Origin: Isoptericola halalbus
GTDB lineage: Bacteria; Actinomycetota; Actinomycetes; Actinomycetales; Cellulomonadaceae
Assembly: GCA_009663185.1 (NCBI GenBank)
Contig: VJZX01000024.1
Location: forward strand, 1-47,887
Length of the DNA stretch: 47,887 nucleotides
Direction of reading: 5' to 3'
The notes under the pieces: generated by a model
Seen by the model: the letters and a program-made list of their open reading frames with translations, nothing else
Database searches by the model: none
Told to the model about the DNA's origin: nothing
Translations under genes and position numbers: made by a program
Shown here: one piece after another, positions 1-47,887 of the stretch
Layout of the letters: each line of letters opens with the position of its first letter
Position numbering within the stretch: position 1 is the first letter of the stretch

Positions 1-97
1 CCGGGGCGGGCGCGGCGCGACGACCGGCCGGGGCGGGCGCGCGACAACCGGCAGGGGTGGTCCGGGCGGGAGCCAGCGCCCGCGCGGCGGCCGGTAG
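1..97 (+). other. Possible 3' tail of an upstream gene (ftsW expected); frame uncertain
   Basis: Directly upstream of murG the sequence is Gly/Arg/Ala-rich in translation and contains a roughly 25-bp imperfect direct repeat (GGGGCGGGCGCG followed by CGAC-ACCGGC). One frame ends at a TAG at 95-97. Another ends at a TGA at 108-110, which would overlap the murG GTG in the GTGA style seen elsewhere here. Both look like low-complexity tails. ftsW normally precedes murG in this cluster, but no recognisable FtsW motif lies inside the window, so the identity rests on position only. Confidence 0.3.
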
Positions 98-100
98 GGT
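95..100 (+). promoter_or_regulatory. Leaderless-type -10 box (TAGGGT) for murG
   Basis: TAGGGT is followed by 6 nt and then the GTG of murG at 107. There is no purine-rich ribosome binding site between them. The spacing matches the other TAnnnT boxes in this window, so an internal leaderless promoter is likely. Read-through from upstream division genes is also expected. Confidence 0.55.
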
Positions 101-106
101 CCACGT

Positions 107-1255
107 GTGAACATCTCTCCCGTCCACTCCGTGGTGCTCGCCGGGGGTGGCACCGCCGGTCACGTCAACCCGTTGCTCGCCGTTGCCGACGAGCTGCGCT
201 CCCGCGAGCCGGACGCGCGCGTCCTCGTCCTGGGTACCACGACCGGCCTCGAGGCCGAGCTCGTGCCGGCCCGCGGCTACGAGCTGCGGCCCGTGCCGCG
301 CGTGCCCCTGCCGCGGCGCCCGAGCGCGGACCTGCTGCGGCTCCCGGGCAGGCTGACCTCGGCCGTGCGTGCGGCCGAGGCCGCGATCGACGAGATCGGC
401 GCCCAGGCGGTGGTCGGCTTCGGTGGGTACGTGTCGACGCCCGCGTACCTCGCGGCCCGTCGGCGTGGGGTGCCGGTCGTCATCCACGAGCAGAACGCGC
501 GTCCCGGGCTCGCCAACCGGCTCGGCGCCCGCTGGGCTGCGCGCGTCGGCACGACGTTCCCCGGTACGGCGCTGCCCGGTGCGGTGACCGTGGGTCTCCC
601 GCTGCGACGTGAGATCGCCGACCTCGTGCTCGCGCGCGAGGCCGACGCGGCGGCCGCCCGTGTCGCCGCCGCCGACGAGCTCGGCCTCGACCCGTCGCTG
701 TCCACCGTCGTCGTGACGGGCGGTTCCTCGGGGGCCGCCTCGGTCAACGCTGCCGTCGCGGGCGCGGCGGCGGCGCTGCTCGACTCGGGTGCACAGGTCC
801 TGCACCTGACGGGACGCGGCAAGGACGCGGGGGTGCGCGACGCGGTGCGGGCGCTGTCCGGCACGCACGAGACCGTGCGCTACCAGGTGCGCGAATACCT
901 TGCCGAGATGCACCTCGCCCTGGCGGTCGCCGACCTCGTCGTCGGGCGCGCGGGCGCCGGGACCGTGTGCGAGCTCGCGGCGCTCGGAATCCCGGCCGTC
1001 TACGTCCCGCTGCCGATCGGCAACGGGGAGCAGCGGCTCAACGCCGCGCCGCTCGTCGAGGCGGGTGGCGGGCTCCTGGTCGACGACGCCGACCTCACGT
1101 CCGCATGGGTCGCGCGCACCGTGCCCGGCATGCTCGCCGACCGGGCACGGCTCGACGAGATGGCGACGGCCGCCGCGGCCGTCGGCGTCCGCGACGCGGC
1201 GGCCCGGGTCGCCGACCTCGTGGGCGAGGCCGTCGCCGAGGCCGGCCGGCCGTGA
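107..1255 (+). CDS. murG: UDP-N-acetylglucosamine--N-acetylmuramyl-(pentapeptide) pyrophosphoryl-undecaprenol GlcNAc transferase MurG
   Basis: MurG adds GlcNAc from UDP-GlcNAc to lipid I on the inner face of the membrane, giving lipid II, the peptidoglycan precursor. At 382 aa it has the usual family length. The N-terminal glycine-rich loop GGGTAGH (about residues 13-19) is the lipid I side. GGSSGA near residue 206 and the C-terminal segment GRAGAGTVCELAALG followed by PLPIGNGEQ form the nucleotide-sugar site typical of GT28 enzymes. The GTG start at 107 sits 6 nt after a TAGGGT box with no Shine-Dalgarno. The 3' end overlaps murC by 4 bp (GTGA), so translation is probably coupled. The order murG-murC-ftsQ-ftsZ is the standard actinobacterial division cluster. 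Confidence 0.97.
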   Translation: MNISPVHSVVLAGGGTAGHVNPLLAVADELRSREPDARVLVLGTTTGLEAELVPARGYELRPVPRVPLPRRPSADLLRLPGRLTSAVRAAEAAIDEIGAQAVVGFGGYVSTPAYLAARRRGVPVVIHEQNARPGLANRLGARWAARVGTTFPGTALPGAVTVGLPLRREIADLVLAREADAAAARVAAADELGLDPSLSTVVVTGGSSGAASVNAAVAGAAAALLDSGAQVLHLTGRGKDAGVRDAVRALSGTHETVRYQVREYLAEMHLALAVADLVVGRAGAGTVCELAALGIPAVYVPLPIGNGEQRLNAAPLVEAGGGLLVDDADLTSAWVARTVPGMLADRARLDEMATAAAAVGVRDAAARVADLVGEAVAEAGRP

Positions 1256-2763
1256 GCGCGCGGGAGGCCGACGCGCTGGCCGCGCTGGGGCGGGTCCACC
1301 TGGTCGGGGTCGGGGGAGCGGGCATGTCGGTGGTCGCGCGGCTGCTCGCCGCGCGGGGTGTGCCGGTGCAGGGCTCGGACGCCGCCGCCGGGCCGGCGCT
1401 CGAGGCACTGCGGGCCGACGGTGTGCGCGTCTGGGTCGGGCACGACGCCGCGCACGTCGTCGAGGCGGGCGCGCCGCTCGTCGACACCGTCGTCGTCTCG
1501 TCCGCCGTCCGCGAGTCCAACCCCGAGCTGGCTGCCGCGCGTGCGGCCGGCCTGCGGGTCCTGCACCGCTCGCAGGCGCTGGCCGCCCTCATGACCGGTT
1601 GCCGCGCCGTCGCGGTCGCGGGAGCGCACGGCAAGACGACGACCTCGGCCATGGTCGCCACCGTCCTGCGGGCGTGCGGCACGGACGCGTCGTTCGCGGT
1701 CGGCGGCACCGTCCGTCTCCGGGTCGAGGGGTCCGACGAGGTGCGCGCCGTGCCCGGCGGCCACCTGGGAGCCTCCGACGTCATCGTGGTCGAGGCCGAC
1801 GAGTCCGACGGCTCGTTCCTCAACTACGCGCCCACCGTGGCCGTCGTGACCAACGTCGAGGCCGACCACCTCGACCACTACGGCTCCCACGAGGCGTTCC
1901 GCCAGGCGTTCGCCGACTTCGCAGCGCGGATCGAGCCCGGAGGCTGGCTCGTCCCGTGCGCCGACGACGCGGGCTCGGCACACCTCGCGGCCGCGCACCG
2001 CGCCGCCGGTGGACAGGTCGTCACCTACGGCACCGCGGCCGACGCCGACGTCCGCGTGAGCGACGTCGTCGTGGGTGCGGGGAACGTGCGCGCGCGGGTC
2101 TCGGGCGGTCCGCTCGGGCCCGACCCGCGCGAGCTGCGGCTCGACCTGCCCGGGGCGCACAACGCGCTCAACGCCACGGCCGCCGTCGTGACCGCCGTCC
2201 TCCTGGGAGCCGCACCGGACGCGGCGGTGGCCGGCGCGGCGACGTTCGTCGGCACGGGCCGGCGGTTCGAGCCCAAGGGCGAGGCCGACGGCGTCCGGGT
2301 CTTCGACAGCTACGACCACCACCCGACGGAGGTCGAGGCGCTGCTGCGTGCGGCCCGGCCCGTCGCCGCCGGCGGGCGGCTCCTCGTGCTGTTCCAGCCG
2401 CATCTGTACTCCCGGACGCGGATCTTCGCCGACCGGTTCGCGGCCGCCCTCGCGCTCGCGGACGAGGTCGTCGTGACAGGCGTGTACCGGGCGCGCGAGG
2501 ACGTGGACCCGAGCGTCTCGGCCCGGACTATCACGGACCTGCTTCCGGCGACCGCGTCGGGCGGGGGAGCCCGCGCCGTCGAGGACCGGGTCGCGGCGGC
2601 ACACACCGTCGCGGACCTCGCGCGGCCGGGCGACGTTGTCCTGACCGTGGGCGCCGGCGACGTCACCGAGCTCGGGCCTGTCGTCCTCGAGGACCTGCGC
2701 GCCCGCGCGGGCTCCGGCGTGGCGCCGACGGCCCGACCCGGAGCCGGGGACACCATGGACTGA
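1252..2763 (+). CDS. murC: UDP-N-acetylmuramate--L-alanine ligase MurC
   Basis: MurC is the cytoplasmic ATP-dependent ligase that joins L-alanine to UDP-MurNAc, the first step of stem peptide building. The 503-aa product shows the three Mur ligase domains. The N-terminal Rossmann-like loop is VGVGGAGMS (about 19-27). The central ATPase has P-loop GAHGKTTTSAM (about 124-134), EADESDGSFL and NVEADHLDHY. The C-terminal domain carries HNALNATAAV, DSYDHHPTE and FQPHLYSRT. The GTG start at 1252 overlaps the murG stop by 4 bp. An open frame continues upstream through murG, but conservation begins at about residue 15 from this start. The stop overlaps the ftsQ ATG by 1 nt. Confidence 0.97.
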   Translation: MSAREADALAALGRVHLVGVGGAGMSVVARLLAARGVPVQGSDAAAGPALEALRADGVRVWVGHDAAHVVEAGAPLVDTVVVSSAVRESNPELAAARAAGLRVLHRSQALAALMTGCRAVAVAGAHGKTTTSAMVATVLRACGTDASFAVGGTVRLRVEGSDEVRAVPGGHLGASDVIVVEADESDGSFLNYAPTVAVVTNVEADHLDHYGSHEAFRQAFADFAARIEPGGWLVPCADDAGSAHLAAAHRAAGGQVVTYGTAADADVRVSDVVVGAGNVRARVSGGPLGPDPRELRLDLPGAHNALNATAAVVTAVLLGAAPDAAVAGAATFVGTGRRFEPKGEADGVRVFDSYDHHPTEVEALLRAARPVAAGGRLLVLFQPHLYSRTRIFADRFAAALALADEVVVTGVYRAREDVDPSVSARTITDLLPATASGGGARAVEDRVAAAHTVADLARPGDVVLTVGAGDVTELGPVVLEDLRARAGSGVAPTARPGAGDTMD

Positions 2764-3701
2764 TGCGTCAGCCACCTCGTCCCCGTCCGCAGCCCGCGCC
2801 CGGCCCCGGCCCGCGTCGGCCTACGACGGGCGCTCCGCGGGCCGGTGCCACGCCCTCGGCCCCCCGCACGGGTGCCACGCCCAAGGCGGCGCGGAAGGGT
2901 GCGAAGCCGGCCCCCCGGTCGACCGCGGTCGCGGTCGCCGCCCCGCCCGCCTCACCCTCGCGGGCCAGGGTCTCGACCGCGATGGCCGACCGCATCGCGG
3001 AGCGGACCGCGATGCGCCGGCACCGCCGATGGCGGCGTGTGCTGGCCTGGCTGCTGTCCGCCGCCGCGGTCGCGGCCCTCGCGTGGGGGGCGTTCTGGTC
3101 GCCGGCGCTGGCACTGGACGCGGCGGAGGTCACGATCGCCGGCGAGGGCACGACGATCGACGTCAGGCAGGTCCGGAAGCTCGTGCGGGCGCGGGCCGGT
3201 GTCCCGCTGCCGCGCCTGGACACCGTCGTCCTGCGCGACGAGATCCTCGCGCTGCGCGGTGTCAAGGACGTGCGCCTTGCGCGTGTGTGGCCGCACGGGC
3301 TGGACGTCGCGCTGACCTCGCGCGAGCCGGTCGCCGCGGTGCCCTACGACGGCAGGTACGTGCTGCTCGACGCGGAGGGCGTGCGGGTCGGCCGGGCCGC
3401 CGAGCCGCCGGCGGGGCTGGCGGTCGTCGAGGTCCCGCTCGACGACCGCAGCGCACGGGCCCTGCAGGCCGCGCTGCACGTGCTCGCGGCGCTTCCCCCG
3501 AAGCTGTCGGCGCAGGTAGCGAGCGTGCACGCGGACACCCAGGACGACGTCGAGACCGTCCTGCGCGACGGTCGTTCCGTCCGGTGGGGAGGCGGATCGC
3601 GCCTCGCGCTCAAGGTCGAGGTCGCGCGCACCCTCCTCAAGGTCGAGCCGGACGCACGGGTCGTCGACGTGTCCTCGCCCGAGCTCCCGGTGACCCAGTG
3701 A
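2763..3701 (+). CDS. ftsQ: Cell division protein FtsQ (POTRA domain)
   Basis: FtsQ is a bitopic divisome protein linking early and late division factors. The 312-aa product has a long Pro/Ala/Arg-rich cytoplasmic N-terminus (about 1-90, with repeated GATP units), one transmembrane helix (about 92-115, beginning RRVLAWLLSAAAVAALAW), a POTRA domain (about 118-185, with VRKLVRARAGVPLPRLD and VKDVRLARVWPHGLDV) and the downstream FtsQ/DivIB domain. The ATG start shares its A with the murC stop (TGATG). The same frame is open far upstream, which is an artefact of high GC; the basic-hydrophobic topology fits this start. A 198-bp gap to ftsZ follows. Confidence 0.93.
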   Translation: MRQPPRPRPQPAPGPGPRRPTTGAPRAGATPSAPRTGATPKAARKGAKPAPRSTAVAVAAPPASPSRARVSTAMADRIAERTAMRRHRRWRRVLAWLLSAAAVAALAWGAFWSPALALDAAEVTIAGEGTTIDVRQVRKLVRARAGVPLPRLDTVVLRDEILALRGVKDVRLARVWPHGLDVALTSREPVAAVPYDGRYVLLDAEGVRVGRAAEPPAGLAVVEVPLDDRSARALQAALHVLAALPPKLSAQVASVHADTQDDVETVLRDGRSVRWGGGSRLALKVEVARTLLKVEPDARVVDVSSPELPVTQ

Positions 3702-3899
3702 GCGGGGCGGTGACGGGACCGTGGGCGCCGGCCGCGAGGAGGGGGTGCGACACGCCGGAGAACGTCCCTCGCAGGGCAGACCTCGGCGCCTACCGTCGAA
3801 GACAGCAGCAACCTGACATAACTCTAACCCTCAACTCGAACCTTAAGGTTTGATCCCGGGCAGGGGCGTCGGGACAGGATCGACCCGAGAGGCAACGAC
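3702..3899 (+). promoter_or_regulatory. ftsQ-ftsZ intergenic region with AT-rich promoter patch and palindrome
   Basis: This 198-bp gap contains the most AT-rich stretch of the division cluster (about 3815-3852). It has several TAAC-like elements (ACATAACTC, CTAACCC) and a perfect 12-bp palindrome AACCTTAAGGTT at 3839-3850. In other actinobacteria ftsZ has its own promoters in this interval, so promoter activity is expected. The palindrome could be a regulator site. GAGAGG at about 3887-3892 is the ribosome binding site for ftsZ. Confidence 0.55.
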
Positions 3900-5228
3900 G
3901 TGGCAACTCCGCAGAACTACCTGGCAGTGATCAAGGTGGTCGGCATCGGCGGTGGTGGCGTGAACGCCGTGAACCGCATGATCGAGGTCGGGCTCAAGGG
4001 TGTCGAGTTCATCGCCATCAACACCGACGCGCAGGCGCTGCTGATGTCGGACGCCGACGTCAAGCTCGACGTCGGGCGAGAGCTGACCCGTGGCCTGGGC
4101 GCCGGCGCCGACCCAGAGGTGGGCAAGAAGGCCGCCGAGGACCACGCCGAGGAGATCGAGGACGTCCTGCGCGGCGCCGACATGGTCTTCGTCACGGCGG
4201 GCGAGGGCGGCGGCACGGGCACCGGCGGCGCGCCCGTCGTGGCGCGGATCGCGCGCTCGCTCGGGGCGCTGACGGTCGGCGTCGTGACGCGGCCGTTCAC
4301 CTTCGAGGGACGCCGCCGCTCGGTCCAGGCCGAGCAGGGCATCGAGAACCTCCGCGAGGAGGTCGACACCCTCATCGTCATCCCCAACGACCGCCTGCTG
4401 TCGATGTCCGACCGGAACGTGTCCGCGATCGCCGCGTTCCACTCGGCCGACCAGGTGCTCCACTCGGGCGTGCAGGGCATCACCGACCTCATCACGACGC
4501 CGGGTCTCATCAACCTCGACTTCGCGGACGTCAAGTCCGTCATGCAGGGGGCAGGGTCGGCGCTCATGGGCATCGGCTCGGCCCGTGGCGAGGACCGCGC
4601 GGTCCAGGCCGCGGAGCTGGCGATCTCCTCGCCCCTGCTCGAGGCGTCGATCGACGGCGCGCACGGCGTGCTGCTGTCCATCCAGGGCGGCAGCGACCTC
4701 GGCCTGTTCGAGGTGCACGAGGCCGCGCGCCTCGTCCAGGAGGCGGCGCACCCCGAGGCGAACATCATCTTCGGCACGGTGATCGACGACGCGCTCGGCG
4801 ACGAGGTCCGCGTCACGGTCATCGCCGCGGGCTTCGACGGCGGCGTGCCGCAGACGCGGAAGGACCCGCGTGCGCTCGGGCAGGTCACGGGCGCGACCCC
4901 GCGTCCGGCCGTCGCCACGAGCCCCACCGGTCAGGTGTCGGTCGTCGAGCCGGAGCGGTCGTCGGCGGCCTCGCCGCCACGCGCCGTGCCCGCCGCGTCT
5001 GGCGTCCACGCCCAGCCCCGCCCCATCCCCGCCGAGCCCGACGACGTCCCGGCCTCGCTCGACACCCCCGCGGCCCACGCCGGCCAGCGTCCCGCCGACG
5101 GCCGTCCGGCCTTCGCGGTCGTCGAGGAGGGTGGCGTGACGGTCGAGCGGCCGGTCGAGGTGCCGCGCATCTTTGAGGAGACCCGCCGTCCCGCCGAGGA
5201 GCTCGACGTGCCCGACTTCCTCAAGTGA
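3900..5228 (+). CDS. ftsZ: Cell division GTPase FtsZ
   Basis: FtsZ is the tubulin-like GTPase that polymerises into the Z-ring at midcell. The 442-aa protein carries the T1 loop [13 protein letters not shown] (about 17-29), the tubulin signature [10 protein letters not shown] (about 102-111), the T7 catalytic loop (NLDFADV, about 203-209) and a long Pro/Ala-rich linker from about 320. It ends in the conserved C-terminal peptide DVPDFLK, which docks SepF and other membrane tethers. sepF lies two genes downstream. The GTG start has GAGAGG about 8 nt upstream. The stop overlaps the pgeF GTG by 4 bp. Confidence 0.98.
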
Positions 5229-6034
5229 GCACGCCGGCGGCCTGGGCTCAGGAGGCGCTGTTGCCCGAGGAGTTCGGAGCAGGGCTGCTACGTGTCGACC
5301 TCGGCCCGGGGGTCGTCGCGGGCTTCACCACGCGCCACGGCGGGGTGTCGCCGGCGCCGTGGTCGTCGCTCGACCTCGGGACCTCCACGGGCGACGACCC
5401 GGCCCGCGTCCGGGAGAACCGGGCGCGGGTCGCGGCCTGGGTGGGCGCGCCGGTCGTGTTCGCCGAGCAGGTGCACGGCGACGGTGTCCTCGCGCTCGGA
5501 CCGGCCGAGCGCGAGGCGTGGTCGGTCGACCACCCGCCGCTCAGCGTGGGGGAGGCCGACGCACTCGTCACGGGCGAGGAGGGTCTCGGCCTCGGCGTGC
5601 TCGTCGCCGACTGCGTGCCCGTCCTGCTCGCCGACCCGGTGGCCCGCGTCGCGGGGGTCGCGCACGCGGGCCGCGCCGGGCTCGCCGCCGGCGTGGTGCA
5701 CCGCGCGCTCGACGCGCTGCTGGCCAGGGGCGCGCGTCCCGACGACGTGCGTGCCGCCGTCGGGCCGTCGGTGTGCGGCCGGTGCTACGAGGTGCCGGAG
5801 CACCTGCGTGACGCGGTGGCCGCCGTCGTGCCGCAGGCGTGGGCGACGACCGGCGCGGGCGCACCGGCCCTCGACCTTGCCGCCGGCGTGCTCGCGCAGC
5901 TCGGTTCGCGCGGCGTCGCCGCGCAGCACCTGGACCGGTGCACGCGCACCGACGCCGACCTGTTCTCGCACCGACGCGCGACGGCCGAGGGCACGACGAC
6001 GGGACGCCAGGCCGGCGTCGTCGTCCTCGCCTGA
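5225..6034 (+). CDS. pgeF: Peptidoglycan editing factor PgeF / YfiH family (multicopper-like purine nucleoside phosphorylase fold)
   Basis: This 269-aa protein belongs to the YfiH/PgeF (DUF152, laccase-domain) family, linked to purine nucleoside cleavage and to correct peptidoglycan composition. The metal-site motifs are present: EQVHGDGV (about 79-86), [11 protein letters not shown] (about 127-137), [13 protein letters not shown] (about 145-157) and CGRCYEV near residue 183. The HAGR form replaces HAGW of enterobacterial members; I believe this is usual in actinobacteria. It is translationally coupled to ftsZ (GTGA overlap) and precedes sepF, as in related genomes. A GC-rich hairpin follows 13 nt after the stop. 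Confidence 0.9.
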
Positions 6035-6047
6035 CCTGCGCCCCGAC

Positions 6048-6073
6048 CGCGCGACACACCGGCGTGTCGCGCG
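6048..6073 (+). terminator. GC-rich hairpin after pgeF
   Basis: A perfect 10-bp inverted repeat, CGCGCGACAC (6048-6057) and GTGTCGCGCG (6064-6073), surrounds the 6-nt loop ACCGGC. No T-run follows. It lies between pgeF and sepF and could terminate or attenuate the ftsZ-pgeF transcript. Confidence 0.5.
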
Positions 6074-6155
6074 CTCCCTAGCGCCTCGGCGTGGTTAACG
6101 TCAAGAGACCGTCCGGGATGGCAGGGCGGACGTGCCGACGAACGGAGCAAGGGCG

Positions 6156-6629
6156 ATGGGCGGAGCGCTTCGCAAGACCATGCTGTACCTGGGTCTCGCC
6201 GACGATCAGGGCGAGCGGGACGAGTACCTCGACGAGTACGACGAGGAGCTGGAGGCACCCGTGGACGACTACCAGGCGCAGGTCACCCCGCTGCACCGCG
6301 GCGGGCATCGGGAGGCGGCCCCGCTCGCCACGAGCGACCTGCGGCGCATCACCACGATCCACCCCCGCTCGTACAACGACGCGCGGCTCATCGGTGAGGC
6401 GTTCCGCGGCGGGACGCCCGTCATCATGAACCTCTCGGACATGGACGACGCCGACGCCAAGCGGCTCGTCGACTTCTCCGCCGGGCTGATCTTCGGCCTG
6501 CACGGGTCGATCGAGCGGGTGACCAACAAGGTGTTCCTGCTCTCGCCCGAGCACGTCGAGATCACGGGTGAGGAGAAGGTCGCGGACAAGCCGACCGATC
6601 GCAGCGGCAGGTTCTACAACCAGAGCTGA
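6156..6629 (+). CDS. sepF: Cell division protein SepF
   Basis: SepF is the FtsZ membrane anchor in actinobacteria, which lack FtsA. The 157-aa product begins with a probable amphipathic membrane-binding helix ([17 protein letters not shown]), then an acidic linker. The SepF core runs from about residue 65 to 145, with [39 protein letters not shown] and [14 protein letters not shown] chose ATG 6156 because GGAG lies about 8 nt upstream and the helix starts there. A GTG at 6132 in the same frame would add 8 residues but has no ribosome binding site. Its partner FtsZ ends in DVPDFLK in the same cluster. Confidence 0.93.
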
Positions 6630-6693
6630 CGCCGTACCGCGACGACGCGTGGGCCGGGCACGCCCCTCGGTCCGCGCGTCGCCGTGGAGCGGG

Positions 6694-6699
6694 TAGGTT
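6694..6699 (+). promoter_or_regulatory. Leaderless-type -10 box (TAGGTT) for yggT
   Basis: TAGGTT ends 6 nt before the yggT GTG at 6706, with no ribosome binding site in between. Confidence 0.55.
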
Positions 6700-6705
6700 C
6701 ATCCC

Positions 6706-6990
6706 GTGAGCGGAATCTTCAGCTTCGTCGGCTTCCTCCTGCAGCTGTTCCTGCTGTGCCTCGTCGTGCGGCTCGTCCTCGACTGGGTGCAGTTCTTCGC
6801 GCGCGACTGGCGTCCACGCGGTGTGATGCTCGTCATCGCCGAGGGCGTGTACACGGTCACGGACCCGCCGCTTCGCGCGCTGCGCAAGGTGATCCCCCCG
6901 CTGACTCTGGGTCAGATCCGGCTCGACCTTGCCTTCCTTGTCCTTTTCATCCTGGTCTCTTTCCTGTCCTCGCTCTTCCGCAGCCTGTAG
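6706..6990 (+). CDS. YggT family integral membrane protein
   Basis: This 94-aa protein has two hydrophobic segments. The N-terminal one (about 5-25, IFSFVGFLLQLFLLCLVVRL) and the C-terminal one (about 74-92, LDLAFLVLFILVSFLSSLF) flank the conserved motif VTDPPLRALRKVIPPLTLG of the YggT family. It is the single-repeat form usual in Gram-positives, where yggT lies between sepF and divIVA. A role in division or osmotic tolerance is suspected for the family but not proven. The GTG start follows a TAGGTT box by 6 nt. Confidence 0.9.
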   Translation: MSGIFSFVGFLLQLFLLCLVVRLVLDWVQFFARDWRPRGVMLVIAEGVYTVTDPPLRALRKVIPPLTLGQIRLDLAFLVLFILVSFLSSLFRSL

Positions 6991-7143
6991 CGCGACCTGT
7001 GAAGACGATGTGTGCGGACGGGGACCGCGCGGCGGCCCGGCATGTCGTCCGGCGAGGCGTCCGCTACCGTGGGCATTCACGGCGGCGGACACTCCTGGTC
7101 CGTGCGACGGGGCCAAGACCTGCAACTGCTACGAGGTGAGACG

Positions 7144-7761
7144 ATGGCACTCCTGACTGCAGAGGACATCCTCAACAAGAAGTTCTCGGCGACGAAGTTC
7201 CGCGAGGGCTACGACGTCGAAGAGGTCGACGACTTCCTCGACGAGGTCGTCCGCACCCTCACGGCGGTCCAGGAGGAGAACGACGACCTGCGCTCGAAGC
7301 TCGCGGCCGCCGAGCGTCGCGTGGCGGAGCTGAGCCGCTCGGACGCCGCGCAGCAGTCGCAGCCGGCCCCCGTGGCTGCCGCGCCCGCCCCGACGCCGAC
7401 CTCCTCCAAGCCGCACGCCGAGCCCGAGTCCGCCACGGGCATGCTCCAGCTCGCCCAGAAGCTCCACGACGACTACGTCCGCTCGGGCCAGGAGGAGGGC
7501 GACCGCCTCATCTCCGAGGCCAAGGCCGAGGGGGCGCGGATCGTGCGCGAGGCCGAGGAGACGAGCCACCGCACGCTGTCGCAGCTCGAGCAGGAGCGCT
7601 CGCTCCTCGAGCGCAAGATCGACGAGCTGCGGCTGTTCGAGCGGGACTACCGCACGCGCCTCAAGAGCTTCCTGCAGAACCTGCTCGGCGACCTCGACGC
7701 GCGCGGCTCGGCCCTGCCGCCGCGTCAGAACGCCGCCGCCGGACGCCCCTCGGAGCTCTGA
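7144..7761 (+). CDS. divIVA: DivIVA / Wag31 polar growth and septum-site coiled-coil protein
   Basis: DivIVA (Wag31 in mycobacteria) binds negatively curved membrane at poles and septa and organises wall growth. The 205-aa product has the conserved N-terminal lipid-binding domain (MALLTAEDILNKKFSATKF, then GYDVEEVDDFLDEVV, residues 1-38) and a short coiled coil. A Pro/Ala/Ser linker (about 73-98) and a long second coiled coil (about 100-185, heptad-rich with RIVREAEETSH and SQLEQERSLLERKIDEL) follow. ATG 7144 was chosen over an upstream in-frame GTG (7012) because the family begins exactly here and GAGGTGAG lies about 4-11 nt upstream. A TACCGT at about 7070 may be its -10 box. Confidence 0.95.
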   Translation: MALLTAEDILNKKFSATKFREGYDVEEVDDFLDEVVRTLTAVQEENDDLRSKLAAAERRVAELSRSDAAQQSQPAPVAAAPAPTPTSSKPHAEPESATGMLQLAQKLHDDYVRSGQEEGDRLISEAKAEGARIVREAEETSHRTLSQLEQERSLLERKIDELRLFERDYRTRLKSFLQNLLGDLDARGSALPPRQNAAAGRPSEL

Positions 7762-7803
7762 GGCAGCCTCGAGGCAGCGGGTCGTACCCGACGCTCGTCC
7801 ACG

Positions 7804-7856
7804 ACCGGCCCTCATGACCGCCGCGCCGCACGGCGCGTGCTGTTGTGAGGGCCGGT
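7804..7856 (+). terminator. Long hairpin terminator after divIVA
   Basis: A perfect 11-bp inverted repeat, ACCGGCCCTCA (7804-7814) and TGAGGGCCGGT (7846-7856), encloses a second GC-rich hairpin (CCGCGCC/GGCGCG). It is followed by TCCTGCATTT. It lies between divIVA and the DksA-like gene. Confidence 0.55.
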
Positions 7857-7910
7857 TCCTGCATTTACGCTGCGGTGACCCAATTCGAGGGACCCGAACG
7901 GAAGGGCAAC

Positions 7911-8372
7911 ATGGCCAAGCTCTCCACCACCACGCGGGCGGCACTGCGTGAGAACTTCCCCCATCTCGCGCGGGACGTGAAGACCTTCCCTGTCCGCGAG
8001 GGCGAGGACCTGTGGACCCTGGAGGAGGTGGAGGAGCTCGCCGCGTTCCTCCTGGAGGACAAGGCCCGGCTCGAGGCCGAGCTGGCGCAGGCCGACCGAG
8101 TCCTGTCCGACCTGCTGCGCAACTCCGGTGACGGGGCGGGGGACGACCAGGCCGACTACGGGTCGAGCGCGCTCGAGCGCGAGCAGGAGCTCACTCTCGT
8201 GAACAACATGCGTGATCTGCTCGCGCAGACCACGCACGCGATCGACCGCATCCGCACCGGCGCCTACGCGACGTGCGAGATCACGGGCCTTCCCATCGGC
8301 AAGGCCCGCCTGCAGGCGTTCCCCCGGGCGACGCTCTCGGTCGAGGCGAAGACGCGCGAGGAGCGGCGCTGA
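7911..8372 (+). CDS. DksA/TraR family protein with degenerate zinc finger
   Basis: This 153-aa protein matches actinobacterial DksA/TraR-type proteins. It has a long N-terminal coiled-coil region (about 35-115) containing LRNSGDGAGDDQADYG, then TYATC-like and GLPIGKARLQAFPRATL segments that normally frame a four-cysteine zinc ribbon. Only the first cysteine (CEIT) is kept. The second is Thr and the C-terminal pair reads SVEA instead of CxxC. DksA proteins enter the RNA polymerase secondary channel; zinc binding looks lost here while the fold may persist. The ATG at 7911 has GGAAGG about 6 nt upstream. It is located between divIVA and lspA. Confidence 0.85.
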   Translation: MAKLSTTTRAALRENFPHLARDVKTFPVREGEDLWTLEEVEELAAFLLEDKARLEAELAQADRVLSDLLRNSGDGAGDDQADYGSSALEREQELTLVNNMRDLLAQTTHAIDRIRTGAYATCEITGLPIGKARLQAFPRATLSVEAKTREERR

Positions 8373-8389
8373 GCATCGCGCCCGCCGCT

Positions 8390-8395
8390 TAGACT
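8390..8395 (+). promoter_or_regulatory. -10 box (TAGACT) for lspA
   Basis: TAGACT lies 8 nt before the lspA ATG at 8404. The same hexamer precedes dnaE, hisD and hisC in this window. No ribosome binding site lies between box and start. Confidence 0.5.
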
Positions 8396-8403
8396 GGCGG
8401 GCG

Positions 8404-9003
8404 ATGTCTACACCTGATCCCGGCGCCGGCCCGTCCGAGCTGCCGTCCCGGCCCGCGCCCGACGTCGAGACCACCCGCTCCCCGGCCCGTCGGCGTCTGG
8501 CGACCTGGGTCTTCGCGCTCGCCGCGGTCGTGCTGGTGGCCGACCAGGCCACCAAGTGGTGGGCGCTCGCGGCGCTCGAGCACGGCGAGCGCGTCGCGCT
8601 CGTGGGCGACCTGCTCGGGCTACGGCTCGTGTTCAACTCCGGTGCGGCGTTCTCGATCGCGACGGGCATGACGTGGGTGCTCACGATCGTGGTCGTCGTC
8701 GTGGTCGTCGTGATCCTGCGCGCGGTACGCCGGATCGGCTCGCGCGGCTGGGCGCTGGCGCTCGGGCTGCTGCTCGGCGGCGCGCTCGGCAACCTCGGGG
8801 ACAGGCTGTTCCGTGACCCCGGCTTCGCACGGGGCGAGGTCGTCGACATGATCGACTACGGGATCTTCGTGGGGAACGTGGCCGACGTCGCGATCGTCGT
8901 CGCCGCGGGTCTCATCGCACTCCTCGGTCTGCGCGGGATCGGGGTCGACGGGCGCCGGCACGACGAGTCCGCCACGGCGGACGTCGCTCCAGAGGAGAGC
9001 TGA
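8404..9003 (+). CDS. lspA: Lipoprotein signal peptidase (signal peptidase II) LspA
   Basis: LspA is the membrane aspartyl protease that removes signal peptides from diacylglyceryl-modified prolipoproteins. The 199-aa protein has a Pro/Ser-rich cytoplasmic N-terminus (about 1-30) and four transmembrane helices. It keeps the family motifs: DQATKWW (about 47-53), NSGAAFS near 78, the catalytic Asp in GNLGDRLFR (about 130) and the second catalytic Asp in FVGNVADVAI (about 160). The C-terminus is Asp/Glu-rich. It is followed 3 nt later by the rluD-type gene, the common lspA-rluD pair. Likely clients in this window include the Rieske protein, the serine protease and the sugar-binding protein, all with lipobox-type ends. 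Confidence 0.95.
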   Translation: MSTPDPGAGPSELPSRPAPDVETTRSPARRRLATWVFALAAVVLVADQATKWWALAALEHGERVALVGDLLGLRLVFNSGAAFSIATGMTWVLTIVVVVVVVVILRAVRRIGSRGWALALGLLLGGALGNLGDRLFRDPGFARGEVVDMIDYGIFVGNVADVAIVVAAGLIALLGLRGIGVDGRRHDESATADVAPEES

Positions 9004-9006
9004 GCC

Positions 9007-9936
9007 GTGCCCGTGCGGACGCTGCCCGTGCCGGACGGGCTCGCGGGCGAACGGGTCGACGCGGCGCTGGCCCGGATGCTGGGCTTCTCGCGCACGCAGG
9101 CGGCCGACCTCGCCGCCACGGGCGCGGTGCGGCTCGACGGCCGCGCGGTCGGCAAGTCGGACCGCCTGCCCGCAGGCGGCTGGCTCGAGGTGGACCTCCC
9201 CGAGCCGCGGCGCGAGCCGGTCGTGCAGTCCGAGCCCGTGCCCGGCATGCGCGTCGTCCACGAGGACGACGACGTCGTGGTGGTCGACAAGCCCGTCGGA
9301 GTCGCCGCGCACGCCTCTCCGGGCTGGACCGGGCCCACCGTCGTCGGGGCGCTCGCGGCGGCGGGCTATCGCGTCTCGACGTCGGGCGCGGCCGAGCGCC
9401 AGGGCATCGTGCACCGGCTCGACGTCGGCACGTCGGGGCTCATGGTCGTGGCCAAGAGCGAGGCGGCGTACTCGGGTCTCAAGCGCGCCTTCAAGGAGCG
9501 CACGCCCGAGAAGGTCTACCACGCGCTCGCCCAGGGGCACCCCGAGCCGACGACGGGGACGATCGACGCGCCGATCGGACGCCATCCCACGGCCGACTAC
9601 AAGTTCGCGGTCGTGGCGGACGGCAAGGACTCGGTGACGCACTACGAGGTGCTCGAGATGCTTCCGGCCGCGTCGCTCGTGGAGATCCACCTCGAGACGG
9701 GCCGCACCCACCAGATCCGCGTCCACTTCGCTGCGCTGCGCCACCCGCTCGTCGGCGACCTCACCTACGGCGCGGATCCCGTGCTCGCGTCCAGGGTCGG
9801 CCTCGTCCGGCAGTGGCTGCACGCGGTGCGCCTCGGGTTCGAGCACCCGCTCACGGGCCGGTGGGTAGAGGTGACCAGCGAGTACCCCGACGACCTCGCC
9901 TACGCGCTCGAGGTTCTCCGCGGCCCGTACCGGTGA
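9007..9936 (+). CDS. RluA/RluD family 23S rRNA pseudouridine synthase
   Basis: The 309-aa product has an N-terminal S4 RNA-binding domain (about 12-75, with [24 protein letters not shown] and [11 protein letters not shown]). The pseudouridine synthase domain follows (about 83-300), with catalytic Asp in [19 protein letters not shown] (about 134-152). [22 protein letters not shown] is the family C-terminal motif. It isomerises uridines in rRNA, and position next to lspA suggests the RluD type. GTG 9007 follows the lspA stop by 3 nt. It overlaps the next gene by 4 bp (GTGA). Confidence 0.93.
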
Positions 9937-10343
9937 CCGGTCTGCCCGTCTGGGCCGAGGCCCTCGCCGGGGTCGCCGCGGCCCCGCTGGTGCTCTGGGT
10001 CCTGCTGCTCGTGGCGCTGCTCGTGCTGCGTCCCGGCGCAGGCTCCCTGCGCGAGGGAGCGCGGCTGCTGCCCGACGTCCTGCGCCTCGTGCGCCGGCTG
10101 GCCGTCGACCCCGCGCTGCCGCGCGGCGTGCGCGTCCGGCTCGCCCTGCTCCTCGGCTACCTCGCGATGCCGTTCGACCTCGTGCCGGACTTCGTGCCCG
10201 TGCTGGGCTGGGCCGACGACGTCATCGTGGTCGTCGCCGTGCTGCGGTCCGTGGTGCGACGAACGGGGATCGGCGCGGTGCGGCGTCACTGGCCCGGGAC
10301 GGACGAGGGGTTCGCGGTCCTGTGCAGGCTCTCGGGGCTGTGA
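9933..10343 (+). CDS. DUF1232 (YkvA-like) small membrane protein
   Basis: This 136-aa protein starts with a hydrophobic helix (about 15-32) and carries the DUF1232 signature [28 protein letters not shown] (about 74-100), a hydrophobic segment with characteristic Pro-Asp residues. Family function is unknown. The GTG at 9933 overlaps the pseudouridine synthase stop by 4 bp. Upstream in-frame codons lie inside that gene. Confidence 0.85.
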
Positions 10344-10387
10344 GAAGTCCCTCGGCGGGGCGTGCAGAGGCTGTCACAGGGGCCTCC

Positions 10388-10393
10388 TAGACT
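10388..10393 (+). promoter_or_regulatory. Leaderless-type -10 box (TAGACT) for dnaE
   Basis: TAGACT is followed by 6 nt and the dnaE ATG at 10400, with no ribosome binding site between them. Confidence 0.6.
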
Positions 10394-10399
10394 CGTCGC

Positions 10400-13300
10400 A
10401 TGCCGCAGGCCAGCGCCCCCGAAGCAGCCCGGAAGAGCGACGACTTCGTCCACCTCCACGTCCACACCGAGTACTCGATGCTGGACGGCGCGGCGCGCCT
10501 GCCCGAGCTCTTCGCCGAGGTTCAGCGGCTGGGCCAGAAGGCCATCGCGATCACCGACCACGGCTACCTGTTCGGCGCGTTCGACTTCTGGAGCACGGCC
10601 AAGAAGTTCGACGTCAAGCCCATCATCGGCGTCGAGGCGTACGTGACGCCCGGCACGAGCCGGAACGACCGCACCAAGGTCCTGTGGGGCGAGGCGTCAC
10701 AGCGGCGCGACGACGTCTCCGCGGGTGGCGCGTACACCCACATGACGCTCTGGGCACGGGACAACGAGGGCATGCACAACCTGTTCCGCGCCTCGTCGCT
10801 CGCCTCGCTCGACGGCCAGATGGGCAAGTGGCCGCGCATGGACCGCGAGCTGCTCGAGACCTACCACGGGGGCCTCATGGCCACGACGGGATGCCCGTCG
10901 GGCGAGGTGCAGACCCGTATCCGGCTCGGCCAGTGGGACGAGGCCGTCCGCGCGGCGGGCGAGCTGCAGGACATCTTCGGCAAGGAGAACTACTTCGTCG
11001 AGCTCATGGACCACGGGATCGAGATCGAGACCCGTGTCACCAAGGACCTGCTCCGCCTCGCCGAGACGATCGGCGCACCCCTGGTCGCCACGAACGACCT
11101 GCACTACACCAAGCAGGAGGACGCGCACTCCCACGAGGTGCTGCTCGCGGTGAACTCGGGCTCGTCGCTCGACGAGCCGACCTACGACCAGGGCGGCAAC
11201 CGCTTCGCGTTCAGCGGCGACACGTACTACGTCCGCTCGGGCGCCGAGATGCGCCGGCTCTTCGCCGAGCTGCCCGAGGCGTGCGACACCACGCTCGAGA
11301 TCGCCGAGCGCTGCGAGGTCTCGTTCGACACGGGTGCCAACTACATGCCGCGCTTCCCGGTGCCCGACGGCGAGGACGAGATCAGCTGGTTCGTCAAGGA
11401 GATCGAGCGCGGCCTGCACCACCGTTACCCGGCGGGGATCCCGGACGCGGTGCGCAAGCAGGCGACGTACGAGACCGAGGTCATCATCCAGATGGGCTTC
11501 CCGGGGTACTTCCTCGTGGTCGCCGACTTCATCAACTGGGCCAAGGCGCAGGGCATCCGTGTGGGGCCGGGCCGCGGCTCGGCCGCGGGCTCGATGGTCT
11601 CCTACGTCATGGGCATCACCGAGCTCGACCCGCTCGAGCACGGGCTCATCTTCGAGCGGTTCCTCAACCCCGAGCGCGTGTCCATGCCCGACGTCGACGT
11701 CGACTTCGACGAGCGCCGGCGCGCCGAGGTCATCAGGTACGTGACCGACAAGTACGGCGACGACCGCGTGGCGATGATCGTCACCTACGGCTCGATCAAG
11801 GCCAAGCAGGCGCTCAAGGACGCCTCCCGCGTGCTCGGGTTCCCTTTCGCGATGGGAGAGAAGCTCACCAAGGCCATGCCGCCCGCCGTCATGGGCAAGG
11901 ACATCCCCCTGTCCGGGATCTTCGACCCGCAGCACCCGCGGTTCCCCGAGGCCGCCGAGTTCCGCCAGGTCCACGACGCCGACCCGGAGGCGCAGCGCGT
12001 CGTCGAGACGGCGCGCGGCATCGAGGGGCTCAAGCGACAGTGGGGCGTGCACGCGGCCGGCGTCATCATGTCGAGCGAGCCGCTCGTCGACATCATCCCG
12101 ATCATGCGGCGTCCGCAGGACGGCGCGGTCATCACGCAGTTCGACTACCCGACGTCCGAGGGCCTCGGCCTGATCAAGATGGACTTCCTCGGGCTGCGGA
12201 ACCTGACGATCCTCGACGACGCGCTCGAGAACATCACGATGAACGGAAAGGCACCGGTCGAGATCGAGCAGGTCGAGCTCGACGACGCGGCGACCTACGA
12301 GCTCCTCGCCCGCGGCGAGACGCTTGGCGTGTTCCAGCTCGACGGCGGCGCGATGCGGGCGCTCCTGCGGCAGATGCGGCCGGACAAGTTCGACGACCTC
12401 TCGGCCGTCATCGCGCTGTACCGGCCCGGCCCGATGGGCATGAACTCGCACACCAACTACGCGCTGCGCAAGAACGGCCTGCAGAAGATCGAGCCGATCC
12501 ACCCGGAGCTGGCCGAGCCGCTTGCCGAGGTGCTCGACGAGACCTACGGCCTCATCGTCTACCAGGAGCAGGTGCAGCGCGCGGCTCAGATCCTCGCCGG
12601 GTACTCGCTCGGCCAGGCCGACCTGTTGCGCCGGGCCATGGGCAAGAAGAAGCCCGAGGTGCTCGCCAAGGAGTTCGTGAACTTCGAGGCGGGCTGCAAG
12701 GAGCGCGGGTACTCAGACGCCGCGATCAAGGCCGTGTGGGACACGCTCGTCCCGTTCGCCGGCTACGCGTTCAACAAGGCGCACTCTGCGGGCTACGGGC
12801 TCGTCGCCTACTGGACCGGCTACCTCAAGGCGAACTATCCGACGGAGTACATGGCCGCGCTGCTGCAGAGCGTGCGCGACGACAAGGACAAGATGGCGCT
12901 CTATCTCAACGAGTGCCGCCGCATGCACATCACGGTGCTGCCTCCCGACGTCAACGACTCCGCGGCCAAGTTCACCGCCGTGGGCACGGACATCCGCTTC
13001 GGGCTCACGGCGATCCGCAACGTCGGCGCCAACGTCGTCGAGGCGATCATCGCCGCGCGCGAGACCAAGGGCGTCTTCACCTCGTTCCAGGACTTCCTCG
13101 ACAAGGTGCCGGCCGTCGTGTGCAACAAGCGCACGATCGAGTCGCTCATCAAGGCCGGCGCCTTCGACTCGCTCGGCCACGCGCGCCGCGCGCTGCTCGT
13201 CATCCACGAGCAGGCCGTCGACTCGGTCATCAGCGTCAAGCGCAAGGAGGCCGAGGGCCAGTTCGACCTGTTCGCCGACCTCGGCGGGGCTGCCGACGAA

Positions 13301-13975
13301 GCGATGAGCTTCTCGGTCGACGTCCCGGACCTGCCCGACTGGGACAAGAAGCAGCGGCTCGCGTTCGAGCGCGAGATGCTCGGCCTCTACGTGTCCGACC
13401 ACCCCCTCTCTGGTCTCGAGCACGTCCTGGCGCGCGCCGCGGACACCTCGATCGCGACCCTCGTCGCCGACGAGGGGCGCCCCGACGGCTCGACCGTCAC
13501 CGTGGCCGGGCTCGTCACGTCGCTCCAGCGCAAGATGAGCAAGAACGGCAACCCGTGGGCGGCGGTGACCGTCGAGGACCTCGAGGGCGCCGTCGAGGTC
13601 ATGTTCTTCGGCGAGACCTACCTCGCCTACTCGACGATCCTCGCCGAGGACCAGGTCATCACCCTCAAGGGACGCGTGCGGCGCCGCGACGACCAGATGC
13701 AGCTGCAGGCCATGGAGGTGTCGCTGCCGGACACCTCCGCGGTCGCCGACACGCCCGTGCTCGTCACGGTGCCGCACACGCGCTGCGTCGAACCGGTGAT
13801 GGTGCGGCTGCGCGAGGTGCTCGCGACGCACCCCGGGCCGGCCGAGGTGCACGTGACCGTCGCCGAGCCGGGCAAGCGGACCGTGGTCCGCGCCGGGGAC
13901 GCCCTGCGGGTCGAGAAGTCCCCGGCACTCTTCGGCGACCTCAAGGCCCTGCTCGGGCCGACCTGCCTCTCGTGA
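10400..13975 (+). CDS. dnaE: DNA polymerase III alpha subunit DnaE (DnaE1 type)
   Basis: This is the replicative polymerase catalytic subunit, 1191 aa. The N-terminal PHP domain keeps the metal-binding pattern HLHVHTEYSMLDGA (about 18-31) and ITDHGYLFG. This agrees with the PHP 3'-5' proofreading activity known for actinobacterial DnaE1. The polymerase active-site aspartates are in PDVDVDFDERRR (D431, D433, D435). AGYAFNKAHSAGYGLVAYWT belongs to the fingers region. The C-terminus has the helix-hairpin-helix (VPAVVCNKRTIESLIKAGAF) and an OB fold (VTVAGLVTSLQRKMSKNG). It has an ATG start with a TAGACT box 6 nt before. The stop overlaps the Nudix gene by 4 bp. Confidence 0.97.
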   Translation: MPQASAPEAARKSDDFVHLHVHTEYSMLDGAARLPELFAEVQRLGQKAIAITDHGYLFGAFDFWSTAKKFDVKPIIGVEAYVTPGTSRNDRTKVLWGEASQRRDDVSAGGAYTHMTLWARDNEGMHNLFRASSLASLDGQMGKWPRMDRELLETYHGGLMATTGCPSGEVQTRIRLGQWDEAVRAAGELQDIFGKENYFVELMDHGIEIETRVTKDLLRLAETIGAPLVATNDLHYTKQEDAHSHEVLLAVNSGSSLDEPTYDQGGNRFAFSGDTYYVRSGAEMRRLFAELPEACDTTLEIAERCEVSFDTGANYMPRFPVPDGEDEISWFVKEIERGLHHRYPAGIPDAVRKQATYETEVIIQMGFPGYFLVVADFINWAKAQGIRVGPGRGSAAGSMVSYVMGITELDPLEHGLIFERFLNPERVSMPDVDVDFDERRRAEVIRYVTDKYGDDRVAMIVTYGSIKAKQALKDASRVLGFPFAMGEKLTKAMPPAVMGKDIPLSGIFDPQHPRFPEAAEFRQVHDADPEAQRVVETARGIEGLKRQWGVHAAGVIMSSEPLVDIIPIMRRPQDGAVITQFDYPTSEGLGLIKMDFLGLRNLTILDDALENITMNGKAPVEIEQVELDDAATYELLARGETLGVFQLDGGAMRALLRQMRPDKFDDLSAVIALYRPGPMGMNSHTNYALRKNGLQKIEPIHPELAEPLAEVLDETYGLIVYQEQVQRAAQILAGYSLGQADLLRRAMGKKKPEVLAKEFVNFEAGCKERGYSDAAIKAVWDTLVPFAGYAFNKAHSAGYGLVAYWTGYLKANYPTEYMAALLQSVRDDKDKMALYLNECRRMHITVLPPDVNDSAAKFTAVGTDIRFGLTAIRNVGANVVEAIIAARETKGVFTSFQDFLDKVPAVVCNKRTIESLIKAGAFDSLGHARRALLVIHEQAVDSVISVKRKEAEGQFDLFADLGGAADEAMSFSVDVPDLPDWDKKQRLAFEREMLGLYVSDHPLSGLEHVLARAADTSIATLVADEGRPDGSTVTVAGLVTSLQRKMSKNGNPWAAVTVEDLEGAVEVMFFGETYLAYSTILAEDQVITLKGRVRRRDDQMQLQAMEVSLPDTSAVADTPVLVTVPHTRCVEPVMVRLREVLATHPGPAEVHVTVAEPGKRTVVRAGDALRVEKSPALFGDLKALLGPTCLS

Positions 13976-14457
13976 GCTGGGACGACGGGTCCGCCGACCA
14001 TCGCTTCCGCGTGGTTCCGGCGGTCTACGTGTACCTGCGCAAGGAGGGCCAGGTCCTGCTGCAGCGGCGTGTCGGGACGGGCTTCATGGACGGCCACTGG
14101 GCCGCCGCCGCCGGACACGTCGAACCAGGGGAGTCCGTCGTCGCAGCAGCGGTGCGCGAGGTCCGCGAGGAGCTGGGCGTCGACGTGAGCCCCGGCGACC
14201 TGCGCCCCGTCACCACGATGCACCGCGGGCAGCCCGGCGGGCCCGCGCTCGAGCAGCGCGTCGACTTCTTCTACGAGGCGGTGTGCTGGGACGGCGTCCC
14301 GACGCTCCAGGAGTCCGGCAAGGCGGACGACCTCGGCTGGTTCCCCATCGACGCCCTGCCCGCCCCCGTCGTGCCGCACGAGCTCGTCGTCCTGCGCGCG
14401 ATGCACGACGGCGAGGTGCCGCAGGTCCTGACGTTCGGCTTCGGTCCGGCTCAGTGA
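13972..14457 (+). CDS. Nudix hydrolase
   Basis: The 161-aa product carries a complete Nudix box, GHVEPGESVVAAAVREVREELGV (about 46-68), matching Gx5Ex7REUxEExGU. It starts with RFRVVPAVYVYLRKEGQVLLQRRVGTG, which resembles NTP-pyrophosphohydrolase (MutT-like) members. Substrate is unknown. Coupling to dnaE by a GTGA overlap hints at nucleotide-pool cleaning, but this is inference. Its stop overlaps the stop of the convergent DUF899 gene by 7 bp. Confidence 0.9.
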   Translation: MSWDDGSADHRFRVVPAVYVYLRKEGQVLLQRRVGTGFMDGHWAAAAGHVEPGESVVAAAVREVREELGVDVSPGDLRPVTTMHRGQPGGPALEQRVDFFYEAVCWDGVPTLQESGKADDLGWFPIDALPAPVVPHELVVLRAMHDGEVPQVLTFGFGPAQ

Positions 14458-15215
14458 TGGTGGTGCGGCGTCGCCGTGCCCGCGGGTGCCGCGCCGGGAC
14501 GGGTCCACTGCGGCACGGGCCGGCCGTCGCGAGCCCACCACGTCGCCGTCGGGTGCTGCGGCCAGCCCTCGGGCGCGTCCTCCCACGCCTCCTGCCGGCC
14601 GAAGACGGTCATGTCGAGCAGCTGGGCCTGAGCCATCACCGCCTCGACGCCGCGGTGGATCGTCTCGTTCGTGAGGTAGACGCGGTCGCCGACGCGCAGG
14701 TAGCACGAGATCAACCCGCGGTCGTCGGACAGGCCCCCGCCGACCGCCTCGTCCGCGACGCCCTGCATCGAGTACCACGGCACGGTGTAGCCCATGAACT
14801 CCACGAAGAGCGCGACCTCGTCCCACGGACCTTCACAGAACACCGCGAACGAAACGCCCCGATGGTGGAGGTACGCGGCGTCCTGCAGGCTCCAGATGCT
14901 GGCCGTGCATCCCTCGCACTGGCCCTCGATGCCGTGCCCGGCGTGCCACATGTGCTTGTAGGCGACGAGCTGGTCGCGGCCCTCGAAGACCTCGAGCAGC
15001 GTGACGGGTCCGTCCGGGCCCGTGAGCAGCGCGCCGGCGTCGACCTCGGTCATCGGCAGGCGCCGGCGGGCCGCCGCGATCGCGTCGCCCTCGCGGGTGT
15101 GTGCCTTCTCTCGCACACGTAGCGCCTCACGCTCGCGCAACCAGGTCGTGCGGTCGACGACGGGCGGGGTCGGGCGGGTCGCAGGAGGCGTCGTCGTGGT
15201 CGGCGTGGCGGTCAT
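14451..15215 (-). CDS. DUF899 family thioredoxin-like protein
   Basis: This 254-aa protein matches the DUF899 family, thioredoxin-fold proteins of unknown role. Typical segments are WLREREALRVREKAHTREGD near the N-terminus, LLEVFEGRDQLVAYKHMWHAG, a GQCEGCTAS motif with a CxxC pair (about 110-118) and VPWYSMQGVADE. The product ends in four histidines. ATG 15215 has GAGGAG about 7 nt upstream. Longer in-frame extension upstream overlaps the divergent PPOX gene and is not supported. Confidence 0.85.
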   Translation of the reverse strand: MTATPTTTTPPATRPTPPVVDRTTWLREREALRVREKAHTREGDAIAAARRRLPMTEVDAGALLTGPDGPVTLLEVFEGRDQLVAYKHMWHAGHGIEGQCEGCTASIWSLQDAAYLHHRGVSFAVFCEGPWDEVALFVEFMGYTVPWYSMQGVADEAVGGGLSDDRGLISCYLRVGDRVYLTNETIHRGVEAVMAQAQLLDMTVFGRQEAWEDAPEGWPQHPTATWWARDGRPVPQWTRPGAAPAGTATPHHHH

Positions 15216-15289
15216 CGGGCGCTCCTCGTCGTTGGCTGTGCTGACACCCCTCGGACCTTTGAGGCAACCGGAAGTCATCGGTCGCGGCA

Positions 15290-15295
15290 TAGGCT
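15290..15295 (+). promoter_or_regulatory. Leaderless-type -10 box (TAGGCT) for the PPOX-type gene
   Basis: TAGGCT is followed by 7 nt (TTGCCCC) and GTG 15303. It lies in the 87-bp divergent interval with the DUF899 gene. Confidence 0.5.
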
Positions 15296-15302
15296 TTGCC
15301 CC

Positions 15303-15707
15303 GTGATGCGCCTCAATCCCGAGCAGCTCGTGTTCGTCACCGAGCGTCACCTGGCCACGCTCACGACCCTCCGAGCCGACGGGTCGCCCCACGTGGTCCC
15401 GGTGGCGTTCACCTGGGACGCCGATGCCGGCGTGCTGCGCATCACGACCAAGCGCGGATCCGTCAAGGCGGCGAACGCGCGGCGACGCGGCCCGGACGAG
15501 GCACTCGCGCGAGCCGCCGTGTGCCAGGTCGAGGGCGGCCGCTGGATCACCCTCGAGGGCACGATCGAGGTCGTCGAGGACCCCGACGAGGTGGCCGAGG
15601 CGGTCGCCCGCTATGCGCGGCGATATCGCACGCTCGAGCACGATCCCGAGCGCGTCGTGCTCCGTCTCACGCCCGACCGCGTCATGGCGTCGGCCTACAT
15701 GGCCTGA
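15303..15707 (+). CDS. PPOX-class (pyridoxamine 5'-phosphate oxidase-like) flavin/F420-binding protein
   Basis: This 134-aa protein has the split-barrel signature of F420- or FMN-dependent PPOX-class proteins: ERHLATLTTLRADGSPHVVPVAFTWD (about 13-38), TTKRGSVKAANARR (about 47-60) and a Trp-Ile-Thr-Leu-Glu-Gly strand followed by an acidic helix. Such proteins reduce or bind small molecules using F420 or FMN; the substrate is unknown. GTG 15303 and ATG 15306 are adjacent. I use the GTG because the TAGGCT box fixes a transcript start there. Confidence 0.85.
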   Translation: MMRLNPEQLVFVTERHLATLTTLRADGSPHVVPVAFTWDADAGVLRITTKRGSVKAANARRRGPDEALARAAVCQVEGGRWITLEGTIEVVEDPDEVAEAVARYARRYRTLEHDPERVVLRLTPDRVMASAYMA

Positions 15708-15714
15708 TCGCGGT

Positions 15715-15945
15715 CTACGAGACGACCGCGATCTCCTCGCCCTGGGGCGTCGCGAGGCTCACCCGGTCGCCGCGGACGAGCTGACGCCCGCGGCGCGTCT
15801 CGACCTCGCCGTTGACCCGAACCTCGCCGTCGGCGACGAGGTCGCGCGCGTGCGTCCCGGACTCGGCGAGCCCGGCGAGCTTGAGGAACTGGCCGAGCCT
15901 GATGACGTCGTCGCGGATCGGGACCTCGGTCGGGGGGTTCGTCAT
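15715..15945 (-). CDS. Small S4-domain RNA-binding protein (YbcJ/RlbA-like)
   Basis: The 76-aa product is almost entirely an S4 RNA-binding domain: IRLGQFLKLAGLAESGTHARDLVADGEVRVNGEVETRRGRQL (about 15-57) and a closing strand. This matches the YbcJ/RlbA group of stand-alone S4 proteins, which are thought to contact ribosomal RNA. A GACAAT box ends 6 nt before the ATG, suggesting a leaderless message. It is divergent from hisD. Confidence 0.85.
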   Translation of the reverse strand: MTNPPTEVPIRDDVIRLGQFLKLAGLAESGTHARDLVADGEVRVNGEVETRRGRQLVRGDRVSLATPQGEEIAVVS

Positions 15946-15951
15946 GGGCCC

Positions 15952-15957
15952 ATTGTC
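15952..15957 (-). promoter_or_regulatory. -10-like box (GACAAT) for the S4 protein gene
   Basis: On the minus strand GACAAT (15957 to 15952) is followed by GGGCCC and the ATG at 15945, the same spacing as the TAnnnT boxes in this window. Confidence 0.4.
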
Positions 15958-15992
15958 CGGGACGTCGAAGGCCCGCGCGCCGGTGGTCGACC

Positions 15993-15998
15993 TAGACT
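15993..15998 (+). promoter_or_regulatory. Leaderless-type -10 box (TAGACT) for hisD
   Basis: TAGACT is followed by GTGCGC and then GTG at 16005. The 16-mer from the box to the start (15993-16008) matches the one before hisC (26056-26071) at 15 of 16 positions. It decides the hisD start, because a GTG at 15999 touches the box and cannot be inside the transcript. Confidence 0.65.
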
Positions 15999-16004
15999 GT
16001 GCGC

Positions 16005-17330
16005 GTGATCCAGCGCATCGACCTCCGCGGACGGCGGCTCTCCCGCAAGGAGCTGCTCGGCGTCCTCCCGCGCCCCGAGGTGGGCGTCGACCAGGCCGTC
16101 GACGCGGTCGCCCCGATCCTCGCCGACGTCCGCCGGCGCGGCGCGGCCGCGCTGCGCGACATCGCCGAGCGGTTCGACGGCGTGCGCCCCGCCGACCTGC
16201 GCGTCCCGGCCGCGGCGCTCGCGACCGCCCTCGAGAGCATCGACGTCGAGGTCCGGGCCGGGCTCGAGGAGGCGATCCGGCGGGTGCGGCGCGTGCACGC
16301 CGCCCAGCGCCCGACCGGGCACACCACGCAGCTCGCCGACGGTGCCCAGGTCCGCCAGCGGTGGATCCCCGTGCAGCGTGTCGGCCTGTACGCGCCGGGC
16401 GGCCTTGCGGTCTACCCGTCGTCGGTGATCATGAACGTCGTCGCCGCTCAGGAGGCCGGCGTGCCCGGGCTCGCCGTGGCCTCGCCGCCACAGAAGGACA
16501 ACGGCGGGCTGCCGCACCCCACGATCCTGGCCGCGTGCGCGCTGCTCGGCGTCGACGAGGTCTATGCCGTGGGCGGTGCTCAGGCGGTGGCGATGTTCGC
16601 CTACGGCGCCGACGGGAGCGAACCCCAGGACGGCGAGGTCCTGTGCGAGCCCGTCGACGTCGTCACGGGGCCCGGCAACGTCTACGTCGCCGCGGCGAAG
16701 CGCCTGGTGCGCGGCGTCGTCGGCATCGACGCGGAGGCCGGTCCGACCGAGATCGCCGTGCTCGCCGACGAGACCGCCGACGCCGGCCACGTCGCGCTCG
16801 ACCTCATCAGCCAGGCCGAGCACGACCCGATGGCCGCGTCGGTGCTAGTGACCCCGTCGGTCGAGCTCGCCGCCGCGGTCGAGGCGCGTCTGGCCGACCT
16901 GACTGACGCGACCAAGCACGCGGTCCGCGTGACGCAGGCCCTCGGCGGCCCGCAGTCGGCGATCGTGCTGGTCGACGACGTCGAGCAGGGTCTCGAGGTC
17001 GTCGACGCCTACGGCGCGGAGCACCTCGAGATCCAGGCGGCCGGCGCCGCCGCGCTCGCCGAGCGGGTGCGGTCCGCCGGCGCGATCTTCGTCGGCCCGT
17101 GGTCTCCGGTGTCGCTCGGCGACTACATGGCCGGCTCCAACCACGTCCTGCCGACGGGCGGCTCGGCCCACTTCGCGAGCGGGCTCGGCGTGCACTCCTT
17201 CCTCAAGTCCGTCCAGGTCGTGGAGTACACGCGCGAGGCGCTCCAGGAGGTCGCCGACCGGATCGTCGCCGTCGCGAACGACGAGGACCTGCCGGCGCAC
17301 GGCGAGGCCGTCCGGGGCCGGTTGCAGTAG
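16005..17330 (+). CDS. hisD: Histidinol dehydrogenase HisD
   Basis: HisD is the zinc enzyme for the last two oxidations of histidine synthesis (histidinol to histidine, NAD-dependent). The 441-aa product has the family landmarks [18 protein letters not shown] (about 127-144), [13 protein letters not shown], the zinc and substrate residues in [13 protein letters not shown] (Gln and His, about 266-278), the His of GAEHLEIQ and [19 protein letters not shown] near the C-terminus. I prefer GTG 16005 to GTG 15999 because of the TAGACT box. The stop shares one base with the GTG of the following kinase-acetyltransferase gene. The other his genes resume 8.7 kb downstream. Confidence 0.96.
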
Positions 17331-18384
17331 TGCGTGCGGCCGTGCTCGTGACCGGTATGTCCGGGACGGGCAAGACGACGGCCCTGCGGGCGCTCGCGGC
17401 GCGCGGGCACCGCGTGGTCGAGACCGACGACGACGGGTGGTGCGACGTCGTCCCCGAGGCCGGCGACCCGAGCGGGGGCGCGCGGCTGTGGCGCGAGGAC
17501 CGGGTCTCGGACTTGCTCGACGAGCACCTGGACGGCTGGCTCTTCGTGAGCGGCACCGTCGAGAACCAGGGGAGGTTGTACGACCGGTTCGACGCCGTCG
17601 TCGTGCTCACCTGCCCCGTCGAGGTGCTGCTGCGGCGCATCGCCGAGCGCCGGGACAACCCGTGGGGCACGGCGCCGCACGAGCGCGCCGCCGTGCTGCA
17701 CCACGTCGCGACCGTCGAGCCGCTCCTGCGTGCCGGCGCGACCGACGTGATCGAGTCCGATCGGCCGCTGGTCGACGTCGTGGCCGCGCTCGAGGCCGCC
17801 GCGCGCCGCGCCGCCGGACCGGTGCTGCCGGTTCGCGGGCGCAGGTGCGTGCTGCGCACCGGGGTGCGCGCCGACGGAGCGGCCCTGCGCGAGTGGCTGC
17901 GCCCCCACCACGACTGGCACCGCTGGGACGGCCCGTACTTCCCGCGTCCCACGGACGCCGAGGCCGACGCGTTCGCCGAGCGGGTGGCCGGCCAGTCGCC
18001 CGACGAAGGGATCGGTCGCCCGCCGCACCGTGCGGTCGTCGCCGACCCGGCAACCGGTCTGCTGGTGGGCACCGTGAGTTGGTACTGGGGAGTCCGAAGT
18101 GACCCAGTGGGCCCGCATGGGCATCGTGCTCTACAACCCCGCAGTCCGCAGCCGGGGGATCGGACGTGGCACTCGCGCTCTGGACCGACCTGCTGTTCGC
18201 GCGCACGGACTGGGTGCGGCTCGACCTGGCGACGTGGTCGGGCAACCACGCGATGGTGGCCACGGCGCGCTCGCTCGGCTTCGTCGAGGAGGGACGGTTC
18301 CGCCGGGCGCGTATGGTCGACGGCGTGCGGTACGACTCCGTCGTCTACGGGGTCCTGCGCGAGGAGTGGCGCAGCCCGGTGTGA
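17330..18384 (+). pseudogene. P-loop kinase-GNAT acetyltransferase fusion, interrupted by two frameshifts
   Basis: The N-terminal part (about 1-165) is a small P-loop kinase-like domain with VLVTGMSGTGKTTAL (Walker A, Lys15) and a DRFDAVVVLTCPVEVLLRR segment. It runs in frame into a GNAT domain (RRCVLRTGVRADGAALREWLRPHH). After TVSWYW (about 18088) the acetyltransferase continues one frame over (ESEVTQWARMGIVLYNPAVRSRGIG), and after about 18155 in the third frame (ALALWTDLLF, then WSGNHAMVATARSLGFVEEGRF, ending LREEW). The first break is explained by one extra G in the run at 18087-18090. The second needs +1 or -2 nt between about 18150 and 18175. The acetyl-CoA loop (RSRGIG) sits between the breaks. 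It is either a decayed gene or holds sequencing errors. The 3' end overlaps the convergent hydrolase gene by 40 bp. Confidence 0.8.
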
Positions 18385-19250
18385 TCGGCGAGGCGACTGA
18401 CGGCGTCGGCGACCTCGGGCCCGAACATCACGGGGTCGTTGTGCCCGGCTTCGGGGAGCACCAGGTGCTCCACGAGCTGCGGCGCGGCGCGCGCCACGGC
18501 CTCGGTCTGGGCGGGCGGCACGACCTCGTCGCGGTCGCCGTGCACGACCGTGACCGGGACCTGCGTCACGGCCACGTGCTCGAGAACCGGGTACCGGTCG
18601 CGCAGCAGCGCCTCGACCGGCAGGAGCGGGTAGTGGTGCGCGCCGACGTCGACGAGCGACGTGAAGGGGGAGCGGAGCAGCAGCCCGGCCGGCGGAACCT
18701 GTGCCTGGAACGCCGCGACGACGCCGGCGCCGAGCGACTCGCCGAGGTAGATCGTCCGGTCGGCCGGGTAGCCGCGCGCCGCGAGCGCCTCCTGGCCCGC
18801 GCGTGCGTCGAGCAGCAGGCCTGACTCGGTCGGCCGGCCGGGGTTGCCGCCGTAGCCGCGGTAGTCCAGGAGGAGAACGGCGAACCCCCGCTCGCTGAGG
18901 AGTCGGGCGAGGTCGGCGCGCCCGAGCCGGTTGCCGCCGTTGCCGGGCGCGACGAGGACGGCGGCCCGGCGGTCCTGGGCCTGCGGGCCGGGCGGGACGA
19001 ACCACGCCATGAGCTCGAGCCCGTCGTCGGTCGTCAGCGTGACGTCCTCGCCGCCGTCGAGCACGTCGGCGGCGCGCCCTGGCGACGAGCGGTCGGGGTG
19101 GTAGACGAGCGCGTCCTGGCCCAGCCACGCCGCGCCGACGGCGAGCCCGGCCGTCAGGGTCAGGACGGCGGCGGTCACGACGACCCCCTGTAACCCGCGT
19201 CGCCCCTCCGGCATGGGTCCATCGTCGGCTCCGGGGGAGCGGACGCGCAT
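18345..19250 (-). CDS. Membrane-anchored alpha/beta hydrolase (esterase/peptidase-like)
   Basis: This 301-aa protein has an N-terminal transmembrane segment (about 22-40, VVVTAAVLTLTAGLAVGAAWLG). An alpha/beta hydrolase domain follows: VAPGNGGNR (oxyanion region), LLLDYRGYGGNPGRPTESG, nucleophile Ser in YLGESLGAG (about 164-172), Asp in HGDRDEVVP (about 240) and His in EAGHNDPVM (about 270). This is the BEM46-like group of serine hydrolases, with substrate unknown. I chose ATG 19250, where AGGCGG precedes at about 6 nt. ATG 19214 is an alternative and would shorten the cytoplasmic end by 12 residues. The frame stays open far upstream, an artefact opposite the SNF2 gene. Confidence 0.85.
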   Translation of the reverse strand: MRVRSPGADDGPMPEGRRGLQGVVVTAAVLTLTAGLAVGAAWLGQDALVYHPDRSSPGRAADVLDGGEDVTLTTDDGLELMAWFVPPGPQAQDRRAAVLVAPGNGGNRLGRADLARLLSERGFAVLLLDYRGYGGNPGRPTESGLLLDARAGQEALAARGYPADRTIYLGESLGAGVVAAFQAQVPPAGLLLRSPFTSLVDVGAHHYPLLPVEALLRDRYPVLEHVAVTQVPVTVVHGDRDEVVPPAQTEAVARAAPQLVEHLVLPEAGHNDPVMFGPEVADAVSRLADHTGLRHSSRRTP

Positions 19251-19328
19251 CCGGCCGCCTGAAATAATGTGCCAAGCGCCCTGCCAGGTGGCGTGGGGAT
19301 GTCCCCCGCCCGTGCGAGCATGGGACGC

Positions 19329-22619
<3,291 letters not shown>

Positions 22620-22622
22620 TCG

Positions 22623-25028
22623 TCAGCGCACGGTGAGGACGAACGGGTGCACCGCCCGCGCGCCGGCCTGCCGCAGCAGCCGGGCCGCGACGGTGAGAGT
22701 CCACCCGGACTCCGTCCAGTCGTCGACGAGGAGCACCGCACGGCCGGGTAGCCCGGCAAGCGCCGGCTCGCTCAGCTCGAGCCGCAGCCGGCGAGCGACG
22801 CCCGCGAGCCGCATTGCGGAGTTCACGTCGTGGCGGCCCGGCTCCTCAGCACCCGGGCCCGGACCGATCGAGCCGATCAACGGCACGCCCAGGTACTGCG
22901 CGAGGCCCGACGCAAGGTGATGCGTGAGCTGCGGACGTGTCACGGACCGCACGGCGACGACGCCCTCGACCATGAGCCGCCGCTCGTCGCCGGATCCCTC
23001 GTGGATCCCGTCCCAGGCCGCGAGGGCCCGGGCCGCCGCGTGCCGCAGCGGCACCGGCACCTCGCCGTCGGGTGTGGCGGCGTCGAACAGCTCGCGCAGT
23101 GGAACCGACCAGCCGAGACCGTCGAGCCGAGCCACGGCGCGGCCCGGCTCGGCCTGCTCCTCGGGCGAGATCCGGCCTCTGAGGTCGAGCCCGAGCGTCG
23201 CGAGGCCCGACGGCCACATCTTGCGCGCCTCGACCTCGACGCCCGGCCGGTCCAGCTCGGCGCGCGCGGCCGCGACCGCCTCGGGGTCGGGCGGTGCGGG
23301 CAGCGTGACGCCGTCGCACCGGTCGCAGCGTCCGCAGGTCCAGCCGTCGGCCAAGTCCGGGTCGTCGAGCTGCGCACGGAGGAACGCCATGCGGCACCCG
23401 GCGGTCGCGACGTAGTCGAGCATCGCCTGCTCCTCGGCATGCCGCGTCGCGGCCACGCGGGCGTAGCGCTCGGCGTCGTAGGCCCACTCGGCACCCGTCG
23501 CTACCCAGCCGCCCTGCACGCGGCGGACGGCGCCGTCGACGTCGAGCACCTTGAGCATGGCCTCGAGCCGCGACCTCTTGAGGTCGACGTGGGTCTCGAG
23601 CGCGGCGGTCGACAGCGGCCCGTCGGCCTCTGAGAGCGCCGCGAGCGTGGCCCGCACCTGCGACTCGGCCGGGAACGCCTGCGCGGAGAACCAGTCCCAG
23701 ATCGCCTTGTCCTCGTGCCCGGGCAGGAGCACGACGACGGCGTCGTCGACACCGCGCCCCGCGCGGCCCACCTGCTGGTAGTACGCGATGGGCGACGAGG
23801 GTGCGCCGAGGTGCACGACGAACGCCAGGTCCGGCTTGTCGAAGCCCATGCCCAGCGCCGAGGTGGCCACGAGTGCCTTGACGCGGTTCTGCTTGAGGTC
23901 GTCCTCGAGCTGCGCCCGCTGCGTGGGGTCGGTGCGGCCCGTGTACGCGGCCACGGCGAGCCCGGCGCCGCGCAGCTGCTCGGCCACCTGCTCGGCCGCC
24001 GACACCGTCAGGCAGTAGACGATCCCCGAGCCGTCCACGTCCTGCAACGCCTCGACCAGCCACGCGATGCGCGTCGGCTGGTCCGCGAGCTCGAGCACCG
24101 CCAGGTGGAGCGACTCGCGGTCGAGGCCGCCGCGCAGCACGAGCACGTCGTCCGCCGGCGTGCCGTCGGCGTGCACGGCCATCTGGTCGGCGACGTCGGC
24201 GGTCACACGGGCGTTCGCCGTGGCGGTCGTCGCGAGCACCGGGATGCCGGGCGGAAGGTCGGCGAGCAGTGTGCGGATGCGCCGGTAGTCGGGGCGGAAG
24301 TCGTGGCCCCAGTCGGAGATGCAGTGCGCCTCGTCGATCACCACCAGCCCGGCGTCCGCGGCCAGGCGAGGCAGGACCTCGTCGCGGAATCCAGGGTTGT
24401 TCAGCCGTTCGGGCGAGCACAGCAGGACGTCGACCTCGCCCGCCGCGATCGCCCGGTGGACGTCGTCCCACTCGGTGACGTTGGACGAGTTGATCGTCAC
24501 GGCGTGGATTCCCGCGCGTTCGGCGGCCGCGATCTGGTCGCGCATCAGCGCGAGCAGCGGCGAGACGATGACCGTCGGGCCGGCGCCCCGGGCCCGCAGG
24601 AGCGACGTCGCCACGAAGTACACGGCCGACTTGCCCCAGCCGGTGCGCTGCACGACGAGCGCCCGGCGCCGGAACGCCACGAGCGCCTCGATCGCGAGCC
24701 ACTGGTCCTCCCTGAGTGCCGCGTCGTCGCGCCCGACGAGCGCGCGCAGCGCCTCCTCGGCCTGCTCGCGCAGCGTGCTGTGCCCGCCGCCGCTCTCGGC
24801 CGCCGAGTCGAGGAGCCCGCGCAGCATCGCGAGCTTGGCCCGGCGGGCCGCGTCGTCCGGCGCCGGACCTGCGGACGACGGAACGGCGGCCGGTGCCGGG
24901 CGAGCCTCGTGCGCGTCGGAGGGCGCGGCGACGTCGTCGAGGTCGGGCGGGACGTCGTCGGGCGGTGGCGCGTGGTCGTCCGACGGGACGAGCTCGAGGT
25001 CGGCGTACGGGTCGTCGGGGAAGCTCAC
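22623..25028 (-). CDS. RecQ-family ATP-dependent DNA helicase with C-terminal phosphoribosyltransferase-like domain
   Basis: The 801-aa protein has an acidic, Pro-rich N-terminus (about 1-60). The RecQ core follows: VVQRTGWGKSAVYF (Walker A, about 126-139), VIDEAHCISDWGHDFRPDY (DEAH box plus RecQ aromatic loop) and YYQQVGRAGRGVDDAVVVLLP (motif VI). A zinc-binding region has TCGRCDRCDG. The last roughly 150 residues are not RecQ HRDC. They end in LLVDDWTESGWTLTVAARLL, which resembles a PRPP-binding loop of type I phosphoribosyltransferases. The start is the GTG at 25028 because TACGAT lies 7 nt before it; upstream in-frame sequence is antisense to another gene. Role: 3'-5' unwinding in recombination repair. 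Confidence 0.88.
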   Translation of the reverse strand: MSFPDDPYADLELVPSDDHAPPPDDVPPDLDDVAAPSDAHEARPAPAAVPSSAGPAPDDAARRAKLAMLRGLLDSAAESGGGHSTLREQAEEALRALVGRDDAALREDQWLAIEALVAFRRRALVVQRTGWGKSAVYFVATSLLRARGAGPTVIVSPLLALMRDQIAAAERAGIHAVTINSSNVTEWDDVHRAIAAGEVDVLLCSPERLNNPGFRDEVLPRLAADAGLVVIDEAHCISDWGHDFRPDYRRIRTLLADLPPGIPVLATTATANARVTADVADQMAVHADGTPADDVLVLRGGLDRESLHLAVLELADQPTRIAWLVEALQDVDGSGIVYCLTVSAAEQVAEQLRGAGLAVAAYTGRTDPTQRAQLEDDLKQNRVKALVATSALGMGFDKPDLAFVVHLGAPSSPIAYYQQVGRAGRGVDDAVVVLLPGHEDKAIWDWFSAQAFPAESQVRATLAALSEADGPLSTAALETHVDLKRSRLEAMLKVLDVDGAVRRVQGGWVATGAEWAYDAERYARVAATRHAEEQAMLDYVATAGCRMAFLRAQLDDPDLADGWTCGRCDRCDGVTLPAPPDPEAVAAARAELDRPGVEVEARKMWPSGLATLGLDLRGRISPEEQAEPGRAVARLDGLGWSVPLRELFDAATPDGEVPVPLRHAAARALAAWDGIHEGSGDERRLMVEGVVAVRSVTRPQLTHHLASGLAQYLGVPLIGSIGPGPGAEEPGRHDVNSAMRLAGVARRLRLELSEPALAGLPGRAVLLVDDWTESGWTLTVAARLLRQAGARAVHPFVLTVR

Positions 25029-25035
25029 CCGGTCG

Positions 25036-25041
25036 ATCGTA
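25036..25041 (-). promoter_or_regulatory. Leaderless-type -10 box (TACGAT) for the recQ-type gene
   Basis: On the minus strand TACGAT (25041 to 25036) is followed by CGACCGG and GTG at 25028, with no ribosome binding site. It supports that start codon. Confidence 0.5.
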
Positions 25042-25098
25042 GGGGGAGCCGCCGACGCGCGTCCGGGCTCGTCCACAGGGCACACGCCTCGCGCGCTC

Positions 25099-25527
25099 TC
25101 ATCGTGCGTGCTCTCGCACGAGCGCGACCGCCGACGCGACGACGGCGACCACCTCCGCGACCCCGGCGACGAGCGCGTCGATCTCCGGCGAGGTGTCGTA
25201 GACGCCGTAGAACCCCACCGTGGTGGACAGCAGGAACGCGAGGAGCGTGGCCGCGCCGAACCCGATCCCGCCCACGAGCGGGAGCCAGTGCTTCCACACG
25301 ACGAGCAGGACGCACAGGACGAGGCCCGCGAACGCGTTGAGCAGGAACAGCGGGCCCACGACGGGGATGTCGGAGTAGCCCTGTGCCCAGAGCACGACGT
25401 GGACGACGGCCGAGACGAAGACACCCACAGCAGCGATCCACCGCCACACCCAGGCCACGGGATGCGCGGCCGGGCGGCGCCCGTGGGATGGTGGCGTCTT
25501 CGAGGGCGGGACGCTCATGCCGGACAT
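25099..25527 (-). CDS. Small four-helix integral membrane protein, unknown function
   Basis: The 142-aa product has a basic cytoplasmic N-terminus (residues 1-24) and four predicted transmembrane helices at about 25-48, 56-78, 82-103 and 116-137, joined by short loops. It has no cysteines apart from one in helix 2 and no recognised domain. Similar small proteins occur beside unrelated genes in Micrococcales. It could start at ATG 25527 or ATG 25518; neither has a clear ribosome binding site. It is divergent from the Rieske gene (65 bp apart) and 70 bp upstream of recQ on the same strand. Confidence 0.7.
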   Translation of the reverse strand: MSGMSVPPSKTPPSHGRRPAAHPVAWVWRWIAAVGVFVSAVVHVVLWAQGYSDIPVVGPLFLLNAFAGLVLCVLLVVWKHWLPLVGGIGFGAATLLAFLLSTTVGFYGVYDTSPEIDALVAGVAEVVAVVASAVALVREHAR

Positions 25528-25592
25528 GCTGCCAGGTTTCCCGCACGCGCGATACTGGGCGCAACGGCCCGCCGAGACGATGGAGGACGCTC

Positions 25593-26048
25593 ATGACCGC
25601 ACCGATGCCGGTCGCTCCCTGCTGCCTGACGCGACGCCAGGTCCTCCGCGGCGCGGGGGCCGCAGCAGGCACGGTCGTGGGCGCGTCGGTGCTGGCCGCG
25701 TGCGCGCAGGGCGCGGATCCCGGCCAGGCTGCGGAGTCCGTGCGCTCCGCGGGTGCCGGCACGGTCGTGATCGCCGTCGCGGACGTCCCGGTGGGCGGCG
25801 CGGCGAGCGCCGAGGTGAACGGCCAGCCGGTCCTCGTCACCCAGCCGGCCGAGGGCGAGGTCCACGTGTTCTCCGCGGTGTGCACGCACGAAGGCTGCAC
25901 GGTGGCGCCCGGGGACGGCGAGCTCGAGTGCCCCTGCCACCGGTCCCGGTTCGCGCTCGAGGACGCGGCGGTGCTCGGCGGGCCAGCGCCCGAGCCGCTC
26001 GGCGAGGTGTCCGTCACAGTCGTGGACGGCGACGTCGTCCTGGCCTGA
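25593..26048 (+). CDS. Rieske [2Fe-2S] lipoprotein with Tat-type signal
   Basis: The 151-aa protein opens with a twin-arginine signal and lipobox (TRRQVLRGAGAAAG, then SVLAAC at about 31-36), so it is predicted to be exported folded and lipid-anchored outside. The Rieske domain has both cluster motifs: CTHEGC (about 100-105) and CPCHRSRF (about 117-124), giving two Cys and two His ligands plus the disulfide pair. Such small Rieske proteins are common in actinobacteria as possible electron carriers; the partner is not visible here. ATG 25593 has GGAGG about 6 nt upstream. It is followed 19 bp later by hisC with its own promoter. Confidence 0.92.
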   Translation: MTAPMPVAPCCLTRRQVLRGAGAAAGTVVGASVLAACAQGADPGQAAESVRSAGAGTVVIAVADVPVGGAASAEVNGQPVLVTQPAEGEVHVFSAVCTHEGCTVAPGDGELECPCHRSRFALEDAAVLGGPAPEPLGEVSVTVVDGDVVLA

Positions 26049-26055
26049 CGGTTCG

Positions 26056-26061
26056 TAGACT
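26056..26061 (+). promoter_or_regulatory. Leaderless-type -10 box (TAGACT) for the hisC operon
   Basis: TAGACT is followed by GAGCGC and GTG 26068. It is nearly identical to the hisD promoter-start junction (15 of 16 positions). Confidence 0.65.
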
Positions 26062-26067
26062 GAGCGC

Positions 26068-27231
26068 GTGACGATCCCCGCAGACGCTTCCACGGACGCC
26101 GTGGCGCGCCCCGCCCGGATGGTGCTCCCGCTGCGCCCCGAGCTCGCGGACGAGGTCCCCTACGGCGCCCCGCAGCTCGACGTGCCCGTGCGCCTCAACG
26201 TCAACGAGAACCCGTACCCGCCGTCGGACGCGGTGGTGGCGACGATCGCGCGCGAGGTCGCGGCCGCGGCGCGTGGCCTCAACCGCTACCCCGACCGTGA
26301 CTTCGCCGCGCTGCGCGCGGACCTCGCCGACTACCTCGCGGTCGAGTCGGGCGTGCGCGTCGCGCCCGAGCAGGTCTGGGCGGCGAACGGATCCAACGAG
26401 GTCATGCTGCACCTCCTGCAGGCTTTCGGCGGCCCGGGCCGCACCGCGCTGTCGTTCGCGCCCACCTACTCGATGTACCCCGAGTATGCGCGCGACACGC
26501 ACACGCGCTGGATCACCGGGCGGCGCGCGGAGGACTTCACGCTCGACGTCGACCACGTCGTCGAGACGATCGAGGAGGTCCGCCCGTCGGTCATCCTCCT
26601 CGCGAGCCCCAACAACCCGACCGGCACGGCGCTGCCGCCGGAGGTCGTCGAGGCCGTGCTCGACGCCGCGGCGGCGATCCCCGCGGTCGTCGTCGTCGAC
26701 GAGGCCTACGCCGAGTTCCGTCGCTCGGGGACCCCGTCCGCGCTCGGGCTGCTCGCGGACCACCCGCACCTGGCCGTGACCCGCACGATGTCCAAGGCGT
26801 TCGCCGCGGCGGGCCTGCGCCTGGGCTACCTGGCCGCGTCCACCGAGCTCGTCGACGCCCTGCGCGTCGTGCGCCTGCCGTACCACCTGTCGGCCGTGAC
26901 GCAGGCCGCGGCCCGGGGGGCGCTCGCGCACCGCACGGAGCTGCTCGCCCAGGTGGACGCGCTGCGCGCCGAGCGCGACGCTCTCGTGGTCTGGCTGCGC
27001 GCGCAGCGGCACGCCGGCCGGCCGCTGCAGGTCGCCGACACCGACGCCAACTTCGTCCTCTTCGGCACGTTCGCCGACCGGCACGCCACCTGGCAGGCCC
27101 TGCTCGACCGGGGGATCCTGATCCGCGAGACCGGGCCGGACGGCTGGCTGCGGGTGTCGGTCGGCACACCCGCCGAGACCGCCGCGTTCAAGGACGCGCT
27201 CATCGACGTCATGACAACCCAGGAGAGCTGA
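26068..27231 (+). CDS. hisC: Histidinol-phosphate aminotransferase HisC
   Basis: HisC is the PLP enzyme that converts imidazole acetol-phosphate to histidinol-phosphate. The 387-aa product has the class I/II aminotransferase landmarks [11 protein letters not shown] (about 43-53), [24 protein letters not shown] (about 180-186), [14 protein letters not shown] with the PLP-contacting Asp, [15 protein letters not shown] with the Schiff-base Lys (about 232-246) and a C-terminal [16 protein letters not shown] containing the carboxylate-binding Arg. The GTG start follows the TAGACT box. The stop overlaps the hisB ATG by one base (TGATG). Confidence 0.96.
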
Positions 27232-27833
27232 TGGCAGGCCGCACCGCGCGCATGGAACGCACGACGAGCGAGTCGAGCGTCGTCGTCGAGCTGAACCTCG
27301 ACGGCACCGGACGCACCGACATCTCGACCACCGTGCCGTTCTACGACCACATGCTCACGGCGCTCGGCAAGCACTCGCTGATCGACCTCACCGTCAAGGC
27401 GAAGGGCGACACCCACATCGACGCCCACCACACCGTCGAGGACGTCGCGATCGTGCTCGGCGAGGCGCTCAAGGTCGCCCTCGGCGACAAGCAGGGCATC
27501 TCCCGCTTCGGCGACGCCCTCGTCCCGCTCGACGAGGCGCTCGCCCAGGCCGTCGTCGACGTCTCCGGGCGCCCGTACCTCGTGCACGACGGCGAGCCCG
27601 CCGGCCAGGAGTACCACCTCATCGGTGGCCACTTCACCGGCTCGCTGACGCGGCACGTGCTCGAGTCGATCGCCCATCACGCGGGCATCTGCCTGCACGT
27701 GCGCGTCCTCGCCGGCCGCGACCCGCACCACATCGTCGAGGCACAGTTCAAGGCCCTTGCGCGTGCGCTGCGCTCTGCCGTCGCCCTCGACCCGCGCGTC
27801 GAGGGCATCCCGTCCACGAAGGGTGCGCTGTAG
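27231..27833 (+). CDS. hisB: Imidazoleglycerol-phosphate dehydratase HisB
   Basis: This 200-aa monofunctional dehydratase removes water from imidazoleglycerol phosphate in histidine synthesis. Both manganese-binding repeats are visible: [19 protein letters not shown] (about 63-81) and [17 protein letters not shown] (about 164-180), with [14 protein letters not shown] between strands 1 and 2. There is no phosphatase domain, as usual outside enterobacteria. ATG 27231 shares a base with the hisC stop, and AGGAG lies about 5 nt upstream. Its stop overlaps the next GTG by one base. Confidence 0.97.
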
Positions 27834-28351
27834 TGAGCCAGCCGGACCTCCCCGAGAACTTCCCCGACGAGATCGAGATCCCCGACGACCTGTCGGGCCT
27901 GACCGAGCCGACGCACGACCCTGAGCTCGCGGTGCTCATCACGCAGATCGCGGGTGCCGAGCCGCTCGCGGCGGCGTGCTCGCTCGCGCAGATCGAGGTC
28001 GACGCCGTGCCGACGCCCGTGGGCGCGCTCGCCGTCCTGCGCGACCGCAGCGGGGGTGCGCCCGACCGCGCCGCCGTGACGGTCTCGCAGCTCGTCAAGG
28101 GCGTGCCGCTCATCCTCGCGACGCGCCGGGGGGAGCAGCTCACCTGCGTGCGCTACCAGGACGGCGTCAGCGAGGGAGTCCTCGCCCCTGGCCTCGTCCT
28201 GGGAGGTGCGCCCGAGGCGCTCGAGGACCTGCTCACCGGGCAGGTGCAGGTCAGTGACCTGCCCGACGTCGTGCCGTCGTCGGGCATCAGCCGCCTCAAG
28301 GCGATGCGCCTGCTCACCGGCGCGGCCCGCAAGGCCCGGAAGAAGAGGTGA
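27833..28351 (+). CDS. Uncharacterised protein inside the his operon
   Basis: I do not recognise this 172-aa product. It begins acidic (about 1-35, [16 protein letters not shown]), has a mixed alpha/beta middle with [41 protein letters not shown] (about 85-125), and ends strongly basic ([10 protein letters not shown]). No signal peptide or transmembrane helix is seen. The GTG start overlaps the hisB stop by one base and hisH follows after 4 bp, so it must be co-translated with the histidine genes. A structural or regulatory role in histidine synthesis, or a merely carried gene, are both possible. Confidence 0.8.
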
Positions 28352-28355
28352 GGCG

Positions 28356-29099
28356 ATGAGCGAGCAGGCGCCCGAGCTCCTGCCCGACGGCGGTGTTTCC
28401 GCCGAGCTCAACCCGCGCGCCACGCCGGGCGCGCCTGCCACGGGCCGTCCCCGCGTCGTCGTGCTCGACTACGGCTTCGGCAACGTCCGCTCGGCTGTGC
28501 GCGCGCTCGAGCGTGTGGGCGCGGCCGTCGAGCTCACCGCCGACCGCGGCGCGGCGACGGAGGCCGACGGGCTCGTCGTGCCCGGTGTCGGCGCGTTCGC
28601 CGCGTGCATGGCCGGACTGCGCGCCGTCGGTGGCGACCAGGTCGTCGACCGTCGGCTCGCCGGCAACCGGCCGGTGCTCGGCATCTGCGTGGGCATGCAG
28701 GTCATGTTCGACGCCGGTGTGGAGCACGGCGTGCGCGCCGACGGCCTGGGGGAGTGGCGCGGCGTCGTCGACCGGATCGACGCGCCCGTCGTGCCGCACA
28801 TGGGCTGGTCGCCCGTCGAGCCGCCCGCGGGCACGACCCTGTTCCGCGGCGTCGAGCACGAGCGCTTCTACTTCGTGCACTCGTACGCGGCGCAGGAGTT
28901 CACCCAGGGCCACGACGAGCACGCCGACCCACGGTTCACGCCGCCGCTGGTGACGTGGGCGCAGCACGGCAGCGCGGAGCGGCTGGTCCGGTTCGTGGCC
29001 GCCGTCGAGGACGGACCGCTGTCCGCCACGCAGTTCCACCCCGAGAAGTCCGGCGACGCCGGCGCGACCCTGCTCGAGAACTGGGTCAAGTCACTGTGA
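28356..29099 (+). CDS. hisH: Imidazole glycerol phosphate synthase glutamine amidotransferase subunit HisH
   Basis: HisH hydrolyses glutamine and passes ammonia to HisF for imidazole ring closure. The 247-aa product has [14 protein letters not shown], the nucleophile elbow [12 protein letters not shown] (catalytic Cys, about 111-122) and the catalytic His-Glu pair in [10 protein letters not shown] (about 228-237). The first roughly 32 residues (Pro/Ala-rich) extend beyond most HisH. ATG 28356 is kept because AGGTGAGG lies about 5 nt upstream. Its partner hisF is not in the window, so the synthase is encoded at two loci. Confidence 0.95.
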
Positions 29100-29116
29100 G
29101 TCTGGAGACATCCCGC

Positions 29117-29848
29117 ATGACCGATCGCCTCGTCCTGCTGCCCGCCGTCGACGTCGCCGACGGACAGGCTGTCCGCCTCGTCCAGGGCGAGGCAGGCTCC
29201 GAGACCTCCTACGGCGACCCGCTCGCCGCCGCGCTCGACTGGCAGGCGGGCGGCGCCGAGTGGATCCACCTCGTCGACCTCGACGCCGCGTTCGGTCGGG
29301 GCTCCAACGCCGACCTGCTGGCCCACGTGGTTGCCGAGGTGGACGTCCAGGTCGAGCTGTCGGGCGGGATCCGCGACGACGCCTCGCTCGAGCGCGCGCT
29401 GGCCACGGGGGCGCGTCGCGTCAACATCGGCACTGCTGCTCTCGAGGACCCGGAGTGGACGGCGAAGGTCATCGCCGAGCACGGGGACGCCGTCGCCGTC
29501 GGGCTCGACGTGCGCGGCACGACGCTCGCGGCGCGCGGCTGGACGAAGGAGGGCGGCGACCTGTGGGAGGTGCTCGCCCGCCTCGACGAGGCCGGCTGCG
29601 CCCGCTACGTCGTCACCGACGTGACGAAGGACGGCACGCTGCGCGGGCCGAACGTCGAGCTCCTGCGCGAGGTCGCGTCGCGCACGCCGGCCAAGGTCGT
29701 GGCGTCGGGCGGCATCTCGTCGCTGGCCGACCTCGAGGCGCTGCGCGCGCTCGTGCCCGACGGGGTCGAGGGCGCCGTGGTGGGCAAGGCCCTGTACGCG
29801 GGAGCATTCACGCTTCCTGAGGCGCTCGACGTCGCCGGCCGGCCGTGA
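29117..29848 (+). CDS. priA: Phosphoribosyl isomerase PriA (HisA, probably also TrpF activity)
   Basis: This 243-aa TIM barrel isomerises ProFAR in histidine synthesis. In actinobacteria the same enzyme (PriA) often also replaces TrpF in tryptophan synthesis. The catalytic Asp residues are in [18 protein letters not shown] (about 7-24) and [16 protein letters not shown] (about 166-181). Phosphate-binding ends [10 protein letters not shown] and [13 protein letters not shown] are present. Bifunctionality is inferred from lineage. ATG 29117 has GGAG about 9 nt upstream; an in-frame GTG at 29096 overlaps hisH and lacks a site. The stop overlaps the sseB GTG by 4 bp. Confidence 0.95.
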
Positions 29849-30615
29849 CCGACGACGGGACCTCGCTGCCGGGCCACCTGCGCTCGATCCAGCCGACGTC
29901 GCAGTTCGCCGGCGACGACGGGTCGGCCGACGCCGAGCTCGCGGCGCTGCTCAAGGGCTACGCCGGCGGGAACACCCCCCTGCGCGTCGTCGTCGAGCGG
30001 CTCGCGTCGACGCGCGTGCTCGTGCCCGTCCTGGCCGAGGCCGAGGCGACCGGGACGGTCGAGCACGACGGCGCCCGGCTCGACGTCGACTCCGAGGCGT
30101 CCGCGGGCGTCGTCGCGCTCCAGGCGCCTGACGGCCGGCGTGCGCTGCCCGTGTTCACGTCCGTCGACGCGATGCGCGCCTGGCGCCCGGACGCCCGCCC
30201 TGTGCCGGTCGAGGCGCCCCGCGCGGCGCTGTCCGCGGTGAGCGAGGACTGGGCGCTGCTGGTCGTCGACCCGGGCGGTCCCGTGACCGCTCTCGTCCCG
30301 CGCCCGGCGGTGTGGGCGCTCGCGCAGGGCCGGCCGTGGCGTCCCGCGCTCGAACCGACCGCGGACGGGCTCGTCGTCGACCCCGAGGTCGCCTCCGCGG
30401 TGGCCGACGCGGCCGCACCGGTGCAGCACGTCGTGCGGGCGCACGCCGAGCCGGGCCGCACGGCGGAGGTCGCGGTCGTGCTCGCGCTCGATCCTGGCCT
30501 CGACCGAGCAGGCCTCGACCGGGTCCTGGCCAGCGTCAACGCGCGCCTCGGCGCGTCCAAGGTGGTCTCCGAGCGCGTCGACTCGCTCGAGCTGCGGATC
30601 GCCGCCGCGCGCTGA
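29845..30615 (+). CDS. SseB family protein
   Basis: The 256-aa product contains an SseB N-terminal domain (about 25-150: [49 protein letters not shown] and [11 protein letters not shown]) and an SseB C-terminal-like segment (about 190-255). Family function is poorly known; enterobacterial SseB is linked to serine sensitivity. The GTG start overlaps the priA stop by 4 bp. It is the last gene of the hisC operon and converges with the serine protease gene (33 bp between stops). Confidence 0.85.
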
Positions 30616-30648
30616 TCCGCTTGTCGCCGGGCGACGGCTTGCAGGAGG

Positions 30649-31374
30649 TCAGTCGCAGGGCGGCAGCGTGGCGAAGGCGGCGGCGTCGGACAGCAGCTGC
30701 TGCACCGTCGACAACGGGATGAGCAGGGAACGCCCGTCGGACGTCTTGGCGTACACGACGCCGATGACACGGCCGGTGTCGTCGAGCGCGGCCGACCCCG
30801 ACGAGCCGGGCTCGACGGGCGCGTCGGTGACGAGGACCTCGCCCAGATTCTCGTTCAGCGGGTCGGTCGTGCGCCCGATGACCTCACCCTCCGTCACGCT
30901 CAGCGCGCCGCCGTCGGGGTAGCCGACCACGGTGACGAGGTCGCCGGCACGCGGGTCGTTCTCGGCGAGCTCGGGGTACGACGGCAGCGGGTCGTCGGTG
31001 CGGACCACGGCGAGGTCGGCCAGGCCTGCCGTGCTCGCGGCCATGACCTCGATGTCGCGCCCGTCGTAGGTGCTGACCTGCAGCACCTCGGAGTCCGCGA
31101 CGACGTGGCGGTTGGTGATGAGCGTGTGCTCGTCGATGGCGAAGCCCGAGCCGGTCGAGAGCCCGCTGCAGCCGACGTTGCGGATGCGGACCGCCATGCG
31201 CCGGACCGCGTCGAAGCCGTCGGGGGACAGGTTCCCGCCGCCACGCGCGACGAGGCTCGGCGCGACGGTCGGCGTGATGTCGCTGGGCACCGGGTCCGGC
31301 AGTGAGGGCAGCACCGTGCACCCCGCGACGAGGGCGAGCGACGAGGCGAGGACGACGGCGCGACGGCCCCTCAC
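30649..31374 (-). CDS. Trypsin-like serine protease lipoprotein
   Basis: The 241-aa protein has a lipoprotein signal (residues 1-19, RRAVVLASSLALVAGC), so it is anchored outside the membrane. The chymotrypsin/HtrA-type fold shows the triad: His in TLITNRHVVADS (about 91-94), Asp in AGLADLAVV (about 121) and Ser in EPGSSGSAALDD (about 193-196). A pair of cysteines flanks the catalytic unit (VGCSGLSTGSGF and the C-terminal PPCD), a possible disulfide. There is no PDZ domain. The GTG start overlaps the upstream coiled-coil gene by 4 bp. Targets are unknown; surveillance of exported proteins is a guess. Confidence 0.9.
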   Translation of the reverse strand: MRGRRAVVLASSLALVAGCTVLPSLPDPVPSDITPTVAPSLVARGGGNLSPDGFDAVRRMAVRIRNVGCSGLSTGSGFAIDEHTLITNRHVVADSEVLQVSTYDGRDIEVMAASTAGLADLAVVRTDDPLPSYPELAENDPRAGDLVTVVGYPDGGALSVTEGEVIGRTTDPLNENLGEVLVTDAPVEPGSSGSAALDDTGRVIGVVYAKTSDGRSLLIPLSTVQQLLSDAAAFATLPPCD

Positions 31375-32003
31375 TGCTGCAGCTCCTGCTGCAGCTGCTC
31401 GTTCGCCTGGGTCGCCTCGTCGCAGACCGCCTGAACGTCATCCGCGAAGCGCTCGAGGTCCTCAGGATCGTAGGCGTCGCGGTTCTCGAGGTACCCGATG
31501 AGCTGCGACTGGGCCTCGATGCACTGGCCGAGCGCCGTGGCGACGACGCCGGCCGCCTCGCTGACGCGGGTCTGGTAGTCGAGGTAGCGCTGGGCGGCGA
31601 CGGTCTCGTCGCCGAGCTGGGCCTTCTCGTCGGCCAGCTCGGTGATGCGCTCGGTCGCCGCGGCGAGCTGCTCGCGCGCGGACAGGAGCTCGGCGTTGAC
31701 GCCGTCGAGCTCGGCCTGCAGCGCAGCCGCCTGAGCCGCATGGTCACGCGCGCGGGCCTCCCACGCCGCACTGTCCTCCTGCCAGCGCACGGTGGTCAGC
31801 CACAGGTAGGCGCCGACGCCGAGCGCGGCGAGGAGCAGCAACGTCAGCACGACGACGGCTGCGCGCGACCGTCGGCGGCGTTGGGCCGGTGCCCCGTGCG
31901 CCGCCGCCGGGGCCGACGTCCCGGACGAGGGCGCGGGGACGACTTGCGGGTGGCCGGTGTCCGGCGGCTGCCGCCACGCGGGCGGCTGCGGCGGGTGGCT
32001 CAT
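31371..32003 (-). CDS. Membrane-anchored coiled-coil protein, unknown function
   Basis: The 210-aa product has a Pro/Ala-rich cytoplasmic N-terminus (about 1-40), a basic patch QRRRRSR and one transmembrane helix (about 47-68, AAVVVLTLLLLAALGVGAYLWL). A heptad-rich extracytoplasmic coiled coil follows (about 75-135, with ELDGVNAELLSAREQLAAATERITEL), then a helical end with two Cys and a Gln-rich tail (EQLQQELQQ). It starts 1 nt after the DUF1844 stop and its own stop overlaps the protease start. It is likely a partner or substrate presenter for the protease. No family recognised. Confidence 0.75.
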   Translation of the reverse strand: MSHPPQPPAWRQPPDTGHPQVVPAPSSGTSAPAAAHGAPAQRRRRSRAAVVVLTLLLLAALGVGAYLWLTTVRWQEDSAAWEARARDHAAQAAALQAELDGVNAELLSAREQLAAATERITELADEKAQLGDETVAAQRYLDYQTRVSEAAGVVATALGQCIEAQSQLIGYLENRDAYDPEDLERFADDVQAVCDEATQANEQLQQELQQ

Positions 32004-32004
32004 G

Positions 32005-32373
32005 TCAGACGACGGACCCTGTGTACTTCTCGCCGGGACCCTCGCCGGGCGCGTCCGGGATGACGGACGCCTCGCGGAACGCGAGCTGGAGCGAGCGCAG
32101 CCCGTCACGCAGGGACCGGGCGTGCTGGTTGCCGATGTCCGGGGCGCTCGCCGTGACGAGCGCGGCGAGAGCGGTGATGAGCTTGCGGGCCTCGTCGAGA
32201 TCGAGGTGCTCGCCCTGGTCGGCGTCCTCGGCCAGACCGCACTTGACCGCGGCCGCGCTCATGAGGTGGACGGCAGAGGTCGTGATGACCTCGACGGCGG
32301 CGACGTCGGCGATGTCGCGCGTCGCGCCCTCGACGTAGGTGGCAGCGGACGTCTCGGGGGGCTCGTTCGTCAT
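32005..32373 (-). CDS. DUF1844 family protein
   Basis: The 122-aa product matches DUF1844: a helical core VITTSAVHLMSAAAVKCGLA (about 29-48), an acidic loop, LDLDEARKLITALAALVTAS (about 57-76) and a closing helix. Function is unknown. In related actinobacteria DUF1844 genes tend to sit next to infC. Here infC begins 14.7 kb away beyond the mannoside cluster. I use ATG 32373 (GAGG about 8 nt upstream). The frame is open to 32436 but without support. First gene of the three-gene minus-strand operon. Confidence 0.85.
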   Translation of the reverse strand: MTNEPPETSAATYVEGATRDIADVAAVEVITTSAVHLMSAAAVKCGLAEDADQGEHLDLDEARKLITALAALVTASAPDIGNQHARSLRDGLRSLQLAFREASVIPDAPGEGPGEKYTGSVV

Positions 32374-32417
32374 GTACACATCCTCGCACTGGCCACGGCG
32401 AGGGATGCGCGGCCACC

Positions 32418-32446
32418 TTGACAGGGCGCGGCCCACCCGTGATGCT
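32418..32446 (+). promoter_or_regulatory. Promoter of the GH38 gene
   Basis: A perfect -35 TTGACA (32418-32423) is separated by 17 nt from GATGCT (32441-32446), close to TATAAT. An operator-like site follows immediately. A 76-bp leader then runs to the GH38 ATG. Confidence 0.7.
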
Positions 32447-32454
32447 CCACGAAC

Positions 32455-32468
32455 TGTAGCGCTTTAGC
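32455..32468 (+). promoter_or_regulatory. Putative LacI-family operator upstream of the GH38 gene
   Basis: TGTAGCGCTTTAGC lies 8 nt after the -10 box, over the expected transcript start. It matches the site before the sugar-binding protein gene (TAAAGCGGTTTAGC) at 11 of 14 positions and has a central CG, as LacI-type operators do. Confidence 0.6.
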
Positions 32469-32521
32469 GGCGCATGGCGGACACCAGGGGCACCGACGCT
32501 CCGGTCAGACGGAAGGACACC

Positions 32522-35500
32522 ATGCACGACGACGTCACCCTCACCGTGGGCCGCGCGACGCGCGTGCTCGACGAGCGCCTCCGACCGGCGGTGCACGCCA
32601 CGAGCGTGCCGCTCGAGGTCGCGTGGCACGAGCTCCCCGGCGAGCCGGTCCCGCCTGTCGAGGGCCTCGCGCTCGAGATGTCGCCGTACATGGTCGGCAC
32701 GCCGTGGGGTCGCGCGTGGGGGACGACCTGGTTCCGGCTGCGCGGCGTCGTGCCCGCCGAGTGGGCGGGCCGTGCCGTGGAGGCGGTCGTCGACCTCGGC
32801 TTCGACACGAACATGACCGGGTTCCAGTGCGAGGCGCTCGTCTACCAGCCCGACGGCGCGCCCGTGAAGTCGCTCAACCCGCGCAATCAGCACGTACCGG
32901 TCCTCGCCGTGGCCGAGGGCGGGGAGCGCGTCGAGCTCTACCTCGAGGCCGCGTCCAACCCGGTCCTTCTCGACTACCACCCGTTCCTGCCGACGCGCCA
33001 GGGAGACGTCCTGACGTCGTCGCCCCGCCCGCTGTACACGACGCGGCGCGTCGACCTCGCCGTCTTCGAGGAGGAGGTCCACGAGCTGGCCCTCGACGTC
33101 GAGGTGCTCCTGGAGCTTCAGGCCGAGCTGCCCGCGGGCCCGCGGCGGATGCGGGTCCTGCAGGCGCTCGACGACGCGCTCGACGTGCTCGACCTGCAGC
33201 GCATCCCCGAGACGGCCGCGGCGGCGCGGGCCGCGCTCGCCGAGGTGCTCGCGAGCCCTGCCGAGGCGAGCGCCCACGTGATCTCCGCCGTGGGTCACGC
33301 GCACATCGACTCGGCCTGGCTGTGGCCAGTCCGGGAGACGATCCGCAAGGTCGCGCGCACGACGGCGTCGATGACCGACCTGATCGAGCGCACGGACGAG
33401 TTCCTGTACGGGATGTCGAGCGCGCAGCAGTACGCGTGGGTCAAGGAGCACCGCCCCGAGGTCTGGTCGCGGATCGTCGACGCCGTCGCGGCGGGCAGGT
33501 TCCTGCCGCTCGGCGGGATGTGGGTCGAGAGCGACACCGTCATGCCGTCGGGGGAGTCTCTCGTGCGGCAGTTCTCTCAGGGGCAGCGGTTCTTCGAGCG
33601 CGAGCTCGGCGTGCGCCCCCGAGGAGTCTGGCTCCCGGACAGCTTCGGCTACTCGCCGGCGCTCCCGCAGCTCGTGCGGCGCGCGGGCTTCGAGTGGTTC
33701 TTCACCCAGAAGATCTCGTGGAACCAGGTCAACGTGTTCCCACACCACACGTTCCTGTGGGAGGGCATCGACGGGTCGCGCGTGCTGACGCACTTCCCGT
33801 CCATGGACACGTACAACTCGCAGCTCTCCGGCGCCGAGGTCGCCAAGGCCTCGCGGCAGTTCCGCGAGGCACGCCATGCCATGGGGTCGATCGCCCCCGT
33901 GGGTTGGGGTGACGGCGGTGGCGGCACGACCCGCGAGATGGTGGGCAAGGCCCGGCGGCTCGCAGACCTCGAGGGCAGCGCTCGGGTGCACTGGGAGCAC
34001 CCGGACGACTTCTTCGCCCGCACCCGCGCAGAGCTCGAGGACCCGGCAGTCTGGGTCGGTGAGCTGTACCTCGAGCTGCACCGGGCGACGCTGACGTCCC
34101 AGCACGGGACCAAGCAGGGCAACCGCCGCAACGAGCACCTGCTCGTCGAGGCCGAGGCGTGGGCGTCGGCCGCCGAGGTCCGCGTGGGCCTCGAGTACCC
34201 CTACGAGGAGCTCGACGCGCTCTGGCAGCAGGTCCTGCTCCTGCAGTTCCACGACATCCTGCCCGGCACGTCCATCGCCTGGGTCCACCGCGAGGCGGTC
34301 GAGCAGCACGCGGAGGTGACGGCGGCCGCCGAGGCGATCGTGCAGCGCTCGCTCGAGGCCCTCGTGGGGCGGGGGGACGTCCCCCTCGTGGCCAACCCGG
34401 CGCCTGTCGCGCACGAGGGCGTGCCGGCGCTCGGCGTGCTGCCGGCCTCAGACCGGCCCGATGCCGGCGCCGCGACGCTCGAGCGGACCGGCGACGGCTT
34501 CGTGCTGGCCAACGAGCTCGTGCGCGTGAAGGTCAACCGCGACGGGCATGTCGTCTCGGCGGTCGACCGCGGCACGGGGCGAGACGCGATCGCTCCGGGC
34601 CGCGAGGGAAACGTGCTGCAGCTCCACCAGGACTTCCCGAACATGTGGGACGCCTGGGACGTCGACCGCTTCTACCGCAACACCGTCACGGACCTGCGCG
34701 ACGTCGAGTCCGTCGATGCCGTGGTCGACGAGCGCGGCGCCGCCACGGTCACGCTCGAGCGGGCGTTCTCCTCCTCGCGCGTGCGCCAGATCCTGCGCCT
34801 GGAGCCTGGCAGCCGGGTGCTCGAGGTCGAGCAGACGACCGACTGGCACGAGGCCGAGAAGTTCCTCAAGGTCGCCTTCCCGCTCGACGTGCGCGCGGAG
34901 CACACCGCGGCCGAGACGCAGTTCGGGTACCACCGGAGGCCGACGCACACGAACACCAGCTGGGAGGCCGCGAAGTTCGAGACGTCGATGCATCGGTTCG
35001 TGCTCGTCGAGGAGCCCGGGTTCGGCGTCGCGCTCGTCAACGACTCGATCTACGGGCACGACGTCACCCGCGACGTCGCCGAGACCGCCGACGGCGGCAC
35101 CGCCGTCACTACGACGGTCCGCCTCTCCCTCCTCCGGGCACCGCGCTTCCCTGACCCCGAGACCGACCAGGGCACCCAGACCGTGCGCTACGGCCTCGTC
35201 GTCGGGGCCGACGTCGCGGCCGCCACGGAGGCGGGCATCGCGTTCAACGCACGCGAGCGTGCGCTCGTCGGCGCACGCGGCGTCGAGCCGCTCGTGGGGG
35301 TGACCGGCGAAGGCGTCGTGCTCTCGTGCGTCAAGCTGGCCGACGACCGGTCCGGCGATCTCGTGGTGCGCGTCCACGAGGCGCTCGGGCGGCGAGTCAC
35401 CGGTTCCGTCGTGGTGCACGTGCCAGTGACCGACACGCGGACCGTGAACCTGCTCGAGGAGGACCTCGCAGCGCCCGTGGCCACCGTCGGGGCCGACGGA

Positions 35501-35560
35501 GCGGTCTTCGTCGAGCTCGGGCCGTTCGAGGTGCGCACGCTGCGCATGCGTTTGGCCTGA
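32522..35560 (+). CDS. GH38 alpha-mannosidase
   Basis: The 1012-aa enzyme matches bacterial GH38 alpha-mannosidases. An N-terminal beta-rich region (1-250) precedes the catalytic domain with the zinc site VGHAHIDSAWLWPVRET (His261, Asp263) and the nucleophile Asp373 in WLPDSFGYSPALPQL. MWVESDTVMPSGESLVRQF and FHDILPGTSIAW are further family motifs, and the C-terminal beta domains (from about 620) include RRPTHTNTSWEAAKFE. GH38 retaining enzymes release mannose from alpha-1,2/1,3/1,6 linkages. No signal peptide is present, so it acts in the cytoplasm. ATG 32522 is chosen for GGAAGGA about 6 nt upstream; ATG 32474 in frame has none. First gene of the mannoside cluster with its own operator-controlled promoter. 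Confidence 0.93.
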   Translation: MHDDVTLTVGRATRVLDERLRPAVHATSVPLEVAWHELPGEPVPPVEGLALEMSPYMVGTPWGRAWGTTWFRLRGVVPAEWAGRAVEAVVDLGFDTNMTGFQCEALVYQPDGAPVKSLNPRNQHVPVLAVAEGGERVELYLEAASNPVLLDYHPFLPTRQGDVLTSSPRPLYTTRRVDLAVFEEEVHELALDVEVLLELQAELPAGPRRMRVLQALDDALDVLDLQRIPETAAAARAALAEVLASPAEASAHVISAVGHAHIDSAWLWPVRETIRKVARTTASMTDLIERTDEFLYGMSSAQQYAWVKEHRPEVWSRIVDAVAAGRFLPLGGMWVESDTVMPSGESLVRQFSQGQRFFERELGVRPRGVWLPDSFGYSPALPQLVRRAGFEWFFTQKISWNQVNVFPHHTFLWEGIDGSRVLTHFPSMDTYNSQLSGAEVAKASRQFREARHAMGSIAPVGWGDGGGGTTREMVGKARRLADLEGSARVHWEHPDDFFARTRAELEDPAVWVGELYLELHRATLTSQHGTKQGNRRNEHLLVEAEAWASAAEVRVGLEYPYEELDALWQQVLLLQFHDILPGTSIAWVHREAVEQHAEVTAAAEAIVQRSLEALVGRGDVPLVANPAPVAHEGVPALGVLPASDRPDAGAATLERTGDGFVLANELVRVKVNRDGHVVSAVDRGTGRDAIAPGREGNVLQLHQDFPNMWDAWDVDRFYRNTVTDLRDVESVDAVVDERGAATVTLERAFSSSRVRQILRLEPGSRVLEVEQTTDWHEAEKFLKVAFPLDVRAEHTAAETQFGYHRRPTHTNTSWEAAKFETSMHRFVLVEEPGFGVALVNDSIYGHDVTRDVAETADGGTAVTTTVRLSLLRAPRFPDPETDQGTQTVRYGLVVGADVAAATEAGIAFNARERALVGARGVEPLVGVTGEGVVLSCVKLADDRSGDLVVRVHEALGRRVTGSVVVHVPVTDTRTVNLLEEDLAAPVATVGADGAVFVELGPFEVRTLRMRLA

Positions 35561-35569
35561 ACCGGTTTC
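35558..35569 (+). promoter_or_regulatory. Weak third operator-like site at the end of the GH38 gene
   Basis: TGAACCGGTTTC overlaps the GH38 stop and includes the perfect palindrome AACCGGTT. It matches TAAAGCGGTTTA at 9 of 12 positions and lies 58 bp upstream of the stronger site, so it could be an auxiliary operator for repression by looping. It may also be chance. Confidence 0.3.
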
Positions 35570-35588
35570 GTCGGTGGAACGATGCGGC

Positions 35589-35638
35589 TTGACACGGGTC
35601 GGTGCCGACCGGCACCCTGGTGCGGGTAAAGCGGTTTA
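35589..35638 (+). promoter_or_regulatory. Promoter and LacI-family operator of the sugar ABC transporter operon
   Basis: TTGACA (35589-35594) is followed, at a spacing of 17-18 nt, only by a poor -10 (about CACCCT). The operator TAAAGCGGTTTA (35627-35638) begins 32 nt after the -35. The operator is palindromic at 10 of 12 positions around a central CG. The layout repeats that of the GH38 promoter (31 nt from -35 to operator). Confidence 0.65.
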
Positions 35639-35680
35639 GCCCGCGCGCATCGGAGCAACGAAGCACCAGATGGAGGAGCT

Positions 35681-36982
35681 GTGAAGCACAGCCACAGCAG
35701 GATCGGGGCGGGCCTCGCGGCGCTCGCCGTGGGAGTCTCGCTCACCGGCTGCGCGCTCGACGGCGCCGGCGGCACCGGAAGCACGCCCGAGGACTCCGTG
35801 GACGCGTCGGGCGAGGTGACCGGCGAGGTCTCGCTCCAGACCTGGGCGCTCAAGCCCAACTTCACCGAGTACGTCGAGGGCGTCATCGACGCGTTCGAGC
35901 AGGAGTACCCGGGCACGACCGTGACCTGGCTCGACCAGCCGGGCGAGGGGTACTCGGAGAAGGTCCTGTCGCAGGCGTCGGCCGGCGAGCTGCCCGACGT
36001 GACCAACCTGCCTCCGGACTTCGCTCTGGCGCTCGCGCGCGAAGGCATGCTGCTCGACCTCGAGGGCGTGGACGACGAGCTCGAGAGCACCTACGTCGCG
36101 GGCGGCCTCGGTGCGTACCAGTACGCGGGCATCGAGGGCACGTTCGGGTACCCGTGGTACCTCAACACCGACGTCAACTACTGGAACTCCGAGATCCTGG
36201 AGGCCGGCGGCCTCGACCCGCAGGACGCGCCCACCAGCCTCGACGAGCTCATCGAGCAGGCGCGCACCCTCGAGGCGGCCACCGGCGGCAAGCAGTACCT
36301 CATGAGCCGCAAGCCCGGCCTCGGCGACTTCGCGGCCGAGGGCGTGGCGATCCTCGACGAGGACGGCACCGAGTTCGTCTTCAACACCCCCGAGGCCGTC
36401 GCCCTCCTCGACACGTACCGCGACGCGTACGCCGAGGGCCTGATGCCGCAGGACGTCCTCACGGACGCCTACCTCGGCAACAGCCAGCTGTTCACCGAGG
36501 GAAAGGTCGGCTGGTCCACCGGCGGTGGCAACTTCATCGCCGGCGTGCTCGAGAACAACCCGTCGCTCGAGGGCAAGATCGTCCCGTCGCCCGCGATGGG
36601 CACGCCGCCGCTGTACGTCCAGGGCGTCTCGGTCTCGAAGTCGTCGAAGAACGTCCCGGCCGCGATCGCGCTCGCCCGGTTCCTCACCAACGCGGAGAAC
36701 CAGGAGGCGTTCGCCAAGGAGGTCCCCGGTATCTTCCCGTCGACGATCGCCTCCCAGGAGAACCCCGAGTTCGCCGAGAGCGACGGCACGCCGGCGCAGG
36801 ACGCCAAGGTCATGGCCTTCACGTCGCTCACCGAGGCGCAGGTCCTCCAGCCCGTCGAGGTGACCGAGGCCATGTCGACCGTCGTCAACCAGCAGATCGC
36901 CGCCGCCATCTCGGGCGAGGTGACCTCGCAGCAGGCGCTCGACACCGCCGTCGAGCGCTGCAACGAGCTCCTGTCCCAGTGA
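35681..36982 (+). CDS. ABC transporter sugar-binding lipoprotein
   Basis: This 433-aa extracellular solute-binding protein (family 1, carbohydrate uptake CUT1) captures the sugar outside the membrane. It has a lipoprotein signal ending in SLTGC (Cys at about 23), a Gly/Ser/Asp-rich linker and VSLQTWALKPNFTEYVEGVI at the start of lobe 1. YPWYLNTDVNYWNSEIL follows at about 153-169, and the C-terminal lobe includes VSKSSKNVPAAIALARFLTN. Aromatic residues (Trp, Tyr) are plentiful, as expected for oligosaccharide stacking. The GTG start has a strong GGAGGAG about 3-9 nt upstream. The placement between GH38 and GH5/GH92 genes points to mannose-containing oligosaccharides. Confidence 0.93.
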   Translation: MKHSHSRIGAGLAALAVGVSLTGCALDGAGGTGSTPEDSVDASGEVTGEVSLQTWALKPNFTEYVEGVIDAFEQEYPGTTVTWLDQPGEGYSEKVLSQASAGELPDVTNLPPDFALALAREGMLLDLEGVDDELESTYVAGGLGAYQYAGIEGTFGYPWYLNTDVNYWNSEILEAGGLDPQDAPTSLDELIEQARTLEAATGGKQYLMSRKPGLGDFAAEGVAILDEDGTEFVFNTPEAVALLDTYRDAYAEGLMPQDVLTDAYLGNSQLFTEGKVGWSTGGGNFIAGVLENNPSLEGKIVPSPAMGTPPLYVQGVSVSKSSKNVPAAIALARFLTNAENQEAFAKEVPGIFPSTIASQENPEFAESDGTPAQDAKVMAFTSLTEAQVLQPVEVTEAMSTVVNQQIAAAISGEVTSQQALDTAVERCNELLSQ

Positions 36983-36993
36983 TGCGACCCGTG

Positions 36994-37015
36994 CGGGCGG
37001 CCGCGACGCCGCCCG
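36994..37015 (+). terminator. Intercistronic hairpin between binding protein and permease genes
   Basis: A perfect 8-bp stem, CGGGCGGC (36994-37001) and GCCGCCCG (37008-37015), has a 6-nt loop and no T-run. Such hairpins after binding-protein genes often reduce downstream expression or protect the upstream message, which keeps the binding protein in excess over permeases. Confidence 0.45.
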
Positions 37016-37040
37016 GCGCGGGCATCCGGAGGTGACCCGC

Positions 37041-38048
37041 ATGGCCGAGACCACCGACGCCCGCACCGAACGCGCGACGAACGGCACCCGGCGCGTGCCG
37101 CCGGCGGAGGGGACGACGCCGGTCGCCCCGACCGGACAGTCCCGGGCCGCCGCGGCGCAGTCCGGCACGGTGGCGGCCCGGACCCACGCCTGGTTCACGC
37201 CCTGGCTGCTGTGCCTGCCCGCGATCGTGTTCCTCGCCGCCTTCAACCTGTGGCCGTCGGCCAACACCGTGTTCCTCGCGTTCACGAACGTGCGGCCCCT
37301 GTCGGGCGGCGAGCTGGTGGGTCTCGCCAACTTCGAGCGCATGCTGACCGACGACCAGCTCGCGACGGCGCTCGTGAACTCGATCGTCTACATGCTCGTG
37401 TGCCTGCCCTTCCTGCTGCTGGTCCCGCTCGCGCTCGCGCTGCTTGTCGAGAAGAAGCTGCCGGGGATCGCCTTCTTCCGGACGGCCTTCTACACCCCGG
37501 TCGTCGCGTCGGCCGTGGTGGTGGCGCTCATCTGGGGGTGGATGCTCGACGACCGCGGCGTCATCAACGGCATGGCGCTGCGCCTCGGCGTCGTCTCGGA
37601 AGCGATCCCGTTCCTGACCGACCGGTGGCTCGTGCTGTTCAGCGCGATCAGCCTGACCGTCTGGAAGGGTCTCGGCTACTACATGATCATCTACCTCTCG
37701 GCGCTCGGCGGCGTCGGTCGTGAGCTGCACGAGGCGGCCGCCGTCGACGGCGCGAGTGCCTGGCGTCGGTTCTGGTCCGTGACGGTGCCAGGCGTGCGCA
37801 ACACGATGCTGCTCGTCGCGGTGCTCATCACCGTGTCGGCGCTGCGCGTCTTCTCCGAGCTCTTCGTCCTCACGAACGGCACGGGCGGCATCGGGGGGCG
37901 CGACGTCTCGGTGGTGTTCCTCATCCAGATGTACGCACGCGGCTTCAGCGGGAACCTCGGCTACGCGTCGGCGCTGTCGATCCTGCTGTTCCTGATCACC
38001 CTCGGCCCGCTGCTGCTCATCGCACGCATCAACAGGAAGGGAGCGTGA
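37041..38048 (+). CDS. Sugar ABC transporter permease (MalF-like)
   Basis: The 335-aa protein has a long cytoplasmic N-terminus (about 1-45) and six predicted transmembrane helices (first at about 53-73, WLLCLPAIVFLAAFNLW). The EAA loop that docks the ATPase reads ELHEAAAVDGASAWRRFWSVTVP (about 231-253). It is one half of the CUT1 channel with the next gene. ATG 37041 is preferred because GGAGGTGA ends about 5 nt before it; the in-frame GTG 37032 lies within that site. The downstream permease starts 1 nt after its stop. Confidence 0.93.
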   Translation: MAETTDARTERATNGTRRVPPAEGTTPVAPTGQSRAAAAQSGTVAARTHAWFTPWLLCLPAIVFLAAFNLWPSANTVFLAFTNVRPLSGGELVGLANFERMLTDDQLATALVNSIVYMLVCLPFLLLVPLALALLVEKKLPGIAFFRTAFYTPVVASAVVVALIWGWMLDDRGVINGMALRLGVVSEAIPFLTDRWLVLFSAISLTVWKGLGYYMIIYLSALGGVGRELHEAAAVDGASAWRRFWSVTVPGVRNTMLLVAVLITVSALRVFSELFVLTNGTGGIGGRDVSVVFLIQMYARGFSGNLGYASALSILLFLITLGPLLLIARINRKGA

Positions 38049-38049
38049 C

Positions 38050-38955
38050 GTGGTGACCTACCCGACGGCGACGACGCCCGCGGTCGCGCGCGCCCCCGTC
38101 ACGCCCACCTCGGGCGCACGCGGCTTCTCGACGATGTCGCGCCGCGAGACCGTGGTGCGCTACGCGCTGCTCGTGGTCGTGCTGCTGATCACGATCGGCC
38201 CGTTCCTCTGGCAGCTCTCGACGTCTCTCAAGGGCTCCGGCGAGGACGTCTACACGGCGACTCCGACGTTCGTGCCGCAGGACCCGACCTTCGACAACTA
38301 CCTCGCCGCCTTCGAGACCGTGCCGGTGCTCGGCTTCGCCCGCAACTCGCTCGTCGTCGCCGGGATCACGATCGCCGGCAACGCGATCGGTGCCACCATG
38401 GCCGGCTACGCGCTCGCCCGGCTGCGGTTCCGCGGTGCGCGGCTCATCATGGGCGCGATCCTCGCGACCATGCTGCTGCCGGGCGAGGCGACGATCGTCG
38501 CCCAGTACCTGACCATCCGTGAGCTCGGCCTCGCCGACACGCTGCTGGGCGTGGCGCTGCCCGGCGCCATCGGGATGATCAACGTGCTCCTCATGCGCAC
38601 GGCGTTCCTCAACATCCCGCCGGAGCTCGACGAGGCGGCGATCGTCGACGGCGCCAACGCCTGGCAGCGGTTCTGGCGTATCGGACTGCCCAACGCGAAG
38701 GGGATGCTCGCCGTCATCACGATCTTCGCGTTCATCGGCGCGTGGGACGACTTCCTGTGGCCGCTCATCGTGCTCACCACGCCCGAGAACTTCACCCTGA
38801 CGGTCGGGCTGCAGTACCTCTCCGGGGTGTTCGCCAACAACCCGCGCGTCGTCGCGGCGGGCACGATGATCGCGTTCATCCCGATCGTCGTGTTCTTCGC
38901 GGCCCTCCAGCGCTACTTCTTCCGCGGGGTCGACGAGGGCGCGATCAAGGGATGA
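38050..38955 (+). CDS. Sugar ABC transporter permease (MalG-like)
   Basis: The 301-aa protein has six predicted transmembrane helices (first at about 38-56, YALLVVVLLITIGPFLWQL) and the EAA motif ELDEAAIVDGANAWQRFWRIGLP (about 195-217). It pairs with the preceding MalF-like subunit. The start is GTG 38050 or GTG 38053, with GGAAGGGAG upstream. No ATP-binding subunit follows; many actinobacteria share one multitasking ATPase (MsiK/MsmK type) encoded elsewhere. Confidence 0.93.
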   Translation: MVTYPTATTPAVARAPVTPTSGARGFSTMSRRETVVRYALLVVVLLITIGPFLWQLSTSLKGSGEDVYTATPTFVPQDPTFDNYLAAFETVPVLGFARNSLVVAGITIAGNAIGATMAGYALARLRFRGARLIMGAILATMLLPGEATIVAQYLTIRELGLADTLLGVALPGAIGMINVLLMRTAFLNIPPELDEAAIVDGANAWQRFWRIGLPNAKGMLAVITIFAFIGAWDDFLWPLIVLTTPENFTLTVGLQYLSGVFANNPRVVAAGTMIAFIPIVVFFAALQRYFFRGVDEGAIKG

Positions 38956-39021
38956 GGCGGCCATGAACGCCGGGCGTGCCACGCTGGTTCGCGAAGGAGT
39001 GACGCAGTTGAGGGAGCGAGC

Positions 39022-40056
39022 GTGACGAGAGCCCGGTCCGGTGGAGGCCGGCCGACCATCGACGACATCGCCCAGCAGGTCGGGGTCTCCAAGACGGCAG
39101 TGTCGTTCGCCCTGAACGGCCGGGCGGGCATCAGCGACGAGACCCGCCGGCGCATCCTCGACGCGGTCGAGGAGCTCGGGTGGGTCCCGCATCGTGCCGC
39201 CCGTGCCCTGAGCGGCGCGCGCACCGACACCGTCGGGCTCGTCGTCGCGCGCCCCGCACGGACGCTCGGCGTCGAGCCGTTCTTCGCGCAGCTGGTCTCA
39301 GGACTTCAGGCGCGTCTGTCGACGGACACCGTCTCGCTCCAGCTGCTGGTGGTCGAGGACGTGGCCGCAGAGGTAGCGGTGTACGAGCGGTGGGCAGCCG
39401 AGCGTCGCACGGACGGTGTCGTCCTCCTCGACCTCGAGGTCGACGACCCGCGTCCGGCCGCCCTCGGGCGCCTGCGGCTGCCGGCCGTCCTGCTCGGAGG
39501 CGACGGCACGCCTGGACCCGTGCCCGCGGTCTTCGTCGACGACTTCGAGGCGATGACCAGCATTGCCGAGCATCTCGTGGCGTTGGGTCACCGCCGCATC
39601 GGTCACGTGGGCGGCATCGCGTCCTACGTGCACTCCGTGCGCCGCGTCGAGGCCCTGCAAGCCGTGGCGCGCCGGCACGGCCTGGAGATCGTCACCGTGG
39701 CCACCGACTTCTCGCAGCGGGAGTCGGCCGACGCGACACGTCAGCTCGTGCACGCAGAGAAGCCCCTGACGGCGATCGTCTACGACTCGGACGTCGAGGC
39801 GCTCGCCGGCGTCACGGTGCTCTCCGAGGAGGGCCTGCGCATCCCGGAGGACGTCTCGGTCGTGTCGTTCGACGACTCCGAGCTCGCCCGCCTCGTGCGG
39901 CCGGCGCTCACCGCCCTGACCCGTGACACCTTCGCGCTCGGGGAGCAGGTGGCAGAAGTCCTGTTGTCCCTGCTCGGCGGCGTTCCCGTCGACGACGTCG
40001 TCCTCGCGCCGCTGCCCGTCCTCACGCCCCGGGCGAGCACCGGCCCTCGGCAGTGA
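39022..40056 (+). CDS. LacI-family transcriptional regulator
   Basis: The 344-aa protein has the LacI DNA-binding helix-turn-helix and hinge (about 10-62: TIDDIAQQVGVSKTAVSFAL, NGRAGISDETRRRILDAVEELG, AARALSG) and a periplasmic-binding-protein-like ligand domain. Landmarks in the ligand domain are DGVVLLDLEVDDPRP, HRRIGHVGGIASYVHSVRRVEAL and ISVVSFDDSELARLVRPALTAL-type strands. It probably represses the GH38 and transporter promoters at the shared operator and is released by an imported mannoside. The GTG start has GAGGGAG about 5-11 nt upstream. It lies between the transporter and the two hydrolase genes. Confidence 0.93.
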   Translation: MTRARSGGGRPTIDDIAQQVGVSKTAVSFALNGRAGISDETRRRILDAVEELGWVPHRAARALSGARTDTVGLVVARPARTLGVEPFFAQLVSGLQARLSTDTVSLQLLVVEDVAAEVAVYERWAAERRTDGVVLLDLEVDDPRPAALGRLRLPAVLLGGDGTPGPVPAVFVDDFEAMTSIAEHLVALGHRRIGHVGGIASYVHSVRRVEALQAVARRHGLEIVTVATDFSQRESADATRQLVHAEKPLTAIVYDSDVEALAGVTVLSEEGLRIPEDVSVVSFDDSELARLVRPALTALTRDTFALGEQVAEVLLSLLGGVPVDDVVLAPLPVLTPRASTGPRQ

Positions 40057-40113
40057 CGGACCGGGCGTGACCGGACGACGACCCTGACCCTGACGGACGA
40101 ACCGAGGAGACCC

Positions 40114-41331
40114 ATGCGCTTCGGCGCCAACTACACGCCTGGTCACGGATGGTTCCACGCGTGGCTCGACCTGGACGTCGACGCGGTGCGCCGCGACCTG
40201 GACGCCGTGGCCGCGCTCGGTCTCGACCACGTGCGGGTCTTCCCGCTGTGGGACGTGCTGCAACCCAACCGGACGCTGATCCGCGAGCGTGCAGTGGCCG
40301 ACGTCGTCGCCGTCGTCGACGCCGCGCACGAGGCCGGGCTCGACGCCAGCGTCGACGTGCTGCAGGGCCACCTGTCGAGCTTCGACTTCCTGCCGTCGTG
40401 GGTGCTGACCTGGCATCGGCGCAACCTCTTCACGGACCCCGACGTCGTGACCGCGCAGGAGCGCCTCGTCGAGGCACTCGGCGCCGCCCTCGAGGGCCAC
40501 CCGGGGTTCCTCGGGCTCACCCTGGGCAACGAGACGGCGCAGTTCGCCAAGGAGGGGCACCCGGACCGCCAGGCTCTGACCCCCGCGCAGGCCGACGCCT
40601 GGTTGGAGCGCCTGCTCGGTGCGGCCCGGCGCGCGGCGCCCCGCTCGCGACACGCGCACTCGTTCGACGACGACGTGTGGTTCGTGGACTCGAGCGCCGT
40701 CACGCCTGAGCACGCCGTGCGGCACGGTGACGTCACCACGGTCCACTCGTGGGTGTTCACCGGCGTGGCCCGGCACTTCCCGGTGGGGCATCCCGCCTAC
40801 GCGCTGTTCGCGCGCTACCTGCTCGAGCTGGCAGCCGCGTGGGCCGGCGACGGCGTACGGCCCCTGTGGCTGCAGGAGGTCGGGGCGCCCGCGCCGCACG
40901 TGGGTGCCGAGAACGTGGTCGCGTTCGCGACGAGGACGCTCGAGCACGCGGTGCGGCAGCCCGGCCTGTGGGGTGTCACGTGGTGGTGCTCGCACGACGT
41001 CGACCGCAGCCTGGCCGACTTCCCGGAGCTCGAGTACTCGCTCGGTCTGCTGACCGCCGACGGCCTGCCCAAGCCCGTGGGGCTCGCGGTGCGCGACGCG
41101 CTGCCGGGCCTGCGTGAGCTCGCCGGGCGCACGGCGAGCTCGGGCTCCGGCGCGCCGGGCGGCGGCGAGGTGATCGAGCTGCCCTGCGACGACGACGGCC
41201 GCGTCGTGCGGTCGCTCACGGCGCCCGGCTCCGAGCTGTTCGCCGCGTGGGTCGACGCGGCGGCCGCGGGCAGCCCGCCGCGTCTGGCCGTCCCGACCGG
41301 TGCCGGGACGCGCGTGGAGCGGGTCGCGTGA
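40114..41331 (+). CDS. GH5-family glycoside hydrolase, probable beta-mannosidase (GH5_18-like)
   Basis: The 405-aa protein is a clan GH-A barrel. The acid/base is Glu140 in LGLTLGNETAQF and the nucleophile Glu255 in PLWLQEVGAP. Other landmarks are MRFGANYTPGHGWFHAWLD at the N-terminus, VRVFPLWDVLQPNRTLI and a conserved WWCSHDVDRSL. These resemble GH5 subfamily 18, some members of which, as I recall, cleave the Man-beta-1,4-GlcNAc bond of the N-glycan core. Subfamily is assigned from memory of sequence patterns and needs checking. No signal peptide, so cytoplasmic. ATG 40114 has GAGGAG about 7 nt upstream. The stop overlaps the GH92 GTG by 4 bp. Confidence 0.8.
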   Translation: MRFGANYTPGHGWFHAWLDLDVDAVRRDLDAVAALGLDHVRVFPLWDVLQPNRTLIRERAVADVVAVVDAAHEAGLDASVDVLQGHLSSFDFLPSWVLTWHRRNLFTDPDVVTAQERLVEALGAALEGHPGFLGLTLGNETAQFAKEGHPDRQALTPAQADAWLERLLGAARRAAPRSRHAHSFDDDVWFVDSSAVTPEHAVRHGDVTTVHSWVFTGVARHFPVGHPAYALFARYLLELAAAWAGDGVRPLWLQEVGAPAPHVGAENVVAFATRTLEHAVRQPGLWGVTWWCSHDVDRSLADFPELEYSLGLLTADGLPKPVGLAVRDALPGLRELAGRTASSGSGAPGGGEVIELPCDDDGRVVRSLTAPGSELFAAWVDAAAAGSPPRLAVPTGAGTRVERVA

Positions 41332-44300
41332 CAGTGTGCCCCGAGGTCCTCGAAGGACACGGGTACGGGCTCGCACGGACCGCGTGGGGGACGTCCTTCG
41401 AGGCCGGCGACCCGCTCCCGCCCGTAGTGCACGGCGGGTTGCAGCTGGCGCTCGGCGGCGGCCCTGCGCATGTCCCGGCTGGACGCCCTGGCGTCGGTCT
41501 GACGGGCGTCCGTTCCTTGCGGGTCGGTGCCGATGCCGACGCGCTGGCGACCGGCCCGCGGCGTGCGCTGCTGGCCGACGGGCTCGACGTGCTCGTCGAG
41601 CCTGGCGCGGAGCTGCGCTGGGCAGTCTGCCCGGTCCTCGACGACGGGCTGACCTACCGGTCCACGTGGGTGGCCGTCGACCTTCGGCTCGACGACGGCA
41701 CCTGGCTCGCCGCGTCAGGGCCGCGCGACCAGTACGGCGTTGCCGCGACCGCCGACGGCCAGGGCGCCGCGAAGATCCTCGTGCCCGACCACTGGAATCT
41801 CGTGCGGGTCGACCTGTCCGCCGCGACCGGACGGACCGTGACGGCCGTGGCGGTGGTGGTCGTACCCGCGCACGGTATCCCGCCGGGCTCGGTGGAGGCC
41901 TGGCTCGACGACGTCGCGATCGGCACGCCCGAGCGGCGTGTCGTCCGTGGGCTCGTCGACCACGTCGACACCCGCCGCGGAACCCACTCGACCGGCGCGT
42001 ACTCGCGGGGCAACACGGTGCCGGCCGCCGCCGTCCCGAACGGCGCCGCCCTGTGGGTCCCGCTGACCGACGGCGCCTCCGGGTCGTGGCTCTACGCGTG
42101 GGCCGCGCACAACGGCCCGGACAACCGGCCACGCCTGCACGGCGTCGCGGTGTCGCATCTCCCCAGTCCCTGGATGGGCGACCGCGCCCAGCTGGCCGTG
42201 CACCTCGTCCCGGACGCGGGCGGGTCGGCCGTCGGCGTGCCGGACGCGTCGCTCGACGCGCGGGGACGGGCCTTCGACCACGCGGGAGAGCTCGCCCGCC
42301 CGCACCACTACGGCGTCGCGCTCGACGGTGGTGCGCGCATCGACGTGACCCCGACCGACCACGGTGCCGTCCTGCGGCTCACCTTCCCGGCGGGCGACGC
42401 GGTCGGGCACGTTCTGCTCGACGCCGTGAGCACGCAGGGTGCGGCCGAGCCCGGGCGGCCGGTGCATCTGCGGCTCGAGCCCGAGGCCGGCACGATCACC
42501 GGCTGGAGCGACCACGGCAGCGGGCTGTCGGTCGGGCGCAGCCGCATGTACGTCGTGGGTCGGCTCGACCGTCCCGCGCTGCGGGCCGGGCGGGCACGCG
42601 GTGACCGTCCGCACGCGCGGTATGCGACCGTCGACCTGTGCGAGCCAGCCGGCGGTCGCACGGTCGAGCTGCGGCTCGCCACGTCGTTCGTCGGCGTCGA
42701 GCAGGCATGGCGCAACTTCGCCCGGGAGCTCGAGGGCGTCCCGTTCGCGACCGTCGAGGCGCGTGCCCGGGCCGCGTGGGAGGAACGCCTGAGCGTCGTC
42801 GAGGTCGACGGCGCCACGGACGACCAGCTCACGACCCTCTACTCGTGCCTCTACCGGCTCAATCTGTATCCGACGTCGCAGACCGAGGACGCGGGCGAGC
42901 CGGGGCGGCCCCGGCCGGTGCACGCGTCGCCTGTGCTGCCGCCCGCCGGGCCGTCGACCGACGAGCGCACGGGCGCGGTCGTGGTCGACGGGGAGATCTT
43001 CGTCAACCACGGCTTCTGGGACACCTACCGCACGTGCTGGCCCGCGTACGCGCTGCTGTACCCGGAGCTCGCGGGGCGCCTCGCCGACGGCTTCGTCCAG
43101 CAGTACCGAGAGGCGGGCTGGATCGCACGGTGGTCGTCGCCCGGCTACGCCGACCTCATGACTGGCACGAGCTCCGACGTCGCGTTCGCCGACGTGTTCG
43201 TGCGCGGTGTGAGCCTGCCCGACCCGGTGGCGGCATACGATGCCGGCCTGCGCAACGCGACCGTGGTTCCGCCGCACGCGAGCGTCGGACGTCATGGACA
43301 GGAGCACTTCCTACTCCACGGCTGGGTGCCGCGGGAGGTGCACGAGAGCGTCTCGTGGAGCCTCGAGGGCTACGTCAACGACGCCGGGCTGGCCGCCATG
43401 GCGCGACGGCTCGCCGTGAGCGACGCCGTCCCCGAGCGACGGCGGCGCGCCCTGCTCGACGAGGCCGCCTACCTCGCGCGGCGCGCGCTCGGCTACGTCC
43501 ACCTGTTCGACCCCGTCACGGGGTTCTTCCGGGGGCGAGGCGCGGACGGCACCGTCGTCGACCCGGCGGAGTTCGACCCGGCGGAGTGGGGCGGCGACTA
43601 CACGGAGTCGAACGCGTGGAACTTCGCCTTCCACGCCCCGCACGACCCCGCGGGCCTCGCGCGGCTGCACGGCGGCCCCGAGGGCCTGGCCGCGGTTCTC
43701 GGGAGGTTCTTCGCCACGCCCGAGCGGGCCGACCGGCCCGGAAGCTACGGGTCCGTGATCCACGAGATGTCCGAGGCGCGCGACGTGCGCCTGGGCCAGC
43801 TCGGCCAGAGCAACCAGGTCTCGCACCACGTCCCCTACACGTGGCTCGCCGCGGGGCGGCCGGACCGGGCCCAGGAGACCGTCCGGGAGATCCTCGAGCG
43901 GCTGTGGACGGGCAGCGAGCTGGGCCAGGGCTACCACGGCGACGAGGACAACGGCGAGATGTCCGCGTGGTACGTGCTCTCGGCGCTCGGGCTGTACCCG
44001 CTGGAGGTGGGCACGCCGAGATGGGCCCCGGGCTCGCCGCTCTTCCGGCGCGCCGTCGTGCACCGACCCGGGGGCGACCTCGTCCTCGAGGCGCCCGGCG
44101 CCGAGGACGGGCACCGGTACGTGGCCGGCGTCGCCGTCGACGGCCGTGAGCTCGACGCGCCCGTCCTCGACCACCGTGAGCTCGCAGGCGGAGCCCGCGT
44201 GCGGTTCCGGATGGCGGCCGAGCCGTCGGACTGGGGCGCGGAGCTCGCCGCGGCCGCCGAACCTGACCGCGTGCCCTGGCACGACGTCTCGGGCACCGGT

Positions 44301-44663
44301 GTGTGGCGCAGGCCCGGGGGACGGGCCGTGCCCCGGCTCGCGGACGACGAGCTCGGCCGGGCCGCGGACGTCGGGCCAGGCCGGCTGACCTGGTCCACTG
44401 GCGCCAGTGGCCACGGACATCTCCTGCACGCGTACACGCTCGTCTCGGCCGCTGACGGGCGCCCCGCACCGACGTCGTGGCGGCTCTCGGTGCGCACGGT
44501 TGGAGGGACGTGGCGCGACGTCGACGCCCGCGACGGCGAGGAGTTCCGCTGGGCCGCTCAGCTCCGCCCGTTCGTGCTCAGCGAGCCCGTGGCGTTCGAC
44601 GAGGTACGGCTCGACCTGTACGACGCAGGCGCGCTCGCCCAGGTCGAGCTGCTCGTCGAGTGA
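41328..44663 (+). CDS. GH92 family alpha-mannosidase
   Basis: The 1111-aa protein has an N-terminal beta-sandwich domain (about 1-205, with FEAGDPLPP and a possible sugar-binding role), then a GH92 module. Motifs are GFWDTYRTCWPAYALLYPE, GTSSDVAFADVFV, YTESNAWNFAFHAPHD with the proposed catalytic acid Glu760, QSNQVSHHVPYTW and HGDEDNGEMSAWYVLSALGLYP with Asp872 and Asp874 as the paired bases. GH92 enzymes are calcium-dependent exo-alpha-mannosidases. The usual GNEPSHH reads SNQVSHH (Gln830). No signal peptide is seen, unlike many GH92 enzymes, so it should act inside the cell. A C-terminal beta domain ends the protein. The GTG start is coupled to the GH5 stop. Confidence 0.92.
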   Translation: MTVCPEVLEGHGYGLARTAWGTSFEAGDPLPPVVHGGLQLALGGGPAHVPAGRPGVGLTGVRSLRVGADADALATGPRRALLADGLDVLVEPGAELRWAVCPVLDDGLTYRSTWVAVDLRLDDGTWLAASGPRDQYGVAATADGQGAAKILVPDHWNLVRVDLSAATGRTVTAVAVVVVPAHGIPPGSVEAWLDDVAIGTPERRVVRGLVDHVDTRRGTHSTGAYSRGNTVPAAAVPNGAALWVPLTDGASGSWLYAWAAHNGPDNRPRLHGVAVSHLPSPWMGDRAQLAVHLVPDAGGSAVGVPDASLDARGRAFDHAGELARPHHYGVALDGGARIDVTPTDHGAVLRLTFPAGDAVGHVLLDAVSTQGAAEPGRPVHLRLEPEAGTITGWSDHGSGLSVGRSRMYVVGRLDRPALRAGRARGDRPHARYATVDLCEPAGGRTVELRLATSFVGVEQAWRNFARELEGVPFATVEARARAAWEERLSVVEVDGATDDQLTTLYSCLYRLNLYPTSQTEDAGEPGRPRPVHASPVLPPAGPSTDERTGAVVVDGEIFVNHGFWDTYRTCWPAYALLYPELAGRLADGFVQQYREAGWIARWSSPGYADLMTGTSSDVAFADVFVRGVSLPDPVAAYDAGLRNATVVPPHASVGRHGQEHFLLHGWVPREVHESVSWSLEGYVNDAGLAAMARRLAVSDAVPERRRRALLDEAAYLARRALGYVHLFDPVTGFFRGRGADGTVVDPAEFDPAEWGGDYTESNAWNFAFHAPHDPAGLARLHGGPEGLAAVLGRFFATPERADRPGSYGSVIHEMSEARDVRLGQLGQSNQVSHHVPYTWLAAGRPDRAQETVREILERLWTGSELGQGYHGDEDNGEMSAWYVLSALGLYPLEVGTPRWAPGSPLFRRAVVHRPGGDLVLEAPGAEDGHRYVAGVAVDGRELDAPVLDHRELAGGARVRFRMAAEPSDWGAELAAAAEPDRVPWHDVSGTGVWRRPGGRAVPRLADDELGRAADVGPGRLTWSTGASGHGHLLHAYTLVSAADGRPAPTSWRLSVRTVGGTWRDVDARDGEEFRWAAQLRPFVLSEPVAFDEVRLDLYDAGALAQVELLVE

Positions 44664-44698
44664 GGTCCGCGGCGCCGGGAAGGGCGCCGCGGACCTCA
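44661..44698. terminator. Bidirectional 16-bp hairpin terminator between GH92 and katA
   Basis: A perfect inverted repeat, TGAGGTCCGCGGCGCC (44661-44676) and its complement (44683-44698), has loop GGGAAG. The left arm includes the GH92 stop codon. The right arm ends 11 nt before the katA stop. It can serve both convergent transcripts. A short T-run is lacking, as is usual in GC-rich genomes. Confidence 0.75.
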
Positions 44699-44709
44699 GC
44701 CGTCAGCCG

Positions 44710-46215
44710 TCAGAAGCCGATGGGCTCGACGTCGGGGCCGGAGCCGGCCGCGACCGGAGCCGGAGCGGCACCGGCGACCTCGGAGCGCAGCTTGGCCCCG
44801 AGCTCTGCGTCGACGTTGGTCCAGTACTGGAAGAACCGCTCACGGATCTCGTCGACCGTGATGGCCTTGCCCTGGCCCGTGAGGGTCTCGAGGAAGCGGG
44901 CCTTGGCCGCGTCGTCGAACACCTCGCGGTACAGGGTGCCCGGCTGGCCGAAGTCGTCGTCCTCGGCGTGCAGGGTGGCGGCCGACCGCACCAGCGCGCC
45001 GTCGGACTCCCACGAGCCCTCGGCCGCACGCGACGGGTCGGCGACCGGGCCGCCGAACGAGTTCGGCGCGTACACCGGGACGGACGGGTCGTTGAACTGG
45101 TGGCGCTGCGCGCCGTCCTGCGAGTAGTTGTGCACCTCGGCGGCGTGCGGCGCGTTCACGGGGAGCTGCTGGTAGTTGGTGCCCACGCGGTAGCGGTGCG
45201 CGTCCGGGTACGAGAAGACGCGGGCCATGAGCATCTTGTCGGGCGAGATGTCGGTACCCGGGACCTGGTTGGCCGGCGACAGGGCGATCTGCTCGATCTC
45301 GGCGAAGAAGTTGCGCGGGTTGCGGTTGAGCGTGAAGTGCCCGACGTGGATGAGGGGGTAGTCGGCGTGCGGCCAGACCTTGGTCAGGTCGAACGGGTTG
45401 AACCGGTAGGTCTTCGCGTCCTCGTACGGCATGACCTGGACCTTGATGTCCCAGGTGGGGTGCTCGCCGCGCTCGATCGCCTCGTACAGGTCGCGGCGGT
45501 AGTAGTCGGCGTCCGCGCCTGCGAGCTTCTCGGCGTCCTCGTTCGAGATGGTGTGGACGCCCTGGCGCGAGATGAAGTGGTACTTGACCCAGAACCGCTC
45601 GCCGTCGGCGTTGATCCACTGGTAGGTGTGCGAGCCGTACCCGTTGACCTCGCGCCAGGAGGTCGGCAGACCACGGTCGCCCATGAGGTACGTGACCTGG
45701 TGGGCCGACTCGGGGGACAGGGTCCAGAAGTCCCACTGCATGTCGGCGTCGCGCAGGCCGGAGCCCGGCAGGCGCTTCTGCGAGTGGATGAAGTCCGGGA
45801 ACTTGATCGCGTCACGGATGAAGAACACCGGCGTGTTGTTGCCGACGACGTCGAGGTTGCCCTCGGTCGTGTAGAAGCGGAGCGCGAATCCGCGCACGTC
45901 GCGCCACGTGTCGGGCGAGCCCTGCTCGCCGGCGACCGACGAGAACCGCAGCGCGACCTCGCCCTTGGCGCCGGGCTGGAACGCGGCCGCGCGGGTGTAT
46001 GCCGAGACGTCCTCGGTGATCTCCCACTCGCCGAACGCGCCGCCACCCTTGGCGTGCACGATGCGCTCGGGGATGCGCTCGCGGTTGAACTGGGCGAGCT
46101 TCTCGACCAGGTAGCGGTCGTGCAGGACGGTGGGGCCGTCGGCCCCCACCGTGAGCGAGTGCGCGTCGCTCGTGACCGGCGTGCCGGTCTGCGTGGTGGT
46201 GAACGGGGTCGTCAT
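44710..46215 (-). CDS. katA: Monofunctional heme catalase KatA
   Basis: The 501-aa protein is a small-subunit heme catalase that converts hydrogen peroxide to water and oxygen in the cytoplasm. The distal His54 is in [14 protein letters not shown]. The distal Asn lies in [22 protein letters not shown] (about 125-146). The proximal heme-ligand Tyr is in [17 protein letters not shown] (about 330-346). Length fits clade 3 enzymes without a C-terminal flavodoxin domain. ATG 46215 has GAGGAAAGGA about 8 nt upstream. It lies 50 bp downstream of furA on the same strand, so FurA probably controls it in response to peroxide or iron. Confidence 0.97.
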
Positions 46216-46265
46216 GTTGCGACGTCCTTTCCTCGGGGTTGCGTGGGCGGAAGGTGGGTGGAACG

Positions 46266-46727
46266 TCAATGGCGCGAGGCGCAGTCCGGGCACAGACCCC
46301 AGAAGGTCACCTCGGCGAGATCGAGCGTGAAGCCGTGCGCCTGGCTCGGCGTCAGGCAGGGCGCGTGCCCGACGGCGCAGTCGACGTCGGCGACGGCGCC
46401 GCACGAGCGGCACACGACATGGTGGTGGTTGTCTCCCACGCGCCGCTCGTAGCGCGCCGGGTGACCGGCGGGCTCCATGCGGCGCAGCAGCCCGGCGCTC
46501 GTCAGGGTGTGGAGCGTGTCGTAGACGGCCTGCACCGACGCGGACCCGAGGTCGATGCGCACCGCCTGGACGACGTCGTCGGCCGTGGCGTGGTGGAGCC
46601 CGTCGAGCGTCCGCAGCACCGCGAGCCGCACGCCCGTGACGCGCAGGCCGGCGTCCCGCAGCAGCTGTTCGTCACCGGCGCGCCGCATGCCGCGCGGCAC
46701 GGCCGGTGCGACAGGGTGGTTGCTCAC
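46266..46727 (-). CDS. furA: Fur-family regulator, FurA/CatR type
   Basis: The 153-aa protein has the Fur winged helix (about 15-85: [41 protein letters not shown]), the metal site [14 protein letters not shown] (about 96-109) and a second Cys pair in [10 protein letters not shown] at the end. This gives a CxxC/CxxC structural zinc. It is paired with katA, which marks it as a peroxide-sensing repressor (FurA/CatR/PerR-like). I chose GTG 46727 because TATGGT lies 7 nt upstream of it; the ATG at 46739 falls within that -10 box. The operator sits just upstream. Confidence 0.92.
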
Positions 46728-46734
46728 AGCGACG

Positions 46735-46740
46735 ACCATA
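46735..46740 (-). promoter_or_regulatory. Leaderless-type -10 box (TATGGT) for furA-katA
   Basis: On the minus strand TATGGT (46740 to 46735) is followed by CGTCGCT and GTG 46727. A leaderless furA transcript is known from mycobacteria. Confidence 0.55.
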
Positions 46741-46749
46741 GTGCTTTTC

Positions 46750-46762
46750 TGGAATCATTCCA
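46750..46762. promoter_or_regulatory. Fur/PerR-type operator at the furA promoter
   Basis: TGGAATCATTCCA is a perfect inverted repeat (6-1-6) with the AATnATT core of PerR/Fur-type boxes. It lies 9 nt upstream of the furA -10 box, over the spacer, where a bound repressor would block polymerase. Autoregulation of furA-katA is the natural reading. Confidence 0.75.
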
Positions 46763-47137
46763 ACCTGTGTCCGCGATGCGGTCGTCGCCGCCGCCTCACC
46801 AGGCCGCCGGCTGACGAGTCGTGCGTGTCACGCTCGCCGGCCTCACACCGTCGGAGGCGCTCGTGCTAGCCTTGAGCGCTGACCGACCCGTACGTCCCCG
46901 GACGTGCGGGTGCATCAAGTGGAGTCCATCCCACCCGAGCACCGACCGTGCCGCCCCGGAGCGGCCGACAGGAGCCGGGTCCGGTCGGGCGAGGCGCTCT
47001 CGCGGCGCGTCGCTCTGCCCCGGTCGCCGGCGCGTCGCGCGCGCCCGGCGTCGGTACGACGGCCTCCACCTGTGCTCAGGGCGGGGGCCATTCCTGCGTC
47101 CTGGCGGTCGTACCGACGAGTTCCTAGGAGCATCACC
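46763..47137 (+). promoter_or_regulatory. infC promoter and long structured 5' leader
   Basis: No gene is supported here. TAGCCT at 46867-46872 is a plausible -10 box, which would give a leader of about 259 nt. The leader contains a hairpin CCCGTACGTCC / GGACGTGCGGG (46887-46897 and 46900-46910). It also has a perfect 12-bp long-range repeat, CGTCGGTACGAC (47049-47060) and GTCGTACCGACG (47107-47118). This second stem closes 5 nt before the TAGGAG ribosome binding site (47125-47130). The arrangement suggests translational or attenuation control of infC. Confidence 0.6.
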
Positions 47138-47887
47138 ATCAGCGAGCCTCGCATCAACGACCGGATCCGCGTCCCCGAGGTCCGGCTCATCGGCCCTGGC
47201 GGGGAGCAGGTCGGCGTGGTTGCCACGGCGGTCGCCCTGAAGCTTGCCCAGGACGCCGACCTCGACCTCGTCGAGGTCGCCCCGGACGCCCGCCCGCCCG
47301 TCGCCAAGCTCATGGACTTCGGCAAGTTCAAGTACGAGTCCGACATGAAGGCGCGAGAGGCGCGGCGCAACCAGGCGAACACGGTTCTCAAGGAGATCCG
47401 GTTCCGCCTCAAGATCGACCCGCACGACTACGGCACCAAGAAGGGCCACGTCGAGCGCTTCCTGGCCGCGGGCGACAAGGTCAAGGTCATGATCATGTTC
47501 CGCGGCCGCGAGCAGTCGCGCCCGGAGATGGGCGTGCGCCTGCTGCAGCGTCTGGCCGAGGACGTCGCGGAGCTCGGCTTCGTCGAGTCGATGCCCAAGC
47601 AGGACGGCCGCAACATGACCATGGTCCTCGGGCCGGTCAAGAAGAAGGCCGACGCCAAGAGCGAGCAGCGCAAGCGCTCCGCCGAGGTCAACGCCCAGCG
47701 CAAGACCAAGTCGGAGGCCAAGGCCGAGGCACGCGCCCGGGAGGTCGCTGACGAGGTGGCCCACGACGGGTCGGCGCAGGAGGTTCCCGCGCCCGAGGCC
47801 TCTGCCGAGCCCGCTCCCGCCCAGCCGGTGCCGGCGCCCGCGCAGGCCGAGCCCGCGCAGGCCGAGCCCGAGCCCGCGCAGCCCGAG
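47138..47887 (+). CDS. infC: Translation initiation factor IF-3 (3' end beyond window)
   Basis: IF-3 binds the 30S subunit and checks initiator tRNA and start codon. The frame reads [20 protein letters not shown] (N-domain), [27 protein letters not shown], a linker helix, [47 protein letters not shown] and [15 protein letters not shown] (C-domain, ending near residue 170). A Lys-rich then Pro/Ala/Glu-rich tail of more than 80 residues runs off the window with tandem 15-bp repeats. The likely start is ATC 47138, 7 nt after AGGAG; infC commonly uses rare start codons. An in-frame GTG at 47072 would add 22 residues but lies in the leader hairpin and has no ribosome binding site. Confidence 0.92.
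47836..47886 (+). repeat. Tandem 15-bp repeat in the infC 3' region
   Basis: GCCCGCGCAGGCCGA occurs at 47836-47850 and again at 47851-47865. After a 6-bp GCCCGA insert a diverged copy follows at 47872-47886. It encodes repeated Pro-Ala-Gln-Ala-Glu units in the IF-3 tail and continues to the window end. Confidence 0.8.

Follow-up and report, generated by a model that had tools for sequence, protein, structure and literature searches.

A GH92-containing locus in Isoptericola halalbus that probably imports high-mannose N-glycan fragments for degradation inside the cell

Described N-glycan systems and the gene content of the locus

Higgins et al. are said to have described, in 2021, a GH38/GH5_18 N-glycan locus in Streptomyces and Bifidobacterium. 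The combination of GH38, GH5_18 and a sugar importer is a published actinobacterial N-glycan pathway, and most of the locus considered here is therefore already known. One of the closest described loci, that of Cutibacterium acnes 266, sets GH38 beside GH5_18 together with a sugar ABC transporter, a regulator and leaderless hydrolases, as in I. halalbus, but has an additional GH20 and GH18 where our locus has GH92 and neither an endoglycosidase nor GH20 (PMC6160142). The high-mannose N-glycan pathway of Bifidobacterium longum likewise runs from import to intracellular exo-mannosidases, which are three GH38 enzymes and a GH125 instead of one GH38 and a GH92 (PMC10154615). Streptococcus pneumoniae combines GH92, GH38 and an ABC importer of N-glycan fragments (NgtS), but its GH92 works on the glycoconjugate ahead of EndoD, and what enters the cell is Man5/Man3GlcNAc, whereas the GH92 of I. 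halalbus is leaderless and GH5_18 is present (PMC5215778). Three further papers, in the passages concerned, give CAZy families of genomes only, without a gene locus (PMC11475409, PMC9120177, PMC11163044). Our literature search returned no published description of GH92 in a GH5_18 locus, although Higgins 2021 or Cordeiro 2022 could already mention one.

The window, the whole 47,887-nucleotide stretch that was analysed, carries this N-glycan core (GH38, GH5_18, CUT1 importer and LacI) complete and, with GH92, on the + strand at 32.5-44.7 kb; Pfam and PDB matches agree with the families that the sequence-only reading had assigned on this single strand. The GH38 ORF opens at 32474, and its likely start at 32522 (32522..35560) fits the N-termini of relatives. 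A Pfam search of the seven ORFs of the locus found every one of the four GH38 domain models in it, so that the N, middle and C domains are present, and the nearest PDB entry is the alpha-mannosidase 7UFR (E=7e-236), of the group 7UFR-7UFU. The importer comprises a solute-binding protein (SBP; 35681..36982) with a Pfam match and a lipoprotein-like N-terminus (LTGC) and two permeases (37032..38048 and 38050..38955), which, like the LacI-family regulator (39022..40056), are identified by Pfam and NCBIfam. No transport ATPase was found by Pfam among the seven ORFs; one ATPase is commonly shared among CUT1 importers. The best solved match of the SBP, 6WPM (E=6e-39), is a "substrate-binding protein" without an assigned ligand, so the ligand is not readable from the sequence. 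The GH5_18 gene (40114..41331) is joined by a GTGA overlap to the GH92 gene (41328..44663). An Rfam search of the window gave no matches.

What stands out is the rare GH92 in the locus, the conserved operator CTAAASCGSTTTAG and the finding of no endoglycosidase in the genome. GH38 with GH5_18 recurs among 80 named loci, whereas GH92 lies within just one of these 80; in the window's own family it does so in 5/19 loci read. Cellulosimicrobium cellulans DE0111 (locus L111, the same as L005) and a further genome, G163 (L114), have the window's genes with GH92 directly after GH5_18, their best tblastn segments being 63% and 61% identical, respectively. Both also have, near GH92 and with an operator match upstream, an exported EndoT-like or EndoH-type protein that is absent from the window; the L111 protein is termed EndoT-like because 2Y8V (E=4e-54), which is a putative class III chitinase, ranks close behind 4AC1. 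The proposal of the sequence-only reading that the set is a distinct variant holds for the addition of GH92 and the absence of an endoglycosidase, but not for the core pathway, and the GH92 is shared by close relatives. In the tree, another GH92 locus from the window's genus (L120, genome G147) is placed outside the window clade and next to a very long branch, which makes its position unsure; its GH92 is only 37% identical and may have joined independently.

A model of import and cytoplasmic trimming

We suggest, with a probability of roughly 0.78, that the locus equips the cell, under LacI control, to take up high-mannose N-glycan fragments, which it may scavenge, and to degrade them in the cytoplasm. 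In our model, the lipoprotein SBP and the two permeases would bring in oligosaccharides that carry one GlcNAc at the reducing end (Man5-9GlcNAc1 being the natural guess), GH92 would remove alpha-1,2-mannoses and GH38 alpha-1,3/alpha-1,6-mannoses in the cytoplasm, and GH5_18 would cut the final Man-beta-1,4-GlcNAc to mannose and GlcNAc. By analogy, import of N-glycan fragments is supported by the known function of the relatives. Cytoplasmic trimming by GH92 and GH38 followed by GH5 had been proposed in the sequence-only reading; this interpretation is supported, its GH5_18 assignment, two alpha-mannosidase families and leaderless hydrolases being borne out.

The GH5 subfamily was set with PDB sequences and a tree because no Pfam or NCBIfam model reached the protein at E<=0.001. 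In the PDB sequence search the nearest solved structure is ScGH5_18 (7LR7, E=4.4e-133), and the best nine entries (E<=2e-99) are ScGH5_18 twice, the C. acnes exo-beta-1,4-mannosidase 6GVB (E=1.7e-126), one "Glycosyl hydrolase", BlGH5_18 three times and BlMan5B, which we take to be GH5_18, twice. This bears out the earlier GH5_18-like call. The two catalytic glutamates that had been read from the sequence are E140 (LGNET) and E255 (LQEVG) by alignment; chain 7LR8 has Ala aligned at the first. 6GVB was shown to cleave Man-GlcNAc (PMC6160142), and the same exo-beta-1,4-mannosidase activity is predicted here.

The N-terminal and catalytic domains of GH92 (PF17678 and PF07971) score above cut-off, and the nearest structure is the alpha-1,2-mannosidase NnGH92. 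In the GH92 of the locus the motifs dytEsn, gdeDng and vIHEms align with E533, D644 and H584/E585 of BT3990, so that the general acid (E533), the base (D644) and the alpha-1,2 His-Glu pair (H584/E585) are conserved. Over 13-residue stretches close to the N-terminus, hydropathy peaks at 0.85-1.29 in GH38, GH5_18 and GH92, compared with 1.81-2.32 in four exported proteins (the SBP, one EndoH, one EndoT-like protein and the chitinase); by this measure all three hydrolases lack a signal-peptide-like N-terminus, as had been noted. Free Ca2+ is scarce in the cytoplasm. GH92 enzymes hold Ca2+ in the active site, and this counts against a cytoplasmic GH92 step. It also counts against our model that the S. 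pneumoniae GH92 is modelled as extracellular (PMC10154615, PMC5215778). A leaderless GH92 would broaden the known handling of high-mannose chains in Gram-positive bacteria.

Alternative substrates and the source of the fragments

Because GH5 overall includes mannanases and glucanases, the GH5 enzyme might serve the use of beta-mannan or beta-glucan oligosaccharides. The endo-beta-mannanase 7BOB is indeed its tenth PDB match, but with E=8.6e-18 it ranks behind the nine entries listed above, and two adjoining alpha-mannosidases are unsuited to a beta-mannan pathway; we consider this hardly credible. Alternatively, the locus could be directed at alpha-mannan of yeasts or other fungi; GH92 and GH38 would then trim imported oligosaccharides of this polymer, and GH5_18 would be incidental. 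Bacteroides GH92 and GH38 enzymes work on alpha-mannan (PMC10154615), and NnGH92 is active on the yeast polymer (PMC10167667). However, the genome has only one GH92, GH5_18 overlaps it and is common to the 80 loci, mostly with GH38, and the characterised GH5_18 relatives target the N-glycan core. Alpha-mannan use was set aside as improbable, there being no GH76 match in the genome.

High-mannose N-glycan use raises the matter of the first cut, which the sequence-only reading had placed outside the window. The genome-wide searches sharpen this claim: GH85, GH76, EndoH-type (10 of 12 candidates scored) and EndoT-type proteins gave no match in the window genome, and the one GH18 match is chitinase-like. 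No endoglycosidase lies among the locus genes, where one is common, though not universal, elsewhere: GH85 is present in 47 of the 80 named loci and any of GH85, EndoH or EndoT in 52. By a crude leader rule 5/5 EndoH, 5/5 EndoT and 35/50 GH85 proteins look exported. Since no endoglycosidase was detected in its genome, the organism may scavenge fragments freed by other organisms. The organism might instead be an ordinary complete degrader of N-glycans whose own endoglycosidase is of another family or sits in an assembly gap, as the genome is a draft of 110 contigs. Of the five genomes of the family whose locus includes GH92, three encode an exported EndoH or EndoT-like protein close to it, and the PNGase F C-domain search, blank in the genome, was just as blank in its controls and therefore shows nothing. 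On the other hand, the assembly is rated 100% complete, the endoglycosidase searches gave only the chitinase-like GH18, and the sole operator match outside the locus adjoins a glyoxalase-family gene. We judge an enzyme of its own to be unlikely, though far from implausible. Scavenging is not required to explain the missing endoglycosidase because 9 of the 23 family genomes with GH5_18 have none of the GH85, EndoH and EndoT types.

If the scavenging reading holds, the locus exemplifies the use of glycans as "public goods": importer and intracellular enzymes are retained, and searches found no releasing enzyme. With slightly more doubt than belief, we speculate that a lineage of actinobacteria converted its N-glycan locus to scavenging, coupling a cytoplasmic GH92 to GH5_18 to allow the import of whole Man8-9GlcNAc, that some members, including I. 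halalbus, subsequently lost the exported endoglycosidase and use fragments released by their neighbours, and that nearly all importer loci of this kind in Actinomycetota are under one LacI acting through CTAAASCGSTTTAG.

Promoters and the conserved operator

The locus likely has two promoters, not one, as a second TTGACA box (35589..35594) precedes the SBP gene. The sequence-only reading had bounded the locus by one TTGACA promoter and a 16-bp terminator. The box before GH38 (32418..32423) is there, and the inverted repeat (44661..44698, between the convergent GH92 and catalase genes) forms a real stem (-41.8 kcal/mol over 50 bases), but this possible terminator has no T-run and is unlisted by the promoter/terminator scan, which also found no full sigma-70 -35/-10 pair in the window.

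Directly 3' of the two boxes lie the LacI-type operators CTGTAGCGCTTTAG (32454..32467, two mismatches to CTAAASCGSTTTAG) and GTAAAGCGGTTTAG (35626..35639, one mismatch), which we propose LacI would occupy until an imported or intermediate sugar releases it. An operator-like site, CTGAACCGGTTTCG (35557..35570, two mismatches), overlaps the GH38 stop. These are 3 matches in the window against 0.01 expected. Genome-wide the operator occurs in 4 places, 3 of them inside this locus, but the reversed control matches as often (4 and 4 per strand), so that the count alone is no evidence and the genome scan speaks solely through the clustering in two promoters. The fourth match (C34:100450) was rejected as a hydrolase promoter, as it adjoins the glyoxalase-family gene and a small protein with no Pfam match.

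The conserved operator at the importer promoter, a feature defined in this analysis and not taken from the literature, is present in the window and at 57/59 held-out loci (reversed control, 0/59), and in L111, L112 and L114 a TTGACA box likewise lies upstream of the operator before the SBP gene. A literature search with three exact 12-base operator strings returned no paper on an N-glycan subject. The signature is usable to locate N-glycan regulons, unlinked endoglycosidases included, in actinobacterial genomes. In some relatives a CTAAASCGSTTTAG-type operator also precedes an exported endo-beta-N-acetylglucosaminidase gene: among held-out loci it is found at 18/43 GH85, 3/3 EndoT and 0/1 EndoH promoters, and some of the GH85 genes, 25/43 of which have no match, may be transcribed from the importer promoter. 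Across all 101 loci examined, 2/5 EndoH promoters carry the operator.

Gene set and likely substrate of the window locus

We read the window locus as serving the use of high-mannose N-glycan fragments. What was observed is which genes are present, their residues, how well the operator is conserved and which searches found nothing; the substrate and the order of the cuts are inferred. The genes run on the + strand in the order GH38 (32522-35560), CUT1 solute-binding protein (SBP, 35681-36982), two permeases, LacI regulator, GH5 and GH92; GH92 begins by overlapping the GH5 stop codon (GTGA) and ends at 44663. A catalase gene on the minus strand is convergent with GH92, and a 16-bp hairpin, which lacks a T-run, lies between the two. 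Upstream of the locus is a trypsin-like peptidase gene (30649-31374, -) with a lipoprotein-like N-terminus, and elsewhere in the window an IF-3 gene (IF3_N and IF3_C domains) has an apparent start at a non-NTG codon (47125-47153, +; AGGAGCATCACCATC region).

No Pfam or NCBIfam model matched the GH5 protein. The nine closest PDB sequences, at E 4e-133 to 2e-99, belong to ScGH5_18, the C. acnes exo-beta-1,4-mannosidase, BlGH5_18, BlMan5B and one chain with no other name than 'Glycosyl hydrolase'; an endo-beta-mannanase comes tenth (E 9e-18). Both Glu residues are present in the alignment. The nearest PDB relatives of GH38 are the alpha-mannosidases 7UFR-7UFU and that of GH92 is NnGH92. Aligned with BT3990, GH92 conserves the general acid, the catalytic base and the two residues, His and Glu, to which BT3990 owes its alpha-1,2 preference. 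All three hydrolases appear leaderless by hydropathy rather than by SignalP, with N-terminal maxima of 0.85-1.29 versus 1.81-2.32 in four exported proteins (SBP, one EndoH, one EndoT-like protein and a chitinase).

The biology of the locus is mostly known, and the variant is lineage-specific: earlier work describes the core pathway in C. acnes (PMC6160142) and reviews it (PMC10154615). B. longum has extra GH38/GH125 enzymes, whereas the window has a leaderless GH92 in their place (PMC10154615), and the GH92 of S. pneumoniae is modelled as acting outside the cell, unlike the leaderless GH92 of the window (PMC10154615, PMC5215778).

Releasing enzymes

The window corresponds to contig C28 in a draft genome (G000; 4.10 Mb, 110 contigs, completeness rated 100%) with one GH92 copy, in which searches for GH85 and GH76 gave no match and the one GH18 match has a chitinase as best PDB relative (E 6e-106). 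What distinguishes the locus is its leaderless GH92 together with no detected releasing enzyme; the organism is possibly a scavenger of fragments. GH5_18 is present in 23 of 221 family genomes; among these 23, GH85 occurs in 3, strong EndoH-type matches in 4, EndoT-type in 9 and at least one of these types in 14. The other nine (G000, G137, G211, G071, G186, which is 83% complete, G088, G208, G100 and G035) gave no match to any of the three, and the window's genome is therefore not the sole one without a detected releasing enzyme; G071 likewise bears GH92. EndoH-type matches number 7/221 family-wide, the other three being weak and outside the 23, and GH85 was found in 16 of 50 genomes examined (the 23 plus 27 of 80 named ones).

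In two family loci (L114, from G163, and L120, from G147 of the window's genus) a leader-bearing protein near GH92 has Endo H as best PDB match (E 9e-105 and 1e-77). The EndoT-like protein near GH92 in Cellulosimicrobium cellulans DE0111 (L111) also bears a leader, and its best match is the GH18 endoglycosidase 4AC1 (E 3e-59); its activity is less certain, because a putative class III chitinase comes second (E 4e-54).

Distribution and descent of GH92

Scanning the named genomes turned up 346 GH5_18 relatives, and among the best 80 loci GH85 lay inside 47 and GH92 inside one, from Cellulosimicrobium cellulans (tblastn >100 bits), while 52 held at least one of GH85, EndoH-type and EndoT-type (>=90 bits); contig ends cut some loci, so these counts are lower bounds. 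Within the family, loci were read for 19 of the 23 genomes (20 regions from 18 genomes plus the window; all but G186, G189, G192 and G100), and GH92 lies in the locus in five: G000, G026, G071, G163 and G147. An EndoH-GH92 pair stands ~18 kb (G204, L159) and ~30 kb (G205, L160) upstream of GH5_18.

A maximum-likelihood tree built from 100 GH5_18 rows places the window with L114 (98/77), then with Xylanimicrobium L003 (98/82) and then with the Cellulosimicrobium rows (99/97). Of the six rows in this clade L003 alone lacks GH92; the simplest account would be that GH92 joined once in the clade and was lost in L003. L120 falls outside the clade next to long branches, where its placement is unsure, and GH92 possibly joined there separately. 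L003 (also read as L110; Xylanimicrobium pachnodae) has a GH38-GH5_18 pair, its GH5_18 grouping with the window's, and showed no closely related adjoining importer, GH92 or endoglycosidase match. Another such pair, in L009 (NZ_JADHDY010000019.1, filed as Sporosarcina beigongshangi, Bacillota), sits on short branches inside the Arthrobacter clade, which may reflect either recent transfer or a contaminated assembly. A second clade of eight rows (100/100; L119 and L121-L127, from G194, G097, G185, G193, G190, G088, G135 and G137) is GH5_18 in another gene setting: a LacI gene adjoins, seven of the eight have a different CUT1 importer (permeases 27-33% identical), and GH38 was not found in the stretch read around these genes.

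A candidate operator

The palindrome CTAAASCGSTTTAG, proposed by eye from promoters of the window and its relatives, has three window matches at <=2 mismatches, all before GH38 or SBP (shuffled mean 0.01). Its positions were counted in 75 named loci, a set without L005 (the DE0111 locus) and without four loci used to read the motif, although L003, itself without an SBP match, is one of the 75 and equals L110, a locus used in that reading. The operator lies upstream of SBP in 57/59 and of LacI in 59/62, the two often sharing one divergent region; for GH85 the count is 18/43, for EndoT 3/3 and for EndoH 0/1, and for GH38 it is 5/71, for GH5_18 2/74 and for the permeases 1/60 and 1/63; the loci are akin and hence not independent, and the contrast between genes is an internal comparison. 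Across 1,478,495 bases the reversed pattern was never matched. In L160 matches precede both EndoH and GH92, and in L159 weaker look-alikes, seen by eye, are all that precede the pair. LacI presumably binds the CTAAASCGSTTTAG-type sites, and this regulatory signature allows the regulon to be searched for.

Across G000 there are four operator places, three being those of the window locus; the reversed control also gives four hits per strand, so the genome-wide count does not exceed chance, and the clustering alone carries information. The fourth, at C34:100450-100463 (L158 5951), has a glyoxalase-family gene on one side and, on the other, the gene of a small protein whose start is leader-like; this site probably arose by chance.
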